DNA of 43,921 bases from Calditrichia bacterium (lineage in GTDB: Bacteria > Calditrichota > Calditrichia > JAJRVZ01). The DNA lies in NCBI GenBank assembly GCA_023132435.1, contig JAGLYF010000223.1:1-43921 (forward strand), read 5' to 3'. Positions 1-43,921 of this stretch are shown piece after piece; position 1 is the stretch's first letter; the number at the start of each line of letters is the position of its first letter. The notes beneath the pieces were generated by a model. It ran no database searches and was not told the DNA's origin. It worked only from the letters and a program-made list of their open reading frames with translations. The position numbers and the translations under genes are program-made.

Positions 1-986
1 GCAATCTCTTTAGGATCAGCTAACAAACTTTTAGCATGTGTGTTATCCTCTTCTGCATTTTGACCACGTGGTCTGGTACCGGCAATCGGTATTATTTCCA
101 ATTGTTGGTCCTTTGAACTTATTACTGATTCCGGAGAAGATCCGATTATCTGATAATCAATAAAATCCAGATAAAACATGTACGGAGAAGGATTGATATT
201 TCGCAGAGCGCGGTAAACCTGAAAGATATCTCCGGAATATTCAACCTGAAATTTTTGTGAGAGCACAACCTGTAAAATGTCCCCGGTAAAGATGTATTCT
301 TTTGATTTTTCTACCGCTTTTTTAAAATCTTCCTTTTTAAAATTTGACTTTTCACTCTCGATATTCGCGGAAAAGTTTAATTCTATTTGCAAGGAACGAT
401 TTAATTTTTCAAATAAAATTAACAGTCGGTTCTGTGCATCCTGATACAGTCGGGACATATCGCTGTCTTTATCGATAAAAGTGTTGGCAATTAGGATAAC
501 TTCATTTCTCAGATGATCAAATGTAATCAGACTATCATAAAAAGCCATGATCGCGTCATCACTTTTAACCACATCCTTCTTTGGTTCCGGAAGATCTTCA
601 ATACACCGAATCATTTCATACCCGATAAACCCCACGGTACCGCAGGAAAACTGTGGAAGTCCATCGATGGACATGCTTTGATATTTATTTAGTTCATCTT
701 TAAGAACCTCAAAAATATCTTTTGTGATGATATGATTATGGGAATATTCCTTTACGATAGTTTTATCTGCCTCAGCAACCAGAACCCTGTAAGGATTTTG
801 ACCAATAAATGAATATCGTCCCACCTGTTCACCTTTTTCCACGCTTTCTAATAAAAAAGAGTAATTTCCACGATCTCTGATTTTAAGATATGCCATAACC
901 GGGGTTATAAAATCAGCGTTGATTTTTCTGTATACCGGTACGATATAACCTGGTTTTGCAAGATTTTTAAATTCTTCAAAAGTCAT
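1..986 (-). CDS. trpE: Anthranilate synthase component I, TrpE (C-terminal part outside window)
   Basis: The frame is open from ATG at 986 to the window edge, giving about 328 N-terminal residues. It catalyses the chorismate-to-anthranilate step of tryptophan synthesis together with a TrpG glutamine amidotransferase. The N-terminal regulatory domain shows the LLES motif (Trp feedback site in TrpE proteins), followed by GRYSFIG. Later the start of the chorismate-binding domain is visible (TGDILQVVLSQ, then SPSPYMFYLDF-like and GSSPE). The catalytic C-terminus lies beyond base 1. It could in principle be PabB, but the LLES/GRYSFIG N-terminus and the Trp-codon leader directly upstream argue for TrpE. 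The likely RBS is weak (GGGA about 11 nt before the ATG). Regulation by transcription attenuation is read from the leader at 1124-1323. It is presumably the first structural gene of a trp operon continuing leftward. Confidence 0.93.
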   Translation of the reverse strand, partial: MTFEEFKNLAKPGYIVPVYRKINADFITPVMAYLKIRDRGNYSFLLESVEKGEQVGRYSFIGQNPYRVLVAEADKTIVKEYSHNHIITKDIFEVLKDELNKYQSMSIDGLPQFSCGTVGFIGYEMIRCIEDLPEPKKDVVKSDDAIMAFYDSLITFDHLRNEVILIANTFIDKDSDMSRLYQDAQNRLLILFEKLNRSLQIELNFSANIESEKSNFKKEDFKKAVEKSKEYIFTGDILQVVLSQKFQVEYSGDIFQVYRALRNINPSPYMFYLDFIDYQIIGSSPESVISSKDQQLEIIPIAGTRPRGQNAEEDNTHAKSLLADPKEI

Positions 987-1012
987 TATATAAAATTCCC
1001 ATCTAGTTTTTT

Positions 1013-1113
1013 AACCACGAATTACACGAATTGATCACGAATTAACACGAATTTTTCTTAATATTTTTTGTTTTTGTTCGTGTAATTCGTCCTAATTCGT
1101 GAAATTCGTGGAC
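1013..1113. repeat. Palindromic CACGAATT-type repeat (family A)
   Basis: This is an imperfect inverted repeat of about 100 bp. The left arm has copies of ACACGAATT/CACGAATTA and the right arm their complements (TTCGTGTAATTCG, GAAATTCGTGG), around an A/T-rich loop. Related copies lie at 1376-1483, 32771-32931 and 33441-33594, with a partial one near 21175-21200. Here it sits between the trp attenuator and the trpE start, so it is transcribed in the trpE leader. Confidence 0.8.
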
Positions 1114-1123
1114 TCATTTACAT

Positions 1124-1155
1124 AAAAAAAGCCCACCTAAAACTAAGTGGGCTTT
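1124..1155 (-). terminator. trp attenuator (intrinsic terminator in trpE leader)
   Basis: On the minus strand a 9-bp stem, AAAGCCCAC pairing with GTGGGCTTT (1155-1147 with 1136-1128), is followed at once by seven T residues (1130-1124). It lies 29 nt after the leader-peptide stop and 137 nt before trpE. A competing antiterminator can form between leader bases 1209-1202 (AGGTGGGT) and the 5' arm plus two bases (1152-1145): 8 pairs including two G-U. The mutually exclusive pairing is inferred by eye, not folded. Confidence 0.82.
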
Positions 1156-1184
1156 ATATATTTTAACTTTATATAAAATTCTGA

Positions 1185-1271
1185 TCAAGCGAACATACGC
1201 CACCCACCTCTGAGATTATGCCACCACCAATTTCCAAACTGTGACTGATATGTCTGCTTATATAACTGCAT
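1185..1271 (-). CDS. trpL: trp operon leader peptide (28 residues, four Trp codons)
   Basis: ATG at 1271 opens a 28-codon frame ending in TGA at 1187-1185. Codons 15, 16 and 17 are three consecutive TGG (1229-1221), and codon 24 is a fourth TGG (1202-1200). Four Trp in 28 residues just upstream of trpE is the hallmark of a leader peptide that senses charged tRNA-Trp. An AGGAT Shine-Dalgarno (1280-1276) lies 5 nt before the ATG, and a near-consensus promoter (1295-1323) puts the transcript start only about 16 nt upstream. The last third of the frame (codons 21-24) is the antiterminator strand, so a ribosome stalled at codons 15-17 would leave it free to pair, while one reaching the stop codon would cover it and let the terminator form. 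Confidence 0.88.
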   Translation of the reverse strand: MQLYKQTYQSQFGNWWWHNLRGGWRMFA

Positions 1272-1294
1272 TTTTATCCTATCAAATTTCTTTG

Positions 1295-1323
1295 ATTATA
1301 AAAAGATTCAATCACGAAAGCAA
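1295..1323 (-). promoter_or_regulatory. Promoter of the trp leader
   Basis: On the minus strand TTGCTT (1323-1318), a 17-nt spacer and a perfect TATAAT (1300-1295) form a sigma70-type promoter. The predicted +1 is near 1288, about 16 nt before the trpL start. A family A repeat module (1341-1371) ends less than 20 bp upstream of the -35 box. Confidence 0.75.
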
Positions 1324-1340
1324 ATTTTTATTAATACATC

Positions 1341-1483
1341 TGGATAATTTATCTCTCGCGGCGACGCAGCGAATATCCACGAATTTCATTAATTTGGACG
1401 AATTAACACGAATTATTCCTTAAATTTTTAATTATTTTTCGTGAAAATTCGGCCTGTCCCGTTTCACGGGAGGAATTCGTGGA
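1341..1483. repeat. Family A repeat: GGATAATTTATCTCTCGC module plus CACGAATT arms
   Basis: The sequence begins with the module TGGATAATTTATCTCTCGC and GCGACGCAGCG (1341-1371). It continues with TCCACGAATTTCA and GAATTAACACGAATT, and closes with the complementary TTTTCGTGAAAATTCG and GAATTCGTGGAC. A small extra hairpin (CCCGTTTCACGGG-like, 1459-1471) sits in the right arm. Bases 1484-1609 contain nothing I recognise. Confidence 0.75.
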
Positions 1484-1609
1484 CAAAAATTATTTGGGTT
1501 GGTGGTAATAAACATCACTTGTGGTATCACTTTCCTGAATAAAAAAATAGAATTTGAAACATAAATAACACTTCTTAATTTATTTTATTTTTCTCACATT
1601 GATAAACAA

Positions 1610-1897
1610 ATCTATTCATACCCGACCTTTTCGTTCTCCGCATCATACTGTAACAGATGCTGCCCTGGTCGGCGGCGGAAAATATCCGCGACCAGGTGAG
1701 GTCAGTCTCGCTCATCATGGCGTACTTTTTTTAGATGAATTACCGGAATTTAAAAAGAATGTTCTGGAGGTTTTGAGACAACCGATGGAAGATGCGCGCG
1801 TATTTCAGGTCCCTTGCTGGATCGAATTGATATTCATGTCGAAGTACCAACGTGGACACAAGGCATAAAAAAGTTGTATACGAAATCCTGGAATTGA
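1610..1897 (+). pseudogene. comM: comM (YifB, Mg-chelatase-like ATPase) internal fragment, decayed
   Basis: The translation begins abruptly in the ComM core with [19 protein letters not shown] and runs through [20 protein letters not shown], the Walker B segment of this AAA+ family. After EDARV the homology jumps: a second frame reads [16 protein letters not shown], the ComM sensor/arginine region, so there is an internal deletion plus frameshift near 1805. A stop follows at 1895-1897. No N-terminal Lon-like domain, Walker A or C-terminus is present. This is a dead internal fragment of a natural-transformation/recombination helicase. Another remnant lies at 5484-5920, and both contain the RPFxSPHHTV segment, so they derive from two separate copies rather than one split gene. 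Confidence 0.8.
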
Positions 1898-2114
1898 GTT
1901 AAATATTATTTTTATTGCATTCCAATGCTGAGTTTGTATATTGATCTGTTTAAAAGACACTTCAAATTTTATTTCAAAATTATTTCTACCGCTTTTTGGT
2001 AATACGGACCCTTCTACTAGTATTGATTTGATTCAGGAATCTATTTCGGTTTAGATCTTTTAAAAACATTTGAATTTGTTATCATGTCTATAAAAAGTAT
2101 TCAGGAGATGTATT

Positions 2115-2747
2115 ATGACTCTGAATCGGTTGGTTTTAGGATCAGCGCTGGTGATAATGATGACAATGCTTATCGCCGTCCCTTTTAATAAGACATCAGA
2201 TGCGAGCCCTGGTAACAACACGGAAATGGTTCCAAATATTATCGTTATAAAATTTATCGAGGACCCACATGTCGAGATAAATAAACTACAAACCAGTCAT
2301 ACTGAACTCAACGATCTTCTTACCAAACATGCCGTTACATCCCTGCAACCATTGGTAAAAAATAACCGGTTTACTAAATCAAATTCTAATATATATGATC
2401 TTTCAAATATTTATTATGCTACCTTTTCCGGTAACCAATCCCCGGCAGAAGTTGCCGCAAACATTGAATTAAGTCCCCTTATTGAATATGCAGAGCCAAA
2501 ATATGTTCACTATATAAACGTTCTCCCCAACGACTCCCTTTATCAGTTTCAGGAACCTTATTATGACATCATTCAGGCTCCGCAGGCCTGGGATATCGTA
2601 AAAGGAGAAAACAGTAATGTGATTATCGCTATCGTCGACGGGGGCACAGATATCCGACACCCCGATCTGGCCGATAATATCTGGAGAAACGATGCGGAGG
2701 TTAATGGCACGGAAGGTGTGTCGATGATGATGACAATGGTTATATAG
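2115..2747 (+). CDS. Secreted subtilisin-family (S8) protease, N-terminal part, frameshifted
   Basis: The start ATG at 2115 has a good RBS (AGGAGA, 7 nt upstream). Residues 1-30 form a Sec signal peptide with a hydrophobic core. About 110 residues of propeptide follow, and the S8 catalytic domain begins with the Asp motif IAIVDGGTDIRHPDL. The frame then fails: after GTEGV it reads SMMMTMVI and stops. In the frame two bases on, the sequence continues as DDDDNGYIDDLYGWNF, the usual continuation in this family (NGVDDDGNGYIDD). Removing one GT from GTGTGT at 2716-2721 restores GVDDDDNGYIDD exactly. A 2-nt duplication, real or a sequencing error, is therefore the simplest explanation. The rest of the protein is at 2723-5077, about 985 residues in all if repaired. 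Confidence 0.8.
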   Translation: MTLNRLVLGSALVIMMTMLIAVPFNKTSDASPGNNTEMVPNIIVIKFIEDPHVEINKLQTSHTELNDLLTKHAVTSLQPLVKNNRFTKSNSNIYDLSNIYYATFSGNQSPAEVAANIELSPLIEYAEPKYVHYINVLPNDSLYQFQEPYYDIIQAPQAWDIVKGENSNVIIAIVDGGTDIRHPDLADNIWRNDAEVNGTEGVSMMMTMVI

Positions 2748-5077
2748 ATGACCTATATGGCTGGAATTTTGCCAATGAAAGCGGTGATCCTACCGGATTG
2801 GAATCCACACCTTTTAATGCCGATCATGGTACCCTTACGGCCGGGATTGTCAGTGCTGTCAGTGATAATTTAACCGGTGTCTCGGGCGTAAGCTGGAATG
2901 CAACCGTTATGGCGATTAATGTCAGTTCGGAAACAAATGACCGGGCAATTGACCATGGTTATGACGGGATTATCTATGCCGCCGGAAACGGCGCCGATGT
3001 TATCAGCTGCAGCTGGGGTGCCTATACTTTTTATACCCATACTGGCCAGAATGTCATGCTCTATGCGAATTCGATGGGTGCCGTCGTGGTAGCATCTGCG
3101 GGAAATGATAACACGTCTGATCTGTTCTATCCAGCCGCTTTTGAAAACGTTCTCTCTGTGGCTGGAACCGATACCAATGATATTAAATGGGAGCGTTCAA
3201 ATTACGGAAGGCATATCGATCTGGCTGCACCGGCGGTATCGATATACAGCACCCTAGCAGATGGGCGTTATGGTATTGCCACGGGCACCTCTCTTTCTGT
3301 ACCGTTGGTGTCCGGGGTAGCGGGACTGGTAAAAGCACATAATCCCGGTTGGACCGGCATGCAGGCCGGAGAACAGGTACGTGTCACGGCCGATTCAATC
3401 CCGGGCTATGCAGGGGAACTGGGCCGGGGCCGGCTCAATGCCTACCGCGCAGTTACAGAAAGCTCACCTTCAATCCATTTTGTGGATTATGACTACATTG
3501 ATGAAAACGATAACCGGTTCATTGAACCCGGAGAGCGTATAGAAGTGTATATTACGCTTATAAACTATCTGGCGATGGCTAATAACATAAAGATAACCCT
3601 GTCCCCTTCTTCTGATTACCTGACGATGATTGATGATGAGGCATCCTTATCTTCCCTTGGGACACTTGAGGAGATTACCCTGTCCGATCCCTTTGTCTTC
3701 GATGTGGCTGAGAATACGCCGGGTAATCCTCTAATAAAATTTGATCTTCAGATAGAGGCGGATGGTTATAGGGATCAGGACCGATTTATTTTTGAGCCTA
3801 TATCTCCAAAGAAAATCTGGACAAAAGATCCCAACAATCCTATACTTTCCGGTGGAGCAAGTGGAACATGGAACAGACACGTGTTTATGCCATGTGTCCT
3901 ATACAACACCGATTCTTCCAGATACGAGATGTGGTTTGGCGCGTCTATCGGACCTGATGCACAAGCTGTTTGGAAACCATACCGTATCGGTTTCGCAATC
4001 TCCCCTGACGGAATTAGCTGGACAATGCATTCGGAGCCGGTACTGGAAGCAGATACAGGCACATGGGACGAATCAACAGTGGAAAAACCGAGGGTGATTC
4101 AAGAAAATGGCACATATAAAATGTGGTATACAGGCTGGAGCCCAAAATTTTTGATTGTTGGAATCGGATATGCTACCTCACCGGATGGAATTACCTGGAC
4201 AAAGCATGACACTCTTGTTATGGGACGCGGAACGGCATCCTGGGAAGTACGTGGTCCAGCTTATTGCTCTATAATGCCTACTCAGGGAGGAACATACAAA
4301 ATGTGGTATACCGGCAACAATAGTGCTAATCCTATTTCAGCAATAGGATATGCGACTTCGGATGATGGAATAACCTGGACAAAGGCAGAAAGTGTCAATC
4401 CTGTTTTAACAATAGGATCACCTGGTCAATGGGATGATGGTCGTGTAAGTCGACCACACGTTCTTTTCATCAATAATAAATACCATATGTGGTATACAGG
4501 CCAGCGAGGATTCTATGATACGCGAGAGATCGGATGGGCTACTTCTGTTGATGGTATTCATTGGAACAAATATAACGATCCAAATACAACATCAACGTTA
4601 TATTCAGACAGCGATCCTGTGTTAAAGCGTTCTGACGGCCAATGGGATGCAAGCAATCTTGGATCAGTAACTGTGATGCTCGAAGGAGACTCATTGCGTA
4701 TGTGGTATGGAGCTAGCAGGACACCTGGAGAAACGAACCTATGGAGAATCGGTCATGCCACGGCACCGGTTATCGTTGATGTTATCGAAGATTATGATGT
4801 TGCACATATCCCTGAAGAATATTCACTTTTACAAAACTACCCCAATCCCTTCAATCCTAAAACAATTATCAGTTATCAATTACCAATGATCAATGAGGTC
4901 GAACTGGTTATATATAATCTTATTGGACAAAAGATTGCAACACTGGTTTCAGAAAAACAGGAAGCGGGATATCATCAGGTAGAATGGGATGCTTCGGGAT
5001 TTGCTAGTGGGATATACTACTATCAGCTTAAGACAGGTGAATTTCAGGATGTGAAGAAAATGATTTTGATCAAGTGA
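2723..5077 (+). CDS. Subtilase core, five-bladed propeller and type IX sorting domain (3' part of frameshifted gene)
   Basis: This is the continuation of the protease that starts at 2115. It holds the catalytic His (NADHGTLTAGI), the oxyanion Asn (ASAGNDNTSD) and the nucleophile Ser (GTSLSVPLVSG). A linker β-domain follows, then about 350 residues of five similar blades with the pattern YKMWYTG...IGYATSxDGITWTK, as in GH43/GH32-type five-bladed propellers. The last ~80 residues are a type IX secretion sorting domain (NYPNPFNPKTIISYQLP, IYNLIGQKIATLV, ending KKMILIK). Subtilase plus glycosidase-like propeller is an unusual pairing. I see no basis for assigning the propeller a catalytic role rather than glycan binding. 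An independent start would have to be TTG at 2798, which would lack the catalytic Asp. A strong terminator follows. Confidence 0.82.
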   Translation, partial: DDDDNGYIDDLYGWNFANESGDPTGLESTPFNADHGTLTAGIVSAVSDNLTGVSGVSWNATVMAINVSSETNDRAIDHGYDGIIYAAGNGADVISCSWGAYTFYTHTGQNVMLYANSMGAVVVASAGNDNTSDLFYPAAFENVLSVAGTDTNDIKWERSNYGRHIDLAAPAVSIYSTLADGRYGIATGTSLSVPLVSGVAGLVKAHNPGWTGMQAGEQVRVTADSIPGYAGELGRGRLNAYRAVTESSPSIHFVDYDYIDENDNRFIEPGERIEVYITLINYLAMANNIKITLSPSSDYLTMIDDEASLSSLGTLEEITLSDPFVFDVAENTPGNPLIKFDLQIEADGYRDQDRFIFEPISPKKIWTKDPNNPILSGGASGTWNRHVFMPCVLYNTDSSRYEMWFGASIGPDAQAVWKPYRIGFAISPDGISWTMHSEPVLEADTGTWDESTVEKPRVIQENGTYKMWYTGWSPKFLIVGIGYATSPDGITWTKHDTLVMGRGTASWEVRGPAYCSIMPTQGGTYKMWYTGNNSANPISAIGYATSDDGITWTKAESVNPVLTIGSPGQWDDGRVSRPHVLFINNKYHMWYTGQRGFYDTREIGWATSVDGIHWNKYNDPNTTSTLYSDSDPVLKRSDGQWDASNLGSVTVMLEGDSLRMWYGASRTPGETNLWRIGHATAPVIVDVIEDYDVAHIPEEYSLLQNYPNPFNPKTIISYQLPMINEVELVIYNLIGQKIATLVSEKQEAGYHQVEWDASGFASGIYYYQLKTGEFQDVKKMILIK

Positions 5078-5098
5078 CTTTAATTAAATTGTATTTCA

Positions 5099-5138
5099 AT
5101 ACCCCCTTCGGAGCACTTTCTGGAGGGGGTATTTTTTT
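5099..5138 (+). terminator. Intrinsic terminator after the subtilase gene
   Basis: ATACCCCCTTC pairs with GGAGGGGGTAT across a 10-nt loop and is followed by a run of seven T. It begins 21 nt after the stop codon at 5077. Confidence 0.85.
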
Positions 5139-5218
5139 AGCCTGCCTAATCGTGTTTTTACTATTTCTCTCAATTTAAAAGTGGCACAATTATTGTGAGT
5201 CTATCTAATATCTAATGC

Positions 5219-5260
5219 GGATATTTTATCTCTCGCAGCGGCGCAAAGACGCAGCGAGAA
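5219..5260. repeat. Family A module upstream of GxxExxY remnant
   Basis: GGATATTTTATCTCTCGCAG is followed by CGGCGCAAAGACGCAGCGAGA. The part from TCTCGC to GCGAGA is itself an imperfect palindrome. It is the same module as at 1341, 21048 and 33440, and on the minus strand at 15613. It ends 16 bp before the ATG of the GxxExxY frame. Bases 5139-5218 contain nothing further that I can support. Confidence 0.7.
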
Positions 5261-5276
5261 TATTAAGGATTTCAAA

Positions 5277-5834
5277 ATGGTGGAAAATGAAATTTCGGAA
5301 ATCATCCTGGATTGTTGTTTTATAATTCATCGAAGATTAGGACCTGGATTGCTGGAATCTGTTTATGAAGAAATCCTTGCCTATGAATTATCAATGAAAA
5401 ACATGAGTTTTGAAAAGCAAAAAGAAATACCCCTTTTGTATAATAGACTTAATTTTGGTGTGGCGTTTAGAGTGGATTATAGAATGCTATCAAAAGTACA
5501 AAGTAGCGCAGTGCATTGTATCGATGCCTTCCCGGTTGAGGTGGAAACGCACATGGAGGGAAACGTACCTTCATTTCAATTGGTTGGTTTGCCGGATAGT
5601 GTAGTTAGAGAGAGCCGCCAGCGGGTAATCTCAGCGATAAAAAACTCAGGCTTTACATTTTCGCTTAATCGCCGGATCACTATCAATCTGGCTCCGGCCG
5701 ATCTGAAAAAGGCGGGATCATCCAATGATCTGCCTATCGCGGTTGGTATCCTCAGCGCACAGGGATATATCAGTGAAGAAAAACTGGGGAGGATATTGTT
5801 ATCCTCGGTGAACTGGCCCTGGACGGGTCCTTAA
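5277..5834 (+). pseudogene. Chimeric frame: truncated GxxExxY protein joined to ComM N-terminus
   Basis: Residues 1-67 match the start of the GxxExxY family: RRLGPGLLESVYEE contains the name motif, and FGVAFRVD corresponds to the family's conserved ...RxD segment. At residue 70 the frame passes into a complete ComM start, MLSKVQSSAVHCIDAFPVEV, and continues through FQLVGLPDSVVRESRQRV and ITINLAPADLKKAGSSNDLP, the Lon-like N-terminal domain. Near 5790 a frameshift occurs: the ComM segment ILGELALDGSLRP is still readable in another frame from about 5801 to 5837. The 185-residue frame ends at an ectopic stop. The GxxExxY part has lost its C-terminal nuclease-like half and ComM its ATPase domain. 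It may be translated, but both halves are incomplete. Confidence 0.78.
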
Positions 5835-5850
5835 GGCCTTAGTTGCGCGA

Positions 5851-5920
5851 CGACCTTTCCATTCCCCTCATCACACAGTTAGTGAGGTCACACTGGTTTG
5901 TGGGCAGGGAAGAATTTTAA
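5851..5920 (+). pseudogene. comM: comM short remnant (RPFHSPHHTVS segment)
   Basis: The frame reads RPFHSPHHTVSEVTLVCGQG, the ComM core motif. It follows directly after the frameshifted GSLRP segment, so about 170 residues, including Walker A, are deleted. It ends against the 3' end of the symporter gene on the other strand. Confidence 0.65.
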
Positions 5921-5944
5921 TCTTATCAAAAATCTAATCATCCT

Positions 5945-7378
5945 TTAACTTCGTTTAAAAACAGATCCTAGAAGATAGCCTACAGCTGCCGAGGTGATAC
6001 CCCATAAGATATAAGCAAGATCGGTTGAGTTTAACCAAACAGGTTGTAACATCTGTAAAACACCACCTGCCTGTAAAAAATACGCAACGGTGGTTCCGGT
6101 CAAACCAAAAAATGCCGACCATGTTACGCCACGCCTGTTTACCCCGGGGATAAAAATTGCAGCAACCGGGAAGGCAACCGCCGTTGTCAAAATCCCCCCG
6201 GAAAGATAAAAAATATCCCAGAGACTCTCGGTATTCAGGGCAAAAATACCGGCTACTACCATCACCACGGCGGTAATATATTGGGATAATTTCCGCCCAT
6301 TGGGTTTTTTATGTAACTGAAACATATCGTAGGCTATACTGAGAGCCATCACATTGACACAGGTATCGATCGTGCTCATGGCAGCGGCAACCAACCCCAC
6401 CGCGACCAGCAAAGTCAGCCAGCCTGGAGCATAGTAGTGCACCAGAGCAACAAAAATAGCATCACCCTCGTTACCGACAATGGCCGGAGCATCTCCGGCT
6501 ACAGGGGGAAACAGAGACAGAGCAGCGACTCCAATAATAAAGGGCAGAATTCCAACAAATAAAAAAGCATTTCCCCCGGCAATAATCATTCCGCGTCGGG
6601 CGGCATGATCATTTCGCGCGGCCTGAACCCGTACCCAGAGATCGGTTTCAAATAACCACCCGGGTAGATAAGCAACCAAACCGACTAAAATTGTCAAAAC
6701 TCCCGGCCCTGCTAAATCAGTCCAGGATCTGTTTGATTTAAGGGTTAGTGTGCTGGTCGGTGGCAGAATACCTTTTCCCTGATCCCCTAATCCCTGCACG
6801 GCAAAAAAGGCCATGACCAGTATATAGAAGGCCACGATTATATATTGAAGTTTGTCGGTGGCAATAACCGCCCGGAATCCACCCAGAGTGGCATAAATCC
6901 CAACGACAACACAAAGACCGATGATAGTCCATAAGACAGAAACGCTAAGTTGTGGTGCCAGTAAGTTTGCGGCTACATAGATTTCTGCCCCTCCCCAGAC
7001 CAGAAAAACAAAAGCCAGGGCAAAAGCGACAATTCGTTTAGCGTTTGGTCCAAACCGGTCACCAACCATTTCCGGCTGACTAAAAGCAGGAAGAGCATGG
7101 TATTTATTAGCAAGAAAATAAATACCGGTCAATGCTAACAACCATGGAATTGTTATCAACCACATCGCCGCCAATCCGTACCAGTAAAAAAGCTGAACCG
7201 CATAGACACAGGACCAGGAAACCGACATAAAACCGGCCGAGATGGATAAACCGACAGATGTGGCGCTGAGACTCCGCCCTGCTGTCCAGAATGTTGCCCC
7301 ATCTTCGGTCAACTTGTGAGCACGCCAACCAAGATAAATGGCAATAACCGCATATAGTATGACAGCGATCCAGATCAT
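5945..7378 (-). CDS. Sodium:solute symporter family (SSS) transporter
   Basis: This 477-residue protein is highly hydrophobic, with about 12-13 membrane helices. It starts MIWIAVILYAVIAIYLGWRA and has the SSS features FWTAGRSLSATSVGLSISAG after helix 1 and GGFRAVIATDKLQY in the middle. The latter is the conserved GGxxAVxxTDxxQ motif of the family. These proteins import sugars, amino acids, carboxylates or other solutes with Na+ at the inner membrane, and the substrate cannot be read from the sequence. No convincing Shine-Dalgarno precedes the ATG at 7378. The gene is alone on its strand here: upstream is a repeat and the four-helix-bundle gene, downstream a comM remnant. A second SSS protein lies at 33973. 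Confidence 0.9.
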   Translation of the reverse strand: MIWIAVILYAVIAIYLGWRAHKLTEDGATFWTAGRSLSATSVGLSISAGFMSVSWSCVYAVQLFYWYGLAAMWLITIPWLLALTGIYFLANKYHALPAFSQPEMVGDRFGPNAKRIVAFALAFVFLVWGGAEIYVAANLLAPQLSVSVLWTIIGLCVVVGIYATLGGFRAVIATDKLQYIIVAFYILVMAFFAVQGLGDQGKGILPPTSTLTLKSNRSWTDLAGPGVLTILVGLVAYLPGWLFETDLWVRVQAARNDHAARRGMIIAGGNAFLFVGILPFIIGVAALSLFPPVAGDAPAIVGNEGDAIFVALVHYYAPGWLTLLVAVGLVAAAMSTIDTCVNVMALSIAYDMFQLHKKPNGRKLSQYITAVVMVVAGIFALNTESLWDIFYLSGGILTTAVAFPVAAIFIPGVNRRGVTWSAFFGLTGTTVAYFLQAGGVLQMLQPVWLNSTDLAYILWGITSAAVGYLLGSVFKRS

Positions 7379-7410
7379 TGTATCATTAAAATACGACTAA
7401 TTTATTTAAT

Positions 7411-7477
7411 TTGGAAATTCGGAACTGGGAATTTGGAACTTGGAATTGGGAACTGGGAATTCGGAGCTTGGAGTTGG
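7411..7477. repeat. Low-complexity tandem of GGAACTTGGAATT-like units
   Basis: Roughly 10-13-bp units (GGAACTGGGAATTT, GGAACTTGGAATTG, GGAACTGGGAATTC, GGAGCTTGGAGTTGG) follow each other without interruption. The tract lies just upstream of the four-helix-bundle gene and is translatable but not convincing as coding. Confidence 0.6.
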
Positions 7478-7501
7478 CTTGCTTTTTGCTATGTTAACTG
7501 T

Positions 7502-7849
7502 ATGATAAAAAAGTTAACAGATTTTGAAGTTTATATTCTTGCTGAGGAATTGTCTAATAAAATATGGGATATTGTTAAACGCTGGAATTATTTTGAAAGA
7601 GGTACAGTTGGGAAACAACTCGTCAAAGCAGCGGATTCTATTTCTGCAAATATTGCAGAATGTCATGGGAGATTCCATTATAAGGACAAGCAAAAATTTG
7701 GCTACTATGCGAGAGGCTCATTAGAGGAAACTAAAAGTTGGGTCAGAAAATCTTATGTGAGAAGGCTGATCACGAAAGAACAAATCATAGAAATTAAGGA
7801 ATATATAGAGAAAATTGGTCCCTACTTTCCTGAGCTATTTTTTACCTGA
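7502..7849 (+). CDS. Four-helix-bundle protein (23S rRNA intervening-sequence protein family)
   Basis: The start at 7502 gives 115 residues, MIKKLTDFEVYILAEELSNK onward. An upstream start at 7433 would only add residues encoded by the low-complexity repeat, so I reject it. The family pattern is clear: D/E-rich first helix, then RGTVGKQLVKAADSISANIA, the conserved S-I-x-x-N-I-A-E motif (here SISANIAECHGR), then KFGYYARGSLEETKSW. Relatives are encoded in rRNA intervening sequences of some bacteria, but most, as here, are free-standing and of unknown function. The last 28 bp overlap tail to tail with the xdhC-like gene, so both genes use the same bases for their C-termini. Confidence 0.85.
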   Translation: MIKKLTDFEVYILAEELSNKIWDIVKRWNYFERGTVGKQLVKAADSISANIAECHGRFHYKDKQKFGYYARGSLEETKSWVRKSYVRRLITKEQIIEIKEYIEKIGPYFPELFFT

Positions 7850-8601
7850 ATCAATTCGGCGACGATACTAATAGCGATTTCTTCCGGTGTTTGAGCAGCA
7901 ATATCAAGACCAATAGGAGAGTGAATCTGATTAATATCAGCTTCTTTAAAACCTTCTTTTTTTAACTGCTCAAATACCTGTTTTTTCTTAACTTTACTGG
8001 CAATCAAACCAATGTATTTTACATCGTGTTTTAAGATTTTTTTTAGAGCCTGGTAATCCAGTTCATGGGAACGGGTGACGATGGCAATAAAATCTGAGGC
8101 CGATATTTCTATTTTCTGGTTAATTTCATCTGATGTTGCCAGGATAATTTCTTTAGCATCCGGAAAACGTTCATTTGAGGCAAACTCCTGACGATCTTCA
8201 ACAATTGTATAGCTGAATCCAATCATTGATGCGAAACGTGCCAGTGGTAACGCCACATGCCCGCCTCCAAAGACATAGAGATGAGGAGATGTGGTTACCG
8301 GTTCGATAAAAAATTCCATTTTTCCTCCACAAATCATCCCCGTATCCGCTTTTTCCTGATCATCAAGATCATGCCATACTTTTTTAGTCAGATTATTTTT
8401 AAGACATTCCCTGGCCTCCTCAATAACCATCGCTTCAACTGCTGAACCACCAATCGTGCCGAATACTTTTCCATCACCGCAGACGATCATCTTTGTACCT
8501 GTATCCCGAGGTGTCGGTCCTTTTTTAGCGATAACCGTTACCAATGCAGCCGGTACATTTTTATCCCGCAATTGATTGAGTTGATCGTATATATCAATCA
8601 T
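7822..8601 (-). CDS. xdhC: XdhC/CoxI family molybdenum-hydroxylase maturation protein
   Basis: This 259-residue protein has the two domains of the family. The N-terminal XdhC_CoxI domain reads ALVTVIAKKGPTPRDTGTKM and GTIGGSAVEAMV. The C-terminal Rossmann domain starts LYVFGGGHVALPLARFA, with a downstream VEDRQEFASNERFP. XdhC proteins bind the molybdenum cofactor and support its sulfuration and insertion into xanthine dehydrogenase-type enzymes. The MocA-like nucleotidyltransferase upstream on the same strand (204 bp away, separated by a palindromic repeat) supports that role. No molybdenum hydroxylase subunit lies in this window, so the client enzyme must be elsewhere. Some paralogues act with selenium-dependent hydroxylases, which cannot be excluded. 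Confidence 0.85.
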   Translation of the reverse strand: MIDIYDQLNQLRDKNVPAALVTVIAKKGPTPRDTGTKMIVCGDGKVFGTIGGSAVEAMVIEEARECLKNNLTKKVWHDLDDQEKADTGMICGGKMEFFIEPVTTSPHLYVFGGGHVALPLARFASMIGFSYTIVEDRQEFASNERFPDAKEIILATSDEINQKIEISASDFIAIVTRSHELDYQALKKILKHDVKYIGLIASKVKKKQVFEQLKKEGFKEADINQIHSPIGLDIAAQTPEEIAISIVAELIQVKNSSGK

Positions 8602-8636
8602 ATATCGTCACTTTCTTTTATAAATACATCTCCAAA

Positions 8637-8774
8637 TTGTCATCCCCGCGAAAGCGGGGATCCAGAATATTGTCGAATTATAATGGATCCTCTTCTAAGA
8701 GGGGTTGACAATATGAATATTTTTAATCTACACTTCCATTCTCTGGATTCCCCCGAGTACTCGGGGGAATGACA
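8637..8774. repeat. Nested palindrome, family B (GTCATCCCCGCGAAAGCGGGGATCC type)
   Basis: The left arm is TTGTCATCCCCGCG with a local hairpin (CCCCGCGAAAGCGGGG). The right arm is TGGATTCCCCCGAGTACTC followed by GGGGGAATGACAA. Inside is a second inverted pair, AATATTGTC and GACAATAT (about 8667 and 8706). Related elements are at 10835-10964 and 16768-16880. It separates the MocA-like gene from xdhC. Confidence 0.8.
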
Positions 8775-8805
8775 AAAGGAGCAGGAATGACAAACCGTAT
8801 TTGCA

Positions 8806-9414
8806 TTAAAACCCAGCCAGCGTTTCCAGATAGCGGGAATATTCTTCGGGTGTATCAATATCCACAAGAATACCGGCATCATCTACAGGTAATTCAAGTA
8901 TGCTTTTCTCATACTTCTGAACGACATATCGTGCACCTTCGGAGAGGGGCGCAGTCAGGAGATCGTTAAAGTATTTTTTTCCAAAATAGACAGGATGTCC
9001 GCGTTTTCCCTCATAAACAGGAATAATAATCTTATAGGGAAATTTTTGAGCGGCTTCGAAAACAGAAAGATACGTAGTGAGTGAAACAAGGGGATGATCG
9101 ACCAGTACGACAAGACATCCTGGAACATCGCCCGGAACGTGTTTAAGGCCGCATTGCAAGGAGTAGAGCTGACCTTTTTCAGAAAATTGGTTGCGTAGGA
9201 ATAAGATTTTCCTTTTTTTCTGGATCGACTGAAAAATCTCCTTAAAATCGTTTCCCAAAACAGTAATCAGTGGATCATATTTTGCTTCTTCCAGAAGATT
9301 AAATATTGTCTCAAGAAAGACCAAAGGTCCGATCTTTAAAAGCGCCTTTGGTTTTCCCATTCGCCGGGAATCACCGGCTGCCAATATGACACTTGCTATT
9401 CGTTGTCTACTCAC
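8806..9414 (-). CDS. MocA-like molybdenum cofactor nucleotidyltransferase
   Basis: This 202-residue MobA-like NTP transferase begins SVILAAGDSRRMGKPKALL, the G-x-G-x-R-M-G-x-x-K nucleotide-binding signature of MocA/MobA and GlmU-type enzymes. A metal-binding VVLVDHPLVS motif lies near residue 105, with LVDxP in the position usual for MocA. Near the end, GHPVYFGKKYF and VDIDTPEEY are typical of the CTP:molybdopterin cytidylyltransferase branch. The start codon is GTG at 9414, preceded by AGGA at 7 nt. Genomic pairing with xdhC argues that it makes the cytosine-dinucleotide cofactor used by xanthine-oxidase family enzymes. Assignment to MocA rather than another NTP_transf_3 protein is an inference. 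Confidence 0.78.
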   Translation of the reverse strand: MSRQRIASVILAAGDSRRMGKPKALLKIGPLVFLETIFNLLEEAKYDPLITVLGNDFKEIFQSIQKKRKILFLRNQFSEKGQLYSLQCGLKHVPGDVPGCLVVLVDHPLVSLTTYLSVFEAAQKFPYKIIIPVYEGKRGHPVYFGKKYFNDLLTAPLSEGARYVVQKYEKSILELPVDDAGILVDIDTPEEYSRYLETLAGF

Positions 9415-9434
9415 TCTTAAATCCTATAAATAAT

Positions 9435-9456
9435 AAAGCCTCCATTCGGAGGCTTT
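9435..9456 (-). terminator. Hairpin after phosphofructokinase gene
   Basis: A perfect 9-bp stem AAAGCCTCC/GGAGGCTTT with a 4-nt loop lies 3 nt after the stop codon at 9460. On the minus strand the stem ends in CTTT and is followed by ATTATTTATAGG, a weak U-tract. It sits 20 nt before the start of the MocA-like gene and probably gives partial termination between the two. Confidence 0.6.
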
Positions 9457-9459
9457 CAG

Positions 9460-10806
9460 TTATTTTTCTACCTTTTCTTTTGCTAAACGTAAATTTTCAT
9501 GATCACTCTGCGCTTCCTGGACCACGAATCCATCCGTATTTTGACCATTCTCAGCCACATCTGCAACAAGATAATAGAATTGTTCGCGGAATTTTTCCAA
9601 TGGAAGATTCGCTGTTGCAGCGTATTTGGCAAGTTCATGCGGATCATCAAAATCATCCTTACGCAAGCGGATCATATACCGGTTTGCTACGTAATATGAC
9701 TCTGATGACGGATCGACCATTCGAACTTTCATACGCTTTGTTTTTGGATCGAGTATATCTTTAAAGTACATGGGAACAAATCTTCCGTCCTGGAAGGATA
9801 TGAGCGCTCCGCTGCCGCCATCGAAAAGAAATTTTGCCGCCATAAAACCCAGATCACGGCAATATTCCATGTCAAATGGGATCGGATCAGCACAACGAAG
9901 TTCATAGCCAATATTTTTAGCCACGATGGTCATTTTCACACCGAACTCCTGTAAGCGCTCCTGCACTTTATACTTCAGGATTTCCCCAAAATTTATCTCG
10001 GCGATACGAATATTATCGTGTTCATCTCTTTCCACATTCACTATCTGATTTAAATCTTTTTCATCGAGCCTTTCAACCAGACCTTCTGCCACAATTGCCA
10101 CTCCATCAGGCCGACCGTAACTAATCCGTTTAATTATCGATCCGACCAGAATATCAACGATCTTCTTCATCGGGATTTTTTTCTCTTTAAATTCCTCCGG
10201 AATAAGTGTCAGAGTAGCCCCGGCTGCCTTCCCGATGCCAAGCGCCAGATGACCTGCCTTACGCCCCATCGTAATTACAAAATACCAACGGGTAGTGGTC
10301 TTGGCATCAACCATGATATTTTTAAGTATATCCACACCAATATGTCGTGCAGTTTGAAATCCAAAGGTGCAGCTTCCATGTGGTAAATCCAGATCGTTAT
10401 CGATCGTTTTCGGCACATGAGCAACACTAATGCGGTTTTCACCAACCTGCTGAAGACGATATGCGGAATAAGCCGTATCGTCACCACCGATGGTTATCAA
10501 TTTATCAACATTTAAACGCAACAAAGAAGTTATTGTGTTTTCAAGATTTTTTTTCTCTTTAGTTGGATTATCTCTGGCAATCCCGATATAGGATCCACCG
10601 CGGAAATGAATACGACTTATCCGATCAATGGTTAAGGGTGTAACATTATCAATATTTCCCCGCATTAACCATTTAAAACCGTCCCGGATACCTATAATAT
10701 CCGCACCGGATAGAACCCCTCTGATAGTAGCTGCCCCGATCACACTATTTATACCCGGCGCCGGCCCACCGCCGACAAGAATCGCCATACGTTTATTTTG
10801 AGACAT
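9460..10806 (-). CDS. pfp: 6-phosphofructokinase, probably pyrophosphate-dependent
   Basis: This 448-residue PfkA-superfamily enzyme phosphorylates fructose 6-phosphate in glycolysis, reversibly if PPi-linked. Visible motifs are ILVGGGPAPGINSVI (N-terminal nucleotide loop), ITIGGDDTAYSAY, PKTIDNDLDLP (catalytic region) and MGRKAGHLALG (substrate contact). The GGDD and PKTIDND residues are those of PPi-dependent enzymes; ATP-dependent bacterial PFKs have GGDG and PGTIDND. The length exceeds the ~320 residues of ATP-PFKs, as in the long PPi clades. The RBS is excellent (GGAGG, 7 nt before the ATG). A 130-bp palindrome lies immediately upstream and may separate the gene from, or contain, its promoter. 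Phosphoryl donor is inferred from the two diagnostic positions. Confidence 0.88.
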   Translation of the reverse strand: MSQNKRMAILVGGGPAPGINSVIGAATIRGVLSGADIIGIRDGFKWLMRGNIDNVTPLTIDRISRIHFRGGSYIGIARDNPTKEKKNLENTITSLLRLNVDKLITIGGDDTAYSAYRLQQVGENRISVAHVPKTIDNDLDLPHGSCTFGFQTARHIGVDILKNIMVDAKTTTRWYFVITMGRKAGHLALGIGKAAGATLTLIPEEFKEKKIPMKKIVDILVGSIIKRISYGRPDGVAIVAEGLVERLDEKDLNQIVNVERDEHDNIRIAEINFGEILKYKVQERLQEFGVKMTIVAKNIGYELRCADPIPFDMEYCRDLGFMAAKFLFDGGSGALISFQDGRFVPMYFKDILDPKTKRMKVRMVDPSSESYYVANRYMIRLRKDDFDDPHELAKYAATANLPLEKFREQFYYLVADVAENGQNTDGFVVQEAQSDHENLRLAKEKVEK

Positions 10807-10834
10807 GCTTAAACCTCCACTCCTATCATATCAT

Positions 10835-10964
10835 AGACTTCTGCAAAATAAGGCTTTTTGCCTCATTGTCATTCCCGCGAAAGCGGGAATCCATTGAAAA
10901 TAAAGAGTTTTCTGGATTCCGGGTCAAGCCCGGAATGACAAAAAACGTCATTTTGCAGAACTCT
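10835..10964. repeat. MITE-like nested palindrome, family B
   Basis: The outer 15-bp inverted repeats AGACTTCTGCAAAAT and ATTTTGCAGAACTCT match at 13 of 15 positions. Nested inside are GTCATTCCCGCG with CGCGGGAATCCA-type arms and CTGGATTCCGGG with CCCGGAATGAC. Each inner half forms its own hairpin. There is no coding capacity. A -35/-10-like pair (TTGACC, 17 nt, TTTATT) points toward the phosphofructokinase gene, so the repeat may act as a promoter; that is weak. Confidence 0.8.
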
Positions 10965-11147
10965 AATCATATCAAATAAAAAAATTTATAAGAACATTAA
11001 TTTTACTTAATTATGACACTCGTTGCAAGTTTGATTATATGCGTTTTTACTGATAATTTTTGAACCTTCTGCGCATATATATTGTTAAAGGGATACTTGA
11101 TGCTGGATAGTTGATGTGAGATATTGGATGTTGGATGATACAAATCT

Positions 11148-11182
11148 GTTCCCCCTTAGCAAAGGGGGATTAAGGGGGTTGT
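11148..11182. repeat. GTTCCCCCTTAGC / AAGGGGGATTAAGGGGG repeat
   Basis: This is a short inverted element of the kind often dispersed in these genomes, and a related G/C-rich one is at 29383-29462. It lies within a 290-bp gap (10965-11254) that otherwise holds A/T-rich sequence and a low-complexity run of GATGTTGGATGTTGGA units (11097-11140 and 11191-11208). No gene is supported there. Confidence 0.55.
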
Positions 11183-11254
11183 TGCTATTTTGATGTTGGA
11201 TGTTGGATTTGGAATTCCTAATCTTTATCTGCTTACCTGGGTTTTTAAAAAGAA

Positions 11255-12493
11255 GTGGTTATTATGACAAACATTTATTATAAAATTCTAATTATACTTT
11301 TATTGGCTGCTCCGCTACTGGCTCAGCCCATTAAATCGAGACAAGATCTGCGTGAGTCCGAAAAATCCCGTTTTAATTTCGAAAAGTCTGCTTTTATTAA
11401 TGCACCAACACCCAACCAACGTCTTTTTGATATTACCTCCTATCAATTGGATCTCGATCTTTATCCCGATCAATTTCTGCTGAGAGGTGCTGTTACTATA
11501 AATGGGAAAAGTCTGACAAACGAACTTGATCACATTGAAATAGACTTTTACCATGTTCTTTCTGTCGATTCCATTCTGCAAGGCAGATCTACTCTTCCTG
11601 TAAATCATAAAAATGGCATAATAGATATTATTCTTAATAACGTGATTAATATTGATGAGTCTTTTTCTGTCATTATCTATTATCATGGTGATCCGGAAGA
11701 GGGGCGCTATCAAAGTTTTGGTTGGAGTGATCACGGCAGTTTTAACACACCGATCATTTGGACGTTGAGCGAACCTTATGGCTCCCCGGTATGGTGGCCC
11801 TGTAAAGATGATCCAAAAGACAAAGCAGATTCTGTATATATCAACGTTACTGTTCCTCCGGATCTTATTGTCGCTTCAAACGGTCTCCTCAGCGGCGTTT
11901 CGCGGAACCGGGAGGGATTTACCTATCATTGGAAGACCCATTATCCGATTAGTACCTACCTGGTTTCTCTGGCCATCTCGAATTATGAACAATTTTCTGA
12001 CTGGTATTCCTATTCATCCGATGATTCAATGGAAGTGACATATTTTGTTTATCCGGAACATCTGAACGCTGCTAAAGAGAATTTGAGTATAACTGTTGAG
12101 ATGCTCGAATTTTATGCATCGATATTTGGTGAATACCCTTTTATAGATGAAAAATACGGTATGGCCATATTTCCCTGGAGTGGCGGAATGGAACACCAGA
12201 CAATTACCTCCTACGGATATGGTCTGATCTGGGGTAACCACAGGTATGATTTTATCAATGCCCATGAATTAGCTCACCAGTGGTTTGGTGATTGCATCAC
12301 CATGCGACACTGGTCCCACATCTGGCTTAATGAAGGATTTGCTTCCTATGCAGAAGCTTTATGGTTTGAGCATATAAATGGTAAAAATGCATATCATAAT
12401 TATGTTAACAGATGGGATGCAATACCTCTCAACCCAAAAATTTCATTTTACCACAGATCAGAAACCGGAAAATTTAGAAATCGATCCCGATAA
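11255..12493 (+). CDS. Secreted M1 family metallopeptidase, truncated by internal deletion
   Basis: A signal peptide covers residues 1-22 (hydrophobic ILIILLLAAPLLAQP). The M1 N-terminal β-domain follows (ITSYQLDLDLYPDQFLLRGA). The exopeptidase loop is GGMEHQT, a variant of GAMEN. The zinc site HELAHQWFGD with the third ligand in WLNEGFASYAE is complete. About 30 residues later (after NRWDAIPLNP) the frame runs into SFYHRSETGKFRNRSR and stops at 12493, while the C-terminal part resumes in another frame at about 12447. In M1 enzymes the catalytic Tyr lies about 60 residues after the Glu ligand, so it falls in the deleted part. The product is therefore probably inactive. The RBS is weak (AAGAAG). 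Confidence 0.82.
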   Translation: MVIMTNIYYKILIILLLAAPLLAQPIKSRQDLRESEKSRFNFEKSAFINAPTPNQRLFDITSYQLDLDLYPDQFLLRGAVTINGKSLTNELDHIEIDFYHVLSVDSILQGRSTLPVNHKNGIIDIILNNVINIDESFSVIIYYHGDPEEGRYQSFGWSDHGSFNTPIIWTLSEPYGSPVWWPCKDDPKDKADSVYINVTVPPDLIVASNGLLSGVSRNREGFTYHWKTHYPISTYLVSLAISNYEQFSDWYSYSSDDSMEVTYFVYPEHLNAAKENLSITVEMLEFYASIFGEYPFIDEKYGMAIFPWSGGMEHQTITSYGYGLIWGNHRYDFINAHELAHQWFGDCITMRHWSHIWLNEGFASYAEALWFEHINGKNAYHNYVNRWDAIPLNPKISFYHRSETGKFRNRSR

Positions 12494-12827
12494 CTGGGTT
12501 CTGAAGAATTTAAGTGTCTCCTCTGTCGAAGGTGACCTGAATGAACCACCGGTAGAATTCAGTGTGACTCAAAATTATCCAAATCCGTTTAATCCCGAGA
12601 CCTATATCGACATCTTATTGCCGGAGGACGGTAAAGTAACCCTTGAAATATTCAATGTCCTGGGCGAAAAAGTTTATGAAGAATCATCAAACCAATACGC
12701 CGGATACAGAACAATGATTTGGCGAGGAGAGACAAATCTTGGGGTAGCAGCACCATCAGGAATGTATCTTTATCGCGTTAGAGTAGGTTCTAATGCAATT
12801 ATTAAGAAAATGATTCTCCTCAGATAG
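12447..12827 (+). pseudogene. C-terminal remnant of the M1 peptidase with type IX sorting domain
   Basis: From about 12447 the frame reads DQKPENLEIDPDNWVLKNLS, the segment that precedes the sorting domain in secreted M1 proteins of this group. It continues with NYPNPFNPETYIDILLP, IFNVLGEKVYEE and a terminal IIKKMILLR. It is out of frame with the peptidase N-terminus. Joining the two would need both a frame change and the missing peptidase C-terminal segment (roughly 150-200 residues by comparison with typical M1 length, from memory). It has no start codon with an RBS of its own. Confidence 0.75.
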
Positions 12828-12937
12828 TACCATCCAACCGTCAAGACACAGAATGTTATTTTTAATTTCTCGCAGCAACGCAGCGTACTCTAACCGCAAA
12901 GACGAAAAGAAAAAATATTTAATATAAAAAGATCGGC

Positions 12938-13035
12938 CATTTTGAAATTTGTCGATTAGAGCGGACGAAGAAATTCCGCAGAAAAATGTTTTTTTCCGGA
13001 ATTTCTGAGGCTGCTTAGGCAAATTTCAAGGGGCC
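12938..13035. repeat. ~90-bp imperfect palindrome
   Basis: Outer arms GGCCATTTTGAAATTTGTC and GGCAAATTTCAAGGGGCC pair, and inner arms GAAGAAATTCCGCAGA and TCCGGAATTTCTGAGGC pair around a T-rich loop. No other copy was found in the window. It could form a cruciform or an RNA hairpin and resembles a solo MITE. Confidence 0.6.
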
Positions 13036-13421
13036 TTGATTTTTTTAGTCCTTTTTGATCAAGTCGAAGATCCGCCTATATTTTTGGCGGGCAAAAAGGA
13101 CATATAAAAGTCCGCTGGAGGCAGATAGAACATATGAAGGATTAAAACCCATTATTTGGGTGTGCCGGTATTCCCTCAGTATCCTATCAAGAATTTTTAA
13201 AGTTCAATAAATTGGATTTGTCCTGTGAGGGATAAAATTTTTGTAGCAATCATGTTCTTTGATAATGTAAAGAGTCGCGTAGGAACGACATGAAAAATCT
13301 ATGGAAAATCCACTAGCACACTAGAAATGACCTTAAACTATCCCCGGCCGGAACTCCCGGGAATGAATACAAAACATCATTCGGCCCGTGGGGGTTGCCT
13401 GCTTCTCCTTTAATGATAGAT

Positions 13422-13518
13422 AGGTCGTCCCGAAGGGACTTCTGGTTGGTGGGGGATTCATTTTACCCCGGACTTCCGTCCGGGGCTAGTCTGAGGTCGC
13501 CCTTACAGGGCTTTTCCT
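13422..13518. repeat. Dispersed element with three hairpins (CGTCCCGAAGGGAC, CCCCGGACTTCCGTCCGGGG, GCCCTTACAGGGC)
   Basis: Three short GC-rich hairpins in a row occupy about 100 bp: GTCCCGAAGGGAC, then CCCCGGACTTCCGTCCGGGG, then GCCCTTACAGGGC. The arrangement is one I recognise as a recurrent intergenic repeat of many bacterial genomes, but I cannot name the family. It has no coding potential. Confidence 0.6.
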
Positions 13519-13877
13519 TTGAGTGTGGGATGATGTATAAACCCAAGTGTTTCATGAAAAGCTATAAATATTTCATCCTTTTGGGCTTTTTTTCGTTCCT
13601 CGTGACTCGATACTCGATTGTAATATACTTCGGATATATTGGATTGGACAGATTTACATGTATTAAATATATTATATTTTAATTATCCGCGGAGATCCGT
13701 TCAATCCGTGTCATCCGTGGTCTATTACAACCCCCTACCCCTCCTTAGACTTCGCTCAGGACGGGCTCTTTTCTAATCACGCCCCGAGTACTCGGGGATT
13801 CGCACGCCGGTAGGCGCATTTCCAACCTGCCGGCGAAGAGGGAACTAGATTTTGCTCATCGAGCATCAAGTATCGAG

Positions 13878-15425
13878 TTATTTAATCAATACCATCTTCT
13901 TCACATCCCGAAATTCACCGGCCTTTATTTGATAATAATAAATTCCACCAGCAAAATTGCTGGCATCCCATTCAATCGAGTGATATCCCGCCACCTTTTT
14001 CTCTGAAACTAATGTCGTAACCTTTTCACCTAAAATATTATAGATACTCAGTTCGATCCGACTGTGAACCGGCAGCTGCCAACTGATGACTGTGCTGGGA
14101 TTAAAAGGATTGGGGCGATTCTGAAAAAGGTGAAAATCTTCAATTGATAACCCCTGTTCATCAAGGCTTGTTGATTCCACATAAACATTAACCTTGACCG
14201 ATAAAGTATCATTTGAGACATCGTTATCGTGCGGATCATTGATATTTCCATCATTATCCTGATCCCAATAGATCACACTGCTTATGGTATATATACCGCT
14301 TTGAGAAGGTGTGAACAGACTGTCAAAAGTGACATTAATACTGTCCCTGCCCCATCCATGTGCTTCGAGTACTTCCGTTATATGTCTTGTCTCAAATTCT
14401 ATCCGGTTACCACCTGGATCATCGACTGCCACTTCAACAATATAAGCTCCAGCGCCACCGCTGCCCAGATTACGGATTTTTAAATCCACCGTCACTGGTC
14501 GATCGACCCACAGACTGTCCGCATAACCCTTCGTCGTGTCGATAAGTGTATATATTCCGGCAATGGTTAAATCGGGAAGTTCTGGCAGATGGACAAACAT
14601 CCAGGAAGATACCTTATTTTGCAACCAGGGGATGGCAATATTCTTCGGTGTATTGGGCCAATTATCATGAACGATCACATAGCTGGTATCTGCTTTGTAA
14701 TTTTCCAGATAACCCACCACTGTAACAGCATGACCAATATTACCCAATTGGTCCTCAGAAAGGTTCCATTGTTCCAGAGGATCTCGCTCATCAGCACTAC
14801 CGGATTGGTTCACCATTAAACCCCATTCGTATATGTAAACTGTATCATCAGCAAAAAAAGAATCAGCTATATAGGTACCGGTTGGTAGTATGTTCCAATA
14901 AAGAAAATCAGCCTTGACAGGTGATTGCTTGTCAAGTTCTTCTTTCAGAATTATAAAATCAGCAACAGGCACTTGTTGTATATCCCAACCATAACCGACC
15001 TTATCTTTCGGGATTGTATCAGGATAACCAGAGGTATTTACCGAATCAAAATGGACATACTCTTCAGCCCCCATCCATTGATCATGGCCATAAGTACCCT
15101 TTGCTGAAAGACGCCCGGTTCCATTCTCCCGACCCGGATTACCCTGATCATTGGTGTCCATAAACCAGCCGATATATTCGGCAACTTCCTTACCGGGCAG
15201 GCCGCCCATGACATTCCGGGCAAAGGCATGGTTTTGTACACTATCCCAGTAAGCAACAATATTTGCAAAAGACATCGGGGCACAATAATTACTTCGGTCC
15301 CGGGTGGATTTAATACTTGAATCCGGTGGCTGAGAATAGTCAGGAACATTTTTGATAAAAACTTGCTCCTGCGCAACCAAATAATTAACCAACACGAATA
15401 AAAATACCATCAAATAATTACACAT
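13878..15425 (-). CDS. Secreted papain-like cysteine protease (C39-like) with type IX sorting domain
   Basis: This 515-residue protein starts at ATG 15425 with a strong RBS (AAGGAGA). A signal peptide covers residues 1-18 (MVFLFVLVNYLVAQ). The putative nucleophile is in RSNYCAPMSFANIVAYW (Cys about residue 48), the His in GNIGHAVTVVGY (about 235) and the Asp/Asn in YVIVHDNWPNTP. This is the C...H...D/N order of papain-fold C39-like peptidases. A CARDB-like adhesive β-domain follows (LPDLTIAGIYTLID ... VDLKIRNLGSGGAG), with DWDNDGNIND-like acidic loops. The last ~80 residues are a sorting domain (NRPNPFNPSTVISWQLP ... KKMVLIK). Export across both membranes and cell-surface attachment or release are inferred. 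The protease call rests on motif order only. Confidence 0.78.
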   Translation of the reverse strand: MCNYLMVFLFVLVNYLVAQEQVFIKNVPDYSQPPDSSIKSTRDRSNYCAPMSFANIVAYWDSVQNHAFARNVMGGLPGKEVAEYIGWFMDTNDQGNPGRENGTGRLSAKGTYGHDQWMGAEEYVHFDSVNTSGYPDTIPKDKVGYGWDIQQVPVADFIILKEELDKQSPVKADFLYWNILPTGTYIADSFFADDTVYIYEWGLMVNQSGSADERDPLEQWNLSEDQLGNIGHAVTVVGYLENYKADTSYVIVHDNWPNTPKNIAIPWLQNKVSSWMFVHLPELPDLTIAGIYTLIDTTKGYADSLWVDRPVTVDLKIRNLGSGGAGAYIVEVAVDDPGGNRIEFETRHITEVLEAHGWGRDSINVTFDSLFTPSQSGIYTISSVIYWDQDNDGNINDPHDNDVSNDTLSVKVNVYVESTSLDEQGLSIEDFHLFQNRPNPFNPSTVISWQLPVHSRIELSIYNILGEKVTTLVSEKKVAGYHSIEWDASNFAGGIYYYQIKAGEFRDVKKMVLIK

Positions 15426-15511
15426 GGATAGCTCTCCTTATATATGTTATGGTTAATTAACCTGATCTATTCGATCATATCTCTCTTAAAGATGCTAAAC
15501 TTCTTTATTGA

Positions 15512-15585
15512 GTCATCCTGTAAGGATCTTTGCACTTGCATGTGACAGCCGTGCCGACAACTGCAAAGATCCCTTCGGGATGACA
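15512..15585. repeat. Family C repeat (GTCATCCTGTAAGGATCTTTGC)
   Basis: GTCATCCTGTAAGGATCTTT at one end and CAAAGATCCCTTCGGGATGAC at the other form inverted arms, with ACTTGC/GACAACTGC sequence between. The second copy is at 16187-16261. Both ends also contain small internal hairpins (ATCCTGTAAGGAT, ATCCCTTCGGGAT). Confidence 0.75.
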
Positions 15586-15612
15586 AAACAACAAATGAAA
15601 ATATACTTAATA

Positions 15613-15650
15613 AACCTTTGCGTCGTTGCTATAGATAAATTATCCTGAAA
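15613..15650 (-). repeat. Family A module, inverted copy
   Basis: Read on the minus strand this is CAGGATAATTTATCTATAGC followed by AACGACGCAAAGG, the same module as at 1341, 5219, 21048 and 33440. The rest of 15651-16133 is A/T-rich. It holds one short open stretch (15962-16117) whose translation ends GLDLGRLLEEYYQPK, which I do not recognise, and no supportable gene. Confidence 0.6.
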
Positions 15651-16133
15651 GACCAGTTAACAGAAAGAAGAAGGAGTTGAGGATACAGTTGAATTATGAA
15701 TATAAATTCGAATTTCTATAATCATCTATACTTAAATCATCATTCCGAAAGAGGCAGAAATGATTCACAAGATTCGTGGAAGCTTTTAATCTTTACAAAT
15801 AACCTTTTATTTTAAACTACTAGAAGATAGCAATAGATTTATGGTTATCAAAGAAAATTATTCTTTTTTCAATCAGATCTAACTTACATCTTTCTATTAC
15901 CTTATACCTTTATACCTCTATACCTATTTCCCCATAAATGCTATATTTCCCTATCTTCTAAATCATTCATCCATTTTTCATCTCATTGAGTTATTTTTTT
16001 TCTTATATTTTTAGCGCAAAACAAAAGAACCATATCACAAAAAAACAGCGTGCCAGGGAGAAGATTACCGGGTTGGATTTGGGGAGGTTATTGGAAGAAT
16101 ATTACCAACCAAAATGAATAGCTGATGTTTAGA

Positions 16134-16169
16134 GATGTAGTCCATCTCTAAGATGGACTACATCTTTTT
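16134..16169 (+). terminator. Perfect 14-bp hairpin followed by T-tract (family D)
   Basis: GATGTAGTCCATCT and AGATGGACTACATC pair perfectly across a 3-nt loop and are followed by TTTTT. It works on paper as a plus-strand terminator, but no clear gene ends upstream except the unidentified short frame ending near 16117. A near-identical stem without a T-tract is at 20982-21012, so it is also a dispersed repeat. Confidence 0.5.
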
Positions 16170-16186
16170 GATATTTTAATTCTAAG

Positions 16187-16261
16187 GTCATCCTGTAAGG
16201 ATCTTTGCAGTTGCTTGCAAAAGCTTGATCGACAACTGCAAAGATCCCTTCGGGATGACAA
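16187..16261. repeat. Family C repeat, second copy
   Basis: GGTCATCCTGTAAGGATCTT to GATCCCTTCGGGATGACA, same arms as 15512-15585. It contains an ATG (16215) in frame with the rhodanese gene; that start is an artefact of the repeat. Confidence 0.75.
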
Positions 16262-16283
16262 AATCAAAAGTAATAAAGTAATA

Positions 16284-16739
16284 ATGAATCCAAAAAGCCT
16301 AACACTACAGACAGCGATTATTGTTATTCTCTCTGTTTTATGTGGACTGATTTACAATTCCATCTCAAAAACCGGGATTTCTCTAGTTCATAAGCCTCTG
16401 AATCTCGATTCCGGTTCATATCTTACAATTGTGCAAACCAGGTCTCTTCTGACTGAAGGACGTGCCTTATTTATCGATACACGATATGATGATGAATATG
16501 AGCAGGCACACATAAAAAATGCAAAAAACTTACCCGGTAATGCCACCCGCGAAGAAATAATGAAATTTTTCGAGTCTGTACCAAAAGATCGACAAATCGT
16601 AACTTATTGTGGCAGCCCTGCCTGTAATTCGAGCAGACGACTTGCTGGTTTCCTTACCTATCTGGGATATAAAAAGGTCCTTATTTACCAGGAGGGATTT
16701 AAAGAGTGGAAAGTTAGGAATTTTCCAATTGAAAATTGA
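16284..16739 (+). CDS. Membrane-anchored rhodanese-domain protein
   Basis: The start at 16284 gives 151 residues. The ATG at 16215 would add residues encoded by a dispersed repeat and is rejected. An N-terminal hydrophobic segment (TAIIVILSVLCGLIY, residues ~9-24) suggests a membrane anchor or signal, so the domain probably faces the periplasm. The rhodanese domain shows ALFIDTRYDDEYEQAHI, then NAKNLPGN, and the active-site loop VTYCGSPACNSS with the catalytic Cys. Rhodanese domains carry persulfide sulfur or act in redox and signalling. A MauE-like membrane protein follows 181 bp downstream, and this pair is often found together in bacteria. A joint role in periplasmic sulfur or thiol handling is an inference. 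No clear Shine-Dalgarno is present. Confidence 0.82.
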   Translation: MNPKSLTLQTAIIVILSVLCGLIYNSISKTGISLVHKPLNLDSGSYLTIVQTRSLLTEGRALFIDTRYDDEYEQAHIKNAKNLPGNATREEIMKFFESVPKDRQIVTYCGSPACNSSRRLAGFLTYLGYKKVLIYQEGFKEWKVRNFPIEN

Positions 16740-16767
16740 AGAATTCCTGAATGAAAAGCTGATGCAA

Positions 16768-16880
16768 ATTGCAAAAATGTCATCCCCTCGAAAGAGGGGA
16801 TCCAAGGATTCTTGTTGACGTTTAATGCTGGATTCCCCCGAGTACTCGGGGGAATGACAAATTGCGCGGGGATGACAATT
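16768..16880. repeat. Family B palindrome between rhodanese and MauE-like genes
   Basis: Arms are TTGCAAAAATGTCATCCCCTC (with CCCCTCGAAAGAGGGG hairpin) and GGATTCCCCCGAGTACTCG, then GGGGGAATGACAAATTGC. An extra partial copy (GCGGGGATGACAATTT) is appended at the right. It appears to have inserted into what would otherwise be a compact two-gene unit. Confidence 0.75.
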
Positions 16881-16920
16881 TAGCCTTAAGGAGATTAATA
16901 TCTGGCAATGTATTAAACCG

Positions 16921-17361
16921 ATGTTATCATCACCCTGGCTTACGACCCTATTTAGGACAATGGTTGGGCTGGTATTTATCTACGCCAGCATTGATAAAAT
17001 TGCTGATCCCGCCTACTTTGCAGGAACTATCCAGAATTATCAGCTCATTCCTGTGTCGATAATAAATATTGTTGCCATCACCTTACCCTGGCTGGAATTA
17101 CTCTGTGGGGTATTATTACTGACAGGTGTCTTGCATCGCTCCGCATCGCTGATAATCACCTTTTTGATAATTGTCTTCATCATTGCTATTTCTTCGGCAA
17201 TTTTCAGAGGATTGGATATTGAGTGTGGCTGTTATGGTTCAGGAATTTCTGCCGACTGGAAGAGAATTGTTGAGGATTTTTTTCTTCTCGCTTTCTCCTT
17301 ACAGATTTTATTCTACCCGGAATCCAAACTGGCTCTCGGGAACATCTGGAAGAAGAAGTGA
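16921..17361 (+). CDS. MauE/DoxX-like membrane protein
   Basis: This 146-residue protein has four predicted helices. It starts with LTTLFRTMVGLVFIYASIDK, a DoxX/MauE signature in which the first helix ends in a Lys, followed by PAYFAGTIQNYQLIP. The second and third helices contain LPWLELLCGVLLLTG. A loop with LDIECGCYGSG carries two closely spaced cysteines, typical of the MauE branch. MauE proteins are thought to help thiol/disulfide or quinone-linked electron transfer at the membrane. With the rhodanese gene upstream, a membrane thiol-redox role is plausible but unproved. The gene converges on the 2-oxoglutarate dehydrogenase gene with only a 14-bp gap. Confidence 0.8.
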   Translation: MLSSPWLTTLFRTMVGLVFIYASIDKIADPAYFAGTIQNYQLIPVSIINIVAITLPWLELLCGVLLLTGVLHRSASLIITFLIIVFIIAISSAIFRGLDIECGCYGSGISADWKRIVEDFFLLAFSLQILFYPESKLALGNIWKKK

Positions 17362-17375
17362 GGATCAATCTTTAC

Positions 17376-20300
17376 CTATTCAAAAGCCTGTCTTAGCATC
17401 AATTCATGTTCGGCAAGATGCATCTGATAACTTCCGGCAGCAGGGCTGGCACTTGGCAATCTTCCAACAAAATGTATTTGTTTGGTTTTTGGTAATATCT
17501 TCTGGAATCTCTCCAAAGCAAAATTCCATGCCCCCATATTTCTTGGTTCTTCCTGTACCCAACGAATGTCTTTGACATCCTTGTATTGAGTGAAAATTTC
17601 AGAAACCTGATCAAATGGAAACGGATATAATTGCTCTAACCGGATGATCATTGTATTACTGATTTTTTTCTTCTTCCGTATTTCAAAAAGTTCATGAAAG
17701 ATCTTGCCGGTACAAAATATTAATTGTTTAACATCCTTCGGAGGTTCTGTATCTGGTAAAAGTACCTGGAAGGCTCCTTTTAAAATTTCATCCTGTCTGC
17801 TTTTTGCGACATCGGCCCTGAGAAGGCTTTTTGGTGTAATAATAACAAGTGGTTTTTCTTTTTCACGTTTGGCCTGATTTCGTAATAGATGAAAATATTG
17901 AGCCGAGGTGGTTGGAACTGTTACACGCAAATTTTCTTCTGCGCATAGTGTCAGAAATCGTTCGACGCGTGAACTTGAATGCTCAGGTCCCTGACCTTCG
18001 AATCCATGTGGCAGTAAAATAACCAGCCTGGCCGTCTGTCCCCATTTATCTTCTGCAGAAGAAATAAACTGATCAATTATAATCTGCGCTCCATTGATAA
18101 AATCCCCAAATTGTGCTTCCCAAAGCACCAGAGCATTTTTCCGGGTGACAGAATACCCATACTCAAAACCAAGAGCGGCATATTCACTCAACAGACTATC
18201 ATAGATCATAGCCGTCTCCTGACCTTCTTCAATGTGATTAAGAGGCACAAACTCATCACTGGTATTATAATCGACCAAGACCGAGTGACGCTGACTGAAC
18301 GTTCCCCGACGGGAATCCTGACCGGCTAATCTGATTGGAATCTTCTCCATTAAAAGAGATCCAAAAGCCAGTGCTTCAGCAAGGGACCAGTCTATGGCAT
18401 CCTTTTCAAGCATCTCGCGGCGTAACATGATTTGTTTGATCAATTTTGGATGTACGGTAAAATCCTCCGGAAATGTCGTAAGAGCCGTAATTAATTTCTC
18501 TATTGTTTCTGCAGAAATTCCTGTAGAGAGCGGTTTATCCGGTTTTACCAGTGTAATTTCTTCCGGAATTTGTATTTCAGGAGGAGCACTTTCCCGGGTT
18601 TCTTCAAAAGCAGTATCCAACATGGTTTTATATTGATTTAGTGCATCCTCTGCTTCCTTGAGTGTCAAATCACCTCTGTTAACCAGTGATTCTGTATATA
18701 GTTTTCGGATTGATCGCTTATCCTTTATCTGAGCATACATCTGAGGCTGTGTGTAGCTAGGCTCATCTCCTTCATTGTGACCATGCCGCCTATAACAGAT
18801 CATATCGATGACGACGTCTTTTTTAAATTTCCTCCTGAAATCCAGTGCTAATTCTGTAACATGTATGCATGCTTCCGGATCCTCTCCATTCACATGAAAT
18901 ATTGGTGCCTGGACCATTCTCGCTACATCGGTCGCATAGATACTGGATCGCGCAGCACTTGGTGAAGTTGTAAAGCCGATGCTGTTATTCACCACTATAT
19001 GTATCGTACCTCCCGTATGATAACCATATAAGGCACTTAAATTAAAAGTTTCTGCCACTACCCCCTGCCCGGCAAAGGCTGCATCTCCATGAACAAGAAC
19101 AGCCATGACACGATTATGACTCGTATCTCCCATATCATCCTGTCGTGCACGTGCCATGCCTTCCACCACAGGATCCGCTGCTTCCAGATGACTTGGATTA
19201 GAAGCCATTGCAACTTTAACCTTTCGACCATTCGGATTTTCGTGGATCCCTTCCGCTCCAAGATGGTATTTGACATCTCCGGAACCATGTTCCGTACTCG
19301 GATCGATATCACCTTCAAATTCACGAAAAATCTTTTTGTAACTTTTTTTCAATATATTGGCCAGAACATTTAGCCGGCCCCGGTGAGACATTCCGAGCAT
19401 AACTTCCTGTATGTTATTTTCCGCAGATTTATTAAGCAAATGATTGAGGATAGGGATCAGGGTCTCCGCGCCTTCAAGACTGAATCGTTTATGACCGATA
19501 TATTTTGTATGTAAAAAATTTTCGAATGCCTCTGCCGCATTCAACATAACCAGGATCATCCGTTTATCATCATTTTTCAGCCATTTTGTTCGCGGAACAC
19601 CTTCAATACGACTCTGAATCCATTGTTTCTGATCGGGCTCCTGTATATGCATGTATTCAACACCTATGGAACGAAAGTAGGCATCACGCAGAATATCTAA
19701 AATCTCCCGGAGAGTCAGACGTGTATGACCGGCTAATCCCTGCGTATTAAACACGCGATCATAATCCCAGATACTCAGACCATATTTTTCCGGATCCAGT
19801 TCAGAATGGGTTCTTACTTCCTGATTCAATGGATTTATATCAGCGATCAAATGTCCCCGCACCCGTGCCATGTTTATCAGTCGCAATACATCCGCCTGTT
19901 TATCGAACATGGCTTTACCTTCGCCATCCGAATCGAACAGGGGATTGATATCCCTTTTAAGTTTGAGAGATCGTTGCGGGATAGAAAGACTCTTGAAAAT
20001 ATCATCATAAAAATCTTCTTCACCCGAGAGCAGTTTATGGATATTTTGTAAAAACAAACCACTTTCCGCACCCTGAATGACACGATGATCATAAGTACAT
20101 GTCATCGTCATTACTTTACTGATTCCCAGACGGGCAATAATCTGTGGATCAGCAGATTGATATTCTATTGGATAATCGATAGCCCCGGTAGCAATTATAC
20201 AACTCTGGCCCGGCATCAGACGAGGAATCGAATGCACCGTACCGATAGTTCCGGGATTTGTAAGTGAGGCTGTGGTTCCCATAAAATCATCAGGTTCGAT

Positions 20301-20933
20301 CGTATTGGATTTCACTTTCCGAAGCATTTCATTATAGGCAGCAAAAAAACCCTTAAAATCAAGAGCCTCAGATTCTTTTATATTGGGAACCAGTAGTGAA
20401 CGGGTGCCGTCTTTTCGTTCAACATCAACAGCTAATCCGAAATTGATGTGTTTTTGCCGCACTTTGTGGGGTTGACCATCGATTTCCATATAAGCTATTG
20501 TCAATGCCGGCATTTTCTTTAAAGAAACGAGGATGGTCCAGGCAATGATATGTGTAAAACTTACTTTACCACCCTGAGTAGCTGCCAGATGTTGATTGAT
20601 AATCCTGCGGTTTTCTTCAAGCACTTTTACCGGAATAATTCGGGTCGAGGTGGCCGTCGGGACAGTGAGACTGCTTTCCATATTTTCCACAATCCGCGCC
20701 GCAAATCCCCGCAACAGTTCCACATCAAGACCAAGGTCCTGTTTTTCCGGTTTTGCTTCAACTTTTTCATCTTTTTCTGCTACTTCAGCAATCAAAGTGG
20801 TTGGTTTATAATCAGTAAAAAAATCGCGCCAACTATCACCAACCGAATCGGGTGACTCTAAAAATTGACGATACATTTCATCGATGAGCCAAACATTTGG
20901 ACCAAAATATATTTCTTCCTTCTTCTCTGACAT
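17376..20933 (-). CDS. kgd: Fused E2-E1 2-oxoglutarate dehydrogenase/decarboxylase (Kgd/OdhA type)
   Basis: The protein is 1185 residues from ATG 20933. A longer frame to TTG 20999 starts inside a dispersed hairpin and is rejected. The N-terminus is the short E1 helix (NVWLIDEMYRQFLESPDSVG). Residues ~75-300 form an E2 acyltransferase domain ending with TYDHRVIQGAESG, the HxxxD-like site. Residues ~345-1185 form the thiamine-diphosphate E1: RGHLIADINPL, MLGMSHRGRLNVLANIL, GDAAFAGQGVVAETFNLS (ThDP/Mg2+ site, ~616) and CYRRHGHNEGDEPSYTQP. There is no lipoyl domain, as in mycobacterial Kgd and corynebacterial OdhA. It acts in the TCA cycle, feeding succinyl-CoA through a separate lipoylated E2 and E3, or decarboxylating 2-oxoglutarate to the semialdehyde. 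No E2 or E3 gene is nearby. Confidence 0.93.
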   Translation of the reverse strand: MSEKKEEIYFGPNVWLIDEMYRQFLESPDSVGDSWRDFFTDYKPTTLIAEVAEKDEKVEAKPEKQDLGLDVELLRGFAARIVENMESSLTVPTATSTRIIPVKVLEENRRIINQHLAATQGGKVSFTHIIAWTILVSLKKMPALTIAYMEIDGQPHKVRQKHINFGLAVDVERKDGTRSLLVPNIKESEALDFKGFFAAYNEMLRKVKSNTIEPDDFMGTTASLTNPGTIGTVHSIPRLMPGQSCIIATGAIDYPIEYQSADPQIIARLGISKVMTMTCTYDHRVIQGAESGLFLQNIHKLLSGEEDFYDDIFKSLSIPQRSLKLKRDINPLFDSDGEGKAMFDKQADVLRLINMARVRGHLIADINPLNQEVRTHSELDPEKYGLSIWDYDRVFNTQGLAGHTRLTLREILDILRDAYFRSIGVEYMHIQEPDQKQWIQSRIEGVPRTKWLKNDDKRMILVMLNAAEAFENFLHTKYIGHKRFSLEGAETLIPILNHLLNKSAENNIQEVMLGMSHRGRLNVLANILKKSYKKIFREFEGDIDPSTEHGSGDVKYHLGAEGIHENPNGRKVKVAMASNPSHLEAADPVVEGMARARQDDMGDTSHNRVMAVLVHGDAAFAGQGVVAETFNLSALYGYHTGGTIHIVVNNSIGFTTSPSAARSSIYATDVARMVQAPIFHVNGEDPEACIHVTELALDFRRKFKKDVVIDMICYRRHGHNEGDEPSYTQPQMYAQIKDKRSIRKLYTESLVNRGDLTLKEAEDALNQYKTMLDTAFEETRESAPPEIQIPEEITLVKPDKPLSTGISAETIEKLITALTTFPEDFTVHPKLIKQIMLRREMLEKDAIDWSLAEALAFGSLLMEKIPIRLAGQDSRRGTFSQRHSVLVDYNTSDEFVPLNHIEEGQETAMIYDSLLSEYAALGFEYGYSVTRKNALVLWEAQFGDFINGAQIIIDQFISSAEDKWGQTARLVILLPHGFEGQGPEHSSSRVERFLTLCAEENLRVTVPTTSAQYFHLLRNQAKREKEKPLVIITPKSLLRADVAKSRQDEILKGAFQVLLPDTEPPKDVKQLIFCTGKIFHELFEIRKKKKISNTMIIRLEQLYPFPFDQVSEIFTQYKDVKDIRWVQEEPRNMGAWNFALERFQKILPKTKQIHFVGRLPSASPAAGSYQMHLAEHELMLRQAFE

Positions 20934-20981
20934 ATCAAAATCTTTGCTTTGTAAATTATATGTTGGATTAAAGTTAATGTA

Positions 20982-21012
20982 GTTGTAGTCCATCTTCAAG
21001 ATGGACTACAAC
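20982..21012. repeat. Family D hairpin over the kgd 5' region
   Basis: GTTGTAGTCCATCT and AGATGGACTACAAC form a perfect 14-bp stem with a 3-nt loop, nearly identical to 16134-16164. It lies 49 bp upstream of the chosen kgd start and provides the spurious TTG at 20999. Confidence 0.8.
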
Positions 21013-21047
21013 TGTATATTGGATTAAAGTTAGGGTGTTTACTCACC

Positions 21048-21200
21048 TGGATAATTCATTTCTCAGCAACGACGCAACGAATTATTATTTTTTAACCACC
21101 GAAAGCACCGAAGACACCGAGTTTTTATTATAATTAATTATCTTCGGTGTTCTCGGTGGTTCATTTATGTTCTGTGAAAATTCGTGTAATTCGTGGACTT
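21048..21200. repeat. Family A composite repeat
   Basis: It begins with CTGGATAATTCATTTCTCAG and AACGACGCAACG (module), contains an inner inverted pair AACCACCGAAAGCACCGAAG and TTCGGTGTTCTCGGTGGTT (21093-21161), and ends with GTGAAAATTCGTGTAATTCG and TGGAC. Bases 21201-21320 are A/T-rich with nothing recognised. Confidence 0.75.
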
Positions 21201-21320
21201 TTTTTCTTTGTTTATCGCTTCGTACAGCGCTATGAATAGATCAGATTAATAAAAAAAACTAATTGATAAAGATATTTATTCCTCTATGTTGACTAATTTT
21301 TTCATTTAAATCCCTATAAA

Positions 21321-21470
21321 TTAACCCAAATTTGTAACCAATCCAACAAATAAAGATTTTGCTGATCTGGGCTTGTTCGGTAAACTTGTTATTCTGGAAA
21401 ATCCTCTTGCAATCTCAATTCTCCAACGGTATTTGTAGAGTTCATCGATAGTTAAAGCAGGGAGTGTATA
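21321..21470 (-). pseudogene. IS4-like transposase C-terminal relic
   Basis: The minus-strand translation of 21470-21321 reads TLPALTIDELYKYRWRIEI, then ARGFSRITSLPNKPRSAKSL and a stop. LYKYRWRIE fits Y-(2)-R-(3)-E, the conserved DDE-region signature of IS4-group transposases, and TIxELYKxRWxIE is a typical context. After the E the usual segment is not recognisable and the family's expected Lys is Arg, so a deletion joint is likely. No upstream transposase sequence or inverted repeats were found. Confidence 0.5.
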
Positions 21471-21494
21471 CATATCAGATAAAAATACGAGGGT

Positions 21495-22859
21495 TCACGA
21501 ATGTAATCCATGCTTGCGCATTTTTTTAAACAGATTGGAGCGGTCGATACCCAGGTTGCGGGCGGTTTCGCCGATTTTCCAGTTATATTTCTGTAATATG
21601 GCCAGGATATATTTTTTTTCAAAACTTTCGTTGGCTATTTTGAGTGTCAGATTATTGAGTTCCTCCATATTTTCATTGTTATCATGTGGGGAAAAACCCA
21701 GATCTAACGCTTTTCTGACGTCATCATGCCCTATCTCCGGTGAGTGACAGAATATCATGATTTTTTCAATCACATTACGCAACTGGCGTACATTACCAGG
21801 CCAGTCATAATTGATCAGTAGCGCTTCCGCCTGGCTCTTTACAAACATGATCGGTTTATTGTACACATCACTGAATTCATTCAGAAAGTGATGGGTCAAT
21901 GGCAGGATATCTTCCGGTCTTTCACGTAATGGAGGAATAAGGATCTTCACTACATTCAAGCGGTAGTACAGATCTTCACGGAATTTTCCGTCAGCAATTA
22001 ATTGTTGCAGATTCTGGTTTGTAGCGGCGATAATCCGTATATCCACCTTAACCGGAAGATTCTCTCCAATTACTTCCACCTCGTTCTCTTCCAGGGCACG
22101 CAATAACTTGGCCTGTAGTTGCAGACTCATATCGCCAATTTCATCCAAAAACAGGGTCCCCTGATGGGCTTCGATAAACTTTCCTCTGCGGTCAGAAACA
22201 GCACCGGTAAAAGAGCCTTTCCGGTGACCAAAAATTTCGCTTTCCAGCAGTTCAGAAGGAATGGCCGCACAATTGAGTTTGATATAGGGTTTTCCCCTGC
22301 GTGCGCTGTTATGGTGGATCGCCCAGGCCACCAGTTCTTTGCCTGTCCCGCTCTCCCCCATAATCAGGACTTTGGCCGGTGTGTCGGCAACGTCTTCAAT
22401 TTGTTTGAAGATCGATTTGATCGCGTTACTTTGCCCTATCAGACGATATTTTTCCTGCAGAGCCTTGAAGATCGATTCATTCATTTCCTGTAATTCATAA
22501 CGTCGAAGCGCATTTCTGACTGTGATAATCAACCGCTCGGGATTAATCGGTTTTTCAATGAAATCAAACGCACCGGCCTTGATCGCCTGAACTGCTATCT
22601 CGATACCGCTCTGACCGGATATCATGATCACCGGTAATGAGGGATGTTTCTGAATTACATTTTTTAATATATCCATCCCGCTAATGACGGGCATTTTTAC
22701 ATCAAGTAACAGACAGCGGTAAGGCTTATGTTCCAACAATTCTTCCGCCTTTACCGCATTTACCAGAGTATCAACCGAATAATTTTCGAGAGTTAAAAAC
22801 TTTTTTAAGGATTTTAGCAGATTTTGGTCATCATCGATAACCAGTATACTGTCAGACAT
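21495..22859 (-). CDS. Sigma54-dependent response regulator (NtrC family)
   Basis: This 454-residue protein has three domains. The receiver (1-120) starts ILVIDDDQNLLKSLKKFL, with the phosphoacceptor Asp in CLLLDVKMPVISG (about 54) and the Lys in FIEKPINPE. The AAA+ domain (~140-380) has Walker A GESGTGKELVAWAIH, the sigma54-contact loop GSFTGAVSDRRG (GAFTGA with Ser for Ala) and Walker B GTLFLDEIGDM. The Fis-type HTH at the end reads KIGETARNLGIDRSNLFKKM. It overlaps the kinase gene by 8 bp, so the two are translated together. It activates RpoN-dependent promoters when phosphorylated. No consensus -24/-12 promoter was found with confidence in this window, so the targets are likely elsewhere. 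Confidence 0.93.
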   Translation of the reverse strand: MSDSILVIDDDQNLLKSLKKFLTLENYSVDTLVNAVKAEELLEHKPYRCLLLDVKMPVISGMDILKNVIQKHPSLPVIMISGQSGIEIAVQAIKAGAFDFIEKPINPERLIITVRNALRRYELQEMNESIFKALQEKYRLIGQSNAIKSIFKQIEDVADTPAKVLIMGESGTGKELVAWAIHHNSARRGKPYIKLNCAAIPSELLESEIFGHRKGSFTGAVSDRRGKFIEAHQGTLFLDEIGDMSLQLQAKLLRALEENEVEVIGENLPVKVDIRIIAATNQNLQQLIADGKFREDLYYRLNVVKILIPPLRERPEDILPLTHHFLNEFSDVYNKPIMFVKSQAEALLINYDWPGNVRQLRNVIEKIMIFCHSPEIGHDDVRKALDLGFSPHDNNENMEELNNLTLKIANESFEKKYILAILQKYNWKIGETARNLGIDRSNLFKKMRKHGLHS

Positions 22860-25353
22860 TTAGTTCTTCTTCCTTCGCGACGGGTAATGAGAACCTGAAT
22901 ACCGCCCCAAATCCGGATTTGCTATGGACTTCTATAGAACCGTGATGATCCTCAATTATTTTTTTAGCGATAGCCAGGCCCATACCTGTCCCGTTACTTT
23001 TAGTTGTAAAATATGGTTCAAAGATTCTGTTTTTCTCTTTTTCAGGGATTCCGGGACCGCTGTCGGCGATTTCAATTTCAAGATACTCTGCAAATTGTTC
23101 ATCCAAATATTGTGCCAAAGAAATATTGATGCTGATCAATCCTTTTCCTTTTATCGCCGCCAGGGCATTTTCAAGCAGAATATGTAGAATAAATTCTACC
23201 TGCTGTGGATCTGCCCATACGGGTTTTATATCCTCGTCGATGGATATCTGAATATCCAGGTCATCCGACAAATAAGCCTGATATTTGCTGACCGCTTCCT
23301 TAATCGTATCCCTGAGATCAAATATCTGAAAATGCGGGCTGTCAAGATTTGAGAACTTGATAAAATTTCGGGTCATCTTCTGGATATTCTCAAGCTCTGT
23401 CCTTATCATCGTGATGTCGTCCGATAATTCCTTCTGTTCACTATCCGACATTGGAATTTTTTCCAGGCTGGTTTGCAAAACTTTAAGATTCAGGCTAACG
23501 GTGGACAGAGGTGTTTTGATATCATGGGCCATTTTCTGAACCGCCCGGCTCCAGGTCTGGATCTTCTGTGAAGTTGAGCCGAAAGAGGCATCCGAAAACT
23601 TAACCAGGTAACTGACTCCACTCTTAAGAAAAAAACGGAAAGGTTCCACAATGATATTTACTTCACGTCTGGATTCCTGATTATCAATAAGTACTGTCTG
23701 CTCGAATGCCTCGTTGTTTTCAAAGCTCTTATTGATAAGCAAAAGGATCTTTGGGTATGGTTTTAGAACGGAAGTAAAATTTTCACCCCTTGCCGGCTGG
23801 TGGGGAAGATCGAGTAAACGTTTAAAGTTAGCGTTCGTATAGCGAATTTTCCCCTGAAAATCAATAATTAATATACTGTCTGATAAATCATAGAAAAAGA
23901 ACCTGAAAAATTTAAGATAGATGTTCAGGGTGAGGAAAAACCGGTTCCCGGCAGTAAATATAAGAAAAATAAAAACGAATAAGCCGACAAAGAAAAGCGG
24001 AAGATAAGAATGCAGTTTGTTATGGGAAAATTCAAGATGATAAAAATTCTGACCCGATTGAACACCAAGTTCAATAGGATTATCCGGACCGGTAAACCTG
24101 AAAGTATGATTTGCCCCTGGTGCAGCTTTTAGAAAACTGCCTAGTAAATCCAATTCTCCGTTAAATGCCAGCAAAAGGTCACCAGATTGACAGAATATCT
24201 CCTGATCGCCATCGGCATCCAAATCTTCGATAAACAGCGTCCTTAAATCTTGAAATGGTGTTTCGACTTCAAGTATCGTTTCCAGTTGATGATTGAGTTT
24301 GATCAGAGAATGTTTACCTTTCCAGCCGTATATCTCCGAGGGATTGATGCTGTAATCCACAACCGGTTTAGAAAGATTTGCATTGAGAAATGGATTCGGC
24401 TTGTGAAGATGAATTTTCCCCTGCGCATCGATCAAGTACATCATCGAGGTAATGTTCTTATCACCAATGTAATCACCCATGACCAATAAAAATCTCTCAG
24501 AACGTATTTCAACCGGAACACAGGTCACTTCGGCGGGGTATTCCAAAAAACTCAGCGGTTCGAAGATGGGATTCAGCTGCTGGTCCAGGACAAACAGCCA
24601 GCATCGATCATCACGGTATTTTGCAGGATAATGGATATTCCCGTAGGCTGCTCCGGAGACGATAATCTCATCGATGCCGTTTCCGGTAAGATCATAGGTA
24701 ATAAGGTCGGTAAGAGCGGAATGCGTTTCAAATTGTCTGATAAGTTTATTGTCGTCCAGATCATAGGCATAAACAGATCTTGGCAGGAAAGAGGGAACAG
24801 AATTACTCCGAATGGCAAAGATGAACACCCTTTGGTCGTAGACACCGGGATCAGCAATACAGACAGGTCTAAGGTGCATGATACGCCGTTTTTTTATCGG
24901 GTATTGATCGGTTTTTAATAAAAGCAATCTGTTGATGGGGGACTTTTTTTGGATAATATCGTGTACGTACAGGAAAAGTGAATCCTCTTTCTGGGTAACC
25001 GTAACAATTTCGTCATAGCGATCTCCGGTTATATCTTTGTATAACATGTAGAAAGGAACAACAAGTTCAAAATAATTGGTTTGATCGATAATACCGCCAT
25101 TCCAGTTTCTGATATAGATATAGTGATTCGTAGGACCCCTGTTCCGGAACTCCATAGTTTCACTGAAACCATCATTATCAAAATCGTGATAGATATTGAA
25201 TTCGTCGGAATCGGTTATACTTTTCAGTACAATAAATTCATATGGTAAAAAGAATTTTGTCAGCAGATAAGTACAGGCTCCGGCAAGAAAAAGAGAAATT
25301 ATCAGGCGGATCACTAACGGTCGTTTAAATCGATTAATGACAGTTCCTGACAT
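22852..25353 (-). CDS. Sensor histidine kinase with large extracytoplasmic FG-GAP/propeller sensor domain
   Basis: This protein has 833 residues. A first membrane helix (~12-30) and a second (~450-475, FFVGLFVFIFLIF) enclose about 415 residues outside the cytoplasm. That part has repeated Asp-rich motifs DFDNDGFSETMEF, DITGDRYDEIVTV, DLTGNGIDEIIVSG and DLDADGDQEIFC, typical of FG-GAP/VCBS calcium-binding propellers. A PAS domain follows (DLSDSILIIDFQGKIRYTN), then the HisKA domain with MAHDIKTPLSTVSL (His near 609) and the HATPase with NALAAIKGKG, DSGPGIPEKEKNRIFEPYF and GTGMGLAIAKKI. It should autophosphorylate in response to an external ligand and pass phosphate to the regulator gene that overlaps its 3' end. 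Ligand unknown. Confidence 0.92.
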   Translation of the reverse strand: MSGTVINRFKRPLVIRLIISLFLAGACTYLLTKFFLPYEFIVLKSITDSDEFNIYHDFDNDGFSETMEFRNRGPTNHYIYIRNWNGGIIDQTNYFELVVPFYMLYKDITGDRYDEIVTVTQKEDSLFLYVHDIIQKKSPINRLLLLKTDQYPIKKRRIMHLRPVCIADPGVYDQRVFIFAIRSNSVPSFLPRSVYAYDLDDNKLIRQFETHSALTDLITYDLTGNGIDEIIVSGAAYGNIHYPAKYRDDRCWLFVLDQQLNPIFEPLSFLEYPAEVTCVPVEIRSERFLLVMGDYIGDKNITSMMYLIDAQGKIHLHKPNPFLNANLSKPVVDYSINPSEIYGWKGKHSLIKLNHQLETILEVETPFQDLRTLFIEDLDADGDQEIFCQSGDLLLAFNGELDLLGSFLKAAPGANHTFRFTGPDNPIELGVQSGQNFYHLEFSHNKLHSYLPLFFVGLFVFIFLIFTAGNRFFLTLNIYLKFFRFFFYDLSDSILIIDFQGKIRYTNANFKRLLDLPHQPARGENFTSVLKPYPKILLLINKSFENNEAFEQTVLIDNQESRREVNIIVEPFRFFLKSGVSYLVKFSDASFGSTSQKIQTWSRAVQKMAHDIKTPLSTVSLNLKVLQTSLEKIPMSDSEQKELSDDITMIRTELENIQKMTRNFIKFSNLDSPHFQIFDLRDTIKEAVSKYQAYLSDDLDIQISIDEDIKPVWADPQQVEFILHILLENALAAIKGKGLISINISLAQYLDEQFAEYLEIEIADSGPGIPEKEKNRIFEPYFTTKSNGTGMGLAIAKKIIEDHHGSIEVHSKSGFGAVFRFSLPVAKEEELNV

Positions 25354-25462
25354 GTTTCCGGCACCTCTTGGTTGGGTGGGAAGTCAACGTCAAATATTCA
25401 ACATACTAAAAGATAATCAAATATATCCCATCTGCTGAATGCTCGCAACTATTTTTAGCAAA

Positions 25463-25505
25463 ATGTTGCAAATTTGAATCATTTTGCTCCCCTATATGTT
25501 GCAAA
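25463..25505. promoter_or_regulatory. Two direct ATGTTGCAAA repeats upstream of the kinase-regulator operon
   Basis: ATGTTGCAAA occurs at 25463-25472 and 25496-25505, exactly 33 bp apart (about three helical turns). A weaker variant (ATGCTCGCAA) is at 25439-25448. They lie 110-150 bp upstream of the kinase start, where an NtrC-type regulator would bind for autoregulation. Function is inferred. The rest of 25354-25560 shows nothing else I can support. Confidence 0.35.
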
Positions 25506-25560
25506 AAATACCACAATCCAACTCACTAAATCATCATCAAATCGATAATTCATAAACAGA

Positions 25561-25597
25561 TCAAAAAAAACCGGAAGCACAAAAGTATTTCCGGTTT
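25561..25597 (-). terminator. Intrinsic terminator of the small membrane-protein gene
   Basis: On the minus strand AAACCGGAA pairs with TTCCGGTTT across a 12-nt loop, and the stem runs into a stretch of eight T (25570-25563). It lies 43 bp downstream of the stop at 25640. Confidence 0.82.
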
Positions 25598-25639
25598 GGA
25601 GGTAGTATATATTTAATAGAGTATTATCAGTCGATATCC

Positions 25640-25804
25640 TTAATCCATGATGGTTTTGGATAAGACAATTAATGCCGGCTTCACCTTAAGCGAAAAAACA
25701 TTGGCCAGTCTCTTAGATACATCAGCAATATCTGCTATCAGAATGTATGCGAAGGGTATTACGTATGCAAGTACAACCAATCCTATGATAACTTCCTTAA
25801 TCAC
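25640..25804 (-). CDS. Small membrane protein, 54 residues, unknown function
   Basis: GTG at 25804 is preceded by a strong Shine-Dalgarno AAGGAG with a 6-nt spacer. It opens a 54-codon frame ending in TAA at 25640. Residues ~4-26 (EVIIGLVVLAYVIPFAYILI) form one membrane helix. The rest is amphipathic and basic, with DIADVSKRLANVFSLKVKP, then a short hydrophobic stretch ALIVL. A consensus promoter (25893-25920) and a clear terminator (25561-25597) make a complete, independent transcription unit between the kinase operon and purC. I do not recognise a family. The single-helix form and the position next to a two-component system suggest a regulator or accessory of a membrane complex, but that is only a guess. 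Confidence 0.75.
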   Translation of the reverse strand: MIKEVIIGLVVLAYVIPFAYILIADIADVSKRLANVFSLKVKPALIVLSKTIMD

Positions 25805-25892
25805 GATAGTCTCCTTTTTCTTTACCTGATCTTTACGTCATATTCTTAAAAAATGTTTCATATGTACCCTGTTCTATTAATCGAGAAAATTG

Positions 25893-25920
25893 ATTATATT
25901 TTCCATCATGTTAAATTCAA
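25893..25920 (-). promoter_or_regulatory. Promoter of the small membrane-protein gene
   Basis: On the minus strand TTGAAT (25920-25915), 16-nt spacer, TATAAT (25898-25893). The predicted +1 is near 25886, giving a leader of about 80 nt before the GTG. A weaker divergent pair on the plus strand (TTGATT 25890-25895, TAAATT 25912-25917) could serve purC from the same region. Confidence 0.65.
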
Positions 25921-25953
25921 AAATTTGATACAGAACATTGTAAAGGAATAACT

Positions 25954-26979
25954 ATGGGGAGCGTAAAAGACCTGAAGATTATAACACCGGCTGAGACAGA
26001 TAAAATGGGTATCGGCCATTTTCACTTTTCCGACCGGTATTCAGTATTCGACTGGGGTGAAATGCCTGATTTGATTACCGGTAAAGGAAAGGCGCTCTGT
26101 ATGATAGGAGCCTATTTTTTTGAAAAACTAGAAGAAATGGGAGTATCTACCCATTATCGGGGACTTGTATCCGGGAAGACGACTTATCGGCTGGCTGATC
26201 TCGATACACCGGTGGATACAATGGAAGTTGATCTGGTCCGTGTCTTAAAACCGGAGAGTCAGGGTGACACGTATAACTACGCAATTTACAAAAATGTCTC
26301 TTCTAATTTTCTCATTCCCTTAGAAATCATCTATCGCAACTCGTTGCCGGCCGGATCCAGTGTTTTTAGACGCCTCAAAGAAGGAAATCTTCGACTGGAT
26401 GAGATAGGATTATCTGAGATGCCCGAACCAAATGATGTTCTAACTGAACCAATTCTCGATGCTTCGACAAAACTTGAAATTACCGATCGTTACCTCTCCT
26501 GGCAGGAAGCGCAGGAAATATCAGGATTGACAGATAACGAAATCCGTGAAATAAAGGAAGTAACCAGCAGGATTAATGATCTGATCACCAAACACGCATC
26601 TGAGGCAGGGCTCGTAAACGAAGATGGGAAAGTTGAATATGGATATGATCAAAACAGAAATTTAATCCTGCTAGATATCCTCGGTACACCGGATGAATGC
26701 AGGTTCACATACGATGGAATTCCGGTCAGTAAGGAAGTGGCACGGATACATTACCGCAAAACAGACTGGTATAATGAAGTTGAAAAAGCAAAAAAAGAGG
26801 ATCGTGCTAATTGGAAATCACGCATCTCTTCCCCGCCACCTAAACTTCCGGTCAGGCTATTTGAATTGATAGCCTACCTCTATCAGAGTACCTGTAATGA
26901 GATTACCGGTAAAGAATGGTTCTCTACCCCACCCTTAGAAAATATATTGCGGGAAATTAAGGAACAATTGGAAAACTAA
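25954..26979 (+). CDS. purC: Phosphoribosylaminoimidazole-succinocarboxamide synthase (SAICAR synthetase)
   Basis: This 341-residue enzyme has ATG 25954 preceded by AAAGGA at 7 nt. It joins CAIR and aspartate using ATP in de novo purine synthesis. The N-terminal motif FHFSDRYSVFDWGEMPD, followed by GKGKAL, is the family's FxDRxSxFD and GKG signature. Further on, RNSLPAGSSVFRR corresponds to the conserved R-N segment near the CAIR site, and ILDASTKLEITDRYLS to the ...TxKxExxDR motif. The protein is longer than the ~240-residue E. coli type and resembles the archaeal-like long form. It stands apart from other pur genes here. It is followed at 69 bp by copA, with which it may be cotranscribed. 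Confidence 0.9.
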   Translation: MGSVKDLKIITPAETDKMGIGHFHFSDRYSVFDWGEMPDLITGKGKALCMIGAYFFEKLEEMGVSTHYRGLVSGKTTYRLADLDTPVDTMEVDLVRVLKPESQGDTYNYAIYKNVSSNFLIPLEIIYRNSLPAGSSVFRRLKEGNLRLDEIGLSEMPEPNDVLTEPILDASTKLEITDRYLSWQEAQEISGLTDNEIREIKEVTSRINDLITKHASEAGLVNEDGKVEYGYDQNRNLILLDILGTPDECRFTYDGIPVSKEVARIHYRKTDWYNEVEKAKKEDRANWKSRISSPPPKLPVRLFELIAYLYQSTCNEITGKEWFSTPPLENILREIKEQLEN

Positions 26980-27015
26980 TTTAGTTATGATAATTGATCA
27001 TTATTTGTAATTTGG

Positions 27016-27031
27016 TCCCGCATCTGCGGGA
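27016..27031. repeat. Short hairpin TCCCGCATCTGCGGGA before copA
   Basis: A 7-bp perfect stem with a 2-nt loop lies 17-32 bp upstream of the copA start. No T-tract follows in either direction. It could affect copA translation or be a repeat fragment. It also contributes spurious codons if copA is started at TTG 26994. Confidence 0.4.
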
Positions 27032-27047
27032 TGTGATTTTAAACAAA

Positions 27048-29336
27048 ATGAATTATAAAGAAATTGACTTACCGATAACAGGCATGACTTGTGCTAATTG
27101 CGCTGCCACCATTGACCGTGTACTCAGAAAAAAAGATGGTGTGCAGGATATTAGCGTAAATTATGCCAATGAAAATGCCCATATCCGGTTTATACCCTCC
27201 CTTATATCCGATAAAGATATAACTACCGCAATTGAAAATGCCGGTTACGGTATTGCCCGTATTGATATACCTGGGGTAAGTGGAGAAGAAGCTGTAGACA
27301 TTGCGCGGGAAGCAGAAATAAAAAAACAATCGAGGAAATTCTGGACCGGTGTGGTTTTTACACTCCCTCTTTTTATTTTCAGTATGGCACGTGATTTTGA
27401 TTTGCTAGGCCAATGGGCTCATCAATGGTGGGCGCCTTGGCTGATGTTACTTCTGGCCACACCAGTGCAATTTTATGTAGGCGCTGACTATTATATACAT
27501 GGATTTCAGTCTCTTCGTAACCGAGCGGCCAATATGGATGTTTTGGTAGCGATGGGCTCATCTGTGGCCTATTTCTTCAGTCTCATCGTTACCATCTATC
27601 TTACCACAGACAATATATCATTGGGTGAACATGTGTACTTTGAAACCTCAGCAATGATTATCACCCTGATTAAATTAGGAAAATTGCTGGAATTAAAGGC
27701 CAAGGGCAAAACAGGTAGTGCCTTAAAAAAACTAATCGGTTTACAAGCCAAAACCGCATGTCTTATCAGACCTGATGGCGATCTGGATATTCCGATTGAG
27801 GATATCAAGGTTGGTAATAAGTTATTGATCAAACCTGGTGAAAAAATTCCGGTAGATGGTACGATTATCGACGGTCATTCCAGTGTTGATGAAAGCATGT
27901 TAAGTGGTGAAAGCATCCCTGTTGAAAAGAACATAGGAGATGCTGTAGTAGGCGCTACGATCAACATGCAGGGGACATTGACTATCCGGGCAACCAAAGT
28001 TGGAAAAGATACGGTATTGGCTCAGATTATCAGACTTGTTCAGCAAGCACAGGGAAGTAAACCATCGATTCAGAGAATAGCTGATCAGGTTGCCGGTTAT
28101 TTTGTCCCCATTGTCATTGCCGTCGCTATCATTGTCTTTGCAGTATGGATGGTGACCGAGGGTGAAGTGACATCAGCGCTAATGCGGCTGATTGCTGTCC
28201 TGGTTATTGCTTGTCCTTGTGCTCTTGGTTTAGCAACACCAACCGCGATCATGGTTGGAACCGGTATGGGCGCAACACATGGTATTCTTTTTAAAAATGG
28301 AGAAACACTCGAACAAGCCGGGAAGATAAAACATCTTGTTTTTGATAAAACGGGTACGATAACACATGGCCGGCCAGTAGTGCACCAAATTATTTTAAAT
28401 CCTCAGGTGGAGCAATCCCAGTACTCTTCATTCCATGATTCTGATGAAATATTAAAGCTGGCCGCGTCGGTCGAACGCGTTTCCGAACATCCTCTGGCAG
28501 AAGCCATTGTTAATAAAGCAAGGGAGAAGGATCTCACCCTTAGTGATCCGAAAGACTTTTATGCATATCCAGGCAGGGGTGTAGTTGCAAAATACAATGA
28601 AATTGATACGGTGATTGGTACAGAAAAATTTATGATTGAAAAAGGATATAGTGTTAAGACACTATTGCCCAAAGCTGAAAAACTTGAACAGGAAGCCAAA
28701 ACCGTAGTATGGGTGGCTGCCGCAGACCTGGTGATCGGTCTGATTGCCGTCGCTGATACGGTTCGGGAAGAAGCATCAAATGTCATGCGATTTCTGGAAA
28801 AACATCATATTAATCTATCTATTATTAGTGGAGATAATAAAAGGACAACTGAAATGGTTGCCAGGCAGATAGGAATAACCGAAATCATGTCTGGAGTATT
28901 ACCGCAAGATAAATCACAATATATTAAAAGATATCAAGAAAATCATGACGGATTGACTGGGATGGTCGGTGATGGAATAAATGATGCACCGGCTCTTGCC
29001 CAGGCTGATGTGGGAATTGCCCTGGGATCAGGAACCGACGTAGCTATGGAAGCCTCTGATATAACTTTGGTCAGAAATAATCTCAATGATGTTTTGCACG
29101 CCCTGCAGCTGAGCAAATCAACGATGACCGTGATCAGGCAAAATTTGTTCTGGGCCTTTATCTACAATTTAATTTTAATTCCTGTTGCTGCTGGTATTTT
29201 ATACCCCATCTCTGCGATACCGGAATTTTTACGCAGTCTCCACCCGGTACTGGCAGCCGCTGCCATGGCCTTTAGTAGTGTTTCTGTTGTCTTAAACAGC
29301 CTTCGACTGAGAAGGATCTCCTTTAAATCCAATTAG
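27048..29336 (+). CDS. copA: Copper-translocating P1B-type ATPase
   Basis: The start at ATG 27048 gives 762 residues. An upstream TTG at 26994 would add 18 residues coded by a hairpin, so it is rejected. An N-terminal heavy-metal-associated domain carries [12 protein letters not shown] (CxxC metal site). Eight membrane helices follow; helix 6 has the transport motif [10 protein letters not shown], indicating Cu+/Ag+. The actuator has SGESIPVEK, phosphorylation is at DKTGTITHG, the nucleotide domain contains the SEHPLAEAI motif, and the hinge is [20 protein letters not shown]. It exports monovalent copper across the inner membrane. No CopZ, CsoR or CueR gene is adjacent. No clear Shine-Dalgarno is visible. 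Confidence 0.93.
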
Positions 29337-29382
29337 TCTCCGCTTACCGTAATGTATATAAATAACATAGAGTTATATTAAT

Positions 29383-29462
29383 AACCCACCCCCTCTTTCC
29401 CCCTCCCTAATCAGACCTGCCCGCCTCAGGGGGGTTCGGAGGGGGATTTAAGGGGGAGGGTT
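29383..29462. repeat. GC-rich inverted repeat (CCCCCTCTTTCCCCCTCCC ... GGGGGATTTAAGGGGGAGGG)
   Basis: Pyrimidine-rich left arm CCCCCTCTTTCCCCCTCCC and purine-rich right arm GGAGGGGGATTTAAGGGGGA pair across CCTGCCCGCC-type sequence. It lies in the convergent space between copA and the PLP enzyme and touches the latter's stop codon. It is related to the element at 11148-11182. Confidence 0.65.
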
Positions 29463-30939
29463 ACACAAGTCCTGTCATCGAGTTAAATTCTTTGATCAGT
29501 TCATCCCATTTTTTATGTTGATTAAAAATTTGCGGCCAGAATTTTCTATCATACCATAACTGATTCAGGTCGGAAACATCTTTTTGTTGTTGTTCTACCC
29601 AGGTAAAGTATTTCAGATTATGGATGGTCTTCTTATCCCGATAGGTTAGTTCCTTCATATAATCTGTGCTTACTCCGAATAAATACCTTTCCTGATCCTT
29701 ACCTGCCTGAGAAGTTGTATATGCGCCGTATTCCTCATTGAGTTCTTTCAATCGGGAACGGTACATATCAGCTGAATCTGTAGCCATCGTAATGATGATA
29801 TCATCGGAAGTCAGTTCAAAATATTTTGCCGTTTTTATTGCCGAAAGAATATTTGCAATTCCTGAAATACCAATCAGGTGAAGATTTTCGACAAAACCGG
29901 AATCAAGACCTTGTTGTTTGAGATATTCTATTCCCGGTTTTTCATTGATCAAGCGTAGCAGAGACATACAATCGTTATCATCAATAGCGATTACCACATC
30001 TGTGTTCTTCACATTATGAATCCAGGGAACATGTTTATCACCAATTCCCTCAATGCGATGCCCGCCGAAGCCATTCATCAACAGGGTTGGACATTGCAGT
30101 GCCTCAGAAGCGACAACTTTTATTTCCGGAACTACAGTGCGTAAATAATCACCGGCGGCAATCGTGCCAGCCGATCCCGTAGCCGATACATAAGCAGCAA
30201 TCCTATCCTCATCTGTTTTATAGTTATTAACGACTTCCTCGATTGCTGCTCCGGTTATTGCATAGTGCCAGACACTATTGCCAAATTCATCGAATTGGTT
30301 GAAGATTATGGCATCTTCACGAGTCTCACGAATCTCCCAGCATTTATCATAGATCTCTTTTACGTTTGATTCACATCCCGGTGTTTTAATAATTTTCGCC
30401 CCTATCTCGGTAAGCCAGTCAAATCGTTCCTGACTCATTTCTTCCGGTAAGATGGCAACTGCTTCGCATCCCATTAAATATGAATCAAAAGCACCACCGC
30501 GGCAGTAATTACCGGTTGACGGCCATACGGCTTTATGATAACTAGGATCAAATCTTCCCGTGATGATTCTCGGCGCCAGACAGCCGTAGGCAGCACCCAC
30601 CTTATGTGATCCTGTCGGGAACCATTTTCCGATTAAGACAAGGATACGTGCTTCTACGCCGGTAAATTCCGGTGGCAATTCCATCACATTCACCCCGGAG
30701 AATAAACCACCTTTTTCTACCGGTTCATTTTTCCAATTGATTCGGAACAGGTTTAAAGGGTGTAAATCCCATAATCCGATAGATTTTAATTGATCTTTAA
30801 TATTATTCGGAATCGTTTGAGGATTTTTTAATTGTTCAAATGTTGGTAAAATAATTTTCTTTTCGGCAAAGTGTTTGGCTGTTTTTTCTAATAATTTTTT
30901 ATCAATAACTGTATCGATAATCTCAATCATTTTAAACAT
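29461..30939 (-). CDS. Fold-type II pyridoxal-phosphate enzyme of unknown substrate
   Basis: This is a 492-residue protein. The PLP lysine is in PTGSHKVGAAYGCL (about residue 112), the SxK pattern of the tryptophan-synthase β/cysteine synthase fold. WPSTGNYCRGGAFDSYLMG supplies the Asn-containing substrate loop (STGN) and SATGSAGTIAAGDYL the glycine-rich phosphate loop. A C-terminal extension of about 110 residues beyond the core (from ITMATDSADMYRSR) is unlike CysK or threonine synthase. I recognise it only as a widespread but uncharacterised 'pyridoxal-phosphate dependent enzyme' of anaerobes. It lies 21 bp downstream of pit on the same strand, but a phosphate-related role is not implied. 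The start could also be ATG at 30930. Confidence 0.8.
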   Translation of the reverse strand: MFKMIEIIDTVIDKKLLEKTAKHFAEKKIILPTFEQLKNPQTIPNNIKDQLKSIGLWDLHPLNLFRINWKNEPVEKGGLFSGVNVMELPPEFTGVEARILVLIGKWFPTGSHKVGAAYGCLAPRIITGRFDPSYHKAVWPSTGNYCRGGAFDSYLMGCEAVAILPEEMSQERFDWLTEIGAKIIKTPGCESNVKEIYDKCWEIRETREDAIIFNQFDEFGNSVWHYAITGAAIEEVVNNYKTDEDRIAAYVSATGSAGTIAAGDYLRTVVPEIKVVASEALQCPTLLMNGFGGHRIEGIGDKHVPWIHNVKNTDVVIAIDDNDCMSLLRLINEKPGIEYLKQQGLDSGFVENLHLIGISGIANILSAIKTAKYFELTSDDIIITMATDSADMYRSRLKELNEEYGAYTTSQAGKDQERYLFGVSTDYMKELTYRDKKTIHNLKYFTWVEQQQKDVSDLNQLWYDRKFWPQIFNQHKKWDELIKEFNSMTGLV

Positions 30940-30960
30940 CCCGTTTTTCTAATACTATTC

Positions 30961-32082
30961 CTATATTGGAAATTTATGTAGAGACGTTGCATACAACGTC
31001 TCTACAATTAGTCGCACATTATCCATTAAATAACTCATATTCTGACTCACCTGCTGATTAAAAACATTTTGTAAAAAGAATAGTGAAATGAAAGTAATTA
31101 CACAGGCAACTAATGGCGTGGTTACCCAGCCGATGGCAATTCCGCCTAATGTATGATATTTTAATCCGCGGATCCCTTTTATGATTCCAACACCTATGAT
31201 TGCTCCAATTACCGCTTGTGAGCTGGAAACGGGCACAAGCGGAAAAGCTGGTAATCCATGAGAAATTAACCATTGTTCAAGCCCTTGTGAAGAGAAAACA
31301 AAAAGGACCAGGGCTTGTGCCAGAACGATGATCAGAGCGGTTTCTGGTGACAGTTTTAGCAAATTTCCCCCGACTGTTTCCATTACACGCCGGGAGTAAG
31401 TGTAGGCGCCAATGGCAATCGCCAATCCGCCGAGGAAAAATAACTGCTGTGTTCCGGTCAGGATAAAGAGATTTGCCACATTCAAATCATCAAACGGCGC
31501 CACTGGTACAAAAACGCCCATTACATTGGCAATATTATTTGCGCCCAGACTATAAGCGCCAAATGCCCCGACAATAATTAATCCGATTCTGGTATATTTG
31601 TCTACCGTAAGAAGATGCATACGGGTACGATTCATTATAAACCTTACGACTGAAAATAATACCATGGAAAAAAGAGCGGCAAGGATCGGACAGAAAATCC
31701 AGGTAAAGATAATTTTTTTCAGGGAATCATAATCGGTCGGAGATCCTGTAAATAAATTCCAGCCAATAATCGCACCAACGATTGCCTGAGATGTTGAAAC
31801 AGGCATCTTGAGTTTTGTCATCCAGAAAACAGTAACTCCGGCGGCTGTTGCCACCATAAAAGCACCGGCAATGGCGTTTACAGCCCCTAATTTTCCCAGG
31901 GTATGGGTGGTACCCGCGCCACCGACCACCGCACCAATAATAATAAAGACACCACAAATTATCGCAGCCGTTTTAAAGCGAACCATTTTTGTTCCAACAG
32001 CTGTACCAAATATATTGGCTGCGTCGTTGGCCCCGAGGGACCAGCCTAAAAACAGACCACTGGAGAGATAAATCAGGAGCAT
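30961..32082 (-). CDS. pit: Low-affinity inorganic phosphate transporter, Pit family
   Basis: This 373-residue integral membrane protein has two homologous halves, each with the PiT signature: GANDAANIFGTAVG near the start (GANDxxN) and GANNIANVMGVFVP at mid-protein. Each half also has the second conserved element, MPVSTSQAIVGAIIG and VPVSSSQAVIGAIIG. It moves metal-phosphate or phosphate with H+ or Na+. The PhoU-like gene 13 bp upstream is its standard partner. The C-terminal codons for ETLYATSLHK fall in a perfect 13-bp hairpin repeat (30977-31006), so the tail appears to have been rewritten by a repeat insertion. Confidence 0.93.
   Translation of the reverse strand: MLLIYLSSGLFLGWSLGANDAANIFGTAVGTKMVRFKTAAIICGVFIIIGAVVGGAGTTHTLGKLGAVNAIAGAFMVATAAGVTVFWMTKLKMPVSTSQAIVGAIIGWNLFTGSPTDYDSLKKIIFTWIFCPILAALFSMVLFSVVRFIMNRTRMHLLTVDKYTRIGLIIVGAFGAYSLGANNIANVMGVFVPVAPFDDLNVANLFILTGTQQLFFLGGLAIAIGAYTYSRRVMETVGGNLLKLSPETALIIVLAQALVLFVFSSQGLEQWLISHGLPAFPLVPVSSSQAVIGAIIGVGIIKGIRGLKYHTLGGIAIGWVTTPLVACVITFISLFFLQNVFNQQVSQNMSYLMDNVRLIVETLYATSLHKFPI
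30977..31006. repeat. Perfect 13-bp palindrome inside the 3' end of pit
   Basis: TGTAGAGACGTTG and CAACGTCTCTACA pair perfectly with loop CATA. It encodes residues close to the Pit C-terminus and ends 16 bp before the stop. Position and perfect symmetry suggest a mobile palindrome or an mRNA 3'-end structure. Confidence 0.75.
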
Positions 32083-32095
32083 AGATTATTTCCTG

Positions 32096-32740
32096 TCATA
32101 TTGTTCGTTTTATCGTATAAATGGCCAGCCTGTCAGCTACTTCCTCAGCCCGGTCTGATACATTTTGAATGTGCAGCGTAAAATAACGGAGATGAATTTT
32201 TTTGCTCAGGTCCAGATCCATCTGAAAAACCTTTCGTTTCAGGTTGTTTCCAATCCGGTCTGCTTCATTTTCGAAAAATAACACTTTGTGCAGATGGTCT
32301 TTTACAGCTCTTGCCTCCACAAAAAAAGCCCGTATCGCATGCACCAGCATTTCAGCAGATTTTATTGAAACAGAAGTCAGATTGAGGAAATCTTTCTCGA
32401 GGGCATTCGGGATATCCGGCGTTTCAATATCGAACTGATATAATGTTTCCTTCATCGTGTCAATGACATTATCCGTATTCTCAAGTAGGCCCAGGACATC
32501 TCCCCTATGTTCCGGGATTAATGTGTGTGTATATAACATACTTTCAATAGTTCGTCTCAAATCATCCGCTTTGTTTTCAAGTTCATTGATATTTTTCAAG
32601 TGCGCTGAAAAATTTTCTGAATCATTTTCTATATAACACTTAACACCCTGCTCAAATACAATCGCCCCTTCACTGACAGAATTGAGAAACTCTTCAATAT
32701 GAGATTCTAATTGTTTGTTTGTTTTGAACAATATTGCCAT
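32096..32740 (-). CDS. PhoU-like Pit accessory protein (DUF47/TIGR00153 family)
   Basis: This 214-residue all-helical protein begins LFKTNKQLESHIEEFLNSVS. It has the family's repeated ExxAD/E-D-x-R elements: ELENKADDLRRTIESMLYTH and FFENEADRIGNNLKRKVFQM. These acidic clusters bind metal ions in PhoU-fold proteins. LALYTIKRTI-type C-terminus matches the family length. Genes of this type nearly always precede pit, as here with a 13-bp gap, and are thought to control or assist Pit. The protein is cytoplasmic. Confidence 0.9.
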   Translation of the reverse strand: MAILFKTNKQLESHIEEFLNSVSEGAIVFEQGVKCYIENDSENFSAHLKNINELENKADDLRRTIESMLYTHTLIPEHRGDVLGLLENTDNVIDTMKETLYQFDIETPDIPNALEKDFLNLTSVSIKSAEMLVHAIRAFFVEARAVKDHLHKVLFFENEADRIGNNLKRKVFQMDLDLSKKIHLRYFTLHIQNVSDRAEEVADRLAIYTIKRTI

Positions 32741-32770
32741 TATAAACCTCGTTTTAACTAATTATTTTCC

Positions 32771-32931
32771 CTAACCGCAAAAATGCAAAGGTTTTTATCC
32801 ACGAATTACACTAATTAACACGAATTTTTTATAGATACAAGAAATTGAAGGTGTTAATATTCAGTCATATTTTTTAAATTAGTGAAAATTCGTGGAATTC
32901 GTGAACCCATTTACTTTGCGTCGTTGCGGTT
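32771..32931. repeat. Family A nested palindrome
   Basis: Outer arms are TAACCGCAAAAATGCAAAGG and CTTTGCGTCGTTGCGGTTA. Inner arms are TCCACGAATTACACTAATTA (then ACACGAATT) and AATTAGTGAAAATTCGTGGA. The right outer arm ends at the TAA stop codon of the CYTH gene, so the last bases of that gene belong to the repeat. Confidence 0.8.
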
Positions 32932-33409
32932 ATTTTTTATCATTTTTCCACTGTGAATAGGGGTGTTTGACCAAATTGGCATTATAATAAGCCGGATCCT
33001 CCGTAACTTCCTTACCTATCCAGTCAGGAACTGATATAGTTCTATTGACATCCCTTAGCTCTACCTCAGCAATAATTAGTCCTTCGTTTTCTCCCCAAAA
33101 TTCATCAATTTCCCAGACCAGATCTTTATCGGCAATTTTATACCGTGTTTTTTCTATCAAGGGACGTTTACATAATACATCCAACATCCATTTTGCTTCT
33201 TCAAAAGGAATTTCGTACTCAAATTCTTCTCGCCGGGTGTTTTGCGAGATCCCTTTTATTGTTAAAAATCCTTTTTTCCCGACAGTCCGAATACGAACAG
33301 TTCTTTCGATATCTGTTGACAAATATCCTTGCTGGTATAATTCCCCTTCGCCCAGTTTGCGCCACTGGTTATTTTTTAAAAGAAATTTACGCTCAATTTC
33401 AGTACCCAT
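32930..33409 (-). CDS. CYTH-domain protein (triphosphatase/class IV adenylate cyclase fold)
   Basis: This 159-residue single-domain protein begins with GTEIERKFLL, the ExExK signature of the CYTH superfamily. It continues with the expected charged strands: TVRIRTVGKKGFLTIKG (RxR and TxK), RREEFEYEIPFEEA, KTRYKI, WEIDEFWGENEGLIIAEVEL (ExD...ExExE). These residues line the tunnel that binds triphosphate and divalent metals. Short bacterial forms are usually inorganic triphosphatases. Adenylate cyclase activity is possible but less likely. RBS AGGAAAG lies 11 nt before ATG 33409. It is flanked on both sides by family A palindromes. Confidence 0.88.
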   Translation of the reverse strand: MGTEIERKFLLKNNQWRKLGEGELYQQGYLSTDIERTVRIRTVGKKGFLTIKGISQNTRREEFEYEIPFEEAKWMLDVLCKRPLIEKTRYKIADKDLVWEIDEFWGENEGLIIAEVELRDVNRTISVPDWIGKEVTEDPAYYNANLVKHPYSQWKNDKK

Positions 33410-33440
33410 CGACTAATAGCTTTCCTAATATTTAACTAAC

Positions 33441-33594
33441 CTGGATAATTCACCTCTCGCAAAAATATAAAGTGATTGGGTCCACGAATTTCACGAATTT
33501 TCTCGAATATCTATTAAAAATTCGTGTAATTCGTACTAATTAGTGTAATTCGTGGATAAAAAACTTTACGTCTTAGCGCCTTTGCGCGAGATAT
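33441..33594. repeat. Family A nested palindrome, most complete copy
   Basis: CTGGATAATTCACCTCTCGC, AAAAATATAAAG opens the left outer arm; CTTTACGTCTTAGCGCCTTT and GCGCGAGAT closes the right. Inner arms are TCCACGAATTTCACGAATTT and AATTAGTGTAATTCGTGGA. Bases 33595-33716 are A/T-rich with nothing recognised. Confidence 0.8.
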
Positions 33595-33716
33595 TTATCA
33601 ATATAGTATGACCACAGGTAATTATCCACATGAATTTATATTTCGCATAGTTTATGAAGGTGATTTAACGACACTGGAAGAATAAATTATTAATTTGCCA
33701 TTCATTTTTAGCCTGA

Positions 33717-33846
33717 ATTATTCATAAAAATAGCTGTTTCTTCTAATAAGTATTTGTTTTATATTGTTTTAACCACAAAAGCAAAATAAAACTTTATCAG
33801 AGAAACAGCTATGGGAAAAAATACAAATCACTTGAAACTTTGTTAA
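33717..33846 (+). mobile_element. Possible IS-end relic with truncated reading frame
   Basis: TAGCTGTTTCT (33731-33741) and AGAAACAGCTA (33801-33811) are perfect 11-bp inverted repeats. The right one runs into ATGGGAAAAAATACAAATCA, an 11-codon frame that ends in TAA at 33846. CCTGAATTATTCATAAA just upstream looks like an insertion-sequence end, but I cannot assign a family. It may be the left end of an element whose body has been deleted, or simply a hairpin. 33847-33972 has no feature except the RBS-like GAGG before the next gene. Confidence 0.35.
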
Positions 33847-33972
33847 TTCTAAAATATATTGGACAATAAATTTAAGTATTTATTTGTCAGCTTCATCAGC
33901 GATTAATAATGAGGTGCAACCTGTCGTTCGCTATAGCGTTTCCTGGGATGGCACATAAGAGGCCTACACAGA

Positions 33973-35556
33973 ATGAATATTGACCTGCTCATGGTTGTTG
34001 CTTATTTCATCATTATTTTTCTCATCGGTGTGTATAAAAGCGGTACCCAGAAAAAGAGCGCTGAGAATTACTTCCTGAGCGGGCGTAAACTGCGCTGGCC
34101 TTCTATTGCTATGTCCACCATTGCCACTAATATTCAAGCCGGTCATTTTATCGGCATGGGCGGCGCTGCATATGCTTATGGATTGGCGCAGGCAAATTTT
34201 GAAATCGGCGCTGTTTTTGGTATCCTTCTGGCCGCTTTCTTTTTTGTTCCCCTCTATTTACGTCTGAAAATATTTACCCTGACGCAATTTTTTGAGGATA
34301 GATTTGGTCCTTTCCTGGCAACCAGTTATGCAGTTTTTTCCATTGTTCTGTTCGGAATTATCTACCTGGGAGGCGCTCTATACTGGGGGAGTTATGCCAT
34401 CAACGGGATTTTTGGTGATCAGTTAAATATTCTGCATTCCGACCCGGTGACCAGGCTTTACATTCTGGTTGTTCTGATGGGGTTGTTTTCCGCTGTGTAT
34501 GTTTATTTCGGCGGTCTGGCGGCAGTAGTTCGCACCGATGTGATCCAGATGATCACATTAGTGGGGGGCTCCACTATCGTTTTGGTTTTAGCCATAAATA
34601 CCCTTGGCGGTGTTTCAGAATTATATAATCCCGATCTATACAGTAGCATTCAGACCGGCAAGGACCATTTGATGCATTTGTTCCTGAGTGCCGATCACGA
34701 AAAGATTCCCTGGACCGCTGTATTCTTCGGAATGGCCCTGATGCATATCCAATACTGGGGAGCAAACCAGGTGATCCTACAAAGAGCCCTTGCGGCGCGC
34801 TCTCTTAAAGATGCACAGTTGGGATTGGTCCTGGGTGGTTTTTTAAAATACATTGTGGCGGCATTAATCATTATTCCCCCTATCGCCCTGGTTGGCTTTT
34901 ATAAAACCCTGGAAGATCCCGATCAGGCTTACATTGTATTAGTCAACACACTTCTCTCTCCGGGCATTCGCGGCCTGGTGCTGGTAGGGCTTTTTGCCTC
35001 CCTGATGAGTACCGTTGATTCCATTATCAATTCGGTCAGCACTTTGTATTCTTTTGATATTTATAAGCGACACATCAATAAAGATGTTTCGGAAGAACAT
35101 CTGATCCGGATAGGAAAAAATACCATTGGTGTCTCCACGATCGCCGGAATTTTGTTTGCATTCTCTCTCATTTATATCAAATACCATGGACTGGATTTTC
35201 CGCTTTCCCACCTGACCAACGAGATTTCCTATCATATCAAAGCTGGTTTTACTATTTTAATTTTGGCAGCAGTATTCTGCACTAATGCTCCTAAAAAAGT
35301 GGTTGCTTATGTTTTTATTGGAAGTGCGTTCATATCGCTTGCATTCAAATATATCATATTTGCTGAAATGAACTACCTGAACCGGACCGGTTGGGTGATT
35401 GTTTTATGTTATGGTGTACTTGCCGCTGTATCATATTTTTCACCCGGACAAAAGATAAATTTGAAGGGATTACTGGTTGTCGATTCAAAAAGAGTAGGCT
35501 ACCTGGGAATCTTCCTTGCTTTATCTTTAATTGCAATTAACATTTTTTTTCGCTAA
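33973..35556 (+). CDS. Sodium:solute symporter (SLC5/SSS), probably sugar or inositol type
   Basis: This 527-residue protein has about 14 membrane helices. The N-terminus IDLLMVVAYFIIIFLIGVYK leads to SAENYFLSGRKLRWPSIAMS and TNIQAGHFIGMGGAAYAYG, the SLC5 pattern with a helix-1 break. GGLAAVVRTDVIQMITLVGG is the conserved GGxxAVxxTDxxQ segment, and LFASLMSTVDSIINSVSTL is the helix-8 Na+ site with paired Ser/Thr. The longer C-terminus distinguishes it from the symporter at 5945. It heads a plus-strand set with the MBL and PfkB genes and converges on the inositol-type operon. A polyol or sugar substrate is therefore suggested by context only. Confidence 0.9.
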   Translation: MNIDLLMVVAYFIIIFLIGVYKSGTQKKSAENYFLSGRKLRWPSIAMSTIATNIQAGHFIGMGGAAYAYGLAQANFEIGAVFGILLAAFFFVPLYLRLKIFTLTQFFEDRFGPFLATSYAVFSIVLFGIIYLGGALYWGSYAINGIFGDQLNILHSDPVTRLYILVVLMGLFSAVYVYFGGLAAVVRTDVIQMITLVGGSTIVLVLAINTLGGVSELYNPDLYSSIQTGKDHLMHLFLSADHEKIPWTAVFFGMALMHIQYWGANQVILQRALAARSLKDAQLGLVLGGFLKYIVAALIIIPPIALVGFYKTLEDPDQAYIVLVNTLLSPGIRGLVLVGLFASLMSTVDSIINSVSTLYSFDIYKRHINKDVSEEHLIRIGKNTIGVSTIAGILFAFSLIYIKYHGLDFPLSHLTNEISYHIKAGFTILILAAVFCTNAPKKVVAYVFIGSAFISLAFKYIIFAEMNYLNRTGWVIVLCYGVLAAVSYFSPGQKINLKGLLVVDSKRVGYLGIFLALSLIAINIFFR

Positions 35557-35599
35557 CATTGCGTTTTTTAAATTGAGAGTTTTAATTTGTAACGATCCT

Positions 35600-35627
35600 C
35601 GGATATCCGATAAAGACTGGATATCCG
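35600..35627. repeat. Inverted repeat CGGATATCC / GGATATCCG
   Basis: A perfect 9-bp inverted repeat with a 10-bp spacer lies between the symporter stop and the MBL gene start. No T-tract follows. It could be an operator for the MBL-kinase pair or a processing hairpin. Confidence 0.45.
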
Positions 35628-35705
35628 GCATTATTCGAAAAAGTTCCCGGATGCTTTAAAAATGACATTTAACAATATTAATTGTTGATTGCTAAGGGTG
35701 AAGCT

Positions 35706-36461
35706 ATGAGGATAAAATTTACCGGAACAGGAGATGGGCGGGGAATTCCTGCCGTTGGTTGTAAGTGCAAACTGTGCACCAGAGCAAGAGAAGAAGGCGG
35801 GAAAAACCACCGCAGGCGAGTTTCGATTCTGCTACGGAATGGAACCGAAACCATTTTGTTTGACACGCCACCTACAATTGGAGAAATGTTAAACCGGGAG
35901 CGAATATTTGATATAACGGCCATTTTTCTTTCCCATAAACACTTCGATCACATCGGTGGTATCACAGAATTTGAATATTGGCCGAAAAAAATTGCTGTTT
36001 ACGGAAATATGTCGGTTCTGGGGAATTTTGAAATTACCGACAAATTATATGAACAATGTAAGTTTAATGTCTTGCACGACAGAGAAACCCTTAAAGTCGG
36101 TCAAATAAAAGTTACTCCTTTCGAAGTTTCACACAAAGTCCCCACTTTTGGGCTACTGTTTAATCAAAAGGAAAGACGCATTGTTCATTTCAACGATAAA
36201 CTGGGATTAAAATTAGAGGAGTTCGAGAGAAGGATTTTGAGAAAATCGAATATAGCCATTTTCCACACCCCGGGTTTTGACGGTGGTACGGATCACATTG
36301 ATGTGGTAAATGTAATGAAGATCGCTAAAAGACATCCCACTATTCGTTTTGTGATTACCCACATCGGGCATAAAAATTTTTCCCACGAAGAACTAGTTGA
36401 GGAAGTGAGACCGTATAAAAATATGATCGTTGCCTATGATGGGCTGGAAATGGAAGCTTAG
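35706..36461 (+). CDS. Metallo-β-lactamase-fold phosphodiesterase, PhnP-like
   Basis: The start at ATG 35706 (251 residues) is preceded by AAGGGTG. An ATG at 35682 would add eight residues without a better RBS. The protein begins RIKFTGTGDGRGIPAVGC and has the cysteine-bearing insert GCKCKLCTRAREEGG, as in PhnP. The metal site is LSHKHFDHIGG (HxHxDH), with later His in FEVSHKVPTFG and VITHIGHKNFSH and Asp in FHTPGFDGGTD. PhnP opens a five-membered ribose 1,2-cyclic phosphate. The next gene, a probable inositol kinase, starts 2 bp after the stop, so the two products should act on related compounds. A cyclic inositol phosphate is a possible substrate (hypothesis). Confidence 0.82.
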   Translation: MRIKFTGTGDGRGIPAVGCKCKLCTRAREEGGKNHRRRVSILLRNGTETILFDTPPTIGEMLNRERIFDITAIFLSHKHFDHIGGITEFEYWPKKIAVYGNMSVLGNFEITDKLYEQCKFNVLHDRETLKVGQIKVTPFEVSHKVPTFGLLFNQKERRIVHFNDKLGLKLEEFERRILRKSNIAIFHTPGFDGGTDHIDVVNVMKIAKRHPTIRFVITHIGHKNFSHEELVEEVRPYKNMIVAYDGLEMEA

Positions 36462-36462
36462 T

Positions 36463-37341
36463 ATGGTAAATAATGAAATGAACTTTGATATCGTTATATT
36501 GGGACACTTTGCGAAAGATAAAATAGTGATCCGGGGAGTAGAAAAAGATAGCCTGGGGGGCGCTGTTTATTATGGCGCTCTGGCGTTATCGAAAATGAAT
36601 TTTCGCACCGGGATTATCACCCTTCTTGCCCGTGAAGATTTCCCCTATCTAGATATTTTTAAAAAGAACGGTGTAGAAGTTTTTGCCTATGAAGCCGCAA
36701 ACACCAGCGGCATCAAAAACACCTATTTTTCAGAAAATAATCTGAACGAAAGGGTCTGTGAGCCGATCGCATTTGCCGGGGAATTTAAAACTGAGCATAT
36801 TTCGAACTTTACAACCAAAGTTTTTCATATAGGGTCGCTAATGGCGGGAGAGGTTTCCCGTGAACTTATTGAATATATCACATTTAAATTTGATAAAGTA
36901 TCCCTCGACCTTCAGGGGTTTTTGCGGGTTAGAAAAGGTAAACAATTAAGATTCGAGGATTGGTCTGATAAAGAAGACGGTTTAAGAGGAATCCATACCG
37001 TTAAAGCCGATTCGGTGGAATCGAAAGTTATTACCGGTGAAAAAAACCTCACAAAAGCCGCACAAATTATTGCCGGATGGGGTCCCCGGGAAGTGGTCAT
37101 CACACACAAAGACGGCTTATTGGTATATGCCGAGGGCGAAGTTTTTGAAGCACCCTTTACACCCCGTTCTCTGGAAGGCCGCACCGGGCGGGGAGATACC
37201 TGTATTTCCACTTATCTGGCGGGCCGGCTTACAATGTCTCCGGAACAATCATGTAAATTCGCTGCTGCTGCGACGACTTTGAAGTTGGAAAAAGAAGGCC
37301 CCCTTGATCGCACCTACCAGAATATTTTGGAGAGACTTTAA
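36463..37341 (+). CDS. iolK: PfkB-family kinase, close to Thermotoga TM0415 (putative myo-inositol kinase IolK)
   Basis: The start at ATG 36463 (292 residues) has GGAAG at 7 nt, inside the end of the MBL gene. It begins FDIVILGHFAKDKIVI and has the glycine motif DSLGGAVYYGALALS. The C-terminal PfkB motif is SLEGRTGRGDTCISTYLAG, with the catalytic Asp, followed by KFAAAATTLKLEKEGPL. SLEGRTGRGDTC, the LQGFLRV segment and the KFAAA...GPL ending are, from memory, nearly those of TM0415, a kinase in the Thermotoga maritima inositol cluster. This kinase type is distinct from ribokinase and fructokinase. Product would be inositol monophosphate. The gene converges on the iolG-like gene with an 87-bp gap. 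Confidence 0.78.
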   Translation: MVNNEMNFDIVILGHFAKDKIVIRGVEKDSLGGAVYYGALALSKMNFRTGIITLLAREDFPYLDIFKKNGVEVFAYEAANTSGIKNTYFSENNLNERVCEPIAFAGEFKTEHISNFTTKVFHIGSLMAGEVSRELIEYITFKFDKVSLDLQGFLRVRKGKQLRFEDWSDKEDGLRGIHTVKADSVESKVITGEKNLTKAAQIIAGWGPREVVITHKDGLLVYAEGEVFEAPFTPRSLEGRTGRGDTCISTYLAGRLTMSPEQSCKFAAAATTLKLEKEGPLDRTYQNILERL

Positions 37342-37415
37342 CAAAAATAGCCCGTATGTTGATTTCTCCCTTATCTAATTTCTTTTTTGCTGCCAGATAA
37401 CCCTAAAAACCTTGC

Positions 37416-37437
37416 TGACACTAACGTGTCAATTTTT
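37416..37437 (+). terminator. Hairpin at the convergent gene end
   Basis: TGACAC pairs with GTGTCA across TAAC and is followed by ATTTTT on the plus strand. It would end the symporter-MBL-kinase transcript. It overlaps the stop codon of the iolG-like gene on the other strand. The stem is short, so termination may be partial. Confidence 0.4.
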
Positions 37438-38463
37438 GAAATCATATATTTCACTCAGTTTTACCGGACGGTTTTCCTGACAAGATTGTTTGGCCGCCAT
37501 ACCGATAATCACAGATAAAAGACCATCCCTGCCTGAGACACTTGGAAGTTGATCATTTCTAATACAATCAATAAACGCCTCCATTTCTTTCAAATACGAC
37601 TCCGTATATCTATCCATAAAAAAATTGAGCGGTAGTGCGCTATGTGTACCTTCCCTGTTTAGATATATATGGTTATCCGGTGTGTTATTTTTTACAGTCA
37701 CCATTCCTTCAGAGCCGAAGACTTCTACCCTCTGGTCGTAACCATATACGGCCTGACGGCTGTTATCAATCGTACCGATCGCTCCTGTTTCGAATTTGAG
37801 AATAGTTATAGCCGTATCCACATCTCCCGCCTGCTCAAAGACAGGATCAACAAGAACCTTTCCACTTGTATAGACCTCGACCACCTCCGAATCCATAAGA
37901 TAGCGTGCCATATCAAAATCATGAATGGTCATGTCGAGAAACATGCCGCCTGATATTTTCAAATAGTCCAGAGGAGGTGGAGCCGGATCACGACTGGTAA
38001 TTTTAAGGACCTGAGGCTTGCCAATTTTGCCTGCTTTCACTGTCTTATATACTTGAAAAAAATTCGGATCAAAGCGTCGGTTAAAACCAACTTGAAATTT
38101 CACGCAGGCATCTTCTGTGACCTTTATGGTTTTGGCAATTTTTTCCAGAGACAGATCAACCGGTTTTTCACAAAACACATTTTTTCCTGCTATGGCAGAT
38201 TGTTGAATGATTTGTGAATGGGTGTCGGTTGGGGAACAGATTACCACTGCATCGATTTCGGGATTTTCAATTATTTCCTTGTAATCCTGCACGGCCATAG
38301 AGATATTATACTGTCGGGCAACATTTTGTAATTCATCTTCAAACACATCTGCAATTGCTGTCACCTCATTTCCAGGTATACGATGGGCCAAATTCTCAAT
38401 ATGGATTTTGCCGATCCGTCCGACACCAATCACACCGAATTTTAAGTTTTTCGTTTTATCCAA
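37429..38463 (-). CDS. iolG: Gfo/Idh/MocA oxidoreductase, probable myo-inositol 2-dehydrogenase
   Basis: I place the start at TTG 38463, six bases after a perfect AAGGAG. It gives 344 residues; the first ATG upstream (38508) has no RBS. The Rossmann motif is FGVIGVGRIGKIHIENL, the nucleotide-binding Lys is in NVFCEKPVDLS, and the catalytic Asp/His pair is in GGMFLDMTIHDFDMARYL. This is the set seen in inositol dehydrogenases. Last gene of the minus-strand operon, 66 bp after the substrate-binding protein. It would oxidise myo-inositol to 2-keto-myo-inositol with NAD+. Within this large family other polyol substrates are possible, and the assignment relies on the neighbouring genes. Confidence 0.82.
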   Translation of the reverse strand: MDKTKNLKFGVIGVGRIGKIHIENLAHRIPGNEVTAIADVFEDELQNVARQYNISMAVQDYKEIIENPEIDAVVICSPTDTHSQIIQQSAIAGKNVFCEKPVDLSLEKIAKTIKVTEDACVKFQVGFNRRFDPNFFQVYKTVKAGKIGKPQVLKITSRDPAPPPLDYLKISGGMFLDMTIHDFDMARYLMDSEVVEVYTSGKVLVDPVFEQAGDVDTAITILKFETGAIGTIDNSRQAVYGYDQRVEVFGSEGMVTVKNNTPDNHIYLNREGTHSALPLNFFMDRYTESYLKEMEAFIDCIRNDQLPSVSGRDGLLSVIIGMAAKQSCQENRPVKLSEIYDFKN

Positions 38464-38528
38464 GTCAATCTCCTTATTCAATACGTTCAAAAAGCATTGA
38501 CATATCATTCTTGATAATGGTGGTGCTG

Positions 38529-39485
38529 TTAATTCAGATTTTCTCTGATGATTAATTCAATTTTTACAGGGATATAGCCGGGAAGTTTTTCTCCATTTAT
38601 TACTTTTACTGCTTCTTCTACGGCAATTTTGCCCATCTCATAAGGGTGCTGTGCCACTGACCCCGTCATTGTTCCCTTTTTAATGGCATCCCTTCCATCC
38701 TTAATTGCATCAAAGCCAACAACAATTATCTGTCCCGTTTTCCCGGCGGCAGCGATCGCCTCGACAGCACCAAGAGCCATCATATCATTACAGGAGAAAA
38801 GTGCCTGGACAGAAGGGTACGACTGCATAATATTTTGAAATACATTAAATCCCTGGTCTCGCTCCCAATTAGCCGTCTGAGATGTTACAATTTTAATACT
38901 TTTCTTACCTTCCAGGGCTTTGTGAAACCCACTCATTCTGGCATCACCGGTTTCGTGACCAGGGATTCCTTCCAAAATGGCTACTTCCCCTTTTCCGTCG
39001 AGAGAGTTGACGATATACTCGCCGGCTATTCTTCCCCCATCAAAATTATCAGAACCAATAAAAGTGGTAATTTTTCCACCTGCCTCAATCAGAGAGATTG
39101 AATCCACCCGGGTATCAACAATTAGAACAGGAATGTCTGCTTTATTCGCTTTTACAATAGCAGGAATAATTTCTTTTGAACCGCTTGGCGTTATGCAGAG
39201 AACATCGACCCCTCTCTGAATCAGGTTTTCAATGATCTGCATTTGTTTTTCTACATCAACTTCTCTTTCTGCTGCCTGAACCAGCAATGTGACACCAAGT
39301 TTTTTTGCTGCATCTTCCGCCCCTCTCTGCATATCTATAAAAAATGGATTGTTGAGAGTCTTCATAACCAATGCTATCAAAGGTCCCTCCGCATCTTTCT
39401 TTTCACCCCGCTGGCAACCTGATAACAACAGAAAAACGGATAGAATTAGTAAAACAGCCGTAAATAAGTATCGAAAATTATTCAT
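38529..39485 (-). CDS. Sugar ABC transporter substrate-binding lipoprotein (RbsB/InoE-like)
   Basis: This 318-residue protein has a lipoprotein signal: hydrophobic stretch LFTAVLLILSVFLLL ending in the lipobox LLSGC (Cys about 24). The mature part is a type I periplasmic binding protein: PLIALVMKTLNNPFFIDMQR, QIIENLIQRGVDVLCITP, TFIGSDNFDGGRIAGEYIV and FSCNDMMALGAVEAI. These are RbsB-family hallmarks (pentose, inositol and related ligands). It is anchored to the membrane and delivers ligand to the permease encoded just upstream (gap 10 bp). Operon content suggests inositol. InoE of Thermotoga, also of this family, binds myo-inositol. Confidence 0.9.
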   Translation of the reverse strand: MNNFRYLFTAVLLILSVFLLLSGCQRGEKKDAEGPLIALVMKTLNNPFFIDMQRGAEDAAKKLGVTLLVQAAEREVDVEKQMQIIENLIQRGVDVLCITPSGSKEIIPAIVKANKADIPVLIVDTRVDSISLIEAGGKITTFIGSDNFDGGRIAGEYIVNSLDGKGEVAILEGIPGHETGDARMSGFHKALEGKKSIKIVTSQTANWERDQGFNVFQNIMQSYPSVQALFSCNDMMALGAVEAIAAAGKTGQIIVVGFDAIKDGRDAIKKGTMTGSVAQHPYEMGKIAVEEAVKVINGEKLPGYIPVKIELIIRENLN

Positions 39486-39495
39486 GTCTCTCTTT

Positions 39496-40443
39496 CTATT
39501 TCTTGTGTCTTTTTAAAACCATATCAATCAGTACGGCTATAATGATCACCGATCCAATAACAATTTGTTGTATGAAAGAAGAAATGCCGAGCAGATTAAG
39601 TCCGTTCCGGAGCACACCCATGATAAGCGCGCCGATCAATGTGCCGACAATTCTGCCCTCGCCGCCCATCAGGCTTGTACCACCAATGACTGTTGCAGCT
39701 ATAGCGTCTAATTCATACATAATACCGGCGATTGGCTGCGCAGAATTCAACCGTGCAGTGAGGATGATCGCAGCCAATCCACTGAGCATTCCACAAAGAC
39801 CATATACCATCGTTTTAAAAAATTTTACATTAATACCAGAAAGAACAGCTGCTTCTTCATTGCCACCAATGGCATATGTATACCGGCCCAATTTTGTCCG
39901 GGTGAGGACAAAATGGGCAATTATATAAATAAAGATCATAATAATAACAGGTGCCGGAAGACCAATTATTTCACCCGTGGCGAGAGAACGAAAGTTTTCT
40001 CCAAAACCAGAAATCGGTCTGCCCCGGGTATAAAGAAGAGCAGCTCCTCTGGCAACACTCATCATACCTAAAGTTGAAATAAACGGGGGTAAATGACCAT
40101 ATGTTATTAACAAACCATTGAACAGCCCACAGGCCATCCCAATGGCCAACCCTATCAGTAAGGCAAGTGGCAGAGGTAATCCCGCATCCAGGGCACTGGC
40201 AAGAACGACACCTGAAAATGCCATAATTGATCCAACGGAAAGGTCAATGCCAGCAGTAATAATTACAAAAGTCATTCCCACAGCAATGATCGCATTTATA
40301 GAAGTTTGTTGGGCAACATTCAACAAGTTGGAAATTGTCAGAAAATGTGGTGTCAGAATCCATAATAGAATTACCAGAACAAAAAGCCCAAAAAGAGTCC
40401 CAAATTGACGAGCATTATGTAGAAGAAACTCTTTAGACTTCAT
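39496..40443 (-). CDS. Sugar ABC transporter permease (RbsC family)
   Basis: This 315-residue permease has about nine to ten membrane helices. It has the family segments AVGMTFVIITAGIDLSVGSI, LPPFISTLGMMSVARGAALL and YAIGGNEEAAVLSGINV (the EAA-like cytoplasmic loop), and GTSLMGGEGRIVGTLIGALI. It forms the membrane channel of the importer, probably as a homodimer. It starts 1 bp after the ATPase stop, with AGGAGC inside the ATPase 3' end as RBS, so translation is coupled. Confidence 0.92.
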   Translation of the reverse strand: MKSKEFLLHNARQFGTLFGLFVLVILLWILTPHFLTISNLLNVAQQTSINAIIAVGMTFVIITAGIDLSVGSIMAFSGVVLASALDAGLPLPLALLIGLAIGMACGLFNGLLITYGHLPPFISTLGMMSVARGAALLYTRGRPISGFGENFRSLATGEIIGLPAPVIIMIFIYIIAHFVLTRTKLGRYTYAIGGNEEAAVLSGINVKFFKTMVYGLCGMLSGLAAIILTARLNSAQPIAGIMYELDAIAATVIGGTSLMGGEGRIVGTLIGALIMGVLRNGLNLLGISSFIQQIVIGSVIIIAVLIDMVLKRHKK

Positions 40444-40444
40444 T

Positions 40445-41962
40445 TCAAGCCGCTCCTAACGCATTCTGCAAAATTTTTTCCTGTGTTACGTTATCTGTAT
40501 CATAAATCCCGGCAATACTTCCTTCCCGCATAATCATCACCCTGTTACTCATACCGAGAATCTCGGGCAACTCAGATGATATCATCATAATAGCAGCACC
40601 TTCTGCTGTGAGTCGATTCATCAACTGATAGATTTCTACTTTTGATCCCACATCGATACCACGCGTCGGTTCATCGAAGATCAGGACTTTTGCATTAGAA
40701 CACAACCATTTACTTACGACTACTTTTTGCTGATTTCCACCACTCAGAAACAACACTTTCTGATTCAGGCCGGGTGTTTTTATCCTTAAATCCTTTACAT
40801 ACTCAGAGGCTGCATCTTTTTCTTGTTTATTACTAACCACACCAAATTTTGAAAACCGACCCAGACTGGCTAAACATATATTCGACTGCACCGATAGATC
40901 TAAAACAAGTCCTTCCGCCTTTCGATCCTCACTTAGATATCCAATATCCAGATTTATCGCATTTCTTGGTTTATTGATAATTTGTAATTTTCCATCAACA
41001 TAGATCATCCCACTATCTATCTTATCTGCTCCGAATATCGCCCGGGCAAGTTCTGTCCTTCCGGAACCGAGCAAACCGGCAACGCCAAGAATTTCACCCC
41101 GATATAGCGTAAAATTGATATTATTCAGGCTTCCTTGGCGGTTCAATCTCTCAATCCGAAGAATTTCATCCCCTATCTGCTGCTTTTGTTTAGGAAACTG
41201 CTCTTTTAATTCGCGGTTTACCATCATCCTGATCAGATCATGTTGAGTCATCTCAGATATCTGGTGTGTACCGATATATTTGCCATCGCGTAAAACCGTA
41301 ATTCGATCACCAATTTCTGACAACTCTTCCAGGCGATGAGAAATATAGATAACCGATACGCCCCTGTTTTTCAGTTTTCTAATGATTGCAAAAAGTTCAA
41401 TAATCTCATTCTTCGTTAAAGCCGAGGTCGGCTCATCCATAATGAGAATTTTTGCATTCAGTGAGAGCGCTTTTGCCACTTCCACCATCTGTTGTTGGGC
41501 CACACCCAGTTCTCCAACAAGCTGACGTGCATCAATATTTACGCCAAGATCATTCAAAAGACTTTGAGCTGAATCCAGTATCCTTTTCTGATCAATAATG
41601 GTAGGAGATAAGAGAAATTCTCTTCCTAAAAATATATTCTCAGCCGCTGATAATTGCGAGATCAGGTTAAATTCCTGATAAATAATACTAATCCCCAATT
41701 GCTGTGCCTGTCGGGGATTTTTAATTTCCACATCTTTACCAAAAAGAACTATGTTACCACCGGACTTTTGATAGGCACCGCTGAGTATTTTTACCAGCGT
41801 TGATTTTCCAGCCCCGTTCTCCCCAAGAAGAATATGTACTTCACCTGATAACAGTGTAAAGTTCACATCATCCAGAGCGACAACACCAGGAAAAGTTTTC
41901 CTGATATTCCGCATTTCGAGAACCGGGTCTTTCTCTGCAGATTTAGATTGTTTGACTATCAA
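40445..41962 (-). CDS. Sugar ABC transporter ATP-binding protein (RbsA family, two ATPase domains)
   Basis: This 505-residue protein starts at TTG 41962 with AGGGA-type RBS. The N-terminal domain has Walker A GENGAGKSTLVKILSG, a degenerate signature (LGVAQQQMVEVAKAL) and Walker B LIMDEPTSAL. The C-terminal domain has GVAGLLGSGRTELARAIFG in place of a canonical Walker A, a good signature LSGGNQQKVVVSKWL and VLIFDEPTRGIDVG. This asymmetry is normal for RbsA, MglA and AraG. It powers the importer formed with the two genes downstream. Confidence 0.93.
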   Translation of the reverse strand: MIVKQSKSAEKDPVLEMRNIRKTFPGVVALDDVNFTLLSGEVHILLGENGAGKSTLVKILSGAYQKSGGNIVLFGKDVEIKNPRQAQQLGISIIYQEFNLISQLSAAENIFLGREFLLSPTIIDQKRILDSAQSLLNDLGVNIDARQLVGELGVAQQQMVEVAKALSLNAKILIMDEPTSALTKNEIIELFAIIRKLKNRGVSVIYISHRLEELSEIGDRITVLRDGKYIGTHQISEMTQHDLIRMMVNRELKEQFPKQKQQIGDEILRIERLNRQGSLNNINFTLYRGEILGVAGLLGSGRTELARAIFGADKIDSGMIYVDGKLQIINKPRNAINLDIGYLSEDRKAEGLVLDLSVQSNICLASLGRFSKFGVVSNKQEKDAASEYVKDLRIKTPGLNQKVLFLSGGNQQKVVVSKWLCSNAKVLIFDEPTRGIDVGSKVEIYQLMNRLTAEGAAIMMISSELPEILGMSNRVMIMREGSIAGIYDTDNVTQEKILQNALGAA

Positions 41963-41992
41963 TACCTTTCCCTATACGGATATCGATTATGA

Positions 41993-42796
41993 CTATGACA
42001 TAAAATGACGCATGTGTTTAATGGTCATTTCAGCTGCCGTATCCGGATCAGGTAGCGGCAAGATTTCCGCTGACAAAAAACCTTTATATTTAATTCTTTT
42101 CAAAACTTCAATTACATCACTAAATTCAAGATGACCCGCTCCAGGATACCAGCGATTTGAATCAGCGATATGAAAATGAAAAAGATGATCTTTACTCATA
42201 CGAATACTCTCAACGATCGATGGTTCTTCGATATTCATATGAAACGTGTCAAGAAGAAGTCCGACGTTTTTTCGGTCCAATTTCTCAATTAATCGCAGTC
42301 CTTCAGATACCGTATTTACCAAATTAGATTCATATCGATTGACCGGTTCTATCGCTAATTTTACAGTATCGTTTTCTTCCGCACAAATTCTTAAAGCATC
42401 GATCAGCCACGATTCTGTTTGTTGTTCATCAATTTCATCTTCCCGTTTCCCGCGTATAAGCCCAATGATAACAATAGCGTTAAACGACTTTGCCAGACTG
42501 ATCTGGGATTTTATCCGATCAATCGCTTTTTCTCTTTTACCGGCGTCTTTACTGCTGAAAGACAATCCCTCCTCTCCAAATGCCTGCCCGGTCCCTATTG
42601 CAGGGACCGGAAGATCATTTTCCGACAGGATATTATGTAACTCATTCAAATTCAACAATCCGGGATCACGTACTGCCAATTCTACGCCGTCATATCCCAG
42701 ATCTTTTATCTTTTTGATGTTTTCTGCCACCCGGCCTTTATAGGCAAGCGCAGAAAAAGAGGCGGGCTGTGTGGACACAACAATACTTAATTTCAT
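41993..42796 (-). CDS. iolO: TIM-barrel sugar epimerase/isomerase, IolO-like
   Basis: This 267-residue protein belongs to the xylose isomerase-like TIM-barrel (AP endonuclease 2) family. Metal ligands are visible in order: Glu in LAIEPVNRYE, Asp and His in LLLDTFHMNIEEPS, His in HFHIADSNRWYPGAGHLEF, and Glu in GFLSAEILPLPD. YDGVELAVRDPGLLN is the first-strand motif. The start lies 4 bp after the creatininase-like stop. In Thermotoga, TM0416 (IolO) of this fold epimerises 5-keto-L-gluconate to D-tagaturonate. Given the neighbours, I infer the same role. A 2-keto-inositol or hydroxypyruvate isomerase is an alternative within this large family. Confidence 0.78.
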   Translation of the reverse strand: MKLSIVVSTQPASFSALAYKGRVAENIKKIKDLGYDGVELAVRDPGLLNLNELHNILSENDLPVPAIGTGQAFGEEGLSFSSKDAGKREKAIDRIKSQISLAKSFNAIVIIGLIRGKREDEIDEQQTESWLIDALRICAEENDTVKLAIEPVNRYESNLVNTVSEGLRLIEKLDRKNVGLLLDTFHMNIEEPSIVESIRMSKDHLFHFHIADSNRWYPGAGHLEFSDVIEVLKRIKYKGFLSAEILPLPDPDTAAEMTIKHMRHFMS

Positions 42797-42800
42797 TTTA

Positions 42801-43895
42801 TTACAGACCCATTTTTCTTACCGCATATATAGGGCGCCAGCCATCGGTAAATGGTTCCTTCAAATAAGGTTCCATTTCCTTTTCTGTCCTCATTGTGGTT
42901 TCCTCAATCGGCGGAACTTTTCCGGAAGGAAATGCTTCTAATATTTCATCATGGACAAGGGTTAAATATGATAAAATAGCTGCAATGGTTCGTCTGGCTT
43001 TTTTTGCATCACCAAGTGTAGGACGCCCCACAACACCTTCCGGTATTGATCCCATTTCTGTTGGGAAATGTCCCTGGCCTTCAGACCATTTACTTGGCCG
43101 GGCAAAAGGATCGACGGCTTTATCAAAATGTCCATCTGGCAGATATCCTTCCACTTTGGTTTCTTCAGCATAATGCATTTCCACATAATCAGGCTCTAAT
43201 AATAGCATTACCGAAGTTTCGGCTTCATCGGCATGAACAAAATTGTCATCCCAATCTCCGCCACGGTCTTTTGTCCGGAAAAATTCTCTTACAGACCGGT
43301 GCCAGTCAATTACGCGAAAAATACCGGGCAAATTCCAGGTTTTTTGCAATTCCTGGATAGCAGCTTCAAGTAGCCATTGATGACCATGATTATTAATAAG
43401 GATCATTTTACGAAAGCCATCATTCCAAAATCCGATCATAACATCGATTAATATTCGCTTGACGACTTCATCTTCCAGATGGATCGTTCCCGGCATACCA
43501 ATATGGTGATGCGGGTGTCCTCCAAAGTTTAAAGGTGTCCAGGTAAGATTTACAGGTGTACCCCTTTTAGCGGTGAATCTACGAACACCTTCGAGTATTT
43601 GTGTAACCATAAACGTATCCAGGGCGGTCACGGTATGAAGGCCATGGAGTTCAGTACATCCAATTGGAATAAAAAGTATATCATTCTTTTTTCTGTTTTC
43701 GACCACATTTTTGCGTATGGTCGTTTGAATATATGATCCCGGTTTCGCCAGTTCAGATGGACTCGGAACACTGTAATCATCTAATATATTTGAGATTTCA
43801 TCATCCGACGCTTCCCAGATTTTCTTTTTTAATCGACCAACAGAAGTGTCCTCAAAAAACAGATCCTCCCGGTCGGTTTTCAGCCATTTCGACAT
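42801..43895 (-). CDS. iolN: Creatininase-family hydrolase, IolN-like
   Basis: This 364-residue protein starts at ATG 43895 after a strong AAGGAGG (about 4 nt spacing). Creatininase metal-site motifs are IPIGCTELHGLHTVTALDT (Glu, His, Asp), INNHGHQW (variant of NGHGGN) and NFVHADEAETSVMLLL (H-A-x-E-x-ETS). It is about 100 residues longer than creatininase itself, mostly at the N-terminus (SKWLKTDREDLFFED) and C-terminus. That size matches IolN (TM0413), the ring-opening hydrolase of the Thermotoga inositol pathway that yields 5-keto-L-gluconate. It is the first gene of the visible operon. The promoter lies outside the window. True creatininase activity is unlikely in this context. Confidence 0.8.
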   Translation of the reverse strand: MSKWLKTDREDLFFEDTSVGRLKKKIWEASDDEISNILDDYSVPSPSELAKPGSYIQTTIRKNVVENRKKNDILFIPIGCTELHGLHTVTALDTFMVTQILEGVRRFTAKRGTPVNLTWTPLNFGGHPHHHIGMPGTIHLEDEVVKRILIDVMIGFWNDGFRKMILINNHGHQWLLEAAIQELQKTWNLPGIFRVIDWHRSVREFFRTKDRGGDWDDNFVHADEAETSVMLLLEPDYVEMHYAEETKVEGYLPDGHFDKAVDPFARPSKWSEGQGHFPTEMGSIPEGVVGRPTLGDAKKARRTIAAILSYLTLVHDEILEAFPSGKVPPIEETTMRTEKEMEPYLKEPFTDGWRPIYAVRKMGL

Positions 43896-43921
43896 TTTAT
43901 CCTCCTTATTTATTATTCAAA

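Follow-up and report, generated by a model that had tools for sequence, protein, structure and literature searches.

The window, by which we mean the whole stretch of 43,921 nucleotides that was analysed, belongs to a genome of 3.7 Mb in 360 contigs that falls within the class and phylum of Caldithrix, named Calditrichia and Calditrichota. This placement follows from a class mate of the window genome, G004, whose DPP III is one residue off PDB 6EOM, the C. abyssi enzyme, and which is therefore Caldithrix abyssi. Near the start of the window, on the minus strand, a truncated trpE is preceded by a set of short elements, as follows.

1295-1323, minus strand: candidate sigma-70-type promoter, TTGCTT (1323-1318), a 17-nt spacer and TATAAT (1300-1295), read from the sequence
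1276-1280, minus strand: Shine-Dalgarno-like AGGAT, 4 nt 5' of the leader ATG
1185-1271, minus strand: leader peptide ORF of 28 codons, MQLYKQTYQSQFGNWWWHNLRGGWRMFA, with a TGA stop; class mates have Trp-rich leaders at the equivalent place
1221-1229, minus strand: three tandem TGG (codons 15-17), predicted stall site from the sequence and from nascent folding with a ribosome mask
1182-1229, minus strand: competing upstream 1:2-like hairpin, predicted at -10 to -11 kcal/mol, from folding and the first hairpin of RF00513
1202-1209, minus strand: strand 2, the antiterminator 5' strand, AGGUGGGU, within the leader ORF
1156-1198, minus strand: inner helices of the antiterminator in the predicted fold, 1198-1192/1162-1156 and 1190-1187/1169-1166
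1128-1155, minus strand: intrinsic terminator hairpin, with 5' arm 1155-1144 (strand 3) and 3' arm 1139-1128 (strand 4)
1124-1130, minus strand: seven-T tract of the terminator
3-986, minus strand: trpE, anthranilate synthase component I, first 328 codons, truncated by the contig end, from profile matches
1008-1112, 1374-1489, 21180, 32800-32903 and 33483-33554: sites of a repeat built on ATTCGTGTAATTCGTG

The trpE product matches TIGR00564 (E=1.7e-83) as well as PF04715 and PF00425. The trp operon is seen only as far as trpE codon 328, its remainder lying beyond the window, and in the rest of the genome the best trpG-like match belongs to a pabA-pabB-pabC-like cluster. The leader itself could be read directly at 1271-1185 (minus strand) as the initial annotation had described it, with 28 codons and TGG at codons 15-17 and 24; the last of these (TGG at 1202-1200) has one base in common with strand 2, and the stop codon lies 198 nt from the trpE start. 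The terminator hairpin with its seven T also stands, but the stem is of 12 bp and not 9, closing a 4-nt loop at -16.6 kcal/mol. The promoter had been called near-perfect. Indeed, its TATAAT is perfect and its 17-nt spacer right; however, TTGCTT agrees with TTGACA at only 3/6 positions, and a consensus promoter scan did not list this TTGCTT/TATAAT site and gave 3 promoter-like sites versus 4.0 in shuffles, which is not above chance, so that the description was overstated.

Dispersed inverted repeats built on ATTCGTGTAATTCGTG gave 12 matches within 3 mismatches against 0.46 expected. A copy of about 100 nt lies between the trp terminator and trpE and accounts for a gap of about 140 nt there, compared with 20-80 nt in most relatives; because of this dispersed repeat, an assembly fault between terminator and trpE is conceivable. 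The genome's own hisG leader likewise has repeat-like sequence, and a gap of about 219 nt follows its terminator. On the plus strand, fragments of a ComM/YifB-type Mg-chelatase gene lie at 1599-1868 and 5277-5834, about 3.4 kb apart, and comprise a PF01078 part and a PF13541 part, the latter fused in frame to a PDDEXK_3 N-terminus. Between the two fragments a protease-like secreted protein is encoded (2115-5077), subtilisin-like and with a C-terminal sorting-type tail, which is split in two frames at about 2747-2798. The split Mg-chelatase gene beside the trp leader may represent a broken gene, a rearrangement or an assembly fault.

The nascent minus-strand RNA was folded with a mask standing for the ribosome on the 5' side and with the polymerase at varied 3' ends. 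With a mask to 1212 or 1209, as for a ribosome on codons 15-17, the antiterminator, together with its inner helices, reaches -17.6 or -16.0 kcal/mol once 1145 has been transcribed, about equal to the terminator (-16.6 kcal/mol). It drops to -7.1 kcal/mol with a mask to 1203, and to 0.0 kcal/mol with a mask to 1173, as when the ribosome has reached the stop, where the terminator is uncontested. The proposed pairing of bases 1209-1202 with the terminator 5' arm at 1152-1145 was seen in these folds (shuffle p of about 0.01-0.03 for the pairing of strand 2 with the terminator), and comparison of folds across positions of the ribosome mask bore out the exclusion of one structure by the other: by prediction, and by the co-change described below, terminator and antiterminator are mutually exclusive, the antiterminator being free with a stalled ribosome and covered with a ribosome at the stop. 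In the complete leader RNA, the terminator was the preferred fold in every case, so read-through must be kinetic and depend on the order of synthesis, as it does in E. coli. The initial annotation had further described a compact switch that lacks a separate pause hairpin. However, untranslated nascent RNA folds strand 2 into a hairpin at 1229-1182; in RNA extending to 1153, the probability that strand 2 pairs upstream is 0.69 (0.47 for its 3' portion alone), and once strand 3 emerges the antiterminator beats this hairpin (0.88). The first hairpin of the Rfam Trp_leader alignment falls on the same stretch, and a weak 1:2-type hairpin is thus predicted over the Trp codons of the window leader.

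The leader has tandem codons for the amino acid that the operon makes (WWW, codons 15-17, before trpE), and an intrinsic terminator lies between the leader ORF and trpE. We are highly confident that trpE and whatever follows it in the operon are controlled here by a transcription attenuator of the classical ribosome-mediated kind. Computation shows that its parts are there, that terminator and antiterminator exclude each other, and that the element is amino-acid-specific, conserved and co-changing; from this we infer where transcription starts, that the leader is translated, and that stalling and termination do occur. In this mechanism, RNA polymerase would start near 1288 and a ribosome would trail it, translating the leader ORF. 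If charged tRNA-Trp is at hand, the ribosome would pass codons 15-17, reach the stop codon at 1187-1185 and cover strand 2 (1209-1202), upon which the terminator at 1155-1128 would form and transcription would stop near 1124. When Trp is scarce, the ribosome would stall on codons 15-17 with strand 2 exposed just ahead of it, and the exposed strand could pair with 1152-1145 before the 3' arm is synthesised, allowing transcription to enter trpE.

A plain promoter-proximal intrinsic terminator, or a constitutive attenuator, in which the Trp codons are incidental is the rival that survives best, and even so it is very improbable. Such a leader might arise, for example, if a G-rich strand 2 were selected as RNA, with GGUGGUGG encoding Trp by chance; indeed, GGUGGG-like sequence is common to strand 2 and tandem TGG, GG-rich runs easily yield TGG, and short WWW ORFs do arise in shuffled sequence. 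One short ORF with TGGTGGTGG was observed, versus a mean of 0.095 per shuffled window (8.5% of shuffled windows), a figure that applies to the tandem-TGG ORF alone, before a terminator and trpE just 3' of it are required; the joint chance of all three must be far below it. What speaks against incidental Trp codons is that leaders in the same class have Trp before trpE and His before hisG, with trpS, ilvB and leuA negative, and that clustered Trp is retained by leaders with unlike terminators (CCCACT, CCCGCCTTC, CCCTTC).

By a strict automatic rule, a tandem-Trp leader followed by a terminator precedes trpE at 8 of 19 loci of the class; by-eye addition of L007 (WNAWYW) and L008, the 5' end of which is cut by the contig, brings this to 10/19, so that the search proposed upstream of trpE in related genomes did find conserved leaders. 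C. abyssi itself has the trp leader MGKMDYSRPKKLWWNWFKIK (L006). With the same script, His leaders were found before hisG at no fewer than 20 of 25 loci of the class (L119-L142), among them the leader of the window genome itself (L129, G000:C116), MFTHPHIMIHHHRSIKRRVCLLN, with its terminator. Stray runs of other residues occurred at no more than 2/19 loci for trpE and 5/25 for hisG. No matching Trp leader was found at the 30 trpS loci, where one ORF was seen without a terminator, and no branched-chain or Leu leader at the 18 ilvB and 16 leuA loci; since these genes are close neighbours in several genomes, the first gene of that operon may be another. For the prephenate dehydratase gene, only 2 of 30 loci have a Phe leader. 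These are L228 and L231, where the Phe/Tyr-rich ORFs FSYFYFYFF and CYFYFFIYFF are followed by terminators, making them candidate Phe attenuators.

A leader that regulates translation or reinitiation at trpE, rather than transcription termination, is more improbable still, even if some attenuators do conceal a ribosome-binding site instead of terminating (PMC9413887). A hairpin of 12 bp whose core is rich in G+C and which ends in seven T has the form of a transcription terminator, and simple reinitiation at trpE is disfavoured since the leader stop is too far away at 198 nt. Elements of the T-box, TRAP and Trp-binding RNA types also regulate trp genes through terminators, yet membership of the window element in any such class has next to no probability, because the window had no Rfam family at cut-off and Trp_leader was the best permissive match in the region, the T-box covariance model gave no match at cut-off and none in the permissive Rfam list, inspection of 1288-1124 revealed no visible run of GAG/TAG repeats as for TRAP, and neither T-box nor TRAP leads one to expect a Trp-rich ORF that overlaps the switch strands.

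If strand 2 acts as an antiterminator, it should match its own terminator better than those of other leaders. Indeed, terminators vary among the leaders (CCCACT, CCCGCCTTC, GGGCCC/GAACCC) and strand 2 tracks them. In eight Caldithrix-class leaders, the pairing of strand 2 with its own terminator averages -15.6 kcal/mol versus -12.4 kcal/mol when swapped (p=0.001), a p-value that is somewhat favourable because membership of the 5'-arm set was chosen after the pairing was seen. When each lineage was represented by a single leader, two genomes of other phyla being among them, the swap test gave p=0.0007; L091 and L063 were excluded from these statistics as distant. The strand 2 of the window is the best in its set for the window terminator.

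A second arrangement was seen at L007, L014, L034 and L046, where 5'-arm pairing is unconvincing and sequence at the stop codon pairs with the loop and 3' arm of the terminator (shuffle p of 0.028, 0.008, 0.002 and 0.124, respectively). On the TrpE tree these four loci, together with the leaderless L017, form one clade that is separate from that of the window. Loci from the Ignavibacteria class were fetched afterwards as a test of loop/3'-arm pairing, and their own pairing averaged -13.2 versus -10.4 when swapped (p below 5e-5), compared with -8.3 versus -7.2 for the 5' arm (p=0.004); the 5' arm was favoured at L283, L288 and L289. At L265, for instance, GTTCCCGGTGAATTA would pair with the terminator loop and 3' arm. 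Judging from complementarity, leaders of the Ignavibacteria type seem to capture the loop and 3' arm of the terminator and not its 5' arm. Leaders at L265-L280, L034 and L046 often end in a CAGTGA-like sequence at the stop, to which the loop and 3' arm of the terminator are complementary. The chances seem to us evenly balanced that there are two architectures linked to trpE lineage, one 5'-arm and E. coli-like and the other an Ignavibacteria type with a strand 2 that overlaps the stop codon (often CAGTGA) and uses the loop and upper 3' arm, and that ribosome-mediated attenuation is the main way in which trp and his genes are controlled in these phyla. If this is true, capture of the loop and upper 3' arm constitutes a distinct antiterminator topology.

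Loss of the leader in close relatives that conserve trpE had been named in advance as evidence against the attenuator, and such losses do occur. The closest complete TrpE relatives, L003 and L004 (61-62%), have no leader and carry a radical-SAM-like gene upstream; a disguised leader was sought in the 145-190 nt between that gene and trpE, and none was present. However, on the TrpE tree the leader is ancestral in the window's clade, with few losses, and the absence at L003 and L004 is best read as one loss since both are nested among leader-bearing loci. L017 and L018 are two more losses, whereas L031 and L112-L115 are distant TrpE types with no leader.

Among Rfam families, RF00513 (Trp_leader) was the best, at 35.2 bits (E=1.4e-5 in a 451-base search) over the complete model, 1-100. 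The order of elements in the model, that is, a 1:2 hairpin over the Trp codons, a terminator and a T tract, is found in the window, the first hairpin having two broken pairs. The score lies below the gathering cut-off of 41 bits, as do those of 13 other trp leader loci, and the seven leader-bearing hisG loci that were scanned likewise gave no Rfam match at cut-off. By that cut-off the window leader is not a formal member of RF00513, although it operates in the manner of the E. coli trp attenuator. With the same script, the antiterminator of E. coli trpL reaches -15.6 kcal/mol (window, -17.6) and is lost in the same way as the mask advances, and the two systems share tandem Trp codons, a competing 1:2-like hairpin and a G+C-rich terminator with a T tract before trpE. 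The distance from the last tandem Trp codon to the start of strand 2 is 13 nt in E. coli and 10 nt in the window. However, the E. coli leader ORF has 14 codons and stops before strand 2, whereas the 28-codon ORF of the window passes through and beyond strand 2 with its fourth Trp codon overlapping it, and the peptides have no evident similarity except Trp. This is a variation on the E. coli type; an ORF that passes through strand 2, with a Trp codon overlapping it, is also found at L009, L011 and L013 (...SGWR...), in another family of the class.

Beyond Proteobacteria, the trp attenuators of Corynebacterium and Streptomyces resemble that of the window in having alternative hairpins, a U-tract terminator before trp operons and a leader in which UGG is repeated two or three times in tandem, but they belong to another phylum and have a conserved pairing motif of GGCC type where the window has CCCAC type (PMC1262725). 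In 2010, the authors of a survey knew of leader-peptide systems shown only in Proteobacteria and Actinobacteria before their own Firmicutes case (PMC2965389), and His leaders have been described in further Firmicutes (PMC9413887). The initial annotation had singled out such attenuation in an FCB-type genome as of comparative interest; its rarity there was overstated, as strong indications of leader-peptide attenuation before operons for amino-acid biosynthesis were published in 2021 for Flavobacterium psychrophilum, of the Bacteroidetes, another phylum, the anatomy of a trp case being absent from the main text (PMC9723704). The C. abyssi genome paper does not mention attenuation or leader peptides (PMC5317091). 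Trp leaders in these phyla may have been listed earlier, for instance in non-open reviews outside our search. Among named genomes, two Ignavibacteria, one Bacteroidetes bin and one Balneolaceae bin have the same Trp anatomy, and the same parts are found at 25 of 29 further trpE loci from the class to which one of the two Ignavibacteria belongs. TrpE identity in the scan of named genomes was at most 43%, with no Calditrichota among the matches listed.

To conclude, the window attenuator is real and well conserved and is a member of the established E. coli trp type; specificity, conservation, co-change, masked nascent folding and the E. coli positive control all agree with the ribosome-stalling mechanism first proposed for it. 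Ribosome-operated switches of this kind appear to guard trp and his genes across the Caldithrix phylum and Ignavibacteria. Standard annotation is likely to miss their leaders, as had been foreseen, because they are too short for gene calling and those tested fall under Rfam cut-offs. Our analysis adds a clear, testable trp attenuator for the Caldithrix phylum, with the same mode at hisG in most genomes of the class, and as C. abyssi is culturable, the prediction is directly checkable. The set of leaders also provides a natural comparison, in which one switch still works while both of its strands change.
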